Source: Bacteroidota bacterium (GTDB taxonomy: Bacteria; Bacteroidota; Bacteroidia; 2-12-FULL-35-15). From it: 64,000 nt of DNA. The notes beneath the pieces were generated by a model. The model was not told where the DNA came from, did no database searches, and worked only from the letters and a program-made list of their open reading frames with translations. Positions within the stretch are counted from its first letter, which is position 1. Each line of letters opens with the position of its first letter. Position numbers and translations under genes: made by a program. Location of the stretch: positions 1 to 64,000 of the forward strand of contig JAOQAG010000026.1 of the NCBI GenBank assembly GCA_025963715.1, in the 5' to 3' direction. Below, one piece after another: positions 1 through 64,000 of this stretch.

Positions 1-56
1 GGCGCCAGGCTCTGCCTGGTGACATTGCAATCTGTCACCAGGCAGAGCCTGGCGCC
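1..56. repeat. Perfect 24-base inverted repeat
   Basis: Arms 1-24 and 33-56 are perfect reverse complements around an 8-base loop; each arm carries the core GCCAGGCTCTGCCTGG. The following bases up to 170 hold only AT-rich direct repeats of AAACTTTGAAC type that recur across the window. A half copy of the arm (CGTAGGCGCCAGGCT) recurs at 60151-60165. The element may extend left of the window. Confidence 0.85.
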
Positions 57-170
57 TACGTCTGCACGATAAAATTAAACTTTATGGCTTTGTGATCTTA
101 GTGGTAAACACACGCAGCATCTGCGTGCAGCAAAACTTTAAACTTTTGAACTTTAAACTTTGAACTCTTT

Positions 171-698
171 TTAAGAAATCCGTTCTTTCAGCACTTTATA
201 CAATTCATTTGCTTTTTGCGTGCCGATGCGGTATTTTAATCCTTCTTTGTCGGTGATCTCCACGGCATCATTGCCTTGTGTGAAAAAGCGGATCTTATTT
301 TTAAAATGCAAATTATAAACCGGGCGGTTTAATAAGTATTTGCTGTATTTTACCTGTTTTACATCTACAATGTTGCTCAGGTCGATCTTTACCTTGCGGG
401 AAGTCCACAAACCATCCAGGATCAGGTTATTGCCCGCTACTTTTGTATGGATATGCAATACAAAGATCAGGATCAGCGAAAGCACCATTAAAATTAATCC
501 CATTAAAAAAAACAGCTGGCCCGAATTTTCGTTGACAGGCGAGGAAGGAATGTTGATCACGGCCACATCCACCGATTTTGGATTTTCGCTCCAGTAATAT
601 AAAATAAAACAAAACAGCGCCAATACCGTGCGCCACAAAATCGACCATTTGTTGTAGCCGATGTATTGTTTTTCGTCAAAAATTAATTCTTCTTCCAT
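171..698 (-). CDS. Two-TM membrane protein with PH-like C-terminal domain
   Basis: This 175-residue protein has two predicted membrane segments (about residues 21-37 and 63-83) followed by a soluble, beta-rich region of about 90 residues that resembles bacterial PH (bPH) domains. It is the last gene of a tight minus-strand operon: its start lies 8 bases after the stop of the 707-1240 gene, which itself follows tilS. The 707-1240 protein has the same two-TM plus beta-domain plan, so the pair may be diverged paralogues. No enzymatic motif is visible and the function is unknown. The membrane and PH assignments are inferences from hydropathy and sequence feel, not from a profile search. Confidence 0.75.
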   Translation of the reverse strand: MEEELIFDEKQYIGYNKWSILWRTVLALFCFILYYWSENPKSVDVAVINIPSSPVNENSGQLFFLMGLILMVLSLILIFVLHIHTKVAGNNLILDGLWTSRKVKIDLSNIVDVKQVKYSKYLLNRPVYNLHFKNKIRFFTQGNDAVEITDKEGLKYRIGTQKANELYKVLKERIS

Positions 699-706
699 GA
701 GAGAGG

Positions 707-1240
707 TCAGTTTCCTTGTTTTCCAAATTCTTTTATAAATGTAGAGGTATCATCCGGACTAACAACATAAATTTTTCCATCCCGCATTTTCAGAAGCACC
801 ATGTTGTTTTTATTGGTCACATACCAGGTCATTTTTCCAAGAGGCCCGTTAAATTTTCCAAAATATCCGAAAAGACCGCCCGAAGCAAATGAACGAATAG
901 TTCCGGCTGTTTCACTTTTTTCCAGCAAACGAACGGACTCGATCCCCTGCTTATTGATCGTTACCTTATTGGCCGGACGTTTTATAACTATTGCCCCCTG
1001 TGTTACCTCGTATCCTACAGGATGAAAAAGCCATGAGATTATAAAGGACGCCGTTAAAGAAAATCCCAGCAATATTGTAGTGAAACTGCTATGAGTATGT
1101 ACGGGATCTTTCTCGCTGCTGAATAAAACGGATGTGAACACGATAATGAACAGGAAGAATACGCTTATGAAAATGCTGATCCCTTTTGTCATTTTATCCA
1201 GTGACGCTTTGTAAAACATAGTATGAATGATTTCCTTCAA
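707..1240 (-). CDS. Two-TM membrane protein with PH-like domain
   Basis: A 177-residue protein with two hydrophobic segments (about residues 20-42 and 54-72) and a C-terminal domain from about residue 78 with the alternating hydrophobic pattern of bacterial PH domains (VTQGAIVIKRP, then a Gly-rich stretch GGLFGYFG). The GGLFGYFG type motif is common in Bacteroidota proteins annotated only as PH-domain-like. It starts 10 bases after the tilS stop and ends 8 bases before the next gene, so the three are probably cotranscribed. Function unknown; a role in membrane-associated sensing would be guesswork. Confidence 0.75.
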   Translation of the reverse strand: MKEIIHTMFYKASLDKMTKGISIFISVFFLFIIVFTSVLFSSEKDPVHTHSSFTTILLGFSLTASFIISWLFHPVGYEVTQGAIVIKRPANKVTINKQGIESVRLLEKSETAGTIRSFASGGLFGYFGKFNGPLGKMTWYVTNKNNMVLLKMRDGKIYVVSPDDTSTFIKEFGKQGN

Positions 1241-1250
1241 AGTTACGTTA

Positions 1251-2579
1251 CTAAGTTAATTCCGCAAAAAATACTTTGGAAGTTTTTTCCGTTATTTTAA
1301 AACGCTCGTCCATGCGGTAACCAATCAGCCATACAATTTTATTATCGGAAATGAGCAGCCGCACATTCTCTTTTTCAATCAGTGATAATTTCTGATCAAT
1401 AAAAAAATCGCTTAGTAATTTTTTGCCTTTCATGCCAATGGGTTGAAAGGCATCTCCCTTTTCCCATTTACGGATCTCCAGCGGAAATTTTAATTTTTCC
1501 AGATCGATTGCCGCAGTATTTTTTGAAACCGGAATTTTAAATTTAGCATTCCTTGTCTGTATTTTAAAAACAAGCTGCTGTCCGTTCACATCCGCAATTT
1601 TAGTGCTTTTTTTTATGCTGATCTTTTCCGGGTTCATTTGCAGTGCTTCTATCAGTAACACATCCCGGTCTTTTACCAAACGGTGCGTATCCGATAAAAA
1701 TTGTTTTCCTGATCGGCCGTCCAGTGCCCTGATGATGTTTTCCACTGCATCGCCGTTAAAGTGATAGGGTTTTAAAAACTCATATAAATAAGTTTCAAGG
1801 GGATTTAATTTCAGCAATTCCCTGATAAGGATAGTCTCGGTTTTTCCTTCAACAACGATTATTTTTTTTCGCTTTTTCTCGATCTCTTTTTTGTAGATCA
1901 GCTCCACGTTGCGCAGCCGCCCGATATCTTCCGCAATGTTTTTCCCGATCGCAGGATTCAGTTCCTGTAACAGCGGAATAATGGAGTGGCGGATCTTGTT
2001 GCGCAGGTATTTATCGGATGCATTGCTGCTGTCCTCCCGGTGCTTTAATTTATGTTTTTTCGCGAAAGCGCTGATCTCCTCTTTATTGGTAAATAAGAGC
2101 GGGCGAATGATGTTGCCCTGCTTTGGTAAAATGCCGTGCAGGCCGGCAATACCGGTTCCCCGGATGAGGTTGATCAGGAAGGTCTCCACGGAATCGTCGC
2201 GGTGATGCGCTGTGGCAATGCAGGTGTAATTGTATTGCTTGCGGATGGATTCAAACCATTCGTAACGCAATTGCCGCGCAGCAAGCTGTACGGATAGTTT
2301 ATTTTTTTTCGCGAAAGTGCTGGTATCAAATGCAGCAACATGGAAGGAAACGCTGTATTTTTCGGCAAGCTGCTCCACAAAGGTTTCATCATCGTTGCTT
2401 TCATCACCGCGCAATTGAAAGTTGCAATGCGCAATGCCAAAATCGATCCCGGCTTTGTGAAACAGCTCACACATCACCACCGAATCGATACCGCCGCTTA
2501 CCGTAAGCAGGATGCGGGCGGAAGGATCAAAAAGCTGCTGTTTGCGGATGTGATCTAAAAAGGACTGGAGCATGTCCAA
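1251..2579 (-). CDS. tilS: tRNA(Ile)-lysidine synthase
   Basis: TilS attaches lysine to C34 of the CAU-anticodon tRNA-Ile in an ATP-dependent reaction, allowing AUA decoding without reading AUG as Ile. The N-terminal PP-loop ATPase motif SGGIDS is at residues 28-33, and the HRDDSVETFLINLIRGTG segment typical of TilS follows at about residue 125. The C-terminal third (FEKGDAFQPIGMKGKKLLSDF-like segment; here WEKGDAFQPIGMKGKK) is the TilS C-terminal domain. Length 442 is normal for the family. It heads an operon with the two PH-like membrane proteins downstream. An essential housekeeping gene with no visible defects. Confidence 0.95.
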   Translation of the reverse strand: MDMLQSFLDHIRKQQLFDPSARILLTVSGGIDSVVMCELFHKAGIDFGIAHCNFQLRGDESNDDETFVEQLAEKYSVSFHVAAFDTSTFAKKNKLSVQLAARQLRYEWFESIRKQYNYTCIATAHHRDDSVETFLINLIRGTGIAGLHGILPKQGNIIRPLLFTNKEEISAFAKKHKLKHREDSSNASDKYLRNKIRHSIIPLLQELNPAIGKNIAEDIGRLRNVELIYKKEIEKKRKKIIVVEGKTETILIRELLKLNPLETYLYEFLKPYHFNGDAVENIIRALDGRSGKQFLSDTHRLVKDRDVLLIEALQMNPEKISIKKSTKIADVNGQQLVFKIQTRNAKFKIPVSKNTAAIDLEKLKFPLEIRKWEKGDAFQPIGMKGKKLLSDFFIDQKLSLIEKENVRLLISDNKIVWLIGYRMDERFKITEKTSKVFFAELT

Positions 2580-2651
2580 AGTTAAATAAAAATGACTATC
2601 GGGAAGTTTATACCAAAATCTATTTTTCTTTTAAAGAAATCTTAATTTTTG

Positions 2652-2744
2652 CGTCATTGCGAGGGCTTTTCGCCCGAAGCAATCTCACACCAGTGTATGA
2701 AGCTAGAATGAGATTGCTTCGGGCGAAAAGCCCTCGCAATGACG
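2652..2744. repeat. Perfect 36-base inverted repeat (CGTCATTGCGAGG family)
   Basis: Arms 2652-2687 and 2709-2744 are perfect reverse complements with a 21-base loop. The arm begins CGTCATTGCGAGGGC and ends GAAGCAATCTCA, a wording I recognise from dispersed intergenic repeats in many unrelated bacterial genomes. It lies between the divergent promoters' far side of tilS and the DUF2795 terminator, in non-coding DNA. Confidence 0.9.
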
Positions 2745-2796
2745 TTATTAAAGTAAACTATTTATGGTATAAAGTACCGGATACTTATTCAAATAA

Positions 2797-2825
2797 AAAA
2801 CCCCCGTTTTTTAAACGGGGGTATT
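2797..2825 (-). terminator. Terminator of the DUF2795 gene
   Basis: Stem CCCCCGTTT / AAACGGGGG (2801-2809 and 2813-2821) flanked by an A-run on the left, which reads as a U-run on the minus strand. It lies 12-40 bases beyond the stop codon at 2837. Confidence 0.85.
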
Positions 2826-2836
2826 TTAATTTAATG

Positions 2837-3058
2837 TTAGTATTCATCTTCATTAAAGAAGAAATCTTCTTTGGTTGGGTAATCCGGCCAGATCTCCTCA
2901 ATGGATTCGTAGATCTCCCCTTCGTCTTCAATTTCCTGAAGATTTTCAATCACTTCCATCGGAGCGCCCGAACGAATTCCAAAATCAATTAATTCATCCT
3001 TAGTTGCAGGCCATGGTGCATCTTCTAAGTGTTTTGCTAATTCTAGTGTCCAGTACAT
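2837..3058 (-). CDS. Small acidic DUF2795-type protein
   Basis: A 73-residue, very acidic protein beginning MYWTLELAKHLEDAPWP and ending in FFFNEDEY. I recognise it as the short, extremely conserved Bacteroidota protein usually annotated as DUF2795 (the PWPATKDELIDFGIRSGAP segment is characteristic). It has no known function. It stands alone with its own terminator. A TAnnTTTG-type box on the minus strand (TACTTTTG, 3148 to 3141) about 85 bases upstream could be its promoter. Confidence 0.85.
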   Translation of the reverse strand: MYWTLELAKHLEDAPWPATKDELIDFGIRSGAPMEVIENLQEIEDEGEIYESIEEIWPDYPTKEDFFFNEDEY

Positions 3059-3236
3059 AACGGTTATTTTTGGAATTAAAACGTAAAAAACCTGCGCTTG
3101 TTACATTCTAAAAAAATTATTTGATACTTTGATTTTCGTGCAAAAGTAAAAATTAATTTCACTTATCAGCTACGATCCCGGATTTTTTTAAAAAATTATT
3201 GAAAACCCCAATGAAAATGGGTGTTTGGGAGGGTTG

Positions 3237-3785
3237 CTACATGCGCGGTTTCCAGGGAATTTCTTCGGCATTCAAATCCTTCGTAAGTTTCCTGGAAAGC
3301 ACAAATAAATAGTCGCTCAACCGGTTCAGATATTTGATCACCAGCTCGGCCACAAAACTGTTCTCCGAAAGGTGAATGGTTAAGCGCTCGGCTCTGCGGC
3401 AAACGCAGCGGGCAATGTGACAGTAGGAAACGCTGGTATGTCCGCCCGGCAATACAAAGGAGCGCATCTCGGGAAGACTTTCATTCATACGGTCCATTTC
3501 TTTTTCAAGAAGGGTGATGTCTTCTTCTTTCAGATCCGGGATCTTCATTTTTGATTTTTCAGGATCGGATGCTAATGAAGAACCGATGGTAAACAAGCGG
3601 TCCTGAATCTCAATCAGTAATTTTTTAGTGTCAGCATCCATTTGCTGGTCGCGGATCAGCCCGATCCATGAATTGAGCTCGTCCACAGTACCGTATGCTT
3701 CAATGCGCATGTGATGTTTTGGAACGCGTGTGCCTCCAATCAGTGATGTTTGGCCTTTGTCGCCGGTTTTGGTATATACTTTCAT
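3237..3785 (-). CDS. Cob(I)alamin adenosyltransferase, PduO type
   Basis: Transfers the 5'-deoxyadenosyl group of ATP to cob(I)alamin to make adenosylcobalamin. The ATP-binding signature TKTGDKGQTSLIGG is at residues 5-18, followed by R27/E29-type residues in RIEAYGTVDELNS and the conserved C-terminal helix VIKYLNRLSDYLFVLSRKL. The 182-residue length matches the five-helix bundle PduO/MMAB family. No other cobalamin gene is nearby, so the product probably serves a B12-dependent enzyme such as methylmalonyl-CoA mutase encoded elsewhere. The ORF upstream sequence is a repeat-rich AT stretch. Confidence 0.95.
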   Translation of the reverse strand: MKVYTKTGDKGQTSLIGGTRVPKHHMRIEAYGTVDELNSWIGLIRDQQMDADTKKLLIEIQDRLFTIGSSLASDPEKSKMKIPDLKEEDITLLEKEMDRMNESLPEMRSFVLPGGHTSVSYCHIARCVCRRAERLTIHLSENSFVAELVIKYLNRLSDYLFVLSRKLTKDLNAEEIPWKPRM

Positions 3786-4006
3786 GAAAAAAGTTCAAAG
3801 TTTAAAGTTCAAAAGTTTAAAGTTTTGCTGTGCGTTTAAAAAAAGTTCAATGGTTCATTAGTTTACTGGTTCATTGGTGTGCTGCGTAATTCTATGTTTA
3901 GGCTACAGCCTTTTTATTTGCCTATTGCCAATTGCTTTTTATTTTTTCTTGTCTACTGCCTTTTTTGTCTACTGTCTACTTTTTTTATTTGTCTATTACC
4001 AACTGC

Positions 4007-4753
4007 CTATTGTCTATTTCCTTCCTTCTTTCCTTCCTCTACCAACCGCGATGATATTGTCGTGATGTTCTCATTTTTGTAATCGCGTTCCACCACGCCA
4101 TCTTTTAACCGTACAATGCGGTGTGCGTGTTGTGCAATGTCTTCTTCGTGTGTTACAAGCACAATGGTATTTCCCTGCCTGTGAATTTCTTCGAGCAATC
4201 CCATGATCTCTACGGATGTTTTTGAATCCAGGTTTCCGGTAGGCTCATCGGCAAGAATGATGGCTGGTTTGTTAACCAGTGCACGGGCAATGGCTACACG
4301 CTGGCGTTGTCCGCCCGAAAGCTCATTGGGTTTGTGCATGATGCGCTCGCCCAATCCAACCTGTGTGAGTACTTCTTTTGCGCGCGCCAGCCGGTCTTCT
4401 TTGTTAAATCCGGCATAGATCAGCGGAAGCATTACATTATCAAGCGAGGTAGAGCGTGGCAATAAATTAAAGGATTGAAAAACGAAACCGATCTCTTTGT
4501 TCCGTACTTCGGCCAGCTCATTGTCCAGCATTTTGGCAACGGATTTTCCGTTCAGCACATATTCGCCGGACGAAGGACTATCAAGGCAACCGAGTACATT
4601 CATCAGGGTGGATTTTCCGGAACCGGAAGGACCCATCAATGCTACAAATTCGTTTTTATAAATATTGAGAGAAACCGAGCGCAGGGCATGGATCACTTCG
4701 GTTCCTATTTTATAGGATTTTGCAATTTCAGTTAGTTTAATAATTGATTCCAT
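4007..4753 (-). CDS. ABC transporter ATP-binding protein (MacB/LolD type)
   Basis: A 248-residue ATPase with Walker [10 protein letters not shown] (about residues 41-49), signature LSGGQRQR (about 144-151), Walker [14 protein letters not shown] (about 164-176) and the H-loop VTHEED. The spacing and the TGNLDS wording place it in the MacB/LolD/FtsE group that drives mechanotransmission or lipoprotein-release permeases. No permease gene is adjacent, which is common for this class in Bacteroidota. The C-terminal 20 residues, rich in E/G/K, overlap a low-complexity stretch and may be a recent extension. Candidate -7 box TACATTTG on the minus strand at 4843-4836. Confidence 0.9.
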
Positions 4754-4911
4754 GGGTGCGAATAACGAATAAGAAACGAAAAACGAATCTGTGGGTTTAC
4801 TATGTGTAAATTAATATGTAAGAACTGTAATGATACAAATGTACGATTCTTAGGAAACGGATCATTTTTTAGTGTTAACAAACATTGATCGACGCGGAAT
4901 TTATTTAAAAT

Positions 4912-5045
4912 CAGGTTATGTTGTAGAATAATGTTGCTATTGAAAACGGAAATACTTTTCTGATCTGTCGTCCCGCACTCGTTGCGGGATGACAGTATTG
5001 TTCGTGAGTATCGTAAAAAACAACATTTTATTACAGTATAACCTG
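4912..5045. mobile_element. MITE-like element, copy 1
   Basis: A 134-base element with ends CAGGTTAT / ATAACCTG and longer imperfect terminal inverted repeats (GTTATGTTGTAGAATAATGTTG against the opposite end), bordered by AAAT on both sides (4908-4911 and 5046-5049). The centre is a hairpin GTCGTCCCGCA..TTGCGGGATGAC (4967-4994). A second copy with near-identical outer arms is at 62782-62972. There is no ORF, so it would be non-autonomous. Confidence 0.65.
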
Positions 5046-5087
5046 AAATTAAACTTTGCGTCTTTGCGCCTTCGTGGCAAAAAATTG

Positions 5088-5873
5088 CTAATACTTCAAT
5101 ACAAAATGCTGCTTCACCTGCCCGGTCCTGAAAAAAACAATTCCCATCTGAAAAAGATCAAGGGTAATGCTTACTTCCGGATGCGCTTTGATGCTTTCCC
5201 AGGCTTCGGTCATGCCTTTCGACCAGTAAATATCATCAAAAATAAAAACACTACTCCCGGTTGCTTTTTCAAGGCATTGGTAAAAATAATTTAAGGTGGC
5301 TTCCTTGCGGTGATTGCCATCAAAAAAAACAAGATCGAGGGTATTTACAGTCGCAAGCATTTTAGGTAATTCCGTATCGAAATTGCCCGGAACCGGTTCA
5401 ATATTTTGTAATTGGAGCTGTTTAAAGTTTTCCTGAGCAATTTTGCGGATCTCCGGGCATCCTTCAATGGTGATCACCCGCGATTTTGACCGAGCAATTG
5501 CTAAGTACATCGTGCTGATGCCTACATTGGTACCCAGTTCCAAAATGGTATCCGGTTGGAAATGGTCTGCCAGCCTGAAAAGCAACTGTGCATACTTCTT
5601 ATTTTTGGCTGCTGTTTTTGTGATCTGCCGGATGCTGCGGAGATTGCTGCGGCCTGCCCCGGAACCGGCACCCAGGTCGGTTACCTGGATTTGTACCGGA
5701 TTTGAAAGTAATTGGCTGCGAATATCTTCTACTATTTCATAAGAATAAAAGGACATGTTTTTTTTGAAGACCTGATTGTAAAGCTCAAAAACAAAGGGGG
5801 AATGAAGCCCGTGTTCGTTTGTTTTTAAGTAATTGTATTTCAGATAATTAATAAAAAAATGCAACTTATCCAT
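5088..5873 (-). CDS. Class I SAM-dependent methyltransferase
   Basis: A 261-residue protein with the class I motif I LELGTNVGIS at about residues 116-125, an acidic motif II residue in VITIEGCPE, and the VFFDGNHRKEATLNYF segment typical of O-methyltransferase-like enzymes. The N-terminal FINYLKYNYLKTNEHGLHSPFVFELYN-type segment is characteristic of an uncharacterised Bacteroidota methyltransferase family. Substrate unknown. It is transcribed alone; its stop codon directly follows a dispersed repeat (GCGTCTTTGCGCCTTCGTGG). Confidence 0.88.
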   Translation of the reverse strand: MDKLHFFINYLKYNYLKTNEHGLHSPFVFELYNQVFKKNMSFYSYEIVEDIRSQLLSNPVQIQVTDLGAGSGAGRSNLRSIRQITKTAAKNKKYAQLLFRLADHFQPDTILELGTNVGISTMYLAIARSKSRVITIEGCPEIRKIAQENFKQLQLQNIEPVPGNFDTELPKMLATVNTLDLVFFDGNHRKEATLNYFYQCLEKATGSSVFIFDDIYWSKGMTEAWESIKAHPEVSITLDLFQMGIVFFRTGQVKQHFVLKY

Positions 5874-6032
5874 TTCTCAAAGTTACTTCAAAAGCTAATT
5901 AATTGTTAAATTTTTTTTGGAAGCATGCAACTAATAGGCGAAATTAGTACTCTCATTATTAATAAACCGTATTGATTTTCAACGACTTTAGTCAATCTAT
6001 CTGATTTTTAGCTCTTTAATAACTATAAAACG

Positions 6033-9000
6033 ATGTTAAAAAAAATAATCCCCTTTTTCTCTCTCCTCTTTGTGTTTTCCCTGGTGCCTGAAATTTCGAA
6101 GGCATCACACGTTGCGGGTGGTGAAATAACCTATACCTGTTTAGGGGGGAACCAATACCAGGTAAACCTGAATTTATTTATTGACTGTGCGGGTTTTAAC
6201 CCGGGTGCACAGCAAACGATCAATTTTACCAGCAGTTGCGGCGGGAGTACTACGCTTAACGTAGACGTATCGGCAGCGACCACCAACGGATTGGAAATTT
6301 CACAGCTTTGTCCGGCGCAGATCTCTATGAGTACCTGTAACGGCGGTACATTGCCGGGAATGTGGCTTTTTAATTATACCGGTGTGGTTACGCTTTCACC
6401 GGCGTGTGATACCTGGACAATGAGCTGGAGTGTGTGCTGCAGGAACAGTGCGATCACCAACGTATCATCCGGCAGCAGCAATTATTATATTGAAGCTACG
6501 CTAAACAGCGCTACAGCAGCTTGTAACAGCTCACCTGAATTTACTGCGCAGCCTATTCCATACGTATGTGCCGGTCAGCCGGTAAACTACAGCTATGGTG
6601 TGGTGGAAACGGATGGCGACTCCTTGTATTATTCACTGGTTTCCGCGATGGATGGCGCCGGTATTCCTTCCACTTATAACAGCGGTTACTCCGGAACATC
6701 CCCGATCCCGGGTATTACCATCGATCCCAACACCGGGCTTGTAAGCTTTACACCTACGGCATTGGGTAACTTTGTGGTGGTAATTTTAGTGCAGGAATAT
6801 GATGACAATGGAAATTTAGTGGGTACGGTTATGCGGGATATTCAGTTTGTGGTGCAAAGCTGTACCAATGCGGTGCCTTCGCCAACCGGCGGTACGATTA
6901 CCGGATTTACAGGAAACGCAGTGCAAACAGGGCCATATAGTTTGGAAATGTGCGCAGGCAATAGTTTTGCCTTTACAGCAACATATACGGATCCGGATGC
7001 TGCTGATATTTTAACGGAGATCTCCAATATTTCAGCTGCATTACCGGGAGCTGTGATCACTTCATCGGGTACCAACCCGCTGACGCTGAACATTAGCTGG
7101 AATGCACCTGCGGGAACAATGGGACAAAGCCTTACGTTTACGATCACTATTTCCGACGGTGCCTGCCCGATCCCCGGACAGCAAACATTTGTATACAGTG
7201 TAAATATCCTGGATGCAACTACGGTGGACCCGGATCTGACGATCTGCGGATCGCAGACGGCGCAGCTGAACGCTTATGGAGGAAGTGTGTTCAATTGGTC
7301 CGTGGTTTCCGGTCCGCCGATGACACCCGCAAATTTTTCGTGTAACCCTTGTGCCAATCCGATTGCATCGCCTGCGGCTACCACTACTTACGCTGTGATC
7401 AGTAACCTGAGCGGTACCTGCGATAACATGGATACAGTAACGGTTTACGTGGTTCCTGATTTTACCTATACGATCACACAAAGTTCGTTCAACTCCTGTT
7501 TGATGGATCCGGTGCAGCTGGCGGTGAGCAATGTGCTTCCGGCAGGTGTATACACGTACCAATGGACACCGGCAGCTAATTTAAATAACCCGAACATTGC
7601 AAATCCTACGGCTACATTTACGGCGCCGGGTACTTATACTTTTACCGTGGTGGTAACCAGTCCGCAGGGCTGTACCAAAACAAGCACCCTGTCGATTGTG
7701 GCAGCACCGGCTTTTGCACCATCGGTTACAGCAAGCAACGATACTTCTTTTTGCGGATTGGGAACGGTTAACTTAGGCGTTACGTTTAACGGTGCCGCAG
7801 TGCCTCCGGTATGCGGATTAAGCACCAGCGGTGGCTGCGGCGGAACCGCTTTGGCGGCCACGATAGGAACCGGATCGGGATCCAATTCTTCTACTACATG
7901 GCCCGCTATTTATGGTAACTGGTATACTTCCGAAAAACACCAGATGTTGTTTACCGCTGCGGAATTAAATGCTGCGGGAGTTATTGGTGGTAAGATCGAC
8001 CAGATCGATGTGCCGGTAACGATGATCAACGGGATTACGACGTATCATAATTTTACTATAAAAATGGGCTGTACCAACTTAGCTGCATTGGGTACTACCT
8101 GGGAAAGCGGACTGCTGCAGGTATTTGGGCCAAGCACGGTGAATATTGCGGTGGGGATGAATGCGAATGTGCTGAGCACTGCATTTGAGTGGGACGGGAT
8201 CTCGAATATTATTGTGGAGATCTGTTCGACGGAAGGACCCGGTACGAGTGGTTATTATAATTACACACAAAGTTCTATCTCGCCTTTTGCAACAACCGGG
8301 TTTACTTCGTGTTTGTATAGCTTTACGGATGCCAATGATATGTGCCCGGATGTGGTGAATTTTATCACAACTTCCAATGACCGCCCTGTACTGCAGTTTC
8401 ATTACTGCTCGATGGTGCCGGATCCGTCCAATTTTAGCTTTTTATGGACACCGGCCAGCGGTGCAATCGCGAATGCAACAGCACAAAATACAACGGGGAT
8501 GCCTCCGTCAACCATGGATTATTATATTACTGTAACCAACAATGCGGGCGGTTGTACCGATGTGGATACGGTGCATGTGGACATTATTAATATCAGCACA
8601 CTTACGATCACACCGGCGGGTCCTTATTGTGTAAACGGTTCTATTGACACACTACAGGTTTCGGTTCCTACCGGAACGGGTCTGTATTCGGGTGCCGGTA
8701 TTACCAATACTACGTTGGGTATTTTTAATCCTGCGATTGCGGGTGTGGGAACGCATGAAATTTATTACAATGTAAACGGTTCCTGCGGAACGGGCGTGGA
8801 TTCTATTGCGATCACCGTGATCCCGCCGCCGGATCCAACGATCACGCCGGTTGCCAACCAGTGTACATCGGGTTCGCCGATCACGCTAAGTGCGGCTTCG
8901 GCCGGTGGTGTATGGTCGGGAGCAGGTATTACGGATGCAAATGCCGGAACATTTGATCCTACAACTGCGGGGATCGGCAGCCATATTATTACGTACATGA

Positions 9001-10058
9001 TCACTACGCCTTGTACTGCACAGGATACAGTGCTGATCAATGTTACATCGCAACTGGATGCAACGATCACACATGTAGGGCCTTTCTGTACATCGGCACC
9101 AGCCATTACACTGGAAACTGTTGATCCGGGTGGGATCTGGAGCGGACCGGGCATTACCGATCCTATCCTGGGAACGTTTGATCCTTCTATGGCTACTCCG
9201 GGAAATAATACAATTACTTATACGATCTCCGGATTGTGCGGTAATACGGATTCGGATGTGATCGTAGCGATCCCGGCACCGGTGATCTCCTTTACATCTG
9301 ATACTACCAGTGGCTGTGAACCTACAACGGTTAATTTTACAAGCACCACTAACCAGCCTGGCGGAAGTTATTTCTGGGACCTGGGTAACGGACAAACATC
9401 TACAGATAGTACTGCTATGGCAACGTATACTATTTTCGGACAATACAATGTAACGCTGATGTATGCAAATACCATCGGTTGCAGCGATACGATCATCAGT
9501 CCGGATTACATTACGATCTACTCGCAACCGGCTGCAGCTTTTACTGCATCGCCTCAACCAACCAGCATTGTGGATCCTGAAATTCATTTCACGGATTATT
9601 CAACAGGACAGGTAGATCAGTGGATCTGGTCGTTTGGAAATTCGACAAGCTCCAATCAGCAAAATCCTACATACATGTATGCAGATACGGGAACCTACCA
9701 TGTACAACTGGTGGTAACCAATGTACATGGTTGTGTGGATACTGCAAACAGTTCGGTGGTGATCGATCAGATCGTGGTGTTTTATGCGCCAAATGCATTT
9801 ACACCGAATGGCAATGGAAACAATGATGTGTTCCGTGTGCTGGGTGACGGTATTGATAAAGGTACATTTGAAATGTCGATCTACAACCGTTGGGGCGAGT
9901 TGATATTTAAAACCAATGATTACAATGTGGGATGGAATGGCGCCAAAGGAAATAGCGGTGCATTGGTAGAGCAGGATGCATATGTGTGGAGGGTGATCTT
10001 TAGAGATTTCGCCGGGAAGAAACATGAATATTTAGGGCATGTAACGATGGTACAATAA
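6033..10058 (+). CDS. Giant secreted T9SS type B sorting-domain protein with PKD domains
   Basis: A 1341-residue exported protein. A signal peptide (about residues 1-24) precedes the SHVAGGEITYTC start found in many gliding-motility-associated proteins. The middle consists of repeated Ig-like/cadherin-like beta modules with paired cysteines and repeats of the type ITPVANQC..GGVWSGAGITD. Two PKD domains lie near residues 1080-1160 and 1165-1245 (FWDLGNGQTSTD; WIWSFGNSTSS). The last ~92 residues (APNAFTPNGNGNNDVFRV .. YNRWGELIF) are a T9SS type B C-terminal sorting domain. It is expected to be secreted through the type IX system and act at the cell surface, perhaps in adhesion. Monocistronic, with a strong terminator downstream. 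Confidence 0.92.
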   Translation: MLKKIIPFFSLLFVFSLVPEISKASHVAGGEITYTCLGGNQYQVNLNLFIDCAGFNPGAQQTINFTSSCGGSTTLNVDVSAATTNGLEISQLCPAQISMSTCNGGTLPGMWLFNYTGVVTLSPACDTWTMSWSVCCRNSAITNVSSGSSNYYIEATLNSATAACNSSPEFTAQPIPYVCAGQPVNYSYGVVETDGDSLYYSLVSAMDGAGIPSTYNSGYSGTSPIPGITIDPNTGLVSFTPTALGNFVVVILVQEYDDNGNLVGTVMRDIQFVVQSCTNAVPSPTGGTITGFTGNAVQTGPYSLEMCAGNSFAFTATYTDPDAADILTEISNISAALPGAVITSSGTNPLTLNISWNAPAGTMGQSLTFTITISDGACPIPGQQTFVYSVNILDATTVDPDLTICGSQTAQLNAYGGSVFNWSVVSGPPMTPANFSCNPCANPIASPAATTTYAVISNLSGTCDNMDTVTVYVVPDFTYTITQSSFNSCLMDPVQLAVSNVLPAGVYTYQWTPAANLNNPNIANPTATFTAPGTYTFTVVVTSPQGCTKTSTLSIVAAPAFAPSVTASNDTSFCGLGTVNLGVTFNGAAVPPVCGLSTSGGCGGTALAATIGTGSGSNSSTTWPAIYGNWYTSEKHQMLFTAAELNAAGVIGGKIDQIDVPVTMINGITTYHNFTIKMGCTNLAALGTTWESGLLQVFGPSTVNIAVGMNANVLSTAFEWDGISNIIVEICSTEGPGTSGYYNYTQSSISPFATTGFTSCLYSFTDANDMCPDVVNFITTSNDRPVLQFHYCSMVPDPSNFSFLWTPASGAIANATAQNTTGMPPSTMDYYITVTNNAGGCTDVDTVHVDIINISTLTITPAGPYCVNGSIDTLQVSVPTGTGLYSGAGITNTTLGIFNPAIAGVGTHEIYYNVNGSCGTGVDSIAITVIPPPDPTITPVANQCTSGSPITLSAASAGGVWSGAGITDANAGTFDPTTAGIGSHIITYMITTPCTAQDTVLINVTSQLDATITHVGPFCTSAPAITLETVDPGGIWSGPGITDPILGTFDPSMATPGNNTITYTISGLCGNTDSDVIVAIPAPVISFTSDTTSGCEPTTVNFTSTTNQPGGSYFWDLGNGQTSTDSTAMATYTIFGQYNVTLMYANTIGCSDTIISPDYITIYSQPAAAFTASPQPTSIVDPEIHFTDYSTGQVDQWIWSFGNSTSSNQQNPTYMYADTGTYHVQLVVTNVHGCVDTANSSVVIDQIVVFYAPNAFTPNGNGNNDVFRVLGDGIDKGTFEMSIYNRWGELIFKTNDYNVGWNGAKGNSGALVEQDAYVWRVIFRDFAGKKHEYLGHVTMVQ

Positions 10059-10528
10059 GTTTAATTTGGAAAGTTTAAAGTTTAAAGTTTGCTGTGTGGG
10101 ATCTACTAAATACTAATTTGTACTAATATACTAATCTGTGTGTTTACTGTGTGATAAGTAAATTAGAATATATATAATAAAAATGCTCCTGAATTTCAGG
10201 AGCATTTTTTTTGCGTATTGATCTTACGTGTGTTTGCCTTCTAATTGGCAGATCCCGTGTCAGGCACGGGATGACAACACAGAGTGTAATTAGTCTCCGT
10301 TTTTAGCAAACTTGGCATCTGCACGTAACAAACTTTAAACGTTTCAACAATTTTTAATTTGTGTGACCAAACATTTTAGAAAATCAAAACAATATTTCCT
10401 TCTTGCGCCTTTGTGGTAAAATACACACAGCATTACACAGCACACCAATAAACCATTGAACTAATGAACCATTGAACTTTTCACATATAGCTAACTTTGA
10501 ACTTTCAAACTTTAAACTTTGAACTTAT
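10059..10528. other. Non-coding stretch between T9SS protein and catalase
   Basis: Holds the terminator at 10179-10212, a GATCCCGTG..CACGGGATGAC hairpin (10250-10276) and copies of the AT-rich direct repeats (AAAGTTTAAAG, TGAACCATTGAACT, CTTTGTGGTAAAA) that recur in other gaps. I see no gene. Confidence 0.8.
10179..10212 (+). terminator. Terminator of the giant T9SS gene
   Basis: Stem AAATGCTCCTGAA / TTTCAGGAGCATTT followed by a run of eight Ts, about 120 bases after the stop codon. Confidence 0.9.
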
Positions 10529-12040
10529 TTATTTCCCATGCTTCATCTGTGCCATTACCGCATCCACATCTACCTGTAATCCTTTTGCGATGGCCATACC
10601 TAATTTAACATCGGCACGGAAAAAGTGGCAGAGCTGAAGATTTACGATCTTGTCGCGTTTAGGGCCGGTGATGCCGCTCATAGCGCCCACAATGTTTGAT
10701 ACCAGGTTGTGACGATCATAATCATTCATGGCTTTATTGAACAACCAGCCTGCTTGTGTGTAATGATCGTTGTCGCCTTCGCCGTTGCGGTCGAACCAAT
10801 CGGCAACGGTACTATCCAGCTGCATTGCGGGCTCTTTGTAATTTTCATCCACGTATACATCATCAAAGCTGTTTGGGAAATAATTAGGGCTGTCTTCCCC
10901 ATTTCCGTTGATGGCCATTACACCATCGCGTTCGTAATTGGTGGTCATGTACGGACATTTGTTTACCGGGATCTGCTCGTAGTTAGCGCCTAAGCGGTGA
11001 CGATGCGCATCGGGATAAGAAAGGATGCGCCCCTGCAGCATTTTATCGGGCGAATAACTGATGCCATCCACAACGTGTGCCGGTGCAAATGCAGATTGTT
11101 CCACTTCTGCAAAATAATTTTTTGGGATTTGATTTAACTCCAGCACGCCTGCATCGATCAGGGGAAAATCGCCCTGCGGCCAGATCTTGGTAAGATCGAA
11201 TGGATTAAATGGAAATTGTTTTGCCTGTTCGGGTGTCATTACCTGGATCTTCATTTCCCATTTCGGGAACTCTTTTTTGTCGATGGCTTCCACCAGGTCG
11301 CGTTGTGCAAAATCCGGATCTTTTCCTTTCATTTCAGCTGCTTCATCGTTGGTAAAATTTTTAATTCCCTGCATGGTTTTGAAATGGAATTTTACCCATA
11401 CGCTTTCATTGTTTTTGTTGATCATGGAAAAGGTATGACTGCCGAATCCGTGCATGTGTCTGTATCCGTGGGGTGTTCCGCGATCGCTCATGAGGATCAT
11501 TACCTGGTGAAGGCTTTCGGGATTCAAACTCCAGAAATCCCACATCATGGTTGGACTTTTACAATTGGTGCGTGGATCGCGTTTTTGTGTGTGAATAAAA
11601 TCACCGAATTTTTTCGGATCTTTTATAAAAAATACGGGTGTGTTGTTTCCAACCAGGTCCCAGTTTCCGTCTTCTGTATAAAATTTAATAGCAAAGCCGC
11701 GTGGATCGCGTTCGGTATCGGCGCTGCCTTTTTCGCCGCCAACGGTGCTGAAACGCAGGAATAATTTTGTTTGTTTGCCTACTTTATTAAAGATCTTTGC
11801 TTTGGTATACTGGCTGATATCGTTGGTAATGGTAAGGGTTCCAAATGCGCCGGTACCTTTTGCATGTACCACTCTTTCGGGAATCCGCTCGCGGTTGAAG
11901 TGCGCCATTTTTTCGTGCAAAATAAAATCCTGCAGTAACAGCGGTCCTCTTGCGCCTGCACTCATGGAGTTTTCATTCTCGGTATACGGCTTTCCTGAAG
12001 CAGTGGTGAGTTTTCGGTTTTTATCTTTTTCGTTTTTCAT
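10529..12040 (-). CDS. katA: Monofunctional haem catalase
   Basis: Disproportionates hydrogen peroxide to water and oxygen. The 503-residue length is that of small-subunit catalases. The catalytic histidine lies in PERVVHAKGTGAFG (about residue 60), the distal asparagine in DLVGNNTPVFF, and the proximal haem-ligand tyrosine in the RILSYPDAHRHRLGANY region (the signature itself has R-x-F/L-S-Y-P-D). The gene is divergent from oxyR across a 529-base spacer that contains repeats, an arrangement that fits peroxide-inducible control. The katA symbol is by subfamily convention; katE-type naming is also possible. Confidence 0.96.
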   Translation of the reverse strand: MKNEKDKNRKLTTASGKPYTENENSMSAGARGPLLLQDFILHEKMAHFNRERIPERVVHAKGTGAFGTLTITNDISQYTKAKIFNKVGKQTKLFLRFSTVGGEKGSADTERDPRGFAIKFYTEDGNWDLVGNNTPVFFIKDPKKFGDFIHTQKRDPRTNCKSPTMMWDFWSLNPESLHQVMILMSDRGTPHGYRHMHGFGSHTFSMINKNNESVWVKFHFKTMQGIKNFTNDEAAEMKGKDPDFAQRDLVEAIDKKEFPKWEMKIQVMTPEQAKQFPFNPFDLTKIWPQGDFPLIDAGVLELNQIPKNYFAEVEQSAFAPAHVVDGISYSPDKMLQGRILSYPDAHRHRLGANYEQIPVNKCPYMTTNYERDGVMAINGNGEDSPNYFPNSFDDVYVDENYKEPAMQLDSTVADWFDRNGEGDNDHYTQAGWLFNKAMNDYDRHNLVSNIVGAMSGITGPKRDKIVNLQLCHFFRADVKLGMAIAKGLQVDVDAVMAQMKHGK

Positions 12041-12167
12041 GGGATGTGGAATTTGGTTTTTGAATATGATTAAAAATTAAAACGTTACAGCGTTATTCGG
12101 AGCTTTGCTTTGAGATATAGTTTTTTAATTAGTACAATTTAGTAATGATTATTTTAAATTTATGTTT

Positions 12168-12375
12168 TAACTTTTTGAAGGCCCGCCCGAACGACTGAAA
12201 TTTCGTTCAGTCGGGCGGGCAAAATTTACAATCCCGCACGTGCGGGACTGGCCTGAAAGGTAATTTTTCCTTCCGCTGGCGCTGCAGGAAAACCGCGGTT
12301 AATTTCGCGGATCCGGTTTCTCGCTTCGTAGCTTTAATATTTCTGGCGCTCATTCCCGCTATTACTGACAAGCTC
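12168..12375. repeat. Dispersed repeat element, copy A, with GC-rich hairpin
   Basis: Fills most of the catalase-oxyR spacer. It shares with 14993-15155 a 50-base identical block (12260-12309; GTAATTTTTCCTTCCGCTGG at its left end) and a second block GCTCATTCCCGCTATTACTG (12348-12367). It also has a hairpin with GCCCGCCCGA / TCGGGCGGGC arms (12181-12190, 12211-12220) and a small CCCGCACGTGCGGG palindrome. I see no gene in it. Confidence 0.85.
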
Positions 12376-12520
12376 AAAAAGGCGAAGCCCAAAGTATAGT
12401 TCAAATAGATAAGCCTCTGGTTTTTAGATGCAGTAGCTATTGTCTTTTCGAAATGATATAAAGTTTTTCCTATTCATTTAATGTCTATCATGTTGAACAT
12501 TACAAATGTGACTCGTTTTT

Positions 12521-12553
12521 TTTGATAAGTCAAACTGATAATTTCTATCTTTG
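12521..12553 (+). promoter_or_regulatory. Probable oxyR promoter
   Basis: A -33 box TTTG (12521-12524) and a -7 box TATCTTTG (12546-12553) are 21 bases apart, a good fit to the Bacteroidota TTTG / TAnnTTTG promoter. Transcription would begin about 12560, leaving a leader of only about 10 bases. Confidence 0.65.
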
Positions 12554-12554
12554 T

Positions 12555-12569
12555 ATAGATAAAATCTAT
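12555..12569 (+). promoter_or_regulatory. Predicted OxyR operator (autoregulation)
   Basis: ATAGATAAAATCTAT is a perfect match to the ATAG-n-T-nnn-A-n-CTAT half of the Escherichia coli OxyR consensus and to the general LysR T-N11-A rule (TAGATAAAATCTA). It lies within a larger palindrome TATAGAT-AAA-ATCTATA (12554-12570). A further CTAT lies 6 bases upstream (12545-12548). The position over the predicted transcription start and first base of the start codon suggests repression of oxyR by its own product. Confidence 0.6.
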
Positions 12570-13499
12570 ATGACCTTACAACAATTAGAATATGTGATTG
12601 CGGTGGACCAGCACCGGCATTTCGCGAAAGCGGCGGAAAAATGCCATGTAACGCAGCCAACGCTGAGCATGATGATCCAGAAGCTGGAAGATGAGCTGGG
12701 TTTGAAATTATTTGACCGCAGCAAACAACCGGTTGTGCCTACAACGGAAGGCGAAGAGGTGATCAAACAGGCAAAGGCAATTGTACTTGGCGCTAATGTG
12801 CTGAAAGAATATGTGAACGAATTGAAAGGGGAGATCAAAGGAGAGCTGCGGCTTGGAATTATTCCCACACTGGCGCCTTACCTGCTGCCGCGATTTTTAA
12901 AATCGTTTCACAAAAAATATCCGTTATTGAAAATTTCGATCAAGGAGATGATCACGAATGAGATCATTGAAAAGCTGCGGTCGGGCGAGCTGGATGTGGG
13001 TTTATTGGCAACGCCGGTGCACGAGGCAACACTGGAAGAACATCCTTTGTTTTATGAGGAATTTTATGCGTATGCATCGCTGAGTGAAAAATTACCGAAG
13101 AAAAAATATTTATTGCCGAAGGAAATTCATATTGATCATTTGTGGTTGCTGGAAGAAGGGCATTGTTTGCGCAACCAGGTTTTTAATTTATGTGAGTTGA
13201 AAAAGCGGGAGAATGAATTGTTGAATTATGAGGCGGGCAGCATTGAAACGCTGATTAATTTAGTGGACCAGAATCACGGGATCACGATCATTCCACAATT
13301 GGCGGAGCTGAATTTGAAGGCATCGCAACGGAAAAATGTACGGGAATTTGCGCATCCGAAACCGGTGCGGGAAATTAGTGCTGTAGTAAAAGAAAATTTT
13401 CCGAGGAAAAAAATGCTGGAACATTTGATGGAGGAAATTATGCGTGCGGTACCGAAGGAAATGCTGGATGGGAAACGGAAAGCGGTAACGGCGCTGTGA
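12570..13499 (+). CDS. oxyR: LysR-family peroxide-type regulator OxyR
   Basis: A 309-residue regulator with the N-terminal winged HTH (MTLQQLEYVIAVDQHRHFAKAAEKCHVTQ..) and an OxyR-like LysR substrate domain. The two cysteines expected for peroxide sensing appear in EGHCLRNQVFNLCELK (about nine residues apart), matching the GHCLRDQ..FC segment of OxyR. I chose the ATG at 12570 because the LysR family alignment starts there and the upstream 16 codons cover the promoter. Divergent from the catalase gene, its likely target. Confidence 0.92.
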   Translation: MTLQQLEYVIAVDQHRHFAKAAEKCHVTQPTLSMMIQKLEDELGLKLFDRSKQPVVPTTEGEEVIKQAKAIVLGANVLKEYVNELKGEIKGELRLGIIPTLAPYLLPRFLKSFHKKYPLLKISIKEMITNEIIEKLRSGELDVGLLATPVHEATLEEHPLFYEEFYAYASLSEKLPKKKYLLPKEIHIDHLWLLEEGHCLRNQVFNLCELKKRENELLNYEAGSIETLINLVDQNHGITIIPQLAELNLKASQRKNVREFAHPKPVREISAVVKENFPRKKMLEHLMEEIMRAVPKEMLDGKRKAVTAL

Positions 13500-13504
13500 A
13501 TTTA

Positions 13505-13760
13505 CCACTAAGGCAAAAGCCCCGCCCCTTTTCTACCACATAAGACACAAAGAAACACATAAGGTTGGTTTGTAACATTCCAACGTGTAATTTAACCACA
13601 AAAGGGACAAAAGAAAAACAAAGGCGGAAGTGTAACATTCCAACGTGCAGCTTTGACACATCCTTTAATAATTCTGCCATCTCGTCTTTTGTTTTTCTTT
13701 TGTGGTAAATCTTTTCTGCGCTACGCCTTATGTGTTTCTTTGTGCCTTATGTGGTGGTTT
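13505..13760. repeat. CACATAAGG-family nested inverted repeats
   Basis: Outer arms 13535-13564 and 13726-13755 (CCACATAAG..CACAAAGAAA type) are 30-base reverse complements with one mismatch. Inner arms around 13602 and 13690 carry the related ACCACAAAAGGGACAAAAG. A direct repeat TGTAACATTCCAACGTG occurs twice (about 13569 and 13631). The element lies between two convergent genes; no gene is visible in it. Confidence 0.85.
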
Positions 13761-13778
13761 GGCTAGCTGTTGTTAAAT

Positions 13779-14870
13779 TTAGTTGATAAACTCAGTGACG
13801 GTGCTGCCTGCTTTTTGAAGATTTGCGGAATTTTGTTTGAATAAAGTCCGGCTTTTTTCATTGATCTCTTTGTAGGAAATGCTTTTCCATTTTGCGGGAT
13901 CACTTACCCAATCCTGGTGAAAGATGGCTTTTGAGAGATCGCGGATCACGCAATTGTTTGCAAATGCATGTGAGTTGCTGCGGTCGCGGGAGGAATTGCT
14001 GCTGAAAAAAGTAATAAGCCCGTTTGCTGATTTTTCGGCATAAATTAGTTCCACCAGTTTTGCGCGGTATTCCAGGTCGGCACCGGATAGATTGGGATAT
14101 AATTTATAATCTGCAAAATGCTGCGCTTCGTGTTTGATGTAGCTGATCTTAAAATTTTCGCTATTGAGGTCGTAGGTACTTTTTACGCAGTAAAGTGCAT
14201 CGGGTGTGGCCCAACCGCCTGGAAAATAAGTGCCGAAGGTGGCAAATTCTTCCCAACCCATGGTTACCACATCTTCCATAAAAATAACTTTTACCGTGGT
14301 CTCACTTTCGGGAAGCTGCGCATTGTAATGCACTTCCGATTCTTTTGCCCACACAAGCAGATCGTAATAATCGGATGTTTTTCCGTTGGCAATGCTGATG
14401 TTTTTTTGTTTGAATAATTTTTCGGTATAACCTGTAAAATCAGCCAGGATCGTATCTTTGCTGATGCCGGTATTTTTATAATAAGATCGCCAGATCAGTT
14501 CCGTAATTGTTTTTGCAAGCTCTTTATCTGCATCTTCCAATGGCTGTTTTTTTAATAAAACTTTTTTCCAATACTGCTGGTAGGTTTTCATTACGGAGAT
14601 CAGCAAGGTGTCTTTTGTTTTGTAATCAAACGGTTCTGTGGTTGATTTAAAACGCAGCATGTATTTGTTTTTAAAATCCAGCTGTTCTTTGCTGAGCTTA
14701 TTATCCGAAAGGGAATCCAGTTTTTTAAGAATGCTGCTTACGTCTCCCTGCAAGGCAGAAAAATATAAATAATCCAGCTTTAAATTTTTATAGGTGCTGT
14801 CGGTTTGAGCGTTTGTTACTGAATGCATACCGAGTAACAAAAAGAATAAATAAATGATCCGTTTTTTCAT
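13779..14870 (-). CDS. Secreted protein with HExxH motif, possible metallopeptidase
   Basis: A 363-residue protein with a clear signal peptide (residues 1-21, ending VTNAQ). I do not recognise the family. It contains IKHEAQHFADYKLYP at about residue 247, an HExxH zinc-binding motif, and E residues about 20 residues later (GADLEYRAKLVELIYAE) that could supply the third ligand of a gluzincin. The upstream GGWATPDALYCVKSTYDL segment is well ordered. Together these suggest an exported zinc peptidase, but the HExxH motif alone can occur by chance. It is convergent with oxyR and stands alone. Confidence 0.75.
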   Translation of the reverse strand: MKKRIIYLFFLLLGMHSVTNAQTDSTYKNLKLDYLYFSALQGDVSSILKKLDSLSDNKLSKEQLDFKNKYMLRFKSTTEPFDYKTKDTLLISVMKTYQQYWKKVLLKKQPLEDADKELAKTITELIWRSYYKNTGISKDTILADFTGYTEKLFKQKNISIANGKTSDYYDLLVWAKESEVHYNAQLPESETTVKVIFMEDVVTMGWEEFATFGTYFPGGWATPDALYCVKSTYDLNSENFKISYIKHEAQHFADYKLYPNLSGADLEYRAKLVELIYAEKSANGLITFFSSNSSRDRSNSHAFANNCVIRDLSKAIFHQDWVSDPAKWKSISYKEINEKSRTLFKQNSANLQKAGSTVTEFIN

Positions 14871-15245
14871 ATTACAAAATTCGGGAAGGGAAAGCAGAAA
14901 AAATTGTACAGGATTAACTATTTAATTTTAATAAGTATTCGGTACTGTGTATCAACAGACGCAGTTTTTAATTTTGCAATTAATTACATTTTTACTTTTT
15001 GAAGGCAAAAAGTAACAATCCGCCGCGGCGGACTGCCTGTAAAGTAATTTTTCCTTCCGCTGGCGCTGCAGGAAAACCGCGGTTAATTTCGCGATGCGCT
15101 TTAGCTCTCCGTAGTTTTAATTTTGCTACGCTCATTCCCGCTATTACTGCACAGGCCGAAAGAGTCTGCAGAATGAGTCTTCAATTGTTTTTACAATGAG
15201 GATTTAAATGATCTAATGCAATATCCATTTGGAATGAACTTCTCA
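14871..15245. repeat. Dispersed repeat element, copy B, in gap
   Basis: The core 14993-15155 matches the catalase-oxyR spacer element: the 50-base identical block is at 15044-15093 and the second block GCTCATTCCCGCTATTACTG at 15130-15149. The variable left part holds a CCGCCGCGGCGG palindrome where copy A has a different hairpin. No gene seen in the rest of the gap. Confidence 0.85.
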
Positions 15246-16049
15246 CTATTTATTTAATTTTTTCCGGAATTGAAGGGGAGAAACACTATAATATGCTGTG
15301 TAATGCCTGCTGAAATGCGCGGCATCGTAAAAGCCGCATTCCAGCGCAATTTCCGTCATTTGCATGTTGGTGTTCAATAAAAGACGGGCTGCTTTTTTTA
15401 GTTTGGCGGCCAGCTGATATTCGCCGATGGTAAAACCGGTTTTCTTTTTAAAGCATCCGGCGAGATAAATGGGATGAACATGGATCCTTCCGGAGATGGA
15501 GTTGATGCTGTGGTGAACATCTGTTTCATTTTCAAGGATTGTTTTTACTTTTGGGATCCAGTGCAGGTTGCTTTCGGGAAGCTGCGGACGGTTGGTCTCA
15601 AAAAGCCACTGCAGCAATAATTCTGAAAGATCGGATGAATGATTGTTGTTTTTAAATCCGATCACCGCTTTGTAAATTTCCGGAAATGTGCCGCAGGTAT
15701 AAATTTCACTCTGGTTGGGTAACCGGAATTTATAATCCAGTGTTTCCTGCCAGTCTTTTTTAAATTCGATGTTAAAACAAACTCCGGGATTACCGCAAAA
15801 ATCATTGGCATGATCGTATGCAGCGGGGCGAAAGATGAGCTCACCATTGTTCAGGATGCGGGTATTTGATTTGTGATTTTCGGTGTAAGCGCCCGAACTT
15901 AATAAGCTCAAATAAGAATTTTCGTGGTAGTGTTTATGGAAGGTATCATCCGGTCCGTAACTGGTAAGCGAAAGCCGGGCAAAATGGAGTTCACGCTCGT
16001 TATCGAGACGACCAAAATATTTTCCTTCGGATAAAACGATGGGTTCCAT
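15246..16049 (-). CDS. AraC-family transcriptional regulator
   Basis: A 267-residue protein with an N-terminal cupin-like sensing half (YGPDDTFHKHYHENSYLSLLSSG) and a C-terminal double HTH. The second HTH reads MTEIALECGFYDAAHFSRHYTAYYSVSPLQFRK, the standard AraC signature. Effector and targets unknown. It is flanked by repeats on both sides and has no operon partner. The N-terminal metal-like His pairs (HKHYHEN) hint at a cupin fold. Confidence 0.9.
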   Translation of the reverse strand: MEPIVLSEGKYFGRLDNERELHFARLSLTSYGPDDTFHKHYHENSYLSLLSSGAYTENHKSNTRILNNGELIFRPAAYDHANDFCGNPGVCFNIEFKKDWQETLDYKFRLPNQSEIYTCGTFPEIYKAVIGFKNNNHSSDLSELLLQWLFETNRPQLPESNLHWIPKVKTILENETDVHHSINSISGRIHVHPIYLAGCFKKKTGFTIGEYQLAAKLKKAARLLLNTNMQMTEIALECGFYDAAHFSRHYTAYYSVSPLQFRKKLNK

Positions 16050-16101
16050 TACTTAAAAGTAATCATTTTTTGGGGAGATCCGATAGCGTCAATAAACTTC
16101 T

Positions 16102-16229
16102 TTAGTGGCTCCGTTTGAATCCGCCAAATGTTTCGACAAGCTCAACATGACTACAAAGTCAACTGAGCTTGTCGAAGAGTAATTGATTGAAAAATCGTAC
16201 GTTATAATCTCTCAAACTGAGCCACTATA
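16102..16229. mobile_element. MITE-like element with 8-base target duplication
   Basis: A 128-base element with terminal inverted repeats TAGTGGCTCCGTTTGA (16103-16118) and TCAAACTGAGCCACTA (16212-16227), one mismatch in 16. It is flanked by AAACTTCT on both sides (16094-16101 and 16230-16237). The middle has a second inverted repeat TTCGACAAGCTCA / TGAGCTTGTCGAA. No ORF. An 8-base duplication fits several IS families; the parent element is not in the window. The remainder of the 16050-16400 gap shows nothing. Confidence 0.65.
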
Positions 16230-16400
16230 AAACTTCTGTGGAATTAGTTCCGCAATGACGGACCGGTTTTTATTTTTTACTGTTTTGGGTTGAAATGCTT
16301 CACTATGGCTGTTTCCAGTGTTTGGATCATTCCGGAATAAAGCTGTTTTTATCAGGCATGTAATTTTCAGGTGTTTATTGCTAATTAAAAAACAAAAGCC

Positions 16401-16955
16401 ATGAACACCAACCGACTTTCTAAAACGCTGGAATCAGCACTGAATGATCAAATGACAAAAGAGGCGCATGCCGCACAAATATATTTATCCTATGCTGCCT
16501 GGGCGGATAGCCAGGGATGCGGCGGGATTGCTAATTTTCTTTTCCGCCATTCGGGCGAAGAACGCAATCACATGATGAAGATCCTGGAATATATCCTTAA
16601 AAGAGGCGGACAGGTAAAAGTGACTGCTATTCCTGCACCATCGGCTGACCCCAAAACGATAAATAATTGTTTTGAAAAAATATTTGAGCATGAGGTGGAA
16701 AATACGAAAGCAATTTACAGGGTTGCAAAAATGAGCCATGATGAAGAAGACTGGGCTACCTGGAATTTTATGCAGTGGTTTGTGAAAGAACAAACGGAAG
16801 AAGAAACACTGGCGATGAGCCTGCTGGATAAAATAAAAATCGCAGGTGGCGATCATGCAGATGCTGCTTCGTTGTATTCACTTGACAGGGATTTGGAAAA
16901 AGCGCCGGACGATGCTCCAATGGCGCAGGATGCAACTGCCGAAAACCCAATTTAA
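16401..16955 (+). CDS. Ferritin
   Basis: A 184-residue four-helix-bundle iron store. The ferritin pattern is clear: MTKEAHAAQIYLSYAAWAD (helix A with ferroxidase Glu), GEERNHMMKILEYILKRGG (helix B, E-E-R-x-H) and FVKEQTEEETLAMSLLDKI (helix D). It oxidises Fe(II) and stores Fe(III) in a 24-mer, limiting Fenton chemistry, which fits the adjacent catalase/OxyR block. The acidic C-terminal tail of about 25 residues (LEKAPDDAPMAQ) exceeds the usual length. Precedes mqo by 56 bases on the same strand. Confidence 0.93.
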   Translation: MNTNRLSKTLESALNDQMTKEAHAAQIYLSYAAWADSQGCGGIANFLFRHSGEERNHMMKILEYILKRGGQVKVTAIPAPSADPKTINNCFEKIFEHEVENTKAIYRVAKMSHDEEDWATWNFMQWFVKEQTEEETLAMSLLDKIKIAGGDHADAASLYSLDRDLEKAPDDAPMAQDATAENPI

Positions 16956-17011
16956 GTTAAATGTAGCCGAATTTCATAAGGGGTTTATCTATAAATTCCG
17001 ATATTCGTTTT

Positions 17012-18517
17012 ATGAAAAATAACGAGATTGAACACAAAGATGTGGTGCTGATCGGAGCCGGAGTAATGAGCGCAACGCTTGGTATTTTGCTGAAAGAATT
17101 AGACCCGTCGATCACCATAGAAATTATTGAACGCCTGGATGTAATTGCAGGAGAAAGCTCGGATGCATGGAATAATGCAGGAACCGGGCATTCTGCGTTT
17201 TGCGAATTGAACTATACGCCGGAAACAAAAGACGGCTCGATCGATATTTCGAAGGCGGTGAAGATCGCGGAATCATTTGAGCTTTCGCGGGAATTATGGT
17301 CATACCTGGTAGAGAAAGGCGCGATCAAAGAACCGGAGGCATTCATTCACAATATTCCACACATGAGTTTTGTGTGGGGGAAAGAGAACGCGGATTATTT
17401 GAAAAAGCGTCAACAGGCGCTGATCAAAAATCCATTGTTTGCCGGGATGTTATTTTCGGAGGATCGCGAAGAGCTTAAAAAATGGATGCCGCTGGTAATG
17501 GATGGCAGAGCTGACGATGAGCTTGCTGCTACGCGAATGGAAATTGGTACGGATGTAAATTTTGGTGCGCTTACGCGGATCCTGTTCGAACATTTAACAA
17601 GCCTGGAAGGTGTGACGATCAGATTACAACATGAAGTACGTGATCTCGAAAAAGAAAAAAACGGGCAATGGAACCTGAGAATAAAAGACCTGGTATCGCA
17701 TGATAAAACGCACGTGCTTGCCAATTTTGTATTTATCGGTGCGGGTGGTGGCGCTTTGTCGCTGCTGGAAAAATCAAACATAAAAGAAGCGGAAGGTTTT
17801 GGCGGGTTCCCGGTAAGCGGGCAATGGCTGCGTTGTACGAACAAGGAAATTATAGAACAACATCATGCAAAAGTATACGGGAAAGCATCAGTTGGTTCGC
17901 CGCCGATGTCGGTTCCACATTTGGACACGCGCATTATTGATGGAAAAAAAGCATTGTTGTTTGGTCCGTATGCAGGATTTTCCACTAAGTTTTTAAAGAA
18001 CGGTTCGTTTTGGGATCTACCGGCTTCGCTGGAATTTGATAATATTTTGCCGATGCTTTCTGCAGGCGCGCATAATATTCCGTTAACGAGGTACCTGATC
18101 CACCAGGCGCGTCAATCGCCGGAAGATCGTATGGATGCGCTGAAAGAATATTTTCCGCATGCAAAAAACGGAGATTGGGAATTGGAAATTGCAGGACAGC
18201 GGGTACAGGTGATCAAAAAAGATGAGAAGGAAGGCGGGATCCTGGAATTTGGAACGGAGATCGTGAATGCTGCAGATGGTTCGATAGCGGCGCTTTTGGG
18301 AGCATCGCCGGGAGCATCCACCGCAGTGGCGATCATGTTGGATGTGTTAAAAGCGTGTTTTAAAACAAAGCTCAGCTCGGATGCGTGGCAAACAAAATTA
18401 AAAGAAATGATTCCGACGTACGGGCATTCGCTGGGTGCAGATGAGGCGCTGTGTTATGAAACGAGGAAGCGTACGGGGACGTTGCTGCATTTGAAATACT
18501 TTGAGTTGCACCACTAA
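17012..18517 (+). CDS. mqo: Malate:quinone oxidoreductase
   Basis: FAD-dependent, membrane-associated oxidation of malate to oxaloacetate with electrons passed to quinone. The dinucleotide-binding motif VLIGAGVMSATLG is at about residues 11-23, followed by ERLDVIAGESSDAWNNAGTGHSAFCELNYTP, the Mqo hallmark. 501 residues is the family length. Its last codons and TAA lie inside an inverted-repeat arm (18511-18535), so the repeat supplies the present stop. It probably uses the same promoter region as, or lies just downstream of, the ferritin gene. Confidence 0.95.
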   Translation: MKNNEIEHKDVVLIGAGVMSATLGILLKELDPSITIEIIERLDVIAGESSDAWNNAGTGHSAFCELNYTPETKDGSIDISKAVKIAESFELSRELWSYLVEKGAIKEPEAFIHNIPHMSFVWGKENADYLKKRQQALIKNPLFAGMLFSEDREELKKWMPLVMDGRADDELAATRMEIGTDVNFGALTRILFEHLTSLEGVTIRLQHEVRDLEKEKNGQWNLRIKDLVSHDKTHVLANFVFIGAGGGALSLLEKSNIKEAEGFGGFPVSGQWLRCTNKEIIEQHHAKVYGKASVGSPPMSVPHLDTRIIDGKKALLFGPYAGFSTKFLKNGSFWDLPASLEFDNILPMLSAGAHNIPLTRYLIHQARQSPEDRMDALKEYFPHAKNGDWELEIAGQRVQVIKKDEKEGGILEFGTEIVNAADGSIAALLGASPGASTAVAIMLDVLKACFKTKLSSDAWQTKLKEMIPTYGHSLGADEALCYETRKRTGTLLHLKYFELHH

Positions 18518-18715
18518 GGCACTTAGAACACTAAGGCTGTATGGACACAGCTAAGCGTAAAATAAAAACCACCACATAAGGCACAAAGAAACACATAAGG
18601 CGAAATGTAATATACCAACGTGTAATTATTTTTAACACGCTACTCCTTATGTGTTTCTTTGTGCCTTATGTGGTAGAAAAGGGGCGGGGGCTTAGTGTTC
18701 TAAGTGCCTTAGTGG
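18511..18715. repeat. Doubly nested perfect inverted repeats
   Basis: Outer arms 18511-18535 and 18691-18715 (25 bases, CCACTAAGGCACTTAG..) and inner arms 18571-18600 and 18645-18674 (30 bases, ACCACATAAGGCACAAAG..) are both perfect. The outer left arm contains the mqo stop codon; the outer right arm ends 10 bases before the aspA stop at 18726. Same family as 13505-13760. Confidence 0.92.
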
Positions 18716-18725
18716 TAAAAAGATG

Positions 18726-20147
18726 TTACTTATCCTTGCTGATGAGCTTAGGGTTGATCATGTTTTCGAAGGAATAAACCTCATCCCACTTTTCCTGCGT
18801 GATCAGTTTGTGTTCTTCTACAACGATGGTGTGCACTGATTTTCCGGTTGCCAGTGCTTCTTTGGTAATAGCGGAACAGGTTTCGTATCCAAGGATGGGA
18901 TTGAGCGCGGTTACGATCCCGATGCTGTTGATTACATAATTATATGCTATTTTTTCGTTGGCCGTGATGCCGTTCACACATTTGGTAATGAGCGTGTTTA
19001 CTGCGTTGCTCATATATTCCAGCGAAGTGAACAAACTAAATCCGATCACAGGTTCCATTACATTCAATTGCAATTGCCCGGCTTCAGCGGCCATGGTAAT
19101 GGTTACATCGGCACCGACCACATAAAAAGCGGTTTGGTTAACTACTTCCGGAATTACGGGATTTACTTTTCCCGGCATGATGGACGAACCCGGCTGCATG
19201 GGTGGAAGGTTGATCTCGTTCAATCCGCAACGTGGCCCGGAAGCCAGTAAACGCAAGTCGTTGCAGATCTTTGAGATTTTTAATACACTGCGTTTTAATG
19301 TTCCTGAAAGCTGTACATAATCGCCTGTATCTGAACTTGCATCGATGAGATCATCCGCTAATCTTACAGGAATACCGGTAATTTCCGCAAGGTATTTTGT
19401 AACCAGCTGCGGGTAACCTTCCGGTGTATTGATCATGGTGCCGATAGCGGTACCGCCCATGTTGCAGGTAGCAAGCAATGCCTGTACTTCTTTCAGGCGT
19501 TTGATGTCCTGTTCGATGGCGCTTGCAAAGCCGTGAAACTCCTGTCCCATAAGCATAGGAACAGCATCCTGTAATTGGGTGCGGCCCATTTTCAGAACTT
19601 TCGCAAATTCGTTTCCCTTTTTTGTAAAGGCTTCTTTTAGTTTTTCAATGGTTTCGATGTAGGTATCTACTTTGCGGTAAAGCGCTAAGCGTAATGCCGT
19701 AGGATATGTATCATTGGTGGATTGCGAGCAGTTGACGTGATTGTTGGGATGTAGAAAATCGTATTCGCCTTTTTTGTGTCCCATGCTTTCCAAACCAATG
19801 TTTGCGATCACTTCATTGGCATTCATATTCACGGAAGTGCCCGCACCGCCCTGGATCAGATCAATGATGAACTGATCGTTGAACTCGCCTGCGATCACTC
19901 TTTCGGATGCTTTGATAATGGCTTCCGCGATTTTTGGATCAAGTACGCCGCAATCGCGGTTGGCCATTGCAGCGGCTTTTTTTACAGATCCAAAGGACTG
20001 AATAAAAAACGGTTCACGCGAAACGGAAATGCCGGTGATGTTAAAATTTTCGAGCGCCCGCATGGTTTGCACGCCGTAATAAACGTTTCCGGGAATTTCT
20101 TTTTCGCCGATAAAATCATGCTCTTTTCTGCTTTGAGTAGTGCTCAT
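18726..20147 (-). CDS. aspA: Aspartate ammonia-lyase
   Basis: Reversibly deaminates aspartate to fumarate and ammonia. The class II fumarase/aspartase signature GSSIMPGKVNPVIPE is at about residue 325 and the active-site loop SQSTNDTYPTA at about 143. I prefer the ATG at 20147 (MSTTQSRKEHDFIGE); an in-frame ATG at 20174 would add nine residues read from repeat-like sequence. 473 residues fits the family. With convergent mqo it links aspartate, fumarate and malate metabolism. Fumarase class II is the alternative, but the GGAGTSVNMNANEVIAN segment favours aspartase. Confidence 0.92.
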   Translation of the reverse strand: MSTTQSRKEHDFIGEKEIPGNVYYGVQTMRALENFNITGISVSREPFFIQSFGSVKKAAAMANRDCGVLDPKIAEAIIKASERVIAGEFNDQFIIDLIQGGAGTSVNMNANEVIANIGLESMGHKKGEYDFLHPNNHVNCSQSTNDTYPTALRLALYRKVDTYIETIEKLKEAFTKKGNEFAKVLKMGRTQLQDAVPMLMGQEFHGFASAIEQDIKRLKEVQALLATCNMGGTAIGTMINTPEGYPQLVTKYLAEITGIPVRLADDLIDASSDTGDYVQLSGTLKRSVLKISKICNDLRLLASGPRCGLNEINLPPMQPGSSIMPGKVNPVIPEVVNQTAFYVVGADVTITMAAEAGQLQLNVMEPVIGFSLFTSLEYMSNAVNTLITKCVNGITANEKIAYNYVINSIGIVTALNPILGYETCSAITKEALATGKSVHTIVVEEHKLITQEKWDEVYSFENMINPKLISKDK

Positions 20148-20479
20148 ATTTAATTGATAATTGAGAGTGGACAATTGATAAGGACTAAGTTAGAAAGTTT
20201 TAATGTGGAAAAGTAAATTTAACATCTTTTGTATATAATAAACAGATCCCGGGTGGGAGCCAGGGATGACAGTTTGCGGAGGAGATTTATAGATATAAGA
20301 TTTGTTAGGTCAATTAAAATTCACAACACACCCCTTGCCCCTCTCAAGAGGGGAATTGATCCTGCACGCATTAATCATCATATGCAGATTTGCAAATTTG
20401 TATTGATTCGTAATTTGTAAACACACAGATTCGTTGTCATCCTGAGCCTGTCGAAGGACGTTTCTGTTCGTTATCTGTA
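20148..20479. other. Repeat-bearing gap downstream of an unknown pair
   Basis: Contains a degenerate GATCCCGGG..CAGGGATGAC hairpin (20243-20272), the string CACCCCTTGCCCCTCTCAAG and a TCCTGAGCCTGTCGAAGGAC tag (20440-20460), all typical dispersed repeats. No gene seen. Confidence 0.75.
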
Positions 20480-20890
20480 CTAATTATCGTGATCATCACC
20501 GCCAAGGCTGTAATAATTATTTTCTTCGTCTTCGGAGCCAATCTCTTCCTGTTCATCGTCCAGCTCGGAACCCGGAATGTCAAGGTCGCTGGCGGTTTTA
20601 CGGGTTTTAAAATCCTTTTCATTTAATTCCCCGCGTTGCAGATTTGCTGCTTTTGTTTCGGAAAGATCTTCGGGATTCAGGTCGCCAGCTTCCTTTTCGC
20701 GGCTGAACAGATCATCGCTTTCGGGATAATCTGATTTTGGATGATAGGGATATTTTTCTTCTGCTTTTTCAAAAGATTTTTCTTCTTCCAGTTTTTTTTC
20801 ACGTGCATCTGCCGCTTTGTTGTTATGTTTTCCTGTTTTCATTTTCATTTTATTTTGGTGATAATGATTGATTAATTTTTCGTGTGTCAT
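20480..20890 (-). CDS. Hydrophilic acidic protein of unknown function
   Basis: A 136-residue protein made mostly of charged residues (DDLFSREKEAGDLNPEDLSE, GSELDDEQEEIGSEDEENN) with no hydrophobic core, so probably disordered. Its ATG overlaps the stop of the upstream membrane gene (ATGA, 20890-20887), which implies translational coupling. An internal start at the MKMKTGKHNN methionine is possible. I do not recognise a family. Confidence 0.65.
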   Translation of the reverse strand: MTHEKLINHYHQNKMKMKTGKHNNKAADAREKKLEEEKSFEKAEEKYPYHPKSDYPESDDLFSREKEAGDLNPEDLSETKAANLQRGELNEKDFKTRKTASDLDIPGSELDDEQEEIGSEDEENNYYSLGGDDHDN

Positions 20891-21294
20891 ATATTGTCTT
20901 GCTCTTTTTTAACTTCCTGAAATTTTACTTCTTCAATATCGGCATCGAACTTTTCTTTTTTTAATCCTACGCGGATAAACCAGAAAATGCTCATGTATAC
21001 ATTGGCGATCCACACCAGTGAAAAACCTGCGATCAGGTAGCCACGCCAACCGGTGTAGAGGAACTGATATTTTGTAATGATCAGGAAAAGAATGGTAACG
21101 TAATGACTGAAACAATACTCGCAGGTGAAGAGGTAAAAAAATTTTCGCTGATATAAATGTTTGCCTTTTTTTGAGCGGTTTATGCAAAATTCGCGCGGTT
21201 CTTTGAACACTTCTTCATGTGTAACTGTCCAGGCGATGCAGGCAATAGGAATGGCCAGTAAAAAAAGATAAGCGATCTGCTGCTGTAGTTCCAT
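20887..21294 (-). CDS. Multi-TM protein with CxxC motif
   Basis: A 135-residue membrane protein with about three hydrophobic segments (residues 5-22, 58-75, 84-105) and a motif LFTCEYCFSHYV at about residue 56 that recalls the CxxCxSxW pattern of DUF1360-type proteins. The C-terminal 25 residues are charged. It precedes, and overlaps by four bases, the acidic 136-residue protein. Function unknown. Confidence 0.7.
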   Translation of the reverse strand: MELQQQIAYLFLLAIPIACIAWTVTHEEVFKEPREFCINRSKKGKHLYQRKFFYLFTCEYCFSHYVTILFLIITKYQFLYTGWRGYLIAGFSLVWIANVYMSIFWFIRVGLKKEKFDADIEEVKFQEVKKEQDNI

Positions 21295-21674
21295 AATCCC
21301 GGTTTTAGGTGATCATTTTAGTAATGAACGACAATACTTGTACCATCGGGGATGGGGAAAAACTTGTACAGGTAAGGTGTTCATTTGTTCACTGGTTTAT
21401 TTGTTCATTGGTTTGCTGTGTGGTACTGTGTGATGGGAACGCGGATTTTGCGGATCGGCAGGGATAAAAGCGGATAGTTGTGTGGAAAAATTAAATGCTG
21501 TGTTAAAACAGATACTGCAAACATTTATGAGATCCCGGGTCAAGCCCGGGATGACAGCTTCGAAAATTTAATGAATTAAACATTCATGCATGTGACCAAC
21601 GCTTGATCAACGCCAGATCGTATTTTTTCTTCGCGCCTTAGTGCCTTCGTGGTAAAAAAACATCGCGCAAGCGA
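21295..21674. other. Gap with dispersed repeats
   Basis: Carries TTCATTTGTTCACTGGTTTATT-type direct repeats, an ACGCGGATTTTGCGGATCGGC tag, a perfect GAGATCCCGGG..CCCGGGATGAC hairpin (21530-21556, with the same ACATTTAT left flank and CAGCTTCG right flank as at 57948-57988) and a GCCTTAGTGCCTTCGTGG tag. No gene. Confidence 0.8.
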
Positions 21675-24600
21675 TTAGCTAAACAGGCTCAATAAATTTT
21701 CCTTTGAAAGTGATTTGTAAAATGCGTCTTCTTTGATGAGATCATCTGCCAGCTCTTTTTTGGATTCCTGGAGTTTCTGCATTTTTTCTTCTACTGTGCC
21801 GGGACAAATGAGGCGGATGGCAAGTACATTTTTATTTTGTCCGATGCGGTGGGAACGGTCGATCGCCTGATTTTCCACAGCAGGGTTCCACCATGGATCT
21901 ACTAAATATACATAATCGGCAGCGGTAAGATTTAAGCCTGTACCGCCCGCTTTGAGGCTGATCAGGAACACACGCACGTCTGCATTGTTTTGAAATTCGT
22001 TTACTACTGCCTGTCTGTTGCGGGTACTTCCGGTAAGGATCACAAACGGGATCCCGCGCCGGATCAATTCTTTTTTGATGAGCTCAAGCATGGATACAAA
22101 CTGCGAGAACACCAGCATTTTATGGTAAGGCGCTTTGTCTTCGATCTGTTCGATGAGCATTTCCATTTTTGCGGATGTTCCATCGCCGGATAATTCATCA
22201 TCGCCCAAAAGCTTTGGTGTGTCGCAGATCTGGCGCAATTTGGTCAATCCTTTTAGCACATTTATTGGATTTTTTTTCAGCTCTTCACTGGTGGTTGCCG
22301 AAATATAATCGCGGAATTCTTTTTCATACGCATCGTAAATTTTACGCTGTGCTTCTTTCATTTCGCAATACAGGATCATTTCTGTTTTTTCGGGAAGCTC
22401 GGCTGCTACCTGTTGTTTGGTGCGGCGGAGTAAAAACGGACTGATCTTATTTTGCAATTCTGCCGCGCGTTTCCTGCTTTTGAATGTATCGATGGGAGCG
22501 GAATAAAGATCTTTGAAATTGCGTTTGCTACCCAGCAATCCCGGGCAGGCAAAAGAAAACTGGCTGTACAGGTCGAAGGTGTTATTCTCTACCGGTGTGC
22601 CCGTTACCGCGATCTTGTTCCGCGATTTTAATAAACGGATTGCTTTGTAACGCTGCGTTTCCGGATTTTTTATGTTTTGCGATTCATCCAGGAAAATATA
22701 ATTGAAGGTATATTCTTTTAAAAAACGGATGTCGGAAAGTAAGGTGTTGTACGACGTTAAAATGATCTCGTAGTCATCAAACGAAGCGGTATTTTTGATC
22801 CGGTCGCTGCCGTAAATGGTAAGCGTTTTAGCGGAAGGTGCAAATTTTTGTATCTCTGTTTGCCAGTTAAAAATTAGCGTTGTAGGCACCACGATAAGGT
22901 TGGTGGTTTGCCCGATCTTTTTCCGTTGCGACAGAATGAAGGCAATGATCTGTATAGATTTTCCCAATCCCATATCATCTGCGAGGCAGCCGCCGAAGTT
23001 AAAATCATCGAGGAAATTGAGCCAGTTCAATCCTTCAATTTGATAAGGCCGAAGCGTTCCGTTCAATGCGGCCGGAACTTCCACTTGCGCGATCGATTTA
23101 AAATCAGCAAGTTTTTCCCTGTAAATTTTTAATTCGTTTTTTACATCATCGTCGATCATTTCCTGGTCGAATAATTGTTCGACGGCAGTGAAATTTATTT
23201 TTTGAATTTGCAGTGTTTCATCATCCAGAATTTCACCTGAATTAAAATATTCTGCAAATTTTTCGATCCAGTACGCAGGTAAAATCCCGAGTGTGCCATC
23301 ATCTAACTTTACATATTTATTTTTATTGCGGATGGCTACGTTGAGCTGTTTTAAAGAAGCGCGTTTTTTACCGAATTTTACATCGATCAATGCGTTGAAC
23401 CAGTTGGCGCCGCTGATCACTTTGATGTCGATTTTTACTTTGTGCGGATTCAGCTTGTTGCTTTCCAGCTCATTAAATCCGAGGATGGTAATATTGTTAT
23501 GCCGCCATTCTTCAAATACATTTAAAAACCAATCTTCTTCCAGAAAATGTTTTTTGTGCAGGTCGAAATAATGCAGCGCATTTTCCAGCTGTTCGTTAAA
23601 ATGTGCGTGCTGCCGGATGAGCAGCGATGTTAATTTTATTTCGGCAGCATCATCGCGTTTAACGATAAAACGGTTGCCGGTCTCATCCATGCCCTGTACC
23701 TGCCGCTTGCTGCGCACGGGAATTTCCACATCGCCGTAGCGCATTACCGGAGTAAGCATTACGCGGTTACCAAAATCCGATAAATAAATAAGCTGTTCGG
23801 TTTCGTTAAAACCATTTTGTTTGATCTGCCGCGCTGTAGCCGGTTTTAAATACTGGTATTCGATCTTCACCTGATCTTCGATCGCATCAAGAAATTGCGC
23901 TTTAAATTCATTGAATTTTGATGCATGGATCACGAGCTGATCGTTTTTCTTTTTCAGCACCTGGATGATCCGCAAGAGTGGAAGCTGATCGATCAGGAAT
24001 AGTGAATCGCCCGATTGTAAAAAATAAGTGAAGGCAAGTGTTAATTCTTTTAGTAAATGCAGGTTTTCATTTATTTTCAGCGTGCCGGATAATTCATAAA
24101 ACGGTTTGTTGTGCTTTACATTTAAGGTAAGATGAGCAGGAAGAATGCCTGTTTTTATTTCAGTAACTGCGCCGGCAGTCACATTTTCGGAAACATCCGC
24201 ATGGTGGTAAAAAAAGCGGTAACCGAGCGGATTTTTGATGATGGCTTTTAATGCGTTAAGATCAGGTTCGGAAACATCGGTACTTACCGGATTTTGAAAT
24301 TTGGCAATGCCGGTAAAAAATTTCAAAGATTCGGGATCACTGTATTTCCAGATAGATTCAAGCGGATCGATCATGCTGAGCGGATTTTTGATCTTTCCGT
24401 CTTTTGCCGTTGCTGCGCTGTAAAGCTCTATCACTAAATGGCGGTAATATTTGTGGCGTTTGAATACCACACACAGTGCGCCTGTTTCATCCGTCTGTTT
24501 CGGAAGTGCATCTTCTTCCGGGATGGAAAACTCGCTGCGGATCGCGGTCATGCTTTCCTTTGTAACCGCTATTAAACTTGATAAATGCGGTGTGATCGTT

Positions 24601-25061
24601 ATTTTTTTATGCAGGTATCCGATCTTAAAAAATGCATCGGGATCGGTTTCTTTTTCCAGTCCGTAATCAGCTGCAAATTTCTTTAATTTTTCGTGGCGTA
24701 ATTTCGAATTGAAAAAAATATTCAGCTCTTCCCGCCTCACAATGGCCGTTAGCACATGTGCCTGGTGCTCGCACAATTTTTCTTTTCCGGCGGCGCAATC
24801 GCAAAAAAGGATCAGCTGCTGCTCTTCCTGGATCACGGTAACGGCAGGAAAGACCGGCGTAACGGATGGATTGGAAAAAATGCCCTGGTTCAGCTCTATG
24901 CTTTCTGGATAGACGTTTTGCAATACATTCAGCTCAAAATAAAATTCGCCCGCAGTGTTTTGATTGATGATGCTTTCGGTGAGAATACCAATCGTATAGT
25001 CTTTAAAAATAAAGCAATGTTTTCCGGAAGGCTGGTTTTGATTGGAATTTGTATTGATCAC
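21675..25061 (-). CDS. SWIM zinc-finger SNF2-family helicase
   Basis: A 1128-residue ATP-dependent DNA translocase-type protein. A SWIM zinc finger (FCDCAAGKEKLCEHQAHVL, CxC..CxH) is near residue 110. The C-terminal half is a Snf2 ATPase: motif I DDMGLGKS, motif II LDESQNIKN, motif III VTGTPVENNTFDLYS, and motifs V-VI LKAGGTGLNLTAADYVYL and QAIDRSHRIGQ. Bacteroidota genomes generally carry one such protein; roles in DNA repair or nucleoprotein remodelling are presumed but not established. No neighbouring restriction or defence gene supports a phage-defence role. Confidence 0.93.
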   Translation of the reverse strand: MINTNSNQNQPSGKHCFIFKDYTIGILTESIINQNTAGEFYFELNVLQNVYPESIELNQGIFSNPSVTPVFPAVTVIQEEQQLILFCDCAAGKEKLCEHQAHVLTAIVRREELNIFFNSKLRHEKLKKFAADYGLEKETDPDAFFKIGYLHKKITITPHLSSLIAVTKESMTAIRSEFSIPEEDALPKQTDETGALCVVFKRHKYYRHLVIELYSAATAKDGKIKNPLSMIDPLESIWKYSDPESLKFFTGIAKFQNPVSTDVSEPDLNALKAIIKNPLGYRFFYHHADVSENVTAGAVTEIKTGILPAHLTLNVKHNKPFYELSGTLKINENLHLLKELTLAFTYFLQSGDSLFLIDQLPLLRIIQVLKKKNDQLVIHASKFNEFKAQFLDAIEDQVKIEYQYLKPATARQIKQNGFNETEQLIYLSDFGNRVMLTPVMRYGDVEIPVRSKRQVQGMDETGNRFIVKRDDAAEIKLTSLLIRQHAHFNEQLENALHYFDLHKKHFLEEDWFLNVFEEWRHNNITILGFNELESNKLNPHKVKIDIKVISGANWFNALIDVKFGKKRASLKQLNVAIRNKNKYVKLDDGTLGILPAYWIEKFAEYFNSGEILDDETLQIQKINFTAVEQLFDQEMIDDDVKNELKIYREKLADFKSIAQVEVPAALNGTLRPYQIEGLNWLNFLDDFNFGGCLADDMGLGKSIQIIAFILSQRKKIGQTTNLIVVPTTLIFNWQTEIQKFAPSAKTLTIYGSDRIKNTASFDDYEIILTSYNTLLSDIRFLKEYTFNYIFLDESQNIKNPETQRYKAIRLLKSRNKIAVTGTPVENNTFDLYSQFSFACPGLLGSKRNFKDLYSAPIDTFKSRKRAAELQNKISPFLLRRTKQQVAAELPEKTEMILYCEMKEAQRKIYDAYEKEFRDYISATTSEELKKNPINVLKGLTKLRQICDTPKLLGDDELSGDGTSAKMEMLIEQIEDKAPYHKMLVFSQFVSMLELIKKELIRRGIPFVILTGSTRNRQAVVNEFQNNADVRVFLISLKAGGTGLNLTAADYVYLVDPWWNPAVENQAIDRSHRIGQNKNVLAIRLICPGTVEEKMQKLQESKKELADDLIKEDAFYKSLSKENLLSLFS

Positions 25062-25110
25062 GAATTTTGCTGCTAAGATCTACACGTAAAAATACGGCTA
25101 TTTTTTGATT

Positions 25111-25605
25111 TTATACGTTCTGTTTTCTTAAACGGTTTTTTATATAATTCCAGGCCAGCATGTGTTGTTTGGTTTGGATCAGGTGATTTACAAATTCGAG
25201 CACGATAAAGCCAACTACTGCGGACAGTATCCATTGCAGCCATTCGGGCGTATCGTTTACCACTATTTTTTTTCGTCCGGCCAAGCCAAACAGGTTGTGA
25301 ATGTTTCTTCTTTCGGTCACGTAATGAGAGAACATGCGGGTGACAGACAAAGCAATCACAAAACCAATAAAATTACCAATGGCCTGGTTGAGGATAAAAT
25401 TTTGTATTTTTTTGCGCGTGAATTTCCCCCAGAAGCTGCGCGGCTGATCAGTTGGTTGCTGTTCCCAAACTTTTTTTATTTTATTAAAAAGCTGTTGATT
25501 GGTATCGCTTTCGCTGAGCCATTTTGAGAAATCTGTTTTTTCTTCGGGTGTTTCTTCTCCTGTTAAATGCCTGATGATGGCGGCGTATACTAATGAATCG
25601 GGCAT
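25111..25605 (-). CDS. FecR-N-like membrane protein
   Basis: A 164-residue protein whose first 50 residues (IIRHLTGEETPEEKTDFSKWLSESDTNQQLFNKIKKVWE) look like the N-terminal domain of FecR-type anti-sigma factors. Instead of a FecR periplasmic domain it has two membrane segments (about residues 75-92 and 128-147). No ECF sigma factor is adjacent. It may be a repurposed or degenerate anti-sigma factor. It lies 49 bases upstream of the SNF2 gene on the same strand and could share a transcript. Confidence 0.7.
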   Translation of the reverse strand: MPDSLVYAAIIRHLTGEETPEEKTDFSKWLSESDTNQQLFNKIKKVWEQQPTDQPRSFWGKFTRKKIQNFILNQAIGNFIGFVIALSVTRMFSHYVTERRNIHNLFGLAGRKKIVVNDTPEWLQWILSAVVGFIVLEFVNHLIQTKQHMLAWNYIKNRLRKQNV

Positions 25606-25671
25606 GAATGTGTAGATCGTTTGTTTCCGTTTTTATGAAATAAGTATGCCAGCTGTATATTTGAGCGGATG

Positions 25672-26055
25672 TTACTTTTTTCCCACTTTCTCTACCGGGC
25701 GGAAACGCAGGCCGCTCCAGGTATCATCGATGGAAATGGCAGTAACCGTATCCAGTCCAAATCCGGCAGCAGTTTCACGGATAGTATCGCGGTTGATGTC
25801 GGTTTTTATTTTGGATGTTCCCTTCGGATAAGCCAGCCACAGGACGCTGTCGTATTCAATATTTTTTAACTGTTTATTTAAAAAATCAAGTAGTTCTTTA
25901 TTATTGTTGATGAAGATTACTGTGTTTTCGCTTTTTGTTTTTTTATCAAATGCATTGCCGAATCCAAGTTTTACAAATTCTTTTTCCAATGGAGCAGGAG
26001 CATTGATAACGATGCCGGTGCTTTTAAATTTAAATTTTGGAAGGATTGTTTTCAT
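25672..26055 (-). CDS. DUF3052-like small protein
   Basis: A 127-residue protein. The segment SVLWLAYPKGTSKIKTDINR followed by AISIDDTWSGLRFRPVE matches my memory of the DUF3052-type fold (hydrophobic strand plus WSxxR end). I take the ATG at 26055 (MKTILPKFKF); a longer frame to 26193 would overlap the divergent membrane gene and adds a hydrophobic tail unlike the family. Function unknown. Confidence 0.75.
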   Translation of the reverse strand: MKTILPKFKFKSTGIVINAPAPLEKEFVKLGFGNAFDKKTKSENTVIFINNNKELLDFLNKQLKNIEYDSVLWLAYPKGTSKIKTDINRDTIRETAAGFGLDTVTAISIDDTWSGLRFRPVEKVGKK

Positions 26056-26184
26056 TTTTTGCCGGTTTTTTTCAATGGTTATTGAACCAAATATACAAAA
26101 AACAAATGCCGTATAATCATCTAAAATAAAATCCGCCATTGTCCTGAAATTGCTAAATTTGAGGGATCCATTATTGGCGTATTT

Positions 26185-27567
26185 ATGAAGCAAAAAAACA
26201 TTCTTTCCGGCATTTCGATCTCTGTTTTGTACCTGGCTGTTTTTTTACTGATGTATTGTTTGCTGCAAAATTCATTCATTTACAACCGCTTTTTTTCGGC
26301 GTTCATGCCTACGTATGAAAACGTGGATGGCGTTATTTCGAAAGGAAACAAACCCTTTACGGAAATTTCGGATCAAACGCTGAATACAATGGATGCGGCG
26401 CATTATGTCACTATCAGGGACCACTTATATACAGCGACGCCGGAAATCGAAGACTCACAATTTAATGCCGCATTTTTTCCATTGTTCCCGCTGGTATGGA
26501 AGCTGTTTTTTTTACCGGCCCGGGGAGTTATTTTCCTGAATTTTTTATTGTACGTCATTTCTGCGATGATCCTCGCTTTTATTTTTTGTAAAAATTCATT
26601 TATCAACGCCTTGCTGGTTACCTTTACATTGCCAACGCTTACAGTTTTCCTGGTGCCTTACTCAGAAGCCGTGTTCATGCTTTCCATCAGCATTACATTG
26701 CTGGGTTGGAAACAGAAAAATAAATACATCTACATGGGCGGTTTGCTTGCAGCTTCGATGACACGGCCGGTATTTTTATTAATGATCGCCGCCATTATTG
26801 CAACGGAAGCATTTTATTTTGCACGTGACAAAGCGTATAAGATCAATTACAAACATGTGCTGATCTCTGTGCTTACACTTTTATCGGGAACCTTTATTGT
26901 TGCGCTTTTTCAGCAGCTGTATCATCATGGGTCGTTGCTTACTTTTATCGAAGCGCAAAAACATTGGGGTACGTACTTCCGGATCCCTTCCAAGATCATT
27001 GACGGTTCGTTCGAATCGCTGGGGATGAATATTTTTGCACTGGTATTTTGTTTCTTTTTTGGGGCGGCGGTTTTGGTTCCAAAATTTTTACCAAAAGCAC
27101 AGAAAGAAACCGATCCGTTTGATTACTGGTATTATTTTTCATGGATCTATCTGCTGATCGCAACCTTATTTGTATTGCTTTTACAGGGAGGATCGCTGCA
27201 CAGCTTGTATCGTTATACTTTGTGTACGCCGTTTTTTTACATCATTGTGTTTCAGCAATTCCGTAGCGGATTTAAACTGTCGCAGCTGGAACTGATCTGG
27301 ATATTTGGCGGATTTATTTTTTGTTGTTTGCTGTTTATGGAGCTCGCGCCTTATTCCAGGAGCTGGGACCTGGAAGAAGCAAAAGGGTATGGCTTTACGA
27401 AAATGGGATTTTTATTATTATGCCTGTGCTTGTTTTATTTCCTGATCCTGAAAAACTGCAACCATTTTTTCAAATACATTTTTCTTGGATTACTTATTTT
27501 TTCGGGCATTATCTGGAATTGTTATTTGTTAAATATGTTTACTTCCCACACCTGGATCTTCCTTTAG
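26185..27567 (+). CDS. GT-C type membrane glycosyltransferase (PIG-V-like)
   Basis: A 460-residue polytopic protein with about eleven membrane helices. The first loop carries the acidic TMDAAHYVTIRDHLY motif and is followed by FNAAFFPLFPLVWKL, the arrangement seen in PIG-V/Gpi18-like mannosyltransferases that use polyprenyl-phosphate sugars. The acceptor is unknown. Bacterial members probably glycosylate lipids or proteins in the envelope. The GT117 gene at 28939-32217 is the other candidate glycosyltransferase nearby, though on the opposite strand. Confidence 0.8.
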   Translation: MKQKNILSGISISVLYLAVFLLMYCLLQNSFIYNRFFSAFMPTYENVDGVISKGNKPFTEISDQTLNTMDAAHYVTIRDHLYTATPEIEDSQFNAAFFPLFPLVWKLFFLPARGVIFLNFLLYVISAMILAFIFCKNSFINALLVTFTLPTLTVFLVPYSEAVFMLSISITLLGWKQKNKYIYMGGLLAASMTRPVFLLMIAAIIATEAFYFARDKAYKINYKHVLISVLTLLSGTFIVALFQQLYHHGSLLTFIEAQKHWGTYFRIPSKIIDGSFESLGMNIFALVFCFFFGAAVLVPKFLPKAQKETDPFDYWYYFSWIYLLIATLFVLLLQGGSLHSLYRYTLCTPFFYIIVFQQFRSGFKLSQLELIWIFGGFIFCCLLFMELAPYSRSWDLEEAKGYGFTKMGFLLLCLCLFYFLILKNCNHFFKYIFLGLLIFSGIIWNCYLLNMFTSHTWIFL

Positions 27568-27645
27568 ATTTTAGATCCTACGCAATTTATCCTCCGATTG
27601 GGATCTGGATGGATTTACAAATACTATTTCTAAAGGATTGAAACC

Positions 27646-27744
27646 ATGGAAGAATTTCTGCGGGTAACAAGAGTATTTAAAGCAGATGAAGGCATGAAGC
27701 AGAATGTAGAGAAACCGGATCTTTATTTACAGAAGATAAACTAA
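27646..27744 (+). CDS. Possible 32-residue small ORF or gene remnant
   Basis: ATG at 27646 reads MEEFLRVTRVFKADEGMKQN.. to TAA at 27744, between the GT-C gene and the alpha/beta hydrolase. Codon use is normal for the genome. It could be a small protein or the end of a lost gene; nothing is recognised. Confidence 0.3.
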   Translation: MEEFLRVTRVFKADEGMKQNVEKPDLYLQKIN

Positions 27745-27760
27745 TAAATACACAACAGAT

Positions 27761-28549
27761 ATGCAAAACACTTCTTCATTTAAAAGCGCTTATGCGGATG
27801 TAAACGGAATAAAAATGTACTATGAGATCCATGGCGCAGGTTTCCCGCTGGTACTGATCCATGGCGGCGGTTCCACCATCCAGACTTCTTTCAGGAACAT
27901 TATTCCATTGTTGGCAAAAACACACCAGGTCATTGCTGTGGAATTGCAGGCGCACGGCCGTACATCCGACAGGGATGCGCCCGAAACTTTTGAGCAGGAT
28001 GCAGCCGATGTTGCTGAATTGCTCCGCCAGCTGAACATTCCAACCGCAGATATTTTAGGGTTTAGTAACGGCGGACAAACGGCAATGCAATTGGCGATGA
28101 ACCGTCCGGAAAAAATCCGCAAATTAATTATTGCGTCTGCATTTTATAAAAAAGAAGGTGTGCCCGTTCCGTTCTGGCAAGCAATGGACAAGGCAACATT
28201 TGCTGATATGCCGCAGGTCTACAAGGATGAATTTTTGAAAGTAAATAATGATCCCACAGCCTTGCTGAACATGTTCAATAGAGATGCACAGCGCATGCGC
28301 ACGTTTAAGGATTGGAACGATAGCGATCTGCGATCGATCAAAGCGAAGACGCTGGTAATTGCTGGCGACAGGGATGTGGCGCTGAATGTGCATTCGGCGG
28401 TAATGGCGGGGTTGATCCCCAATTGCCAGCTGGCAATTTTGCCCGGCGGACATGGAACGTATCTTGGAGAAATAGCAATGCTGGTAAATGGTGAATGGAC
28501 ACAACGTTATGCGGTTGAGCTGATCGAACAGTTTTTGCTGGGAAATTAA
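27761..28549 (+). CDS. Alpha/beta hydrolase
   Basis: A 262-residue enzyme of the alpha/beta hydrolase fold. The oxyanion region is LIHGGGSTIQTSF (about residue 33), the nucleophile elbow GFSNGGQ (Ser about 103), the acid AGDRDVAL (Asp about 207) and the catalytic His LPGGHGTYL (about 235). The substrate cannot be told from sequence; carboxylesterase or C-C hydrolase-like activity is likely. No signal peptide, so cytoplasmic. Confidence 0.92.
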   Translation: MQNTSSFKSAYADVNGIKMYYEIHGAGFPLVLIHGGGSTIQTSFRNIIPLLAKTHQVIAVELQAHGRTSDRDAPETFEQDAADVAELLRQLNIPTADILGFSNGGQTAMQLAMNRPEKIRKLIIASAFYKKEGVPVPFWQAMDKATFADMPQVYKDEFLKVNNDPTALLNMFNRDAQRMRTFKDWNDSDLRSIKAKTLVIAGDRDVALNVHSAVMAGLIPNCQLAILPGGHGTYLGEIAMLVNGEWTQRYAVELIEQFLLGN

Positions 28550-28877
28550 CTTTAATTGAGTATCGGGAACTTTGTACTAAAAAGATGAAATTATTTTACA
28601 ATATTTACAAATAATACTGTCATCCCGGGCTTGACCCGGGATCTGTTAAATATTTGCAGCGCCTACACAGTTCTTAATTGGCAGATCCCGGGTCAAGCCC
28701 GGGATGACAGCTTAAGAAAGTATTTCTGTTTCCATAAACAACAATGTTCTCAACATAATCCGTGCAATTCTTTTTTCCTCTTTTCAATCTGTGAATCTGT
28801 GGCAGAAATATCTGGCGCTTTGTTTCAACATACCTATACCCTGCGCAGACACGTTGGGACAACGCGCCTGCGCTTGC
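28550..28877. repeat. Gap with a pair of inverted hairpin repeats
   Basis: Two 29-base copies of the CTGTCATCCCGGG.. hairpin (28617-28645 and 28682-28710) are perfect reverse complements of each other, each also an internal palindrome. No gene seen in the rest of the gap. Confidence 0.88.
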
Positions 28878-28920
28878 AAACAAGATCGCCCCGGTAAAAT
28901 TTACCGGGGCGATCTTGTTT
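28878..28920 (-). terminator. Terminator of the GT117 gene
   Basis: AAACAAGATCGCCCCGGT and its reverse complement form a stem of about 20 base pairs with a minimal AT loop, starting 19 bases past the stop at 28939. The fold is symmetric, so it may also stop transcription from the plus strand. Confidence 0.85.
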
Positions 28921-28938
28921 ATTTTATTTTTCGAATGC

Positions 28939-31900
28939 TTATCTTCTTTTAGAGAAAACCGATTCCAATTGATAGCGTTGCATCATTTGTCCGTAACGCG
29001 TAGAGAATTCTTTGTTAAGATCGGCTTGTTTGAACATTTCGGTAATGTATACCAAACGTTCAATGATCTCTTGTGAGCGCTCTACATCAGATCCAAACTC
29101 TGCACGTTTTTTTCCTTTGAATGAATAATAATAATTGATATTCGATTCAGAATTATTAAACAGTTTTTTCGCAAGCTCATTTGCTTTTGCATTAGCATCT
29201 GCCTGGTAATAACCCAATACGATCGAGAACATAGTACCATCATAAGGTACATTGTACTCCGGAGTTACCTCCACACATTTATCAAGTACTTTGATCGCTT
29301 TGTCTTTTTTACCTTCCGTAACAAGCACCGATGCAAGTGTTCCCATACGCTGACGAACGTTCATTGCGCAAGAGCGCAGGAACACATCATCCAGGTAAAC
29401 ACCCTGTTTATCCATACCACCCCATTTAAATTTAGCAGGGTCCATTACGTTGTTATACATCACATCTGTAGCAACGCGTGTTTCCTGCTGTGCTTCCGCT
29501 TCATTTTGTTTGATCGGAACAAGGCGGTATGCCAATCCTTCCAATTGCAGGTATGGTGCAAGGTTCAGGTAAGAGCTTGCCGGTGCCGTAGCAGCAAAAT
29601 AGATCGGGCGTTTCCAGTTATTGTGTGCCAATAAATCCAACACCATCAAATCGTTTTTCTGAACATATTGCCCGGTCAGCGTCCAGTCGATGCTTTTCAC
29701 AATACGACCTGCATTTGCTTTGGATACGGTTCCGTTATTTACAACGGTTGCGCTATCCACAGGTACACTTACATTTTTTGTAGGGAAATAATTGTAGAAT
29801 GTTCCGGTGGCAACTTCCAGCTGATCGGCACGGTTATCACTTTTCACAAACTCGATCAGGTCTTTCACAGGAATATTTCCTTTTACACCTCTGTCGTGAA
29901 ACAACACCACATCACGCGTACCCTGGCGGTATTGATCCTGCGTGAATGAGAACGGAACAGGATCAGAATCGTATGCTTTGTGCACCATCTGATCGATGTA
30001 CCAATCGGTATTCAATAATTCGAGGCAGATCACACGTACATCTGTACGGATGCCTTCTACTTCCTGTACATACCACAATGGGAATGTATCGTTATCACCA
30101 TTGGTAAATAAGATCGCATTGGGTGCGCAGGAATTTAAATAGTTAATAGCAAAATCGCGCGCAATGTAACGGTTCGAACGATCGTGATCGTTCCATTCCT
30201 GTTTTGCCATAATGGTTGGTACAAGCAACAGGCAAGCCACTGTGGCAATTCCGGCACTCGCAACCTGGTTGGTTCTTTTCTGTAAAAAATCAAAGATGGC
30301 AAGCACCCCTAATCCGATCCAGATGGCATAGGCGTAGAATGATCCTGCATAAGCATAATCACGCTCACGCGGCTCAAACGGTTTTTGATTCAGGTAGATC
30401 ACAATGGCAACACCTGTAAGAAGGAACAGGAATCCAACCACCACTGCATTTTTTTTATCTTTTACAAACTGATAAACCAAACCGATCACACCCAATAAAA
30501 ATGGCAAGCCGTAAAGCGTGTTGTGTGCTTTATTATTATCGGCACCATCAGGTAATCCTGTTTGAGGCCCCAGGCGCATTTCATCGTATGGTTTAATGCC
30601 GGTGATCCAGTTTCCATCCGTTGAATTACCGAAACCCTGTATATCGTTTTGGCGACCCACAAAATTCCACATGAAATAGCGTCCGTACATTTGTTTTACC
30701 TGGTAATCCATAAAAAACCACAGGTTTTGTCCAAAAGTTGGTTTTGCAATCGTGGTAGGATCTCCGGTTTGCGGATCGGTTACCGAGATCCGCTCGTAAT
30801 TACTTGGATCTGTCCACTGTTTATAACCGGTTACGTGGTTCGACTGGCTGCTCCACATACGCGGGAACAGGGTACAAAAACGTTGGTCATAGTTAGGGAT
30901 GGAATTTTTGCGATCGTCGGTAATTACATATTTACCGGCTTTTTTATCCTGCGTGTACACAGGGTTTCCATCCAGATATGGTTTTTGCTGATCGTTTATT
31001 GCGGAAAAATATTGGCCGTATAAAATTGGCCAGGTACCGTATTGCTCGCGGTTCAAATATGATAACAGGTTTACGGCATTTTCAGGATTATTTTCATCCA
31101 TTGGTGTATTTGCCTGTGAGCGGATCACGAGTACCAAAAAGGAAGAATAACCGATCAGGATCACTGTAAATCCAAGTACAACGGTATTGAGCATCGCGTT
31201 AAAGCGCGTTGGCAGATACAGGAATACACAAATAATATAAGCTGTGATAGCAAGTAAGGATAAACCGAATGATGCAAAATAGGTACCTAAAGCCAACAGG
31301 ATCACAAAAATAATGGAGGCGATCACAAACTGGGTGGTATCCAGCGCTTGTTTATCCTTGCGGGTAGTATACATTAATCCGAGTACGATCGCAGCGATCA
31401 TTAAAACCGCATAAAGAATGGTACCGTAGTTGAACGGTAAACCAACGGTGTTTACTGCCGTGATCTCGAACCAGGCTGCTAAACGCACGATCATTGGAAT
31501 AACGCCACCCTGGATACCGCCTAAAATAATAACGGAAATGATCCCGGTGATGATGAAACCATTGCGGGTAACGGTTTTGTATTTTTTAAAATAGTAGATG
31601 TAAACAACAGCAGGAATTACAAGTAAGTTCAATAAATGGACACCTACAGCCAACCCGATCAGGTAAGCGATGAGGATGATCCAGCGGTTGGCATGCGGTT
31701 CATCTGCTTCGCGCTCCCAACGCAGGATAGCCCAGAAAGAGATAGCGGTAAAGAAGCTGGACATGGCATATACCTCGCCTTCTACAGCGGAGAACCAGAA
31801 TGAATCACTGAATGTATACGCCAAAGCACCAACGGCACCTGCACCAAATACAGCGATCATTTTACCTTGTGTTAATTCACCTGTTTTATCAACGATTTTA

Positions 31901-32217
31901 CGAGCTAACGCGGTAATGGTCCAGAACAGGAACAAAATAGTGAATGCACTGCACAATGCGGACATGGAATTGACCATCATCCCAATTTTGCTGGTATCGC
32001 CACCGGCAAAAAGACTGAAGAAACGGCCGATCAGCAAGAACAAAGGAGCTCCCGGAGGGTGACCTACTTCCAGTTTGTTGGCACAGGCAATGTATTCCCC
32101 GCAATCCCAGAAAGAAGCGGTTGGCTCAATGGTGCTTAGATAAACAAAAGAAGCGATCAGGAATACAACCCAGCCTACAATATTATTTAAGCGTTGATAA
32201 TTGGCAGTACTATTCAT
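28939..32217 (-). CDS. DUF2723 / glycosyltransferase family 117 protein
   Basis: A 1092-residue protein. The N-terminal half has about twelve membrane helices beginning with the DUF2723 hallmark (YLSTIEPTASFWDCGEYIAC, residues about 25-44, then KLEVGHPPGAPLF). The family includes human TMEM260, a protein O-mannosyltransferase. The C-terminal half is periplasmic and TPR-like (KDKAIKVLDKCVEVTPEYNVP). It is a strong candidate for the O-glycosylation enzyme of exported proteins, which in this window include several T9SS cargoes. It is monocistronic. Confidence 0.92.
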   Translation of the reverse strand: MNSTANYQRLNNIVGWVVFLIASFVYLSTIEPTASFWDCGEYIACANKLEVGHPPGAPLFLLIGRFFSLFAGGDTSKIGMMVNSMSALCSAFTILFLFWTITALARKIVDKTGELTQGKMIAVFGAGAVGALAYTFSDSFWFSAVEGEVYAMSSFFTAISFWAILRWEREADEPHANRWIILIAYLIGLAVGVHLLNLLVIPAVVYIYYFKKYKTVTRNGFIITGIISVIILGGIQGGVIPMIVRLAAWFEITAVNTVGLPFNYGTILYAVLMIAAIVLGLMYTTRKDKQALDTTQFVIASIIFVILLALGTYFASFGLSLLAITAYIICVFLYLPTRFNAMLNTVVLGFTVILIGYSSFLVLVIRSQANTPMDENNPENAVNLLSYLNREQYGTWPILYGQYFSAINDQQKPYLDGNPVYTQDKKAGKYVITDDRKNSIPNYDQRFCTLFPRMWSSQSNHVTGYKQWTDPSNYERISVTDPQTGDPTTIAKPTFGQNLWFFMDYQVKQMYGRYFMWNFVGRQNDIQGFGNSTDGNWITGIKPYDEMRLGPQTGLPDGADNNKAHNTLYGLPFLLGVIGLVYQFVKDKKNAVVVGFLFLLTGVAIVIYLNQKPFEPRERDYAYAGSFYAYAIWIGLGVLAIFDFLQKRTNQVASAGIATVACLLLVPTIMAKQEWNDHDRSNRYIARDFAINYLNSCAPNAILFTNGDNDTFPLWYVQEVEGIRTDVRVICLELLNTDWYIDQMVHKAYDSDPVPFSFTQDQYRQGTRDVVLFHDRGVKGNIPVKDLIEFVKSDNRADQLEVATGTFYNYFPTKNVSVPVDSATVVNNGTVSKANAGRIVKSIDWTLTGQYVQKNDLMVLDLLAHNNWKRPIYFAATAPASSYLNLAPYLQLEGLAYRLVPIKQNEAEAQQETRVATDVMYNNVMDPAKFKWGGMDKQGVYLDDVFLRSCAMNVRQRMGTLASVLVTEGKKDKAIKVLDKCVEVTPEYNVPYDGTMFSIVLGYYQADANAKANELAKKLFNNSESNINYYYSFKGKKRAEFGSDVERSQEIIERLVYITEMFKQADLNKEFSTRYGQMMQRYQLESVFSKRR

Positions 32218-32392
32218 ACGGATAGATTTGTTTGTTGGTTTTAAGTAAAATTTACCTGTTAAAGCGTTGCAATGTGCCTATAAACGGGGCTATTTCACAT
32301 ATTTAATTGTTGTTATTTATATGCTGTTTGCGAAGTTAGAAAATTAATTGAACCCGTAAGCGTTAAAAAATTACAAGATTTCACAAATTTTT

Positions 32393-32422
32393 TTTGCGAG
32401 TACGATTTATTTCTTATTTTTG
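32393..32422 (+). promoter_or_regulatory. Promoter of tRNA-Gln
   Basis: TTTG (32393-32396) and TATTTTTG (32415-32422) are 18 bases apart, 21 bases upstream of the tRNA 5' end. Confidence 0.6.
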
Positions 32423-32443
32423 CAACCCGATTAATTAAAACAC

Positions 32444-32516
32444 TGTCCGATGGTGTAATTGGCAACACGTCTGGTTTTGGTCCAGAAGAGTTCAGGTTCG
32501 AGACCTGATCGGACAA
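32444..32516 (+). tRNA. tRNA-Gln (anticodon TTG)
   Basis: A full cloverleaf: acceptor TGTCCGA / TCGGACA, anticodon stem TCTGG / CCAGA with loop TTTTGGT (anticodon TTG), T-arm CAGGTTCGAGACCTG. The CCA end is not encoded. Discriminator A at 32516. Confidence 0.97.
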
Positions 32517-32517
32517 C

Positions 32518-32556
32518 AAAAAATCCCTCATAAACAATTGTTTGTGAGGGATTTTT
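32518..32556 (+). terminator. Terminator after tRNA-Gln
   Basis: AAAATCCCTCA..TGAGGGATTTTT with an extended AAACAA / TTGTTT inner stem directly follows the tRNA. Confidence 0.9.
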
Positions 32557-32618
32557 GCTTTTAAGCAGTGCTATACACTTAAAATTAGCATAAACAGGGA
32601 GGAGTATTTTTTAGCAGA

Positions 32619-33014
32619 TCAATTCATAGAAAGCTGCTTTATATCGTATTGAGCGCGCATGGCGGCCTTTAATTCTTTTAATTCCCTGCGGAGATTGATC
32701 ATCATCACATTTTCCCTGTCCTCCTGCGCTTCCTTAAACGTTTGATACGCATCTTCCTTGAGGTGCGCTATCTGTGCTTTATACATATCGTTGAGGGTCT
32801 TTAAATTTTTTAAGTTCCCTGCTTGCATCTTCATCATCCGCTCGTTTTCCTCTATTTCTTTTTGCTGGCGGAGCGATTTTTCCTTTAAAAACGCAACCAC
32901 TGCGCAGGTATTGCATTCCGGTGCAGCTTGTTGGTTCGGTTTTATATTTTTTACTGAAATGCTGTTTTTCTTTGCCTCAGTAGCTGTGGAAGGATTCTTT
33001 TTCATTTTATACAT
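32619..33014 (-). CDS. Short basic coiled-coil protein
   Basis: A 131-residue protein, Lys-rich at the N-terminus, with long heptad-like stretches (FLKEKSLRQQKEIEENERMM; LKEDAYQTFKEAQEDRENV) and one CNTC motif (ECNTCAVVAFL, about residue 34). No signal peptide or membrane segment. I do not recognise a family. Starts at ATG 33014; an internal Met three codons later (MKKNPS) is equally good. Confidence 0.6.
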   Translation of the reverse strand: MYKMKKNPSTATEAKKNSISVKNIKPNQQAAPECNTCAVVAFLKEKSLRQQKEIEENERMMKMQAGNLKNLKTLNDMYKAQIAHLKEDAYQTFKEAQEDRENVMMINLRRELKELKAAMRAQYDIKQLSMN

Positions 33015-33090
33015 TTTTAAATTAAGAAAGGCCGTACCGGCTTTGATACTGTAAAACTATTTCCTTTTTCAAATGCATTTTTTACAGATT

Positions 33091-33110
33091 GGCTAAAAAC
33101 CTTACATCTG
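33091..33110 (+). promoter_or_regulatory. TTACATCTG motif, distal copy
   Basis: GGCTAAAAACCTTACATCTG is a diverged copy of the motif at 33168-33185; the two lie in a roughly 40-base direct repeat (33079-33118 and 33154-33193) with 75-base spacing. Confidence 0.5.
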
Positions 33111-33167
33111 TTATCGGGGGTTTAAAATCGCAGCCCCGCAGCCATTTTGCTCCTTTTTACAAATTTT

Positions 33168-33185
33168 GCAAAAATCTTACATCTG
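33168..33185 (+). promoter_or_regulatory. Putative operator shared by three promoters (copy 1)
   Basis: GCAAAAATCTTACATCTG. Its TTACAT core starts at 33177, exactly 54 bases before a -7 box TATGTTTG (33231-33238). The same motif and spacing occur upstream of 37098 and, on the minus strand, of 39760. Confidence 0.6.
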
Positions 33186-33230
33186 TTATTGCCCGACTTA
33201 AATAGGCTGGTGTACGCCCTGAAACCGCAA

Positions 33231-33238
33231 TATGTTTG
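33231..33238 (+). promoter_or_regulatory. -7 box of the T9SS type A gene
   Basis: TATGTTTG is an exact TAnnTTTG match, 27 bases before the ATG at 33265. No good -33 box is visible, as expected for an activator-dependent promoter. Confidence 0.6.
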
Positions 33239-33264
33239 TATCAGAAATTTAAACACATATTCTC

Positions 33265-34125
33265 ATGACACTATTTACTAAAAAAACAATGTATACTTTC
33301 CTGATCTGCATCACATGCAGCATCTATGCAAATGCAACGCTCAGCGATGCATTAAAGATCAGAATTGTGAACGGCACTTATTCGGATGAAACAGTTGTTC
33401 GTTTTTTATCTGCTGCAACCCCAGGTTTCGATGCGGATTATGATGCGTATAAAATAATCAGCGCAGCTCCCGGCATTCCTTCTGCTTTTACAAACATTGA
33501 TCCTTTATCGCATTTATCCATCAATGGATTACCGGCACTTACAGAACGTACGGATGTTGATTTGTATACTTATATTAAAACAGCAGGAAACTATACGTTT
33601 CAATCCATTGAGCTGGGAAGCTTTTCGGCAGGCAGCAGGATTGTACTGGAAGATAAACAAACAGGTTTGTTGTATTCATTCAGAGACGGCAGCAGCACTG
33701 TTATTTATTTAAATGCTAACCTGGTAACAGCTGCCAGCCGCTTTACACTTCATTTTATCCCGGTACAACCGCCACCTGTAAGCAATGCACGCTATACTAC
33801 ACTGGGCAGCTTTATGACTGTGGATTCGCTTACAGATAATAACATCAATGTTACAAGAATGGATGGCATCGCAGCTGAAACGGAAACACCTCAACTGAAA
33901 GCATATCCACAGGATGGTGAGCTGGTGCTGGATCTTCAAACGACTGCCGTATCGGATATTCTTATCACTGTTTATAACATCAGCGGACAAGTGATCTACC
34001 GCTATTCCAACAAAAGCTCTATGGGTGTATCGGAGCGGTTACCGCTGACTGCATCCGGCATGTACATCGTGCAAACGATGATCGACAATAATGTACAAAC
34101 AAAAAAAATTAATTATACAAAATGA
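33265..34125 (+). CDS. Secreted protein with T9SS type A-like C-terminal domain
   Basis: A 286-residue exported protein with a signal peptide (to about residue 25, SIYANA). The C-terminal 75 residues (LKAYPQDGELVLDLQTTAVSDILITVYNISGQVIYRY .. MYIVQTMIDNNVQTKKI) form a type A sorting domain, so the protein is predicted to leave through T9SS. The N-terminal part has no recognised domain. It heads a three-gene group: a 38-residue ORF overlaps its stop, and a second secreted protein follows. Upstream are two copies of the TTACATCTG motif. Confidence 0.85.
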   Translation: MTLFTKKTMYTFLICITCSIYANATLSDALKIRIVNGTYSDETVVRFLSAATPGFDADYDAYKIISAAPGIPSAFTNIDPLSHLSINGLPALTERTDVDLYTYIKTAGNYTFQSIELGSFSAGSRIVLEDKQTGLLYSFRDGSSTVIYLNANLVTAASRFTLHFIPVQPPPVSNARYTTLGSFMTVDSLTDNNINVTRMDGIAAETETPQLKAYPQDGELVLDLQTTAVSDILITVYNISGQVIYRYSNKSSMGVSERLPLTASGMYIVQTMIDNNVQTKKINYTK

Positions 34126-34238
34126 AAAATCACAACACCCTCATTTACTCGAAAGCAAGAAAAGCAGGTATGCTTGACAAGATCGCGATACTATTGTTTT
34201 TTGTATTGCTTACCATGTCCTGCCTGTGTTTCGGCTAA
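34122..34238 (+). CDS. Small hydrophobic peptide, translationally coupled
   Basis: A 38-residue ORF whose ATG overlaps the stop of the T9SS gene (ATGA, 34122-34125). It begins MKNHNTLIYSKARKAGMLDK and continues into a hydrophobic stretch that ends LTMSCLCFG. The coupling, the basic N-terminus and a single membrane span make it likely to be real. A lipobox-like LTMSC is imperfect. Function unknown. Confidence 0.5.
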   Translation: MKNHNTLIYSKARKAGMLDKIAILLFFVLLTMSCLCFG

Positions 34239-34289
34239 GGAATGTAAAAAATCAACAAAATTAAAAACCACTAAAACAAGGAGGACATC

Positions 34290-34865
34290 ATGAAATCACT
34301 TATCCGCATTACCGCTATTGTATTTTTATTTACTGCGTTTACCGCTGCTGCTTACGCCGGCCATCCTAAAAAAACAAAAAAGGAACCGGCTGCAGCACCG
34401 GAAACTCCAACCGTTTGCCTGGAAGTGGCTGGAATTGCACTTGACTCTGCCGAACAGCCGATCAATGGTGTAAGTGTAAAATTGTACAGGGAAAATGATG
34501 AGCTGGAGTGGACGGAAGTAACAAGTGTGGATTACCACGACCATATGTTTAGCTTTAAGCTGAATGTAAATGAATATTACACCATTGAGGTTTCAAAAAA
34601 TGGTTATGTAACGCGTTCGGTGGCTATTTCAACAATGCTCCCGCCTGCTGTTTCATTAAAACAGTTGTTCCACTACGAATTTGAAGTACAGCTTTTCAAG
34701 GAAAACAAAGCGATGGATGATTATTACCTCGATTTTCCGGTGGCTTTGGTAAGTTATAACGCTAAAAGCGATGTTTTTGACAATAATGCTAATTATACAA
34801 AACACATAAAAACAAAAATAAAAGAAGCTACTGTGGCAAACTGCAGCATGATCGGAAAAAAATAA
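34290..34865 (+). CDS. Secreted beta-sandwich protein (carboxypeptidase-regulatory-like)
   Basis: A 191-residue exported protein (signal peptide to AYAG, about residue 23). Residues about 40-110 (LEVAGIALDSAEQPINGVSVKLYRENDELEWT .. YTIEVSKNGYVTRSV) resemble carboxypeptidase regulatory-like/CarboxypepD_reg domains that build beta-sandwiches in Bacteroidota envelope proteins. No T9SS domain is seen at the C-terminus. Preceded by an AAGGAGG-like Shine-Dalgarno (GGAGGAC) at 34280, unusually good for this genome. Confidence 0.75.
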   Translation: MKSLIRITAIVFLFTAFTAAAYAGHPKKTKKEPAAAPETPTVCLEVAGIALDSAEQPINGVSVKLYRENDELEWTEVTSVDYHDHMFSFKLNVNEYYTIEVSKNGYVTRSVAISTMLPPAVSLKQLFHYEFEVQLFKENKAMDDYYLDFPVALVSYNAKSDVFDNNANYTKHIKTKIKEATVANCSMIGKK

Positions 34866-34949
34866 GATCCCGCCCGGGAAAGCCCGCGGGGAAGGCCGCA
34901 CTGGTTTATACCATCTTTACAGTATCATTTAGGTTGAAACGTGGGGAGT

Positions 34950-34986
34950 AAGCAATTTCCGGATATAGCCCGGGAATTGCTTTTTA
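34950..34986 (+). terminator. Terminator after the secreted-protein group
   Basis: Stem AAGCAATTTCC / GGGAATTGCTT then TTTT, about 85 bases after the stop at 34865. Confidence 0.7.
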
Positions 34987-35076
34987 GTTTCCCCGGCCAA
35001 ACCGGGCTGATTAAAAATAAATACATTTCTTTTCCGTTAGTTACAGTTGATTTAATATTTTTGTAAATAAGATCCC

Positions 35077-35496
35077 ATGAAAACAAAAGCTCCAGTTTGT
35101 AAATACACATCGATCATGCTCATTGACGACAATGACATTGATAATTTTATCAATGAACGATTGGTAAAAGCGTATTATTTTTCAAAAAATGTGTATGTAC
35201 ACACGAGCACGAGAAGCGCGCTGGAATTTTTGAAGAACATAGAAGTGACCATGCATGATATGCCTGCGGAGCTAATCCCTTCGCACATTATGCTGGACAT
35301 TAATATGCCGATCCTCGACGGCTTCCATTTCCTGGATGAGTTTGAAAAATTCAGCCCGGAACTTATCCAAAAAATAAAGATCGTGATGCTTACCACTTCC
35401 TTAAATCCACTGGATGTGGAACGAAGCGGCAAATACAAATCGGTTGTAAAGTTTATTCACAAGCCGCTTACAGAAGAAGAGCTTTCGGGCTTATAA
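35077..35496 (+). CDS. Single-domain response regulator
   Basis: A 139-residue stand-alone receiver domain of the Rcp1/CheY-like group. The acidic pocket is IDDND (about residues 16-20), the phospho-acceptor D74 in IMLDINMPILDG, and the conserved lysine in FIHKPL. No output domain, so it probably passes phosphate or regulates by protein contact. It faces the histidine kinase at 35522-36937 (convergent) and has a close homologue at 37098. Confidence 0.9.
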   Translation: MKTKAPVCKYTSIMLIDDNDIDNFINERLVKAYYFSKNVYVHTSTRSALEFLKNIEVTMHDMPAELIPSHIMLDINMPILDGFHFLDEFEKFSPELIQKIKIVMLTTSLNPLDVERSGKYKSVVKFIHKPLTEEELSGL

Positions 35497-35521
35497 ACTG
35501 TTTTGCTGTTTCCGGAACAAT

Positions 35522-36937
35522 TTATTTTTGCAGGTTAGGCAAGGTTACATATACCGATGTGCCGCCTGTTTCGGAACTCCGGAGTGTAATTTTTCCTCCC
35601 ATTTTTTCTACTGATGTTTTTACAATGTGCAGTCCTAAACCACTACCGGATGCGGCACTGGTGGCACGGTAAAACATTTCAAATACTTTTTCCTGGGCTT
35701 TTGCCGGGATCCCGATACCGTTATCGGAAATATTAATGATCACCGATTGCCGGTTGGTTTCTATAGTGATTTTAATTTCGGAAGACCGGGCAGCATCCAC
35801 TTTCCGGTATTTTACGGCATTGTCGATCAGGTTTTGCAGCACGGAATGCAGCAGCTTATCATCGTTGTAAAAAGGAATGTCTTCATGTATATCTTTAGAG
35901 ATCACGATCTTGTTAAAATCGGGATAATGTTTTAATGAATCGAGCACTCCTGCGATCATCTCGTTAAAACAAATGCGGTTGCTTGTTAATGAGCCCTGCG
36001 CAAGGTTGGTAATGCTTACTAAATCGAGCAGCAGCTTTTCCATATTGCCGGTGCTTTTATCGATCATTCTAAAATACTCTTTGAGCACCGGATTATTTCC
36101 AACTTCGTTTTCCGCCACTTCAATCAGTCCCTTGAGCGACACCAAAGGCGAACGCAGATCGTGGCTGGCCTGGTACATAAATGCATTGAGCTGGTTTACT
36201 TTGTACTCCAGTTTTTTTTCATTTTCTTCCAGTTCTTCCGTTCTTTTTTTCACACGGCTTTCCAACTCTTCGTTCAGCTTTAATAAATCCCGTTCGGCCT
36301 GCCTGCGCAGGGCCAGATCCTTCCTGAAAAGAAAATAAAGCACTACCAGGATAATAAAAATGGCGGCGATCAGCAATAAAAAAGAAAGAATGGTATCATT
36401 GGCCTCCGTCATGTTATTTTCGGCCAGGTGATTAATTGTATCGCGCTGCTGCTGCTCGATCTGCTGCAGGTTTGAAAGAATATCGTTTCCTTGTTCCGCT
36501 AATTTTCCGTTGAGCACCAATTCAATTGCTGCTGCAGTTCCCTTCAAATGTCTTGTTTCTATTACTTTGTCGCCAAACGCAACCATGCCTAAAAATGCTT
36601 GCTGTAACTGAACTTTTTGCTGTGTGTATTTTTTGTCCTGAAGCAGGGTTCCCGCCAGCGTATTTATATAAACGGTTGCTTTTTTTATAGCAGCAGCATA
36701 TACAGCATGGTCTTTTTCGTTACCGGACAGTGCATATTTTCGTCCGGATGCTTCTGCTTTGATGAGCTGATATTTTATACTGTCGACAGAGCTGATCACA
36801 AGGCGGGCTTCTTCCTGCTGCTTATTTTCTTTGATAAGTCCCCGCATGTTAAAAAAAGTATTGATGGAGAACATTACAATGATCAATAGCGACAATAAAA
36901 AACCGGCAGCAATTTTTAATTCAATGGTTAATTTCAT
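35522..36937 (-). CDS. Membrane histidine kinase with CHASE3-type sensor
   Basis: A 471-residue kinase: TM1 about residues 9-29, a helical extracytoplasmic region of about 150 residues (CHASE3-like: SVDSIKYQLIKAEASGRKYALSG is typical), TM2 about 184-204, a coiled coil, HisKA with H259 (YQASHDLRSPLVSLKG) and HATPase with N, G1 and G2 boxes (NLIDNAVKYR, DNGIGIPAK, GSGLGLHIVK). It has no output domain of its own. The flanking orphan receivers at 35077 and 37098 are the obvious partners. Upstream of its start lies the 37002-37021 regulatory motif. Confidence 0.92.
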   Translation of the reverse strand: MKLTIELKIAAGFLLSLLIIVMFSINTFFNMRGLIKENKQQEEARLVISSVDSIKYQLIKAEASGRKYALSGNEKDHAVYAAAIKKATVYINTLAGTLLQDKKYTQQKVQLQQAFLGMVAFGDKVIETRHLKGTAAAIELVLNGKLAEQGNDILSNLQQIEQQQRDTINHLAENNMTEANDTILSFLLLIAAIFIILVVLYFLFRKDLALRRQAERDLLKLNEELESRVKKRTEELEENEKKLEYKVNQLNAFMYQASHDLRSPLVSLKGLIEVAENEVGNNPVLKEYFRMIDKSTGNMEKLLLDLVSITNLAQGSLTSNRICFNEMIAGVLDSLKHYPDFNKIVISKDIHEDIPFYNDDKLLHSVLQNLIDNAVKYRKVDAARSSEIKITIETNRQSVIINISDNGIGIPAKAQEKVFEMFYRATSAASGSGLGLHIVKTSVEKMGGKITLRSSETGGTSVYVTLPNLQK

Positions 36938-37001
36938 TGTTTTTTTGAGATTGAGTAGGCTACAAATTAAGAAATTACCGGGGATAATTATTTAACAAAA
37001 A

Positions 37002-37021
37002 GCAGGAAAATCTTACATCTG
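37002..37021 (+). promoter_or_regulatory. Putative operator shared by three promoters (copy 2)
   Basis: GCAGGAAAATCTTACATCTG. Its TTACAT core starts at 37013, exactly 54 bases before TATTTTTA (37067-37074). The spacing is the same as at the 33265 and 39760 promoters. Confidence 0.6.
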
Positions 37022-37066
37022 CAATTTATTTTTGAAGTATGAGTATTGAATTTGGGGAGGAATGGT

Positions 37067-37074
37067 TATTTTTA
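37067..37074 (+). promoter_or_regulatory. -7-like box of the second receiver gene
   Basis: TATTTTTA matches TAnnTTTG except for the last base and lies 24 bases before the ATG at 37098. A better box, TATTTTTG at 37027-37034, is an alternative. Confidence 0.45.
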
Positions 37075-37097
37075 CTAGGATAAACAAACATAAACTT

Positions 37098-37556
37098 ATG
37101 ACTACACCCCCTTCTGTTGCAGCCAAATACCCCCTGGTGATGCTGGTAGATGACAGTTCGATCGACAATTTTGTAAATAAAAAAATAATTGAGCGGTATG
37201 GTTTTGCAAGTGAGGTAATGACTTTCACACGTGCAAGACAGGCATTGCGGCATCTTTTAAAGCTGAATACAAGCGAGGATCCGATCCCGGGGATTTTATT
37301 CCTCGATCTTAATATGCCGGAAATCGACGGTTTTGAATTCCTTGAAACATTTAATTTATTGTCGGACAGGGTCAAAAAAAACATCCATATTGTGATCCTT
37401 ACCAGCTCTATTAACCCCACAGATGTGGAGATCTGCAATAAATATGAATCGGTGATCACTTTCCTGCACAAGCCATTGGTAAAAAACAATTTAGATACCC
37501 TGGAAGAGTTACTGATTAAAAAAAAGGATGAGCAGGAAGCTTCGGGAAATAAATAA
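37098..37556 (+). CDS. Single-domain response regulator (second copy)
   Basis: A 152-residue receiver domain beginning MTTPPSVAAKYPLVMLVDDS, with phospho-acceptor D70 (LFLDLNMPEIDG) and the conserved lysine in FLHKPLVKNN. I take the ATG at 37098, since an in-frame start at 37062 would overlap the -7-like box. It is homologous to the receiver at 35077 (shared LDxNMPxxDGF and SLNP/SINPTDVE segments) and divergent from the histidine kinase. Confidence 0.9.
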   Translation: MTTPPSVAAKYPLVMLVDDSSIDNFVNKKIIERYGFASEVMTFTRARQALRHLLKLNTSEDPIPGILFLDLNMPEIDGFEFLETFNLLSDRVKKNIHIVILTSSINPTDVEICNKYESVITFLHKPLVKNNLDTLEELLIKKKDEQEASGNK

Positions 37557-37641
37557 AAATGAACGAATATTTATTCTTAATGGCCATTAGTTGAATTTTT
37601 TTTATAAATTGTATCTACTTTATTTTTGAATTCTTTTTTTT

Positions 37642-39069
37642 ATGAAACTTGAAAAGATCATCATCCAGTTAAAAGAAAAAAATTATCAACTGTTGTGCGA
37701 GCAGCTAAAAGTCCATAAAGGAGATAAGTATTTGTTATTGCTTGACCTCTACCGGCAAAACTCCATTTCAGAAAAAGAAATACAATCGCAACTGGATATT
37801 AAGCCTGCGGCTTTTTACACACTCAAATCCAGGCTGTATGATAAGATCCAGGAATTTTTATACAAAGCCACTTCGGATACCCGCATAGAGTTGCTGAGCA
37901 ATGTAGGCAACATTGAATATTTAATATATAAAGCGCCGAAGGAAACGGCTACCGGGATCCTGCAAAAGCTGGAAACCGAGCTGATCAAAAACGACATGCC
38001 GAGCGAGCTGATCATGGTATACAAAGCCCTGAAAAAGCTGCATGTGTATTCTCCAAAATATTACGATTATGAGCAGCTGTACAATAAATATGTTGCATAC
38101 AATTTAGCGCAGGACAAAGCGGAGGAAGTACTTTCTTCTTTTTGTAAAGTGCTGCTGATGTATTATGCTTCGCGCGATCACAAGCTGCTGGATATTCTTA
38201 TCCTTTACAAAAAGGAAATGCAGAATCTCTGCAGGATCCACCAGTCGCACCGCTTAACGGTTTACAAAAATATCCTGAACATTCATTTTGCATTGTTCTC
38301 TCCGGTAAAGGAGGAATTAAAAAACGATCCGACGATTGAGGACCTGCTGAAAGAAACGTATCTGATCCTGGAAACGCACACGGAAGACCAATCATATATT
38401 CACCTTGTAAGCGCGCTGCATTTTTTATCGTTTGAATATTATCATCAGCTGAAACTGCATAAAAATGCAGCCACTTTTTATGATAAGCTTTCGGAGGAAG
38501 ACAATTCCATCCTGCTATACAATCATGCCTGCTTTTCCATTCATTTTTTAATTTCGAGGATCGAATGGAATTATGCGAACAACAGTATTGAAGCTATTAT
38601 TAATGAAGAACCTTTGGAGTATGTTCCGATCGAGGAAAATACGGTGGAACAAATTATCAACAAACAATATTTAGCGGCTATTTGTTTTCACAAAGGAAAT
38701 TTTTCGGAAGGCGCGCTGATCCTTAATTCGCTGATCAACGATGTGAGTTTTAAGGAAATGCTGCACCTGGAAATTGAAACAAAATTATTCATGATCCTGC
38801 TGCTGCTCTTGTGTGAAAAACCTGATCTTGCAGAAACCACGCTGAGAAGCATCAGCAGAAAAATTCCGGAAGACGAGGAGATCAAGCACCACACGGCTAT
38901 GCTTTTTATCAAACTGTTTAAAACGGCGCTTACCAATAAAGTAACCAACAAGCTGGAAAAGTTAAAAGATATTGAAAAGCTGATCTCTGTTACCAATACC
39001 GGCCCGGGAAAAATTCTTGCATTCATGCACATGGAACCGCAACACCTGGTTAAACTGTCGAAGCTTTAA
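37642..39069 (+). CDS. Large helical protein with N-terminal HTH-like region
   Basis: A 475-residue, almost entirely helical cytoplasmic protein. Residues about 42-72 (SISEKEIQSQLDIKPAAFYTLKSRLYDKI) look like a helix-turn-helix of sigma-region-4 type; the rest consists of TPR-like or HEAT-like alpha repeats without a clear consensus (e.g. LAAICFHKGNFSEGALILNSLI). I recognise this layout from unnamed Bacteroidota proteins but not a function. It follows the second receiver by 85 bases on the same strand, so it may belong to the same signalling unit. Confidence 0.7.
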   Translation: MKLEKIIIQLKEKNYQLLCEQLKVHKGDKYLLLLDLYRQNSISEKEIQSQLDIKPAAFYTLKSRLYDKIQEFLYKATSDTRIELLSNVGNIEYLIYKAPKETATGILQKLETELIKNDMPSELIMVYKALKKLHVYSPKYYDYEQLYNKYVAYNLAQDKAEEVLSSFCKVLLMYYASRDHKLLDILILYKKEMQNLCRIHQSHRLTVYKNILNIHFALFSPVKEELKNDPTIEDLLKETYLILETHTEDQSYIHLVSALHFLSFEYYHQLKLHKNAATFYDKLSEEDNSILLYNHACFSIHFLISRIEWNYANNSIEAIINEEPLEYVPIEENTVEQIINKQYLAAICFHKGNFSEGALILNSLINDVSFKEMLHLEIETKLFMILLLLLCEKPDLAETTLRSISRKIPEDEEIKHHTAMLFIKLFKTALTNKVTNKLEKLKDIEKLISVTNTGPGKILAFMHMEPQHLVKLSKL

Positions 39070-39091
39070 CCGGGCGTTGTTTCTAATTCAA

Positions 39092-39760
39092 TCAGAAATG
39101 TGTTTTGTTTATTTTACTGAACTGGTAGGAAATTCCAGTCCTCATCAGCATTCCCACCGCGTGCGTATTGTAATACATCCCCTGCGGCGCATTTAACACA
39201 TCGTAACCTCCAATGCCAATGCAGCTGAACCATTTAAAGTTTTTAAGGAATGTAACCCGTAAACCAAAACCTGCATAGGCTTCCAATGCTTTAAATTTTT
39301 TGTCATCCAGGTTTTCTTTAAAATCCGGATTTTCTGTCCGCTCTTCTTCACATACCGTATGGCCCAGCTGGGCCTGGTTGTAATAACCGGCAGTTGCAAA
39401 GGCAAACAGCTCGAGCCAGCGGAGATAACAATCACCGGAATTTCCATCCAGGATAGTGTATTCATAATTGCCCTGAAAGCCACAGAAATGCGGGTCTTGT
39501 TTCTGAACCATTATTCCGGCTGCAAATAAATTACGTTTTGATTTATAAAAAACAGAAGGAGCGTATATCGCACCAAAGCGGTTAGCTGAAATGGTACTGC
39601 TGACACGCAGGCCAAGACTTCCGTGCGATTTTACCCGGTTTTGTGCAAACAGGGAACCACTTGCCAGCAATAGATTAATAATTACTATAAATAGAAGGTG
39701 TCCAGTGTGGATCCGGCAGAAGCTGCTTCCGCAGTAGTTCAATAGTAATGGTTTTTTCAT
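39092..39760 (-). CDS. Outer-membrane beta-barrel-like protein
   Basis: A 222-residue exported protein (start at 39760, MKKPLLLNYCGSSF; signal peptide cut near ASGSLFAQ). The body is alternating hydrophobic/polar with Gly/Tyr/Phe-rich strands (KSHGSLGLRVSSTISANRFGA, AYAGFGLRVTFLKNF) and ends GMLMRTGISYQFSKI, the aromatic end typical of Bacteroidota porin-like barrels. Function unknown. Its promoter region carries the GCAAAAATCTTACAT motif on the minus strand. Confidence 0.75.
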   Translation of the reverse strand: MKKPLLLNYCGSSFCRIHTGHLLFIVIINLLLASGSLFAQNRVKSHGSLGLRVSSTISANRFGAIYAPSVFYKSKRNLFAAGIMVQKQDPHFCGFQGNYEYTILDGNSGDCYLRWLELFAFATAGYYNQAQLGHTVCEEERTENPDFKENLDDKKFKALEAYAGFGLRVTFLKNFKWFSCIGIGGYDVLNAPQGMYYNTHAVGMLMRTGISYQFSKINKTHF

Positions 39761-39781
39761 GGTGTGTTTATTTTTACACCA

Positions 39782-39789
39782 CAAAGAAA
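39782..39789 (-). promoter_or_regulatory. -7-like box of the beta-barrel gene
   Basis: Minus-strand TTTCTTTG (39789 to 39782) matches TAnnTTTG except at the second base, 22 bases upstream of the start at 39760. Confidence 0.45.
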
Positions 39790-39834
39790 CTCCAGGATCA
39801 TCCCAAACAAAAATCAATCATGTACAGAACACTT

Positions 39835-39853
39835 CACATGTAAGATTTTTGCG
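39835..39853 (-). promoter_or_regulatory. Putative operator shared by three promoters (copy 3)
   Basis: On the minus strand this reads CGCAAAAATCTTACATGTG. Its TTACAT core starts at 39843, exactly 54 bases before the -7-like box at 39789. It shares AAAATCTTACAT with the 33168 and 37002 copies. Confidence 0.6.
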
Positions 39854-39863
39854 TTTTTATTTA

Positions 39864-40565
39864 TTATTTCCCCATCAGCAGCTTAAATCCTTTTCCATGC
39901 ACATTGATGATCTCCACTCCGGGATCGCCGCCCAAATACTTACGCAGCTTGGCAATGTACACATCCATGCTTCTTCCGTTAAAATAATTATCATCGTTCC
40001 AGATCGCTTTTAAAGCAAAATTACGATCCAGGATATCATTCGCATGCAGGCAAAGCAGCTTTAAAAGGTCCGCTTCCTTGGTGGTTAATTTCTGCTGTGA
40101 TCCTTTCATGTCAAGCGTTTGATGTGGGTAATCAAATTTGTATTTACCGATCTTGAATTCGACCTGGTCGTTATTCACATTTGCTTTGATCTCGGTCCTG
40201 CGCAGGATCGCTTTGATGCGCACCTGCAGCTCTTCCATACTGAAAGGCTTGGTAATGTAGTCGTCCGCACCGGCATTAAAACCTTCTATGGTATCTTCTT
40301 TCATAGATTTTGCAGTTAAAAATACAATAGGCACATTGGCATCGATCGCGCGGATCTCTTTTGCCAGTGTGTAGCCATCTTTAACCGGCATCATCACATC
40401 CAGGATACAGATGTTGTACTTATCTTTCGAAAACATATCAAATCCTTGTTTACCGTTCACAGCAAGTGTAGTGATGTATCCTTTTGCTTCAAGGTATTCT
40501 TTTAAAAGTGTTCCGAGGTTGGCATCGTCTTCCACCAGCAGGATTTTTAATTTTTCTGTTTGCAT
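39864..40565 (-). CDS. OmpR-family response regulator (RprY-like)
   Basis: A 233-residue two-domain regulator: receiver with phospho-acceptor D56 (ICILDVMMPVKDG) and T/K signature residues in FLTAKSMKEDTIEG and DYITKPFSMEEL, then a winged-helix DNA-binding domain (LTTKEADLLKLLCLHAND; SMDVYIAKLRKYLGGDPGVEI). It closely resembles the RprY group of Bacteroidota. Translated 12 bases after its histidine kinase. The TTAACA repeats at 42224-42260 are its probable binding site. Confidence 0.92.
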   Translation of the reverse strand: MQTEKLKILLVEDDANLGTLLKEYLEAKGYITTLAVNGKQGFDMFSKDKYNICILDVMMPVKDGYTLAKEIRAIDANVPIVFLTAKSMKEDTIEGFNAGADDYITKPFSMEELQVRIKAILRRTEIKANVNNDQVEFKIGKYKFDYPHQTLDMKGSQQKLTTKEADLLKLLCLHANDILDRNFALKAIWNDDNYFNGRSMDVYIAKLRKYLGGDPGVEIINVHGKGFKLLMGK

Positions 40566-40577
40566 ATTTTATTTGCT

Positions 40578-42179
40578 TTAATTTGTTTGTACTTGATATG
40601 GTAAATAAACAGTAAAGGTGCTTCCTTTACCCAACTCGCTGCTTACACTAATTGAGCCACCGTGCTTATCCACAACAGCTTTTACATAACTTAACCCCAG
40701 CCCGAAACCTTTTACATTGTGAATATTCCCGGTAGGCACGCGGTACATGGTATCGAAGATCCGCTTCTGATTTTCTTTGCTGATCCCGATCCCGTTATCT
40801 TTTACAGAAATAAAAATGCCATCTGCATCGCTGGTGGTTTCAATTTTTATCTGCGGGCGTTCATCTGAGTATTTTAAAGCATTGTCAATTAAATTGAATA
40901 CAATATTGGTCACATGTACACGATCGCCGTTGATCAGGTGTATTTTTGCATTCAGTCCCGTGGTAATTTCCCCTTCTTTGCTTTCTACCTGCAATTTAAT
41001 GTTGGTAATGGTTTGCTCTATTAAATTATGAATATCGATGCTCTGAATTTTTAATTTCAGCTGTCCTTTATCAAGGATGGCAGTTTGCAGGATATTTTCC
41101 ACCAGCAGGCTCAGGCGCTTGTTCTCATCACCGATCATTTTCACATAATTGTTCACGCGCTCCGGTGATTTCTCGATGGTTTTATCGTTCAGCACTTCAC
41201 ATGCCAGTGAAATGGTAGAGATCGGCGTTTTGAACTCGTGGGTCATGTTGCTGATAAAATCGTTTTTGATCTCCGATAATTTTTTTTGTTTGAAGATGGT
41301 GGAGATCGTATAATAAAAGGAAAAGATCAGCGCCAGCATAAATGTAAGCGATACCAGCAGCATCGACCACATGGATTTTAGCAGGTAGCTTTGCTGGCTG
41401 GGAAAATATACGGAGAGGTATTGCGGCTTAATAAAAATATTATCCGGCGATAAATTTACTTTGTAAGGCGATTGATACAGCTTTACATCTTTCTCGATGA
41501 GCTTGCTGGAATCAACAGGCATGTCCTTTGCGGGCATCACTCCGAAATCGTATTCAGCAAAAATCCCTTTTTCCACCAATTCGGCATTCAGCGCCGAATC
41601 CAGCTGCTTTGGATCAAATTTATAATCGTAATCGTTGTACACATTCACACTTACAAATTCATCAAAAATATCGTTTACCATGGCGCTCTGGTGTGTGAAC
41701 CATTTGCTTTTTGTATCGCCGGAATCCAGCTGTCCGGCATGCATCGGGCCATCTGCTTCTATTCTTGCCTGCAGGTCGCTGGAAGCTGTATCGCTGGAAT
41801 AGTGTTTCTGCCTGCTTCTTTTGATCTGTATGCCACTGGAATCGGATGTAAATTCTTCATAGATCTTTACATTGACCTTGCTTTTCGGAAGCGAAAATAA
41901 TTTTTTATCGTTGAGCTGAATGCCCGGTTTTACAGAATCTTTAGGGGAGTAATAACGCATTCCCTGCTTGCGGAAATTAAATTTTTTGGTCATTTTGGTT
42001 GCCGCCATTTTTTTCTCCATACGGCCAACCACCTTTGTGAGGGCTTCATTCACGCTCTGATCAAAACGTTCTTTCCCTATCTTGATGCCATTATTGATCC
42101 AGTATACCTGTATGGAAATTAATCCAATCAGTGCAATACTTGCTACAATGGTAATGATACGGATGTTGTTCTTGTTCAT
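40578..42179 (-). CDS. Sensor histidine kinase (RprX-like)
   Basis: A 533-residue kinase: TM1 about residues 8-29, a periplasmic sensor of about 240 residues, TM2 about 270-292, HisKA with H314 (FISNMTHEFKTPISTIS) and HATPase (NLIDNALKYS, DNGIGISKEN, GFGLGLSYVK). It precedes the OmpR-family regulator, with which it forms a two-component system. The sensor domain matches no family I know. Its start is divergent from the 42357 gene across a 177-base spacer that contains the TTAACA array. Confidence 0.92.
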   Translation of the reverse strand: MNKNNIRIITIVASIALIGLISIQVYWINNGIKIGKERFDQSVNEALTKVVGRMEKKMAATKMTKKFNFRKQGMRYYSPKDSVKPGIQLNDKKLFSLPKSKVNVKIYEEFTSDSSGIQIKRSRQKHYSSDTASSDLQARIEADGPMHAGQLDSGDTKSKWFTHQSAMVNDIFDEFVSVNVYNDYDYKFDPKQLDSALNAELVEKGIFAEYDFGVMPAKDMPVDSSKLIEKDVKLYQSPYKVNLSPDNIFIKPQYLSVYFPSQQSYLLKSMWSMLLVSLTFMLALIFSFYYTISTIFKQKKLSEIKNDFISNMTHEFKTPISTISLACEVLNDKTIEKSPERVNNYVKMIGDENKRLSLLVENILQTAILDKGQLKLKIQSIDIHNLIEQTITNIKLQVESKEGEITTGLNAKIHLINGDRVHVTNIVFNLIDNALKYSDERPQIKIETTSDADGIFISVKDNGIGISKENQKRIFDTMYRVPTGNIHNVKGFGLGLSYVKAVVDKHGGSISVSSELGKGSTFTVYLPYQVQTN

Positions 42180-42223
42180 GTTTCAAAGCAAAATTAAACC
42201 ATTCTGTTGTAGGACCCGGATGC

Positions 42224-42260
42224 TTAACATATTTTAACAGGGATTAACAGCGCATTAACA
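42224..42260. promoter_or_regulatory. TTAACA direct-repeat array (predicted OmpR-type operator)
   Basis: TTAACA occurs at 42224, 42234, 42244 and 42255, i.e. spaced 10, 10 and 11 bases, one DNA turn. This is the layout of PhoB/PhoP/WalR-type binding sites (the Bacillus PhoP box is also TTAACA-like). The array lies between the divergent kinase gene and the 42357 gene, 22 bases before the -7 box of the latter. Confidence 0.65.
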
Positions 42261-42281
42261 CTGCTTCATCCAATGCTGAAC

Positions 42282-42289
42282 TATGTTTG
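42282..42289 (+). promoter_or_regulatory. -7 box of the 42357 gene
   Basis: TATGTTTG, an exact TAnnTTTG match, 67 bases before the ATG at 42357. Confidence 0.55.
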
Positions 42290-42356
42290 TTCTATCCTAA
42301 TTTGCAAATTGGAATTCTAATAATACAAAAATTAATCTATTAAAAAAGGAGGACAC

Positions 42357-43043
42357 ATGAATTTTATCTACAAAAAACAAATCGCTGTTGCAATTGCAGT
42401 TGTTGCACTTGCGGGAATAGCACAGGGACAGAACAAAGTAAAAACAATTACCATCATCAATGGCGATACAACCATCAGCGAAAGCACCACCAGTGAAAAG
42501 GATGTGCAGCAGATGGAAAAGGATCTGGATATTAGTATCAATGATGATGGCAAACAAAAAACGATCGTGAAAAAAATCGTTATTAAAACGGATGGCAGTG
42601 ATAACGCCGAAGCCATGGCGTATACCATGAGCGACGGTAAGGACGATGATGTGATCGTGACAACGGGTGAGGACGGTACGCAAACAAAGATCATCATCAA
42701 CAAAGACGATGATGATAAAAGTGACGCGAAAGACAAAAAAGTGATCATAAAAAAATCAGCGCCCGTAATTGTAATGAATGATGCATCCGGAAAAAGGGAA
42801 AAAGAAAAACTAAGCATCAGCATTCAGTTGAAAAACACCACGGCAACAGTTGAAGTGGCATCGAGCAGCAAACTGCCTTTAAACATTAGCATCCTGGATG
42901 AAAACGGAAAGCAGGTGTTTTATGATTCGCAGAAAGATGGCGGTAATTACAAAAAAGAAATTCCCTTGAAAAACAAAGGAACTTATTTTTTAAATCTCAT
43001 CCAGGATAAAAAATCCACTACCGAAAAAATTGTTGTTGAATAG
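42357..43043 (+). CDS. Exported charged protein, probable two-component target
   Basis: A 228-residue exported protein (signal peptide to about residue 24, GIAQG). The middle is unusually rich in alternating Asp/Lys (INKDDDDKSDAKDKKVIIKK), and the C-terminal ~75 residues (LPLNISILDENGKQVFYDSQ .. GTYFLNLIQDKKSTTEKIVVE) form a beta-sandwich that looks like a T9SS type A domain. Preceded by GGAGGAC, a good Shine-Dalgarno. Divergent from the RprX-like kinase and downstream of the TTAACA array, so probably under that system. Function unknown. Confidence 0.75.
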   Translation: MNFIYKKQIAVAIAVVALAGIAQGQNKVKTITIINGDTTISESTTSEKDVQQMEKDLDISINDDGKQKTIVKKIVIKTDGSDNAEAMAYTMSDGKDDDVIVTTGEDGTQTKIIINKDDDDKSDAKDKKVIIKKSAPVIVMNDASGKREKEKLSISIQLKNTTATVEVASSSKLPLNISILDENGKQVFYDSQKDGGNYKKEIPLKNKGTYFLNLIQDKKSTTEKIVVE

Positions 43044-43070
43044 TTCTTGTTTTTTTAAAACGACAATGGA

Positions 43071-43098
43071 GAGAGGCTTTGAAAAGGGCCTCTTTTTT
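43071..43098 (+). terminator. Terminator of the 42357 gene
   Basis: Stem AGAGGC / GCCTCT (43072-43077, 43088-43093) followed by a T-run, 28 bases after the stop. Confidence 0.75.
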
Positions 43099-43549
43099 GT
43101 TTGTAAAAGAGTAGAAATATTATTTTTTTACGTCATCCCGCACTCGTTGCGGGATCTCGTAAATGAATGTAGTGATAAAATGGGAACGCAGATCTCTTAA
43201 GATTGTTATGATCAAAAAAGATAGCCGTGTTTGCTACTTGTTTTTAAACCCGTTTAAGATTAAAAAAAGATTGCTGTGTTTGTTGTTAATGCTGAGCAGA
43301 TGCTGATTATTTGTTAGCCCCACTTCCTTTACTGTCATCCCGGGCCTGACCCCGGATCTGTTAATTAAATACTACAAGCATTTATGAGATCCCGGGTCAG
43401 GCCCGGGATGACATTTTTCTTTTTGAAATTGTATTTTAATGATGCTGCAATCTCTTAAAATTTATTTATAATAAATTAGTATTTTTACAATACGAAAAAA
43501 ATGATCATCGCTTGTCCTTTCGAGCGGAGTCGAGAAAAGCGTTCTAGTT
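43099..43549. repeat. Repeat-rich gap before aldehyde dehydrogenase
   Basis: Contains a GTCATCCCGCA..TGCGGGATCTC hairpin (43130-43158), the GGAACGCAGATCTCTTAAGA tag that also occurs near 59883, and a pair of inverted GATCCCGGG hairpins (43332-43359 and 43386-43413) whose linker (TTAATTAAATACTAC) also occurs at 62868-62884. A CTTTCGAGCGGAGTCGAGAA tag ends 16 bases before the gene. No gene seen. Confidence 0.85.
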
Positions 43550-44995
43550 ATGCAAAAAATAAAAAATTACATCAACGGCGAATTAATCGAACCGGTTGGA
43601 AATACATACATTGATAATTACAATCCTGCTATTGGCAAAGTATATTCGCTGATCCCCGATTCGGATGAGCGCGATGTAGAACTGGCCACACAAGCGGCTT
43701 TAAAAGCATTTCCATCCTGGAGCGTTACACCAAAAGACGAGCGCTCGCGCATCATGCTTAAAATTTCGGAGCTGATCGATAAAAACCTGGAACGTTTTGC
43801 TATTGCCGAATCGGTTGATAATGGAAAACCCATATCGCTTGCGCGGATGGTGGATATTCCGCGTGCTGCCAGCAATTTTCATTTTTACGGAACGGCTATT
43901 TTGCATTATGCTTCCGAAAGCCACTCGATGGAAGATTCGGCCATTAATTATACATTGCGCAGCCCCGTTGGCGTTGCAGGCTGCATTTCGCCATGGAATT
44001 TACCTTTGTATTTATTCAGCTGGAAAATTGCTCCTGCCATTGCATCCGGCAATTGCGTGGTGGCAAAACCATCGGAAATAACGCCGATGACTGCTTATTT
44101 GCTTTCCGAATTGTGCATCGAAGCGGGATTGCCAAAAGGTGTTTTGAATATTGTGCATGGATACGGACACAAGGTTGGCAGCGCGATCACATCACATCCG
44201 AAAATCCCATTGATCTCGTTCACAGGCGGAACAAAAACCGGCGCTGAGATCGCGAAAGTAGCGGCTCCGATGTTTAAGAAATTATCGCTGGAGCTGGGTG
44301 GAAAAAATCCGAACATTATTTTTGCTGATTGTGATTTTGAAAAAATGATCAAAACCACGCTCAATTCTTCTTTTGCCAATCAAGGCCAGATCTGCCTTTG
44401 CGGATCACGCATTTTTGTGGAACGCTCTATTTATGATAAATTCAAAACCGAATTTGTAGCCCGTGTTAAAAAAATGAAGGTCGGAAATCCTGCCGATCCT
44501 GAAAGCCGCTTAGGTGCCGTGGTTTCCAAACCGCACATGGAAAAGGTATTATCATACGTTGAGTTAGCAAAACAGGAAGGCGGCACCGTATTATGCGGCG
44601 GCCACCAGGTAAAACCGGAAGGCGAATTTGCAGAAGGCTATTACATTGCACCTACTGTAATTGAAGGACTGGCTTACGATTGCAGGACCAACCAGGAAGA
44701 GATCTTCGGGCCGGTAGTAACTATTATGCCGTTTGATACAGAGGAAGAAGCGCTGTTGTATGCGAACAGCACGCAATATGGACTGGCATCCATTTTATGG
44801 ACCGAAAATTTAACACGTGCACATCGTATGGCGGCAAATATTCATGCGGGCATTGTGTGGATCAATTGCTGGCTGCTGCGCGATCTGCGGACGCCGTTCG
44901 GCGGTGTAAAAGGCTCAGGTGTTGGGCGTGAAGGCGGATTTGAAGCGCTGCACTTTTTTACGGAGCCGAAGAATGTGTGTATTAAGTTGAAGTAG
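43550..44995 (+). CDS. Aldehyde dehydrogenase (NAD-dependent type)
   Basis: A 481-residue member of the ALDH superfamily. The catalytic cysteine is in FANQGQICLCGSRIFVERS (about residue 284), the general base in LELGGKNPNIIF (Glu about 250) and the NAD-binding Gly-rich turn in SFTGGTKTGAEI. The N-terminus KIKNYINGELIEPVGNTYID is typical of semialdehyde/betaine-aldehyde-type dehydrogenases (ALDH8-like). The substrate is not determinable; 2-hydroxymuconic-semialdehyde-like oxidation is one option. Stands alone. Confidence 0.92.
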   Translation: MQKIKNYINGELIEPVGNTYIDNYNPAIGKVYSLIPDSDERDVELATQAALKAFPSWSVTPKDERSRIMLKISELIDKNLERFAIAESVDNGKPISLARMVDIPRAASNFHFYGTAILHYASESHSMEDSAINYTLRSPVGVAGCISPWNLPLYLFSWKIAPAIASGNCVVAKPSEITPMTAYLLSELCIEAGLPKGVLNIVHGYGHKVGSAITSHPKIPLISFTGGTKTGAEIAKVAAPMFKKLSLELGGKNPNIIFADCDFEKMIKTTLNSSFANQGQICLCGSRIFVERSIYDKFKTEFVARVKKMKVGNPADPESRLGAVVSKPHMEKVLSYVELAKQEGGTVLCGGHQVKPEGEFAEGYYIAPTVIEGLAYDCRTNQEEIFGPVVTIMPFDTEEEALLYANSTQYGLASILWTENLTRAHRMAANIHAGIVWINCWLLRDLRTPFGGVKGSGVGREGGFEALHFFTEPKNVCIKLK

Positions 44996-45047
44996 TTTAT
45001 TGGTTCACTCGTTTATTAGTTCATTGGTTTGCTGTGTTTATGCTGCG

Positions 45048-45260
45048 TGTATTTTAACCGCAAAGGCGCGGAGAAGGCGCAAAGACCGCAAAGCACTGTG
45101 TGTATTTCTGAAAGGTGAAACGATTGTATATAAAAAATGCCCGGCTAAAATTAGCCGGGCATTTTATTTTTTTTCTTTGCGAGCTTTGCGTCTTTGCGAG
45201 AAAACCTTTAAGCATTTGGCTCAGCGTTCTCCGCGCATCTGCGAGACACCTTTTCCTGCG
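45048..45260. repeat. GCAAAGGCGC repeat pair around a terminator
   Basis: GCGCAAAGACCGCAAAG (about 45077) and inverted TTTGCGAGCTTTGCGTCTTTGCGAG (about 45175) form loose arms around the terminator. Same dispersed family as 48738-48780. Confidence 0.7.
45134..45170. terminator. Bidirectional terminator
   Basis: AAAATGCCCGGCTAA / TTAGCCGGGCATTTT followed by T-rich sequence; between the convergent aldehyde dehydrogenase and lamin-tail genes. Confidence 0.85.
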
Positions 45261-45269
45261 AGACATTTC

Positions 45270-48200
45270 CTACAGCTTCCCTCCCAGCACACATGTTTTT
45301 TTGTAGTGCTTCACATTCCCCGCCAGGTCAAATACTTCAAAGTAAATGATATAAATTCCGATCCGCGATTTTTCATGATCGTCGTTGATCCCATCCCAGC
45401 TGAATACACCGTTGATACCCAGCAATTGGTTACGCACCAGTAATTTTACCTCGCGGCCTTCACTGTCGTAGATGGTCACGTTGGCAATAAAATTGGGTGT
45501 ATCAAAATGATATTTAATATTCACAATGTCATTGTATCCGTCTTCATCCGGTGAGAAAATTTCCGGTGTAATTTCAATGGCATTATCCGTTGTACCTGCA
45601 TCGTTGTATTGCGAATTTTTATATCCCGGTGTACCGAAACCAACGGCCTGCGAAGCGGAATGCCAGTTGCTGCGGTCTTGCGTAGGACGGTTAAAATCAA
45701 CACGCTCCAACGTAACGCCTTTTGTTACATTGAGCAACGGAAACTGCATGTCTTCATAATATGTAAAATGATCGATCACGGTAAAACCAACATTCAAACA
45801 CAATGTACCGGCAGAAATATTCATCGTCGGGATATTATCCAGATCCAGGAATGCCTCGGGGTTTAGCGTATTGTACTGGCTTTTCACTGCATTCCCGTTC
45901 TCACTCAATACCAGGTAATCACCGGGAAAAATCAGGTAGCTGCTTGCGCTGATGGTATTCGGATTGATTGGCACGCCTACAACCGTGTCGTATTCCGACA
46001 ATTGAATGGTTCTCAGATCGATCACTTTGGAGGAGCGGTTATAGATCTCCACAAAATCAACACCGCCGGTATTCGGATCCGCTAAAATCTCGTTGATCAC
46101 AATATCATTTGCTGCAGCCGGAACCGGAATGGCGAAACGTGCTGTGTTTGCAGTACCAATTGGGTTCCCAACACAATCGGTAATCGCATTGTTCACTGTG
46201 ATCGTATAAATTATTGCTGTTTGCAGAGGGTTTGCCAGTGCCAAACGCACGCTCATAAAATCGGGACCCACCGGTACTACCTGCGTTGGCGTGCCAATGC
46301 TGTTATCAATACTGTAGATCGCAGGGCTTAGCATGCTAGCACTGTCGAGCGGCTCGTTAAAATACACCTGGATCGTATCTGCTGTGATGATGCTAACGCG
46401 CGACACACGCGGCGCCGAATGATCGGCATTGGAAGCGTAAATGGAATTTTGCAAGCCGGGAGTTCCGCCGGTCACATTGTTGGAAGCACGCCAGTTGCTG
46501 CTGCCAGCGCAAGGGTTTGCCGGATCGATCTGTTCCAGGCTGTAACCGCCGTCTTTTTTTGCAGCATCCCGGTACCAGCTATCCGTGTAGGAAACATTGG
46601 AGATCACCGTTCCCTGCGGGTTTCTTAAAATTAATGCTTCACCGGTATTGGTCAAGCCCGGAAAACTTACAATACCCACTGCATTGGCGCTTGCAGCAAA
46701 CAATGGTGCGGCGGTTGTGGAGGTAAGCGTTACAAAACCATGCGCCGGTAAAACAATGGAAGGCAATACTTTCGTTGTCGTTCCGGCAGTATATTGCCAT
46801 CCGCCAAGGTTGATGGTGGAAGCGGTTTTATTATACAATTCAACATACTCATAATCCGGAAGCGTTGCTACCACCGGATCAGGATCGGCCATGATCTCGT
46901 TGATGACCACATCAAACGGACGCACTACATAATAATTAAACGTGGCGGTTGCTGGTGTAAGCGCGTTGCCGGAGCAATCGGCCATGTTGCTTACCGTTAG
47001 TGTATAAACGGATGTGGATGTAAGCGCCGTTCCCAGCGTTAGATCCACACAGGTAAATGTGCTGTTGGGGCTTGCCGATAGCGGTGTCCCGATGCTGTTA
47101 TCAATGTTGTAATTGCTCACATTGCCGATCTGTGCCACATCTACCGCCTCGCTATAACAAAGGGTAATGTGTGTTGCGTCGGTAACACTTACACCTAAAA
47201 TAGTGGGTGCTGTAACGTCTAACGCTGTTGAATAAACACTGTTTTGGGTTCCCGGTGTTCCGCCTGCCGCATTGATAGAAGCGATCCAATTGTTGGAAGC
47301 AGGGCAGCCAATCGGTGCATTCGGGTTGATCAATTCAAGCGTCCAGCCGCCGTCTTTTTTTACCACATCCTGGTACCAGGCATCCGAATAATTTACGGAA
47401 TCGATGAGTGTAAGTAAATTATCGATCAGGTATACATGATCACCGGTATTGTTTAGTGATGGAAAACTCCCCAGGCCCATTACCGGCCCGTACGGACTGA
47501 ATGAAGCGGTATCTGCGGAAGGACAAAGAATTAAATAATGTCCCGGTAATAAATTGTAGCTGCTTAAAGTAGCAGTGGAAGAACCGTCGGAAAATTTCCA
47601 GCCGTTGAGGTCAAATGCACTGGTACCGCGGTTATAAATTTCGGTAAATTCGAACAATGGTAAAGTGACCTGCGGTGTGGGATCTGCAAAGATCTCGTTG
47701 ATGATGATGTTTTTGTAAGCGGCTGTAACCGGCGCAAAATAAGTAAAGTTGCTGGTAGCGGTGGTGATGGCATTTGCGCTTGCATCCTGCACGTTGGTAA
47801 CGGTAAGCGTGTTGAGCAATCCATCGGTAAATGCAATAGCGAATGTTAAATGCACAAGGCTTAAATTACCGGCATCGCGCACAGCGGCGGAAGGATTTCC
47901 CAAACTATTGTTTGCACTGTAATTGCTAAGCGTTTGCGACGTGGTAAGATCAACTGTTTCGTTGAACAGTACATCCAGCTGCGTGCTGCTGATCACGGTA
48001 GAAGAAACAATTACCGGTGGCGTGGTGTCCACAACCAATGCACCGTTATAAAAATCATCGAAGTAAAATTTGGTGGCGTTGCTGAGTGTGTACACTGCGG
48101 CTACTCCGAAAAAACTGGTGGTGGTATATGTTGCATCTGTTCCTGTTGCTTCCAGCGCGTAAGCTGTTCCGCCTGCAGGATCTACATACAGGCTCCAGGC

Positions 48201-48677
48201 GCCGGTTGCATTACGCGTTACCCGGATGCCGATGGCAAAGGATGCTGCAATTTGTGCGCTGGTACCGCGACAAACAGATGTAGAGGTTGTTCCGGTCTGG
48301 CGAAATAATTCCACCGCATCCAAACTTCCGGCTTCCCCGAATTGCAAATAATAACCGTTCAGCGATGCTTCTAAATTGGCCTGGTCGGATGCTAAATACA
48401 CGCGGCCGTAATTACTGCCGGAAGGTGCAAAGCTTTGTTTAATGTAAAAATGCCATTCAATATTGTTAAGGGAAGATGTGGGGCTTGCGGTAGACAAATA
48501 GGAAGCGCCTGCAACGGTATTGTTCAGCTGCAGCTGCTGAGTAGCATTGACAACAAATTCGGTTCCATCGCCGCTCCAGGCTGGCGCAGCTGTAAAATCC
48601 CCATCACTGAAATTATCTGTTACCTGTGCGGAAACTACCGATGAAATAAATATAAATGCAAGTAAAAATAGACGCAT
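45270..48677 (-). CDS. Secreted lamin-tail-domain protein with CHU_C-type end
   Basis: A 1135-residue exported protein (signal peptide to about residue 17, VVSAQ). The N-terminal ~200 residues are a concanavalin/LamG-like beta sandwich (FHYIKQSFAPSGSNYGRVYL-like). Then three lamin-tail domains (IIINEIFADPTPQ; VINEIMADPDPV; IVINEILADPNTGG) alternate with Ig-like SbsA modules (PPVIVSSTVISSTQLDVLFN). The last ~90 residues (PEIFSPDEDGYNDIVNIKY .. VTIYDSEGREVKLL) are a FlgD/T9SS-type sorting end. Likely a surface or matrix protein secreted by T9SS, possibly with phosphate/nuclease-associated partners. Confidence 0.9.
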   Translation of the reverse strand: MRLFLLAFIFISSVVSAQVTDNFSDGDFTAAPAWSGDGTEFVVNATQQLQLNNTVAGASYLSTASPTSSLNNIEWHFYIKQSFAPSGSNYGRVYLASDQANLEASLNGYYLQFGEAGSLDAVELFRQTGTTSTSVCRGTSAQIAASFAIGIRVTRNATGAWSLYVDPAGGTAYALEATGTDATYTTTSFFGVAAVYTLSNATKFYFDDFYNGALVVDTTPPVIVSSTVISSTQLDVLFNETVDLTTSQTLSNYSANNSLGNPSAAVRDAGNLSLVHLTFAIAFTDGLLNTLTVTNVQDASANAITTATSNFTYFAPVTAAYKNIIINEIFADPTPQVTLPLFEFTEIYNRGTSAFDLNGWKFSDGSSTATLSSYNLLPGHYLILCPSADTASFSPYGPVMGLGSFPSLNNTGDHVYLIDNLLTLIDSVNYSDAWYQDVVKKDGGWTLELINPNAPIGCPASNNWIASINAAGGTPGTQNSVYSTALDVTAPTILGVSVTDATHITLCYSEAVDVAQIGNVSNYNIDNSIGTPLSASPNSTFTCVDLTLGTALTSTSVYTLTVSNMADCSGNALTPATATFNYYVVRPFDVVINEIMADPDPVVATLPDYEYVELYNKTASTINLGGWQYTAGTTTKVLPSIVLPAHGFVTLTSTTAAPLFAASANAVGIVSFPGLTNTGEALILRNPQGTVISNVSYTDSWYRDAAKKDGGYSLEQIDPANPCAGSSNWRASNNVTGGTPGLQNSIYASNADHSAPRVSRVSIITADTIQVYFNEPLDSASMLSPAIYSIDNSIGTPTQVVPVGPDFMSVRLALANPLQTAIIYTITVNNAITDCVGNPIGTANTARFAIPVPAAANDIVINEILADPNTGGVDFVEIYNRSSKVIDLRTIQLSEYDTVVGVPINPNTISASSYLIFPGDYLVLSENGNAVKSQYNTLNPEAFLDLDNIPTMNISAGTLCLNVGFTVIDHFTYYEDMQFPLLNVTKGVTLERVDFNRPTQDRSNWHSASQAVGFGTPGYKNSQYNDAGTTDNAIEITPEIFSPDEDGYNDIVNIKYHFDTPNFIANVTIYDSEGREVKLLVRNQLLGINGVFSWDGINDDHEKSRIGIYIIYFEVFDLAGNVKHYKKTCVLGGKL

Positions 48678-49035
48678 GTTTTGTGTTTTGCTGTTGTAAA
48701 TATAGTAAATATGTTCAATGGTTTGCTGTGCGTGTTTAACCGCAAAGAGCGCGAAGAAGGCGCAAAGTTCGCAAAGTCCCGCCCCAATATATATATCCGG
48801 TATAACACACTATGCCTTATGTGTTCTTTTGTGCCTTTTGTGGTTCAAAAAAACACAGCTATAGGGAGCTCTGCGCCTCTGCGGGAAAATTTTCTGCGGG
48901 AAATTCTTTTGCCATTCACAAAAAACAAATTAGCTTTGCAGCACAATGATCATGGATCAACATAAAAAATGCGGTAAGAAACGTTTCCATAACGGAGAAG
49001 GTTGCTAGTACTTTTTATTGATTACTATAGAAATT
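48678..49035. repeat. Gap with GCAAAG and CACATAAGG repeats
   Basis: Holds TTCGCAAAGTCCCGC and CTTATGTGTTCTTTTGTGCC tags of the dispersed families and TTTCCATAACGGAGA at 48984-48998, repeated with one change inside the following hairpin at 49047-49061. No gene. Confidence 0.75.
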
Positions 49036-49072
49036 ACAAAAAAGCCTTTCCATACCGGAGAGGCTTTTTTGT
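49036..49072 (+). terminator. Hairpin with U-run in the asd leader (possible attenuator)
   Basis: ACAAAAAAGCCTTTCC / GGAGAGGCTTTTTTGT form a strong stem with a T-run only 25 bases before the asd start, leaving no room for a promoter between them. It is either a terminator of an upstream transcript or a leader attenuator. Confidence 0.55.
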
Positions 49073-49097
49073 ACGGATGATTTAAAAATAAATTTTT

Positions 49098-50087
49098 ATG
49101 AAAGTAGCAGTAGTCGGTGCCACCGGATTGGTGGGTACAAAAATGATGCAGATCCTGGAAGAACGTAATTTCCCGGTAACGGAACTGATCCCGGTTGCTT
49201 CCGAAAAATCGGTGGGGAAAGAAATTGTTTACAAAGGCAAAAAATATAACGTGGTAAGCATGCAAACCGCTATTGACAGAAAACCTGCTCTTGCTTTGTT
49301 TTCGGCCGGTGGTGGTACGTCGCTGGAATGGGCGCCTAAATTCGCGGAAGCGGGAATTACGGTGATCGATAATTCATCGGCATGGCGCATGGATGTTACA
49401 AAAAAACTGGTGGTGCCGGAGATCAATGCCAATACGCTGACTGCGGCCGATAAGATCATTGCCAATCCAAATTGCTCTACGATCCAGATGGTGGTGGCAT
49501 TAAACCCGCTGCATAAAAAATACAAAGTGAAACGCATCGTGGTTTCTACCTATCAATCGGTTACCGGCACCGGCGTAAAAGCCGTGGACCAGTTGATGAA
49601 CGAACGCAACGGCGTTAAAGGCGAGATGGCATACGCCTACCCGATCGATATGAATGCGATCCCGCAGATCGATGTGTTTACCGACAATGGCTACACAAAG
49701 GAGGAGATGAAAATGGTGAACGAAACCAGGAAGATCATGGGCGATGACAGTATCCGCGTAACGGCTACCACTGTACGGATCCCGGTAATGGGCGGACATA
49801 GCGAGAGTGTGAATGTGGAGTTTGAACATGAATTTGAACTGAACGATATTCGGGCAATCCTTGAAAATGAGCCGGGTGTAACGGTTGTAGACGATGTGAA
49901 AAATTTAAAATACCCAATGCCGATGCATGCACATGATAAGGATGATGTGTTTGTGGGACGATTACGCAGGGACGAGACACAGCCGAAAACATTGAACATG
50001 TGGATCGTGTCGGATAATTTACGGAAAGGCGCTGCGACCAATGCGGTGCAGATCGCGGAGTATCTGATAGCGGAAAAACTGGTGTGA
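49098..50087 (+). CDS. asd: Aspartate-semialdehyde dehydrogenase
   Basis: Reduces aspartyl phosphate to aspartate semialdehyde with NADPH, the branch point to lysine, diaminopimelate, threonine and methionine. The NADP-binding VGATGLVGTKMMQIL is at residues 5-19, the catalytic cysteine in NPNCSTIQM (about residue 127), and the active-site histidine in VMGGHSESVNVE. 329 residues is the usual length. Single gene; its leader has a strong hairpin with a U-run that could regulate it. Confidence 0.96.
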   Translation: MKVAVVGATGLVGTKMMQILEERNFPVTELIPVASEKSVGKEIVYKGKKYNVVSMQTAIDRKPALALFSAGGGTSLEWAPKFAEAGITVIDNSSAWRMDVTKKLVVPEINANTLTAADKIIANPNCSTIQMVVALNPLHKKYKVKRIVVSTYQSVTGTGVKAVDQLMNERNGVKGEMAYAYPIDMNAIPQIDVFTDNGYTKEEMKMVNETRKIMGDDSIRVTATTVRIPVMGGHSESVNVEFEHEFELNDIRAILENEPGVTVVDDVKNLKYPMPMHAHDKDDVFVGRLRRDETQPKTLNMWIVSDNLRKGAATNAVQIAEYLIAEKLV

Positions 50088-50582
50088 TTTTTTTCACCAC
50101 TAAGGCACTAAGGTCACTAAGGCTTATTTGCTGTGTACTTTTGAACCACATAAGGAACATGAGAACACATAAGGCTTAACTTAATTGCTGGGGTTGTTTC
50201 TCGCAGAGAACGCAGAGTTGCGTGTATGCTACGTGTTTTTTGAACCACATAAGGAACATAAGAAAACATAAGGCTTAACTTAATTGTTGGGAGATGTTTC
50301 TCGCAGAGAACGCAGAGTTGCGTGTATGCTACGTGTTTTTTGAACCACAAAAGAAACAAAAGAATACAAAAGGCGTTGTGTGAGAGACTGTGTGTTTATT
50401 CAAACTCTCTATTGCTGTGTGGTTTTTTGAACCACAAAAGGAACAAAAGAAAACATAAGGCTTAACTTAATTGCTGTGTGCTTTTATTTCTCGCTCTATA
50501 AAGAGTCCTTCGGGCAAAGCGCGCGAAATTGTTTTGTCTTTTCTTCCTTTACCTTAGTGGCCTACGTGCCTTAGTGGTAAAA
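50088..50582. repeat. Tandem ~99-base CACATAAGG repeat array
   Basis: GAACCACATAAGGAACAT-type units begin at 50143, 50242 (99 bases later), 50342 (100 bases later) and 50429; the first two also share TTTCTCGCAGAGAACGCAGAG and GTATGCTACGTGT. The gap also has CACTAAGGCACTAAGG and CTTAGTGGCCTACGTGCC arms at its ends. Minus-strand ORFs here are translations of the repeat. No gene. Confidence 0.88.
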
Positions 50583-51254
50583 TCAGTTGCTTTCGGGGAT
50601 GGTTTGCACTGGTGTTTCTGCCGCAGGTGCATCATTTATAACAGTGTCATTTGTTATTTTTTTCTTTCCGAAAAAACGGCGCTGATACAGGATGATCATG
50701 GCTACTCCCACACTGATGGATGCATCCGCAAAGTTGAATACGGGACGGAAAAACACAAATTCTTCTGATCCCCAGAATGGGAACCACGAAGGAAAATGCC
50801 CTTCCATTACCGGGAAATAGAACATATCTACCACTTTACCATGCAAAAAGCTGGAATAACCGCCTTCGGCAGGCATAAATTTCGCAACATCATAGCTGCT
50901 ATCGCTGAATACCATTCCGTAAAAAGCACTATCGATAATGTTTCCAACAGCACCGGCAAAGATCAGCGCAATACAGGCAATGTATAATTTATCTTCGTTT
51001 TGTTTGGTCAATCGCCACAGGTAATAACCGATCCCTCCTACTGCAATGATGCGGAAACTGCTCAGGAACAATTTGCCAAACTGTCCGCCAAACTCCATTC
51101 CATAAGCCATTCCATTGTTTTCGGTAAAATGAATGATGAACCAGTTCCCGGCAACATGAAATTCGTCACCCAGGAAAAAATGCGTTTTTACATAAATTTT
51201 TATCAGCTGATCAACCAGCAGGACAAGGAAAACAATGAGGATTGGCTTTTTCAA
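50583..51254 (-). CDS. lspA: Lipoprotein signal peptidase (SPase II)
   Basis: Cleaves signal peptides from diacylglyceryl-modified prolipoproteins. The 223-residue length is longer than the 160-170 of Proteobacteria but normal in Bacteroidota, with an insertion in the periplasmic loop. Four membrane helices are visible. Catalytic aspartates are in GNIIDSAFYG (about residue 113) and VFNFADASISVG (about 182), and TENNGMAYGM is the conserved motif of the family. It lies 157 bases downstream of the DksA-like gene behind a terminator. Confidence 0.93.
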   Translation of the reverse strand: MKKPILIVFLVLLVDQLIKIYVKTHFFLGDEFHVAGNWFIIHFTENNGMAYGMEFGGQFGKLFLSSFRIIAVGGIGYYLWRLTKQNEDKLYIACIALIFAGAVGNIIDSAFYGMVFSDSSYDVAKFMPAEGGYSSFLHGKVVDMFYFPVMEGHFPSWFPFWGSEEFVFFRPVFNFADASISVGVAMIILYQRRFFGKKKITNDTVINDAPAAETPVQTIPESN

Positions 51255-51327
51255 GAGCTTGTATGTTTATGGTAATTCCGGATGACCGGCAAAAATTACC
51301 GTTAATTTTTTAACCGGGTACAAAAAT

Positions 51328-51358
51328 AAAGAAAGGTTACACATGGTAACCTTTCTTT
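51328..51358 (-). terminator. Terminator after the ileS-dksA-like unit
   Basis: AAAGAAAGGTTAC / GTAACCTTTCTTT stem with a 5-base loop, in the gap between the DksA-like gene and lspA, T-rich on both sides. Confidence 0.8.
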
Positions 51359-51411
51359 GTAAAAATTGTACATTATTTTATTCGCTGCAGCGATGTGCAG
51401 GCAAACTTCAA

Positions 51412-52467
51412 TTATGCGTTTTGCTCTAATTTTGCTTCGATCGCCAATGTAGCGTGAGGTACGCTTCTCAAACGTTCTTTAGAGATCAGCTTGCCTGTTG
51501 CGCGGCAGATCCCGTATGTTTTGTTTTCGATACGGATCAGTGCATTTTGCAGATTCTGGATAAATTTCTCCTGGCGGGAAGCTAAATGTGCTGTTTCCTC
51601 TTTTGATAATACGTCAGATCCATCTTCCAGTAATTTGAAGGTTGGAGAAGTATCATCTGTTCCATGATCATCTTTGTGGGAAAGCGTGCTTTTCAACAAT
51701 TCATAATCTTTTTGTGCTTCCGCTAATTTTTTCAGGATCAACTCCTTGAATTCTTTCAATTCGCTGTCGGAATAACGGGTGCGTGTATCCGTATTGATAA
51801 ACGGTTTTGGCGCAGGGCCCATTGGTTTACGGATAGAAGGCGTTTTGTATTCAACTACCATTGGCGCTTCATCTCTTCCACCTCTTCCGTCATCATCCAG
51901 ATCCATATCGCGTTCTCTCTTTTTAGGAGCAGGAGCCGGTTTTTTAAATTCCGGTTTTTTTGCTGCCGGTGGAGGCGTTACTACTGCTACCGGTTTTTTC
52001 ACTTCCGGTTTTGCAGGTGCTTTTGCAACAGGTTTAACTGCTGGTTTTGCTGGTGCTACTACTTTTTTCGCTACTGGTTTTGCTGTTACTTTTTTAGCCG
52101 GAGCTGCTTTTTTTGCTACCGGTTTTGCTACTGCTTTTTTCGTTGGTTTTGCTGCTTTTGCTGCTTTTTTCACCACTTTCGTTACAATCTTTTTCACTGG
52201 TTTTGCTGCTTTTTTAGCGACTACTTTCTTCACTACTTTTTTAGCAACAACTTTTTTAGGTGCTGCTTTTTTAGCGATCACTTTCTTAACAGGTTTTTTG
52301 GCTGCTACCTTTTTTACTGGTTTGGTCGTTTTTTTAGGAGCAACTTTTTTTCCCGCCTTGGCGGGCGCTTTTTTAGGTGCTACTTTTTTTGCGGGTTTCG
52401 CTGCCGCTTTTTTTACAGGTTTAGCAGCTTTCTTTGCCGGTTTGCCTTTTTGCACTTTTTTAGCCAT
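51412..52467 (-). CDS. DksA/TraR-like protein with histone-H1-like N-terminal domain
   Basis: A 351-residue protein. Residues 1 to about 185 are almost only Lys, Ala, Pro and Val in repeats such as KKVAPKKAPAKAGKK and AAKPVKKIVTKVVKK, like the tails of histone H1 or the bacterial Hc1/AlgP proteins. Residues about 220-351 form a DksA/TraR domain: the coiled coil (SELKEFKELILKKLAEAQKDYELLK) and the C-terminal KTYGICRATGKLISKERLRSVPHATLAIEAKL, in which only one of the four zinc cysteines remains, as usual in Bacteroidota. It starts two bases after ileS, so it is cotranscribed. It may bind DNA and RNA polymerase at once. Confidence 0.85.
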   Translation of the reverse strand: MAKKVQKGKPAKKAAKPVKKAAAKPAKKVAPKKAPAKAGKKVAPKKTTKPVKKVAAKKPVKKVIAKKAAPKKVVAKKVVKKVVAKKAAKPVKKIVTKVVKKAAKAAKPTKKAVAKPVAKKAAPAKKVTAKPVAKKVVAPAKPAVKPVAKAPAKPEVKKPVAVVTPPPAAKKPEFKKPAPAPKKRERDMDLDDDGRGGRDEAPMVVEYKTPSIRKPMGPAPKPFINTDTRTRYSDSELKEFKELILKKLAEAQKDYELLKSTLSHKDDHGTDDTSPTFKLLEDGSDVLSKEETAHLASRQEKFIQNLQNALIRIENKTYGICRATGKLISKERLRSVPHATLAIEAKLEQNA

Positions 52468-52469
52468 TG

Positions 52470-55400
52470 TTAATTGGTGTTTTTTAGTTTAGTAATCTTG
52501 ATTAATGTTTTTATTTCTTCATCTAATTCAACCTCTGAAGCACTCATAGCTTCCACATTATCAACAAGTTCTAGGGACGAAGCCAATATTTCGGCGCAAA
52601 TATAGTCCAAATTATTATTGATGGCGGAATTTATAGCAGAATTTCTCTGAATCTTCACCTCAATGCGGTCGGTTAGCTCCATATTACTGTCCTTCCGGAG
52701 ATTTTGAATGCGGTTGACGAGCTCACGTGCCAAACCTTCTTCTTTTAATTCCGGAGTTATTGTAACATCCAATGCTACAGTGAGTTGACCCGAATTTGCG
52801 ACTTTCCATCCCGGGATATCCACGGGTATGATCTCTACATCTTCTGTTTCCAGCACTACGGTATCGGCATCGATCTTCATTTCATATTTTCCTGTTTTTT
52901 CGATCCCGGAAATGATCGCCTGGGTATTTTCATTCGCGAAAGTTTGAACCGCCTTCATATTTTTACCGCACTTTTTACCGAGGGTTTTGAAATTAAGTTT
53001 CAAATTCTTGACGATTTGCGTATGCGACTCATCCACGAGATCCAGATTTTTCACATTCACTTCCGACAAAATCAACTCTTTCACCGCTTCTATCTTCGAT
53101 TTATAAGAATCATCAAGCACCGGGATCTGAATATGATTGAGCGGCTGGCGAACACGGATGTTCTCTTTTTTGCGGATGGACAATACCATCGACGAGATCT
53201 TCTGCGCCAGTTCCATACGTTCTTCCAGACTTTTGTCGATCAGGAATGTATCCGATACCGGGAAGTTGCTCAAATGGATGGATTCGGCTTTATCGCGGCC
53301 GGTTACGGCATTTAAATCGCAATACAGGCGGTCCATAAAAAACGGTGCGATCGGTGCTGAAAGCTGCGCGATCACTTCGAGGCAGCGATACAGCGTTTGA
53401 TACGCCGCGATCTTATCCTGCGAATACTCGCCTTTCCAAAAACGGCGGCGGCACAAGCGTACGTACCAGTTGCTCAGGTGCTCGTCCACAAAATCTTCAA
53501 TTAAGCGTCCGGCGCGATGCGGTTCGTAATCATTGTAAGCATCATCCACTTTTTTGATCAGTGTGTTCAGCTCCGAAATGATCCAGCGGTCGATCTCCGG
53601 GCGATCCAGCATCGGCACTTCGGCTTCGGTATAATTGAAGCCATCAACATTTGCATAGAGCGCAAAAAACGAATACGTATTGTGAAGCGTTCCGAAAAAC
53701 TTACGCTGCACCTCGGCAATTCCTTCAATATCAAATTTTAAATTGTCCCATGGCGCAGCATTGGTGATCATGTACCAGCGCGTTGCATCCGGACCGTATT
53801 TTTCAATGGTACCAAACGGATCCACGGCATTGCCAAGGCGCTTGCTCATTTTCTGCCCGTTTTTATCGAGCACCAAACCGTTGCTCACTACATTTTTAAA
53901 TGCAACGGAATCGAAGCACATCGTCGCAATAGCGTGCAAGGTAAAGAACCAGCCACGTGTTTGATCCACTCCTTCCGCAATAAAATCGGCAGGGAAATAT
54001 TTATGATCGTCAATCAATTCTTTGTTTTCAAACGGGTAATGCAGCTGTGCGTAAGGCATTGCGCCGGAATCAAACCAAACGTCAATTAAATCCGGTTCAC
54101 GGAATAATTTTTTTCCGTTGCGTTCCAGCACGATCGCATCTGCGTAAGGTTTGTGCAGATCAAAAGTGTTGTAATTTTCGGTGCTGTTATCGCCGGGCGT
54201 AAAATTGCCAAGCGGATTGGTTTGCATCACGTTTTTTGCAACCGCATTATCAATTTCGGATTTCAAGATCTCTGCGGAAGCGATGCAGATCTGCTCGGTT
54301 TTATCCTCGCTGGTCCAGATCGGAATTGGGATCCCCCAAAAGCGGGAACGTGATAAATTCCAGTCGTTCAGATTTTCCAGCCAGTTGCCAAAACGCCCGG
54401 TACCGGTAGATTCCGGCTTCCAGTTAATGGTTTTGTTCAGTTCGATCAAACGATCTTTGTAATCCGTGGTTTTGATGAACCAGGAATCCAGCGGGTAATA
54501 CAATACCGGCTTGTCTGTACGCCAGCAATGCGGGTAGCTGTGGACGTACTGTTCTTTTTTGAAAAGCTTTCCTTCGCCTTCCAGTTTTAAAACAATGCGT
54601 TCGTCCACGCTTAAATATTTTAATTTACCTGTATCCTCGATCGGGCCACCGTTGGCTTTTTTCAGCTTGTCTTTCTGGATTGCCAGCTCGGTTTCTTTTT
54701 CTTCGTTGGTTAAATAATCTTCTTTTACGTATTCATCTCCGTACAGGAAAGTGCCGTCTTTGATCACGTCCAGGAAACGGCCGCGCAGATCCACCAATGG
54801 AACGGGTTTGCCGTTTTCATTCAATACGAGCATTGGCGGAACAGCCGGTTTTGCTGCTTTTGCAGCGTTAAAATCGTCCGCGCCAAATGTAGGTGCAATG
54901 TGTACAATGCCGGTACCGTCGGATGTTGTCACAAAATCACCGAGGATCACGCGGAATGCATTTTCTGCGTTTTCGTAAGGCAATGCAAAATCAAGAAGCT
55001 GTTCGTATTTAATTCCTTCAAGATCGGCGCCTTTGAATTCAGCAGCAATTCGGAAAGGAATAGCTTTATCTCCTGAATTATACTCTTCAAATTTTAGTTC
55101 TGCATTTTTTTCAGGAAAATATTTTCCTAGTAATTCTTTTGCAAGGATCACAAAGATCATCTCCATTTCCTTTCCTGCTGCAGGATAAGGATTGAAGGTT
55201 TTCACCATTACGTAATCAATATTTTTTCCAACTGCTAGTGCCGTGTTAGAAGGCAATGTCCATGGCGTGGTTGTCCATGCTAAAAAATAAACAATCCCAT
55301 CTTTAAACTTGTACGGATCATTAATCTTAAACATCGCAACCGCTGTACGATCTTTTACATCGCGGTAACAGCCGGGCTGGTTCAGCTCATGCGTGGAAAG

Positions 55401-55970
55401 GCCGGTTCCGGCTGCAGGTGAATACGGCTGAATGGTAAATCCTTTGTAGATGGAACCTTTGGAATATAGATTATTGAGCAGCCACCAAACGGATTCGATG
55501 TAGCGGTTATCATACGTGATGTACGGATGATCCATATCCACCCAGTAGCCCATTTTTGCAGTTACATCGGCCCACACATCGGTGTATTTCATTACATCTT
55601 TGCGGCATTCGAGGTTGTATTGTTCTACGGTAATTTTTATTCCGATGTCTTCTTTGGTAATGCCCAATGCTTTCTCCACGCCCAATTCTACCGGTAATCC
55701 GTGTGTATCCCAACCGGCTTTGCGTTTTACCTGGAAACCTTTTTGTGTTTTGTAACGGCAAAAAATATCTTTGATGGAACGCGCCATTACGTGGTGGATG
55801 CCCGGTAAACCATTGGCACTTGGCGGTCCTTCATAAAAAACAAAGGGTGGTTTTCCTTCACGGGATGTGATGGATTTTTCGAAGGTGTTATTTTCCTCCC
55901 AGGATTTTTGTATGTCTTTTGCGGTTTGCGAAAGATTAAGTCCTGTGTATGTCTTGTAATTCTTACTCAT
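52470..55970 (-). CDS. ileS: Isoleucyl-tRNA synthetase
   Basis: Charges tRNA-Ile. At 1166 residues it is the large, eukaryote-like type of IleS. The class I signature is the degenerate PGIHH (residues 56-60, in SANGLPGIHHVMARSIKDIF), and the second motif KMSKR is in KNGQKMSKRLGN near residue 700. The editing domain lies between (WTTTPWTLPSNTALAV). No C-terminal zinc site is obvious. It is the first gene of the ileS/dksA-like operon, with a -7 box 35 bases upstream of the start. Confidence 0.95.
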   Translation of the reverse strand: MSKNYKTYTGLNLSQTAKDIQKSWEENNTFEKSITSREGKPPFVFYEGPPSANGLPGIHHVMARSIKDIFCRYKTQKGFQVKRKAGWDTHGLPVELGVEKALGITKEDIGIKITVEQYNLECRKDVMKYTDVWADVTAKMGYWVDMDHPYITYDNRYIESVWWLLNNLYSKGSIYKGFTIQPYSPAAGTGLSTHELNQPGCYRDVKDRTAVAMFKINDPYKFKDGIVYFLAWTTTPWTLPSNTALAVGKNIDYVMVKTFNPYPAAGKEMEMIFVILAKELLGKYFPEKNAELKFEEYNSGDKAIPFRIAAEFKGADLEGIKYEQLLDFALPYENAENAFRVILGDFVTTSDGTGIVHIAPTFGADDFNAAKAAKPAVPPMLVLNENGKPVPLVDLRGRFLDVIKDGTFLYGDEYVKEDYLTNEEKETELAIQKDKLKKANGGPIEDTGKLKYLSVDERIVLKLEGEGKLFKKEQYVHSYPHCWRTDKPVLYYPLDSWFIKTTDYKDRLIELNKTINWKPESTGTGRFGNWLENLNDWNLSRSRFWGIPIPIWTSEDKTEQICIASAEILKSEIDNAVAKNVMQTNPLGNFTPGDNSTENYNTFDLHKPYADAIVLERNGKKLFREPDLIDVWFDSGAMPYAQLHYPFENKELIDDHKYFPADFIAEGVDQTRGWFFTLHAIATMCFDSVAFKNVVSNGLVLDKNGQKMSKRLGNAVDPFGTIEKYGPDATRWYMITNAAPWDNLKFDIEGIAEVQRKFFGTLHNTYSFFALYANVDGFNYTEAEVPMLDRPEIDRWIISELNTLIKKVDDAYNDYEPHRAGRLIEDFVDEHLSNWYVRLCRRRFWKGEYSQDKIAAYQTLYRCLEVIAQLSAPIAPFFMDRLYCDLNAVTGRDKAESIHLSNFPVSDTFLIDKSLEERMELAQKISSMVLSIRKKENIRVRQPLNHIQIPVLDDSYKSKIEAVKELILSEVNVKNLDLVDESHTQIVKNLKLNFKTLGKKCGKNMKAVQTFANENTQAIISGIEKTGKYEMKIDADTVVLETEDVEIIPVDIPGWKVANSGQLTVALDVTITPELKEEGLARELVNRIQNLRKDSNMELTDRIEVKIQRNSAINSAINNNLDYICAEILASSLELVDNVEAMSASEVELDEEIKTLIKITKLKNTN

Positions 55971-56004
55971 AAAACGAACCTTATTCTTGATTAAAAAAGG
56001 AGTG

Positions 56005-56012
56005 CAAAGATA
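56005..56012 (-). promoter_or_regulatory. -7 box of ileS
   Basis: Minus-strand TATCTTTG (56012 to 56005), an exact TAnnTTTG match, 35 bases before the ileS start. Confidence 0.5.
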
Positions 56013-56225
56013 GTGGTTTTATGTGTAAAAACCTAGTGGAGTACGGATAACGAACAGGAACGCCCGCCTGAACAATTCGGGCAGGAAACTACGAATCCGG
56101 GTGCGTACTGTGTGTTAATAGAACGCGGATTGGGCGGAAAAAACGGATTTTATCGCTGGTATTGCCGGGATGCGGCACACACAGTCCAAGATCTAACATC
56201 CAATCATCCAGCATCTGTTCAAAAA

Positions 56226-56261
56226 AAACGCCGCGTTCCTTTCGGAGCGCGGCGTTTTTTG
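56226..56261 (-). terminator. Terminator of the T9SS type A gene
   Basis: CGCCGCG / CGCGGCG stem (56229-56235 and 56248-56254) with A-run on the left and T-run on the right, 21 bases past the stop at 56282. Confidence 0.85.
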
Positions 56262-56281
56262 TTTTATCCTTCGACAATAAT

Positions 56282-57310
56282 CTATCTTGTTACTACAAAA
56301 CGTTTGGTTCCGGCAAGGTTGCCTTCTACCATAATTTGTGCGAAATAAATGCCTTCCGGTAATGTGGAAACATCCAGTGTAAGCGTGTTTTCACCCTGAA
56401 TTGCATCTACGGTTGAACCAGTTTGTACTTGTTGGCCAATTGCATTGTAAATGGTTGTTTCCACCGTTTTGTTCTCCGTAAGGGTAAAACCAAGTGTAAT
56501 GTTATTTACAGCTGGGTTTGGGTACACGTTATATGCACTTAACGACTGATCGATATCGTTTACACCTGCTATACCTGCGCTTAAATAAAAGCTGCTTTGT
56601 GAAGGCGTTGCGCTTAAGGAGTTAGTAAACGTAAAGGTTGCTGCCAATGAGCTGTGAGTACCATCTTTGTACCACAAGTATTCATCATTGTCGTAAGTGA
56701 TCACGTAAGGAATGCCAACATAAGCGGAATCCTGGTAGATCTGATGAAAGTGAATGCGTGTAACATTTGTAAATGTTCCGGCTGGGGTAATTAATGTACC
56801 ATAAGCATCTGCAGTAACAACAGTGTGCCCCGTGCGGTAAAATGTGTAGCCGCCATTTACAAAATTTACTGCCCATGGATCGGAATACGTATTGTTATAC
56901 GTAAACGGGAAACGTAAAAAATCTTCCGGATTGGAAAACGACATGATCACGCCTCCGGAGGATACGTTTCCGTAATTCTGGAATGCTGTGGAAGATGTTT
57001 TTTGGTAAGAGTAAATTCCTCCGCCATTGTTAACTGCAACATTGGCATTTGGGAAACTGGATCCGTTTGGTGTGGATGATACCGTAACGTAAGGGGCTGC
57101 AGTTCCTGCAGGGCCTGTGTTAGTTGCAAAATTCCAGGTTTGGTTTGCTCCTGCAGATCCCGGTGCAAAATAAGTGGAGCTGGTGTTAAGCGTAAACGTG
57201 TTTCCGATTACAGGATTCATTCCTGTAGCGGTCAGCGTAGGCTGCGCTACCGAAACGGCAGTGGCCAGTAAAAATGTTGCTGAAAGTAAACTGAGTAGCG
57301 GTTTTTTCAT
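56282..57310 (-). CDS. Secreted T9SS type A sorting-domain protein
   Basis: A 342-residue exported protein (signal peptide to about residue 22, VSVAQ). The C-terminal ~75 residues (YNVYPNPAVNNITLGFTL .. TIYNAIGQQV .. LPEGIYFAQIMV) are a standard type A T9SS domain. The N-terminal part has repeats of the type TWNFATNTGPAGT and DPWAVNF, and no enzyme motif; it resembles proteins annotated only as T9SS cargo. Followed by a strong terminator. Cargo for T9SS export to the surface. Confidence 0.88.
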   Translation of the reverse strand: MKKPLLSLLSATFLLATAVSVAQPTLTATGMNPVIGNTFTLNTSSTYFAPGSAGANQTWNFATNTGPAGTAAPYVTVSSTPNGSSFPNANVAVNNGGGIYSYQKTSSTAFQNYGNVSSGGVIMSFSNPEDFLRFPFTYNNTYSDPWAVNFVNGGYTFYRTGHTVVTADAYGTLITPAGTFTNVTRIHFHQIYQDSAYVGIPYVITYDNDEYLWYKDGTHSSLAATFTFTNSLSATPSQSSFYLSAGIAGVNDIDQSLSAYNVYPNPAVNNITLGFTLTENKTVETTIYNAIGQQVQTGSTVDAIQGENTLTLDVSTLPEGIYFAQIMVEGNLAGTKRFVVTR

Positions 57311-57347
57311 GTGTTTTGGTTTTAGGTAAAATTGATTTTGTTAATTA

Positions 57348-57761
57348 TTAAATGGTTGCAATTACTTTTAATTCGATGGCAATGGGAGTAGGCAAACAAT
57401 TGATCTCGATGGTGGTGCGGCAAGGCTGGTTATCTTTGAACCACTCTGCGTACACACGGTTGTAGATCGTGAAATCATCTTTCATATTGGTAAGAAAAAC
57501 CTGTACATCCACAATGTTGTCCCAGCTGCTCCCGGCATCTTCCAAAATGTATTTAATATTCTGAAACACGCTTTTGCATTGCGTTTCAATGTCGTAGGAA
57601 ACAATGTTTCCCTGATCATCCAACTCTACTCCGGGAATTTTTTTTGTGCCGCGTTCACGCGGACCCACTCCGGAAAGAAAAAGTAAATTACCTACCCGGC
57701 GTGCATGCGGATAGGCTCCTACCGGCTCCGGCGCTTTGCTTGAATTTATTCTATCTGACAT
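57348..57761 (-). CDS. RidA-family (enamine/imine deaminase) protein
   Basis: A 137-residue YjgF/YER057c/UK114 (RidA) family protein. Members hydrolyse reactive enamines/imines such as 2-aminoacrylate. The family pattern is KAPEPVGAYPHARRVGNLLFLSG (N-terminal) and LKVIATI at the end; the expected active-site arginine is likely in PCRTTIEINCLPTP (about residue 112). It lies 37 bases upstream of the T9SS gene on the same strand. Confidence 0.9.
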   Translation of the reverse strand: MSDRINSSKAPEPVGAYPHARRVGNLLFLSGVGPRERGTKKIPGVELDDQGNIVSYDIETQCKSVFQNIKYILEDAGSSWDNIVDVQVFLTNMKDDFTIYNRVYAEWFKDNQPCRTTIEINCLPTPIAIELKVIATI

Positions 57762-58073
57762 ACATTAATTTATTGATATAACGAAATTGGCATGTAAAGA
57801 TACAAACCGGTGTAAAGATACACAATACACCATAAGTAGTATATTGAACCGGGAATTTAACACAGAGGGCACGGAGGAAAAAGAGTTGCACGGAGCTGAT
57901 TTTTTTGAAACTCATGCTGCGTGTTTTTTATTTCCATTTACGCGCAGCAAACATTTATGAGATCCCGGGTCAGGCCCGGGATGACAGCTTCGGAAGAAGA
58001 TCACATCCAAATAAACATTTCACACACAGCAAATACACAGATTCGTACATTCGTATTGATTCGTTATCCGTAC
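57762..58073. other. Repeat-bearing gap before the AAA gene
   Basis: Contains a GATCCCGGGTCAGG..CGGGATGAC hairpin (57959-57986) with flanks GCAAACATTTATGA and CAGCTTCGGA that match the 21519-21562 copy, and AT-rich direct repeats. No gene seen. Confidence 0.75.
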
Positions 58074-59552
58074 CTAATTGCCTTCGTTAAAAAAATCTTT
58101 CTCCGAAAACATCGAACCTAAAATATCCTTGAACCGGACGCCGCGTTCCAGGCTATTTTTACCGATGAGTGAATGTTCTGCCAACGCAAACAACACAAAT
58201 TCCATCATCACTAATTTATCGGTTTTGCTGAGTTTTGGCAAATGCATTTCTACTACATCGCTTAAACCGGGGATGGCTTCCAATCCTTTTTTATAGGCTT
58301 TTTCGTTTTCGAGTAAAAGTAAATCCACAATGTTGCCATCGCCAAACCAGTTGACAATAGACTGATACGGGCTTGGTTCTTTTTTCTTTTTTAATTTGGA
58401 AGGATCCGGAAAGTGTTCTAAAAATTCGTTGCGGATGGCTTTTCCTAATAAATTTTGTGCTACAATTCCGGCGCCTTCCTGCTCGCCTTCATACACCAAT
58501 TCTATTTTTCCGTTCACTGCCGGGATCACACCGATCAGATCGCTGATGCGTGCAATCGTTTTCTCTTCACCATTCAGCAGCATCCGGCGCTCGGCAGTGC
58601 TTACTAAATTTTCATACGCAGAAATTGTTAAACGTGCCGACACGCCGCTTTTCGAATCCACAAATTCGCTTTCGCGTGCTTCAAATGCAATACGCTCAAT
58701 GATCGTGGCAACAAGGTCGCCTACTTCCACCGCTTGTTTTTGCGTATCATTCAAACGTGCTTCCTGTGCGGTAATTTGTTTCGACAGCTCAATGCTTTTC
58801 GGGTAATGTGTCAGGATCTGGCTACCGATCCGGTCTTTCAGCGGTGTTACAATGCTTCCGCGATTGGTATAATCTTCGGGATTGGCGGTAAATATAAATT
58901 GAATATCCAGTGGGATTCGCAATTTAAAACCGCGGATCTGGATATCGCCTTCCTGTAAAATATTGAACAGCGCTACCTGGATACGCGCCTGGAGATCGGG
59001 TAATTCGTTGATCACAAAGATGCAGCGGTTGCTGCGCGGAATAATTCCGTAATGGATCACTCGCTCATCGGCATAGCTCAAACGCAGGTTGGCGGCTTTG
59101 ATCGGGTCTACATCACCAATTAAATCGGCAATGGAAACATCGGGAGTTGCCAGTTTTTCTACATAACGCTCCGAACGGTGCACCCAAACAATTGGTAATT
59201 TATCGCCTTGCTCTGCAACTAATTTTTTTCCGAAATCCGAGATCGGGTTCAAGGGATCGTCGTTTAATTCACTGCCTTCGATCACCGGCATGTATTCATC
59301 CAGCAATTCGATGATCTGCCTCGCGATCCGCGTTTTTGCCTGTCCGCGTAAACCCAGTAAATTCATGTTGTGGCGGGAGAGTATCGCACGTTCGATCTCC
59401 GGGATTACCGTGTCTTCATATCCTACAATTCCTTTGAATACATTTTCCTTTTTTTTGATCTTCGTGATCAGGTTATCACGCAATTCGTCTTTAATGGATT
59501 TGTTGATGTAACCTGATTTTTTTAATTCGCCGAGTGTTTTTATTTTTTGCAT
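58074..59552 (-). CDS. ChlI/MoxR-type AAA ATPase
   Basis: A 492-residue AAA+ protein: Walker A GLRGQAKTRIAR (about residue 63), a Walker-B-like FVINELPDLQARI (about 182), sensor and RTTI-like FTANPEDYTNRGSIVTPLKDR (about 218-238). The sequence is nearest to the magnesium-chelatase subunit I/sigma54-activator-like group. With the vWA protein at 60164-61258 it forms a MoxR-vWA-like pair; no CobN/ChlH subunit is present, so this is not a chelatase for tetrapyrroles. The partners are separated by a 611-base hairpin array. Confidence 0.88.
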   Translation of the reverse strand: MQKIKTLGELKKSGYINKSIKDELRDNLITKIKKKENVFKGIVGYEDTVIPEIERAILSRHNMNLLGLRGQAKTRIARQIIELLDEYMPVIEGSELNDDPLNPISDFGKKLVAEQGDKLPIVWVHRSERYVEKLATPDVSIADLIGDVDPIKAANLRLSYADERVIHYGIIPRSNRCIFVINELPDLQARIQVALFNILQEGDIQIRGFKLRIPLDIQFIFTANPEDYTNRGSIVTPLKDRIGSQILTHYPKSIELSKQITAQEARLNDTQKQAVEVGDLVATIIERIAFEARESEFVDSKSGVSARLTISAYENLVSTAERRMLLNGEEKTIARISDLIGVIPAVNGKIELVYEGEQEGAGIVAQNLLGKAIRNEFLEHFPDPSKLKKKKEPSPYQSIVNWFGDGNIVDLLLLENEKAYKKGLEAIPGLSDVVEMHLPKLSKTDKLVMMEFVLFALAEHSLIGKNSLERGVRFKDILGSMFSEKDFFNEGN

Positions 59553-60163
59553 ACGTTGTGTTTGTGTGTTGTAAATTTTAATTTTTAAAAATTGTTATCG
59601 CTCTCTTTTCGGAGCTGTCATCCCGGGCCTGACTCAGGATCTCATGAATGTTTGTTGTGTGTTAATTTGCTAATCTTTTAAATTTATTAATTATTTAAAT
59701 TGTGATCGCTCTCCTTCCGGAGCTGTCATCCCGGGCCTGACCCGGGATCTCATGAATGTTTGCTGTGTGTTAATTTGCTAATCTTTTAAATTTATTAATC
59801 ATTTAAATTGTGATCGCTCTCCTTCCGGAGCTGTCATCCCGGGCCTGACCCGGGATCTCATGAATATTTGCTGTGTGTTAATTGGAACGCTGATCTTTTA
59901 GGATTGTTATGATAAAAAAAGATCGCTAACCGCTTATGATTTTTTAGGATTTGATTGCGTTTAATTTTTCGTTTGTTATTATTTTATGAAAGCATGTTTA
60001 CCGTGTGTTAATTGGATTTCATATTGGGTTCGGTTCGTGTTGTGGCTTCGCGGAACGCAGATTTTTATGATTTTTAAAATAAAAAAGATCGCCTGTGGCG
60101 TTTTATGATTAAAATATGATGTGTTAGTAATAAATTTGATTGTCATCCCACGTAGGCGCCAGG
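59553..60163. repeat. 108-base tandem repeats with hairpins
   Basis: Units start at 59593, 59701 and 59809 (108 bases each; the third ends about 59884). Each carries TGTCATCCCGGGCCTGAC.. hairpins and CTGTGTGTTAATTTGCTAAT. After it come GGAACGC..GATCTTTTAGGATTG tags at about 59884 and 60052, and a degraded CGTAGGCGCCAGGCT half-hairpin at 60151-60165 that contains the stop codon of the vWA gene (60164-60166). No gene. Confidence 0.92.
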
Positions 60164-61258
60164 CTACCTAAAATTTCTTTTTTTATTCCTCTCAAAATCT
60201 TCAAAAATAAATTCGCCAAGGCCTTGCAACGATGTGTAAAAAGCTTTGCCGTTATTTGCTTCTGTAAAGTCGTGTACAAATTCCTGTAAATACGGATCAC
60301 TGGCCACCATAAATGTGGTGATCGGAATTTTCAGGCGCCTGCAGCTTTGTGCCAGCGTCAGGCATTTGTTCATTATTTTTTGATCCAGCCCAAAGCTGTT
60401 CTTGTAATATTTTCCATGTTCTTTCAAACAAGTAGGCTTGCCGTCGGTGATCATAAAAATTTGTTTGTTGGCATTTTTGCGGCGGCGCAGTAAATCCATT
60501 GCCAGCTCCAAACCCGCAACAGTATTGGTATGATACGGCCCCACCTGCAAATACGGCAAATCTTTGGTCTCGATCTGCCAGGCATCATCACCGAATACAA
60601 TAATATCGAGCGTATCTTTCGGATACTTGCGTTTAATAAGTTCCGCCAGTGCCATCGCTACATTTTTCGCAGGAGTGATGCGGTCTTCACCATACAGGAT
60701 CATGGAATGCGAAATATCGATCATGAGCACCGTGCTGGTTTGCGTTTTGTGTTCCTTTTCCGAAACTTCCAGGTCGTTTTCGGTGATCCGGAAATCGTTG
60801 ATCCCGTTATTTACCTGCGCATTTTTCATGGATTCGAGCATGGAGATTTGTTCCAGAGAATCGCCAAACTGGAACGGGCGCGCATCGCTGCTCATCTCAT
60901 CGCCATTGCCGGTGTATTTGGTAGCGTGGTTGCCCGATTTGCCTTTTTTTAATTTCCCGAAAATTTTCTCGAGCGCCTGCTGGCGGATCGCCTGCTCGGT
61001 TTTGGCGGTGATCACCGTACCACCCGCACCAGGATCTTCCTCACGAATATAGCCGCGGTCCTTTAATTCCTGGATAAAATCGCCGATGCCGTAATCGGGT
61101 TCGGTAAGTTTGTATTCCTTGTCCAGCTCCGTAAGCCAGCTGATGGCTTCATCAAAATCACCGCTGGTATATGTGATCAGCTGTTTGAAGATCTCAAAAA
61201 GCCTGTCGAATGGAGTTTGCTTGGGTTTATTATAGTTTGAAAATCGAAAGCCTATCAT
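60164..61258 (-). CDS. vWA-domain protein, partner of the AAA ATPase
   Basis: A 364-residue protein with a C-terminal von Willebrand A domain. The MIDAS motif is complete: VLMIDISHSMILYGE (DxSxS), a threonine in NTVAGLELAMDLL and MITDGKPTCLKEHG (D-G). The first 170 residues are helical and charged. It should work with the AAA protein upstream as metal-dependent adaptor. It starts at 61258 and its stop lies in a repeat remnant. No third gene of the usual BatA/B type is present. Confidence 0.88.
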   Translation of the reverse strand: MIGFRFSNYNKPKQTPFDRLFEIFKQLITYTSGDFDEAISWLTELDKEYKLTEPDYGIGDFIQELKDRGYIREEDPGAGGTVITAKTEQAIRQQALEKIFGKLKKGKSGNHATKYTGNGDEMSSDARPFQFGDSLEQISMLESMKNAQVNNGINDFRITENDLEVSEKEHKTQTSTVLMIDISHSMILYGEDRITPAKNVAMALAELIKRKYPKDTLDIIVFGDDAWQIETKDLPYLQVGPYHTNTVAGLELAMDLLRRRKNANKQIFMITDGKPTCLKEHGKYYKNSFGLDQKIMNKCLTLAQSCRRLKIPITTFMVASDPYLQEFVHDFTEANNGKAFYTSLQGLGEFIFEDFERNKKRNFR

Positions 61259-61327
61259 AGTTTATTAATAACACTAAAGTTACGGAAATGTTTAATCACC
61301 AAATCCAGAATTTGTAAGTAATTTAGT

Positions 61328-61335
61328 TACATTTG
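61328..61335 (+). promoter_or_regulatory. -7 box of tRNA-Ala
   Basis: TACATTTG, an exact TAnnTTTG match, 30 bases upstream of the tRNA. Confidence 0.5.
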
Positions 61336-61365
61336 CATTCCTGTTTTTGCAGAACCTTAATACAA

Positions 61366-61439
61366 GGGGAATTAGCTCATTTGGCTAGAGCGCTTCGCTG
61401 GCAGTGAAGAGGCGACCGGTTCGAATCCGGTATTCTCCA
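61366..61439 (+). tRNA. tRNA-Ala (anticodon GGC)
   Basis: Acceptor GGGGAAT / ATTCTCC, D-stem GCTC / GAGC, anticodon loop CTGGCAG (anticodon GGC, at 61400-61402) and T-arm ACCGGTTCGAATCCGGT. CCA is not encoded. GGC reads GCC codons of alanine. Confidence 0.97.
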
Positions 61440-61446
61440 TAACATG

Positions 61447-61473
61447 AACCCTGACCTGATGGTTGGGGTTTTT
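61447..61473 (+). terminator. Terminator after tRNA-Ala
   Basis: AACCCTGACC / GGTTGGGGTT with two wobble pairs and a T-run. Confidence 0.75.
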
Positions 61474-61553
61474 CGTTTCTAATTACGAAGTTCCCTTATT
61501 TCATTATCTATCGTTTTCAAAAATGTCCTGGAGGTTGAAAAGTGTCCATTGGA

Positions 61554-61637
61554 ATGTCAGAAAATTGGTTGATTATTGTACTTATTATTGTTTTTGTTAC
61601 CATAGAATTTTTAATTTTAAACAATAATAACACATAA
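61554..61637 (+). CDS. Possible 27-residue membrane peptide
   Basis: ATG at 61554 reads MSENWLIIVLIIVFVTIEFL then ILNNNNT and TAA. One strongly hydrophobic span. It sits in the AT-rich 61475-61967 gap beside tRNA-Ala, which otherwise holds only the toxin remnant. It may be a small protein or chance. Confidence 0.25.
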   Translation: MSENWLIIVLIIVFVTIEFLILNNNNT

Positions 61638-61689
61638 AATACTATCTAACAACATAGTAAACTAAATTAATAGAAATAAACCTTATTAG

Positions 61690-61948
61690 TTTATTATAAG
61701 TTTATTACATGATGCTAAAAAAATAGCAAAACACAAAGCCGATGTTTTTAGATTGACTGCAATGCTTACGCCTACCAGCAATTTTGATTTACCTCCAAGT
61801 ATTTTTAACGATTTACAAGCGTTTGTCGAAGTAATAAAAAATGATTTACCAAAATAAGCAAATGTTTGACAATTTTGGTTTGCTCAATGCAAATGCAGAG
61901 GAAATTTTAAATTTATTAATTGCTAGTTTTAGTATTGAGAAAAATTAA
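61690..61948 (+). pseudogene. Remnant of an AbiEii-like nucleotidyltransferase toxin C-terminus
   Basis: In frame from 61690 the DNA reads HDAKKIAKHKADVFRLTAML then LTPTSNFDLPPSIFNDLQAF and stops at 61855. One extra A in the AAAA run just before 61855 shifts the frame; removing it continues as NKQMFDNFGLLNANAEEIL and LNLLIASFSIEKN to TAA at 61948. The KxIxKHKxDVFRLxxML pattern matches the C-terminus of AbiEii-type toxins. It has no start codon or N-terminal catalytic part. Likely a decayed acquired gene beside a tRNA. Confidence 0.6.
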
Positions 61949-61967
61949 TAATCTTAAATAAAAACAC

Positions 61968-62777
61968 ATGCTTAATTCCCGCAATTTTATTTTCTTTCTT
62001 CTGCTTTTTTCCTCCGCTGCATTTTCTCAAGAGGACCAAAACCCGCACCGTCAACTATACAAAGCCAATAAAATAAAATCTTTAAAAATATACGATTACC
62101 GCTACAGGGATGGCGAAAAAAAAGGAAACGGAAAATTGCTTTTTAGTTATACGTATGATACCGCCGGGTCCTTAATTATTTCCGATTCCTACATTCCACG
62201 CAAGTTTCATGAGGAATATGTGTACAACGAGCGCGGCGAAATTTCGGATGAGATCGCAGATATTTTTGGCCCCTTCCATACCTATTTTTATTACGAATAC
62301 GATGCAAAAGGCCGCATGACCGAAAAATCAAAAAGTCATGATGGTGGCAAATGGCTTTATATATACGATGATGCAGGCAATAAAGCGATCGAGAAATGGT
62401 TTTACATGGGAAACCTGGACACCAACAGTTATTTTACCGATTATTTTGAGTACAATGATAAAAAGCAAATCACAAAAATGACCCGGCACTCGGCAGGCGG
62501 CACACTTTATTTTTATAAAACATACACGTATGATGATGCCGGTAACTTAGTAAAAGAAACACGGTTTGAGAACAACGAAATAACCGACGTTTTTACCTAT
62601 CGCTACGATGCCAATCATAACTGCATTGAACAGGAAACATTTGACCCGAAACAGGAAAAAGCAAGCACCTGGAACAAATCGGTTTATGATGCCCGTGGGT
62701 TGGAAACCGAAGAAACAGGGCTGCTTTCATCTGAAGAGAAACCCTATTACAGGAAATATGTGTACGAGTATTATTAA
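61968..62777 (+). CDS. Exported YD-repeat protein
   Basis: A 269-residue exported protein (signal peptide to about residue 20, AAFSQ). It has five or six copies of the YD/Rhs-type repeat: YDTAGSLIISDSYI, YDAKGRMTEKSK, YDDAGNKAIEKWF, YDDAGNLVKETRF, YDARGLETEETG. Unlike Rhs toxins it is short, with no toxin tip. YD repeats in such small exported proteins form curled beta-sheets and may bind carbohydrate. Function unknown. Confidence 0.85.
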   Translation: MLNSRNFIFFLLLFSSAAFSQEDQNPHRQLYKANKIKSLKIYDYRYRDGEKKGNGKLLFSYTYDTAGSLIISDSYIPRKFHEEYVYNERGEISDEIADIFGPFHTYFYYEYDAKGRMTEKSKSHDGGKWLYIYDDAGNKAIEKWFYMGNLDTNSYFTDYFEYNDKKQITKMTRHSAGGTLYFYKTYTYDDAGNLVKETRFENNEITDVFTYRYDANHNCIEQETFDPKQEKASTWNKSVYDARGLETEETGLLSSEEKPYYRKYVYEYY

Positions 62778-62781
62778 AGAT

Positions 62782-62972
62782 GGTTATGTTGTAGAATAAT
62801 GTTGCTATGGAAAATGGAAATACTTTTCTGGTCTGTCATCCCGTCCGCCGCGGCGGATTGCGGGATCGGTTAATTAAATACTACTAACATTTACGGGATC
62901 CCGCAACATTGCGGGATGACAGTATTATTCGTGAATATCGTAAAAAACAACATTTTATTACAACATAATATC
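62782..62972. mobile_element. MITE-like element, copy 2, with extra hairpin
   Basis: Outer arms (GGTTATGTTGTAGAATAATG and reverse-complement-like CAACATTTTATTACAACATA) match copy 1 at 4912-5045. The centre has expanded from one hairpin to two (62835-62866 and 62897-62922). Flanked by TTAAAGAT on both sides (62774-62781 and 62973-62980). No ORF. Confidence 0.65.
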
Positions 62973-62989
62973 TTAAAGATCTATAAATA

Positions 62990-63020
62990 AAAAAGAGCAG
63001 GAATTGATCCTGCTCTTTTT
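62990..63020 (-). terminator. Terminator of the DUF4142 gene
   Basis: AAAAGAGCAGGA / TCCTGCTCTTTT stem, 21 bases past the stop at 63041. Confidence 0.8.
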
Positions 63021-63040
63021 GTATATACAATGTTGGAAAA

Positions 63041-63604
63041 TTATTTTACAGCATCGTATGTGCTTTGTGCCATTTCTAAATGGTGTTTCAATGTTGCAAT
63101 TTTACCTGCAGCCCAGGCTTTTAATTCGCCATCGGTTCCGTTATCAGCTTCTTTTTGAAAAAGATCGATCGCATCTTTGTGAGCGCTTACCATCATATCA
63201 GTATATTCTTTATCAAATTCCGCACCTTTTAATTTGGTGAGCTTATCAAATTTTTTCTGATTGTTAGCGCCCAGCTTTGCAGCCACAGTGATGCCTTTTT
63301 TAGCTGCAGCGGCTTTTAATTCTGCATTTGCTTTTGCATGATCGGCAGACATCATGTTTGCCAGTTCTTTTACTTTTTCTGATGATGCATTTGTTTTTGC
63401 AAGCTGTGCCGCCTGAACTTCAAACATACCATCGTCGGACGCATTTACAACATACGCTGCATCATCTTTTTTATTATCCATTTTTTCATCATTGGTTTTT
63501 TTCGCTTCTTTTTTTGCATCTTTTGAATCTTGTTGTGCAAATGTTGCAGTAAAACTTGCAGTGCTGAATACACAGATCAATGCAAATACATTTAATTTTT
63601 TCAT
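63041..63604 (-). CDS. Exported DUF4142 protein
   Basis: A 187-residue exported protein (signal peptide to about residue 23, ATFAQ). DUF4142 proteins are ferritin-like helical bundles in the periplasm; the family pattern VNASDDGMFEVQAAQLAKTN, VKELANMMSADHAKANAEL and DLFQKEADNGTD is visible. The Lys/Asp/Glu-rich linker (DAKKEAKKTNDEKMDNKKDD) after the signal peptide is a local feature. Role in envelope stress suggested for the family; unproven. Confidence 0.88.
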   Translation of the reverse strand: MKKLNVFALICVFSTASFTATFAQQDSKDAKKEAKKTNDEKMDNKKDDAAYVVNASDDGMFEVQAAQLAKTNASSEKVKELANMMSADHAKANAELKAAAAKKGITVAAKLGANNQKKFDKLTKLKGAEFDKEYTDMMVSAHKDAIDLFQKEADNGTDGELKAWAAGKIATLKHHLEMAQSTYDAVK

Positions 63605-63797
63605 GGTTGCTTTTTAGATTAAGTTTATAATACTACTGCTCTGCAAAAAAAATGTACCATCAGATTTTACCGACAAATGGGGATTTTTCTCCCATGTATG
63701 AATATGCCCATTTTGATTGGCCGTTCTCATCTGATTTTTTAACATTTTAAAACCCTCTTTTTCCCGCTTCTGCAAAACCAACATTCGATTTTCTCCT

Positions 63798-63805
63798 TAT
63801 ATTTG
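63798..63805 (+). promoter_or_regulatory. -7 box of the S9 peptidase gene
   Basis: TATATTTG, an exact TAnnTTTG match, 72 bases before the ATG at 63877. Confidence 0.5.
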
Positions 63806-63876
63806 CCACTCATTAATTTTTTGAAAATTTCGAATTTTTTATCTCTCTAAACGAAGATTATTTAATACAAAAAAGT

Positions 63877-64000
63877 ATGAAAAAAACAATTACAATTCTT
63901 TCGCTGCTGGGCTTTACCATCTCCATGAATGCACAGCAGGTAATGACTCCGGAAATGCTGTTGCAACTCGGAAAAGTTAGCGGAATGGGGGTTACAAAAG
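63877..64000 (+). CDS. N-terminus of an S9-family peptidase (cut by window end)
   Basis: ATG at 63877 opens a frame that runs off the window after 41 residues. It starts with a signal peptide (MKKTITILSLLGFTISMNAQ) and continues QVMTPEMLLQLGKVSGMGV. The QQVMTPExLLQLGRVS pattern after the signal is typical of Bacteroidota prolyl oligopeptidase/DPP-like S9 peptidases. The catalytic domain lies outside the window. Confidence 0.7.
   Translation, partial: MKKTITILSLLGFTISMNAQQVMTPEMLLQLGKVSGMGVTK

Follow-up and report, generated by a model that had tools for sequence, protein, structure and literature searches.

A fixed-spacing motif in Bacteroidia promoters and its probable regulator, a helix-turn-helix protein with helical repeats

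Three promoters within the window (the whole 64,000-nucleotide stretch of Bacteroidota DNA analyzed here) carry a shared motif at one fixed distance from a -7 box, and this observation is real and extends far beyond the window. The joint explanation that we consider likely is that the motif serves as operator for a class-I-like activator, the helix-turn-helix (HTH) protein encoded at 37642-39069, which is fed by a receiver, with the binding, the activation, and the link to the receiver being inferred. The sites, their spacing and conservation, their co-occurrence with and linkage to the HTH family, and the types of target genes are observed directly. It is unclear how stand-alone receivers, which are common in such loci with T9SS-type genes, would control transcription. 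The analysis supplies a candidate DNA-binding partner with its operator, the precise layout of the promoter, and a set of targets from 38 class-sample genomes, which together make the receiver-to-transcription question directly testable; regulated promoters of uncultured Bacteroidia can also be predicted by the resulting rule.

A word search of the window found exact copies of AAAATCTTACAT at 33171-33182 and 37007-37018 on the plus strand and at 39838-39849 on the minus strand. The distance from TTACAT to the box is exactly 54 for TATGTTTG (33231-33238, plus strand), TATTTTTA (37067-37074, plus strand), and TTTCTTTG (39782-39789, minus strand), and all three fixed-spacing sites that a sequence-only reading had placed upstream of the genes at 33265, 37098, and 39760 are thus present. 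The ATG start codons lie 26, 23, and 21 nt past the end of the box, respectively. TATGTTTG is an exact match to TAnnTTTG, while TTTCTTTG and TATTTTTA are imperfect. The word belongs to a longer site that also contains TACAAA; the TACA of this second element precedes the TACA in CTTACAT by 20 bases, and the complete promoter reads TACAAA-N7-AAAATCTTACATCTG, followed by TAnnTTTG. The extra motif copy that had been reported 75 bases further upstream of the first gene was also found; it lies at 33096, differs from AAAATCTTACAT by one mismatch, has no box at 54, and forms part of a further operator copy, TACAGA-N7-AAAACCTTACATCTG (33083-33110, plus strand).

With a promoter matrix trained on 28 sites, exclusively from other families, these four sites rank first to fourth in the window: the operator of the T9SS gene, TACAAA-N7-AAAATCTTACATCTG (33158-33185, plus strand), scores 55.5; that of the gene at 39092-39760, in which the TACAAA arm is degenerate (39835-39862, minus strand), scores 35.9; that of the receiver-HTH operon (36994-37021, plus strand) scores 31.5; and the extra upstream copy scores 15.7, with the next match in the window at 10.2. 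In 100 first-order Markov windows, the matrix maximum averaged 8.1 and reached 22.7, and a chance origin of the sites is rejected on this comparison. The highest of these maxima exceeds the score of the fourth site, which lacks a box, and as a full promoter this site therefore does not reach significance. A mobile repeat or RNA element is ruled out, since the operator and box are conserved and the flanks are not; an Rfam search of the window at gathering thresholds returned two tRNAs and nothing else.

The 4.9-Mb genome to which the window belongs contains five exact copies of AAAATCTTACAT, three of them within these 7 kb, and the reversed control also gives five; the bare word is therefore clustered here without being enriched genome-wide. 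Allowing up to 3 mismatches in the 16-mer gave only a slight excess (137 matches versus 113 for the reversed pattern). The pattern CTTACAT-N{33,63}-TNNNTTTG gave 65 matches versus 67 reversed, 7 of them at the exact spacing, and the genome alone is therefore weak evidence. The enrichment expected by the sequence-only reading holds for the spaced motif across the class and fails for the bare word in its own genome. Among 395 Bacteroidia genomes, with seven spacings allowed, 74 of the 134 matches lie at N45, the exact spacing of the window, each of the other six spacings has 5 to 15 matches, and the reversed control has about 51 summed over all seven (counted by hand). The genomes in these class-wide counts are not independent of each other. 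In a sample of 44 genomes, the majority of which were picked for already having a site, 34 of 43 matches over 31 spacings lie at N45, with none in the reversed control, and 31 longer spacings gave 5 matches. A scan of named genomes found a single locus, on a metagenome-assembled Bacteroidetes contig.

Conservation in orthologous promoters, the other check that had been proposed, is clearest for the T9SS gene, whose operator and box are kept across five genomes (1.00 for TACAAA, 0.89 for the core, and 1.00 for the box, against 0.48 for the spacer and 0.31 upstream). It is weaker for the promoter of the gene at 39092 in four genomes (TACAAA, 0.56; core, 0.81; spacer, 0.36) and for the receiver promoter in three (0.78, 0.77, and 0.31, respectively). 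Several positions are conserved though they lie outside the search pattern, namely, TACAAA at -18 to -13, GG at 29-30, and A's past the box. The entire site forms a palindrome of 50 bp, with TACAAA arms, in one or more genomes.

The distribution of the sites follows that of the HTH family. Exact-spacing sites were found in 38 of 89 genomes with the HTH gene and in 5 of 306 without it (Fisher, 6.5e-23; 2.5e-22 with the window's own genome excluded). In the 12 families containing both kinds of genome, sites were present in 25/45 genomes with the gene and 0/73 without it, and in the eight of these families with any site, the counts were 25/36 and 0/38. The HTH gene lies within 15 kb of 20 of the 69 exact sites in genomes that carry it. 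The earlier guess that this HTH protein is the factor is supported by this tracking, both class-wide and within families, and the protein at 37642-39069 is very probably the regulator that reads the motif, with binding and activation inferred. The correspondence is incomplete in both directions. Under the strict pattern, 51 of the 89 genomes with the HTH gene have no N45 match, and families f2, f17, f22, and f61 are wholly without one; these may use a different spacing or word, and two matches in one genome (G341) do sit at N44. An operator-core scan of ten HTH loci without an exact-spacing site gave best scores of 17.6 (L059) and 17.3 (L058), the others being at most 12.7. Two genomes of the genus, G035 (98% complete) and G019 (64%), have an N45 site with the HTH gene undetected.

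It is improbable that a CRP/FNR-type or other unlinked activator acts on a TTAC-N4-GTAA palindrome near -60, with the HTH family being merely a co-inherited part of the regulon. The HTH gene itself lies downstream of a site in the genus, the core of some genomes, TTACATNNGTAA, is CRP/FNR-like in geometry, and -61.5 is a classic class I position, that of CRP and FNR. However, the palindromic form with TACAAA arms is longer than a CRP site, and the sites co-occur strongly with the HTH family, a link that holds within families as well, although the distribution of CRP/FNR was not mapped. Less credible still is binding of the motif by the OmpR-type response regulator (39864-40565, minus strand) with its kinase, in which case the HTH protein would be only a co-regulated target. 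This regulator adjoins the gene at 39092-39760 and is 88 to 91% identical across the three closest loci, and the TTACA direct repeats could suit an OmpR-type protein. Its distribution does not follow the motif, and it was dropped as a candidate: a close orthologue (71 to 100% identity) was found for 31 of 36 genomes of the genus, and 17 of these 31 lack both the HTH gene and an N45 site, and in the stretches from other families it is the HTH gene, not the OmpR-type regulator, that recurs beside the sites. The least credible reading, that the motif is a UP-like element or belongs to an alternative sigma factor as part of the basal promoter with no activator involved, could draw on the strictly fixed spacing, the A-rich stretch, and the sigma-4-like HTH, but the sites are few per genome and almost confined to genomes with the HTH gene, the box is an ordinary TAnnTTTG, and the palindromic versions point to a dimeric protein.

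The preferred regulator (37642-39069, plus strand) has an HTH domain at about residues 11-78, followed by TPR-like helical repeats at about residues 118-475, and belongs to an undescribed Bacteroidia family. Searches of 22 HTH-family members against Pfam and NCBIfam gave nothing convincing (best E values, 0.0033 for TPR_6 in Pfam and 0.036 in NCBIfam), and the Pfam matches, taken to an E value of 0.1, included no sigma family. Profile A1 had a lone match in the PDB, to an unrelated chain (E value, 0.6), and no Foldseek match to either the complete protein or its HTH domain reached an E value of 0.001. In the fold list, the HTH model matched a UPF0122 protein (1xsv) with a Z of 7.9, an unrelated viral protein (2i8b) with 7.4, and sigma region 4 (SigD) with 7.3 (rmsd, 1.7; 61 residues). 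Because all rows are below a Z of 8, the predicted sigma-4-like fold is only a lead, and families absent from the list are not excluded. R38, A57, and KSRL 62-65 are invariant in the domain. Unlike an OmpR/PhoB response regulator, the protein has neither a Response_reg nor a Trans_reg_C domain, and it lacks the ECF sigma architecture of regions 2 and 4, with the region-4-like fold present at the N terminus only. Within the literature searches made here, nothing was found on the HTH protein or the motif, and none of the matches listed for TTACATCTG concerned this subject.

In the proposed mechanism, the HTH and helical-repeat protein would bind as a dimer or tetramer around -60 to TTACA units arranged as direct repeats 20 bases apart and would recruit the ordinary sigma-A polymerase to the TAnnTTTG promoter. 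It may thereby drive the T9SS-tailed protein, the receiver together with its own gene, and the exported protein. The probable input would be a stand-alone receiver; neighboring kinases would phosphorylate it and the helical repeats would sense it, as in a split response regulator. The oligomeric state, the autoregulation, and the control of the activator by the receiver are, like binding and activation, inferred. A tentative extension, which we favor somewhat less than its negation, is a class-wide split two-component system in Bacteroidia, in which the response regulator would be split between stand-alone receivers and an HTH/TPR activator that senses them; the activator would bind a large site at -60, palindromic over up to 50 bp, and thereby regulate its own signaling genes and surface proteins that are exported, including T9SS cargo.

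Several known systems resemble parts of this arrangement. RRNPP regulators (NprR and PlcR) and Rap proteins combine an N-terminal HTH with TPR-like repeats, the architecture predicted for the protein at 37642-39069, and Rap binds a stand-alone receiver (RapH with Spo0F, by the title of 3q15), as is proposed here. In the structural comparison, Rap and NprR rank near the top (Z of 13 to 16 over about residues 112-475), and other proteins equal them, with an unrelated separase reaching 15.0 and other helical repeats close. Unlike these regulators, the protein has no sequence match to them, an HTH nearer to sigma region 4, and no known peptide partner. The -7 box of the Bacteroidetes sigma-A promoter, TAnnTTTG, is matched by the window boxes and kept in the orthologues; beyond that promoter, the sites have a GG near -38 as well as the operator upstream. 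In Flavobacterium psychrophilum, the box lies at -12 to -5 from the transcription start (PMC9723704), and if the same holds here, the operator center lies near -60.5, as for class I activators. With the start thus inferred from the box, the class I criterion of a fixed-phase operator near -61 on sigma-A promoters is met, although, unlike CRP and FNR, the protein is of another family, with a larger site and essentially one spacing. PorX/PorY, with which SigP acts in T9SS control, likewise tie two-component signaling to T9SS genes. They differ in that a separate DNA-binding protein is proposed here and that the targets are exported proteins; PorX, a CheY-like T9SS regulator, is reported not to bind T9SS promoters (PMC5005315).

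The site-linked genes encode mostly exported proteins, together with receivers and kinases, in agreement with the earlier assignment of the motif to surface-protein and signaling genes. An ATG-initiated ORF of at least 60 amino acids begins within 60 nt of 53 of 64 sites versus 716 of 4,000 random positions, the 64-site set containing the sites used to train both matrices. By a crude rule, 42 of these 53 ORFs look as if they bear a signal peptide versus 181 of 518 ORFs; the rule was home-made, based on hydrophobicity, and the 518 ORFs were taken from their first possible start codon, and the contrast may therefore be overstated. In the window, the first target (33265-34125, plus strand) encodes a secreted protein with a weak Por_Secre_tail match typical of T9SS (E value, 1.3e-5; 25.9 bits against a cutoff of 27), the second (37098-37556, plus strand) a stand-alone receiver (Response_reg, 1.2e-12), and the third (39092-39760, minus strand), previously described as a beta-barrel, an exported-looking protein with no match in Pfam. 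Between them lie an exported, weakly carboxypeptidase-regulatory-like protein that is a recurrent member of the module (34290-34865, plus strand; 19.1 bits against a cutoff of 32.3) and the module's CHASE3 histidine kinase (35522-36937, minus strand). Of 29 HTH loci, 22 have a stand-alone receiver no more than 2 kb from the gene and 7 do not, and the family of the stand-alone receiver at 35077-35496 (plus strand) recurs beside the HTH gene.

The word AAAATCTTACAT occurs in the window at 33171 (+), 37007 (+), and 39849 (minus strand), with a further copy carrying one mismatch at 33096. It forms part of a proposed operator of the TACAAA-N7-CTTACAT type, and the sequence-only reading had claimed that the TTACAT core has one 54-base spacing to a TAnnTTTG-like −7 box at three genes. 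This claim was borne out, as the distance from TTACAT to the box (TATGTTTG, TATTTTTA, or TTTCTTTG) was measured at 54 bases in all three cases. The 4.9-Mb assembly contains five exact copies of AAAATCTTACAT, three of them in the window, and a reversed control is equally frequent, so the rarity of the word alone is no proof. Further matches at the same spacing were found in both the genus and the class. Searching 36 genus genomes with AANCTTACATNNG-N{40,50}-TNNNTTTG, in which N45 corresponds to the 54-base spacing, yielded 29 matches in 15 genomes, 21 of them at N45, and the reversed control yielded 11 matches with all spacings summed. Across 395 Bacteroidia genomes searched with AANCTTACATNNG-N{42,48}-TNNNTTTG, N45 accounted for 74 of 134 matches and every other spacing for 5 to 15, with about 51 matches, counted by hand, for the reversed control. 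A stricter word was tried at N{25,55} on 44 genomes and matched at N45 in 34 of 43 cases (reversed control, 0; N{56,86}, 5 matches); these genomes were mostly picked for having a site, and the result therefore informs on the peak's shape and not on how frequent it is. The strict pattern overlooks diverged sites, such as those of G006, G016, G028, and G032, which carry CTTACAC, CTTACAG, CTTACTT, or CTTACTG at an unchanged distance and were detected by a matrix at lower scores (14.6 to 43.0).

The sites are also conserved in orthologous promoters, which the sequence-only reading had named as support. Three genomes (G010, G029, and G009) retain sites at all three promoters (T9SS gene, receiver, and exported protein), the receiver-promoter site of G010 being spaced at 55; G016 retains the T9SS and receiver sites, and G025 and G032 retain others. 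Conservation in five T9SS promoters covers the operator and box but not the spacer (0.48) or the DNA upstream (0.31), and non-T9SS promoters follow the same trend less sharply. Elsewhere in the window's own genome, contig C19 carries another regulon member, whose product matches a DUF5122 beta-propeller. This gene is preceded by an intact operator copy, and 68 bases after that copy a weak one stands at the exact 54-base spacing. Strong sites are present at the gene's counterparts in G010, G019, and G029, which were assigned from gene order without sequence comparison. Exact-spacing sites also lie upstream of a FIST gene preceding a hybrid kinase (C2; box to ATG, 136 nt), a 138-aa ORF (C3; score, 25.6), and a 50-codon ORF (C10), and C43 holds the seventh exact-spacing match. 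The C10 site (L074:3114-3330) is strong and lies 27 nt from its ORF, which has one hydrophobic stretch and is perhaps a small membrane protein.

The HTH protein encoded at 37642-39069 (+), previously only guessed to be the regulator, is supported by co-occurrence with the sites. A profile from its alignment with 21 homologues matched in 110 of the same 395 genomes, strongly in 89, and N45 sites were present in 38 of these 89 genomes versus 5 of the 306 others (Fisher, 6.5e-23). Sites at the remaining spacings separated the two groups weakly or not at all (N47, p 0.05; N43 and N44, about 0.08; the rest, at least 0.18). In the 12 families having genomes both with and without a strong match, N45 sites were found in 25/45 versus 0/73; four of these families lack any N45 site, and the other eight gave 25/36 versus 0/38. 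The genomes are related, and this family-stratified test is only a partial correction. Within the genus alone, 7 of 13 genomes with the HTH gene and 2 of 23 without it have an N45 site (p 0.005). In strong-match genomes, 20 of 69 N45 sites lie within 15 kb of the HTH gene, and three family f38 genomes have a site 175 to 180 bases away from a divergent HTH gene. A good site at L159:10239 lies in a 98% complete genome (G035) in which the HTH gene was not detected; no ORF of at least 60 aa is close downstream, and the site is perhaps a relic. In G017, a weak site (L160:1-200) points off its contig, which ends just past it at the expected place of the receiver-HTH operon, and the absence of the HTH gene may be an assembly gap. 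The gene is broken into two reading frames in G091 (C1:559105-560542) and G020 (L071).

A stand-alone receiver lies within 2 kb of the HTH gene in 22 of 29 HTH loci. Other recurrent components are kinases, proteins homologous to the T9SS-tailed one, and the family of the exported module protein at 34290. Targets were drawn from the DNA examined, in which 64 unique sites score 28 or more. At 60 of these sites an ORF of 60 aa or longer lies within 300 nt, and at 53 within 60 nt, versus 716 of 4,000 random positions for the shorter distance, and by a crude rule 42 of the 53 target ORFs appear to bear a signal, versus 181 of 518 ORFs. When the 60 targets were grouped by single-linkage BLAST, the largest cluster (20) included the T9SS-tailed gene of the window, the tail being tested in some members only. 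Further clusters contained 11 receiver-containing proteins, 7 relatives of the exported-looking protein at 39092 (minus strand), 4 relatives of the 34290 protein, 5 small proteins (the one member tested being CHU_C), and smaller groups; single targets tested were PorP/SprF, FIST, and YfiR-like proteins. A target of 145 to 155 aa with a signal-like start recurs (L174:7956, L190:1425, L066:7171, L145, and L147), and the one tested has a CHU_C T9SS tail.

The geometry, conservation, co-occurrence, linkage, and target types are observed; that the 37642 protein would bind the operator and would activate transcription are both inferences, as is its predicted autoregulation. The protein may also read phosphorylated receivers, as Rap proteins do with Spo0F, which is the least certain of the inferred steps. 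Its structural model (pLDDT, 87) contains an HTH that aligns with sigma region 4 and a TPR-like superhelix, and the best matches in structure comparison include Rap, NprR, and also separase. Across 22 family members, Pfam matches never improved on E 0.003, nor NCBIfam matches on 0.036.

With operator positions numbered from the C of CTTACAT, 34 sites show conservation at positions that had not been searched for, namely, TACAAA at −18 to −13, AA at −5/−4, GG at 29/30, and A's past the box. The 28 sites from other families show the same conservation, except that at 29/30 only G29 stands out. TACA at −18 and at +2 forms a direct repeat with an offset of 20 bases. With the box placed at −12 to −5, the position given for F. 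psychrophilum in PMC9723704, the operator would be centered at about −60.5. The two window copies tested for an inverted repeat paired at 10/25 and 9/25 positions and are not palindromes; sites in L183 and L070 scored 17, 17, and 13 of 25, and an inverted-repeat site in G086 (L180) pairs at 24 of 25 positions, with another site at 20 of 25. Of the near-perfect 50-bp palindromic sites of G086, one (L180:8155-8212) separates divergent receiver genes, and the other (L180:4842-4899) separates a receiver gene from an 824-aa gene.
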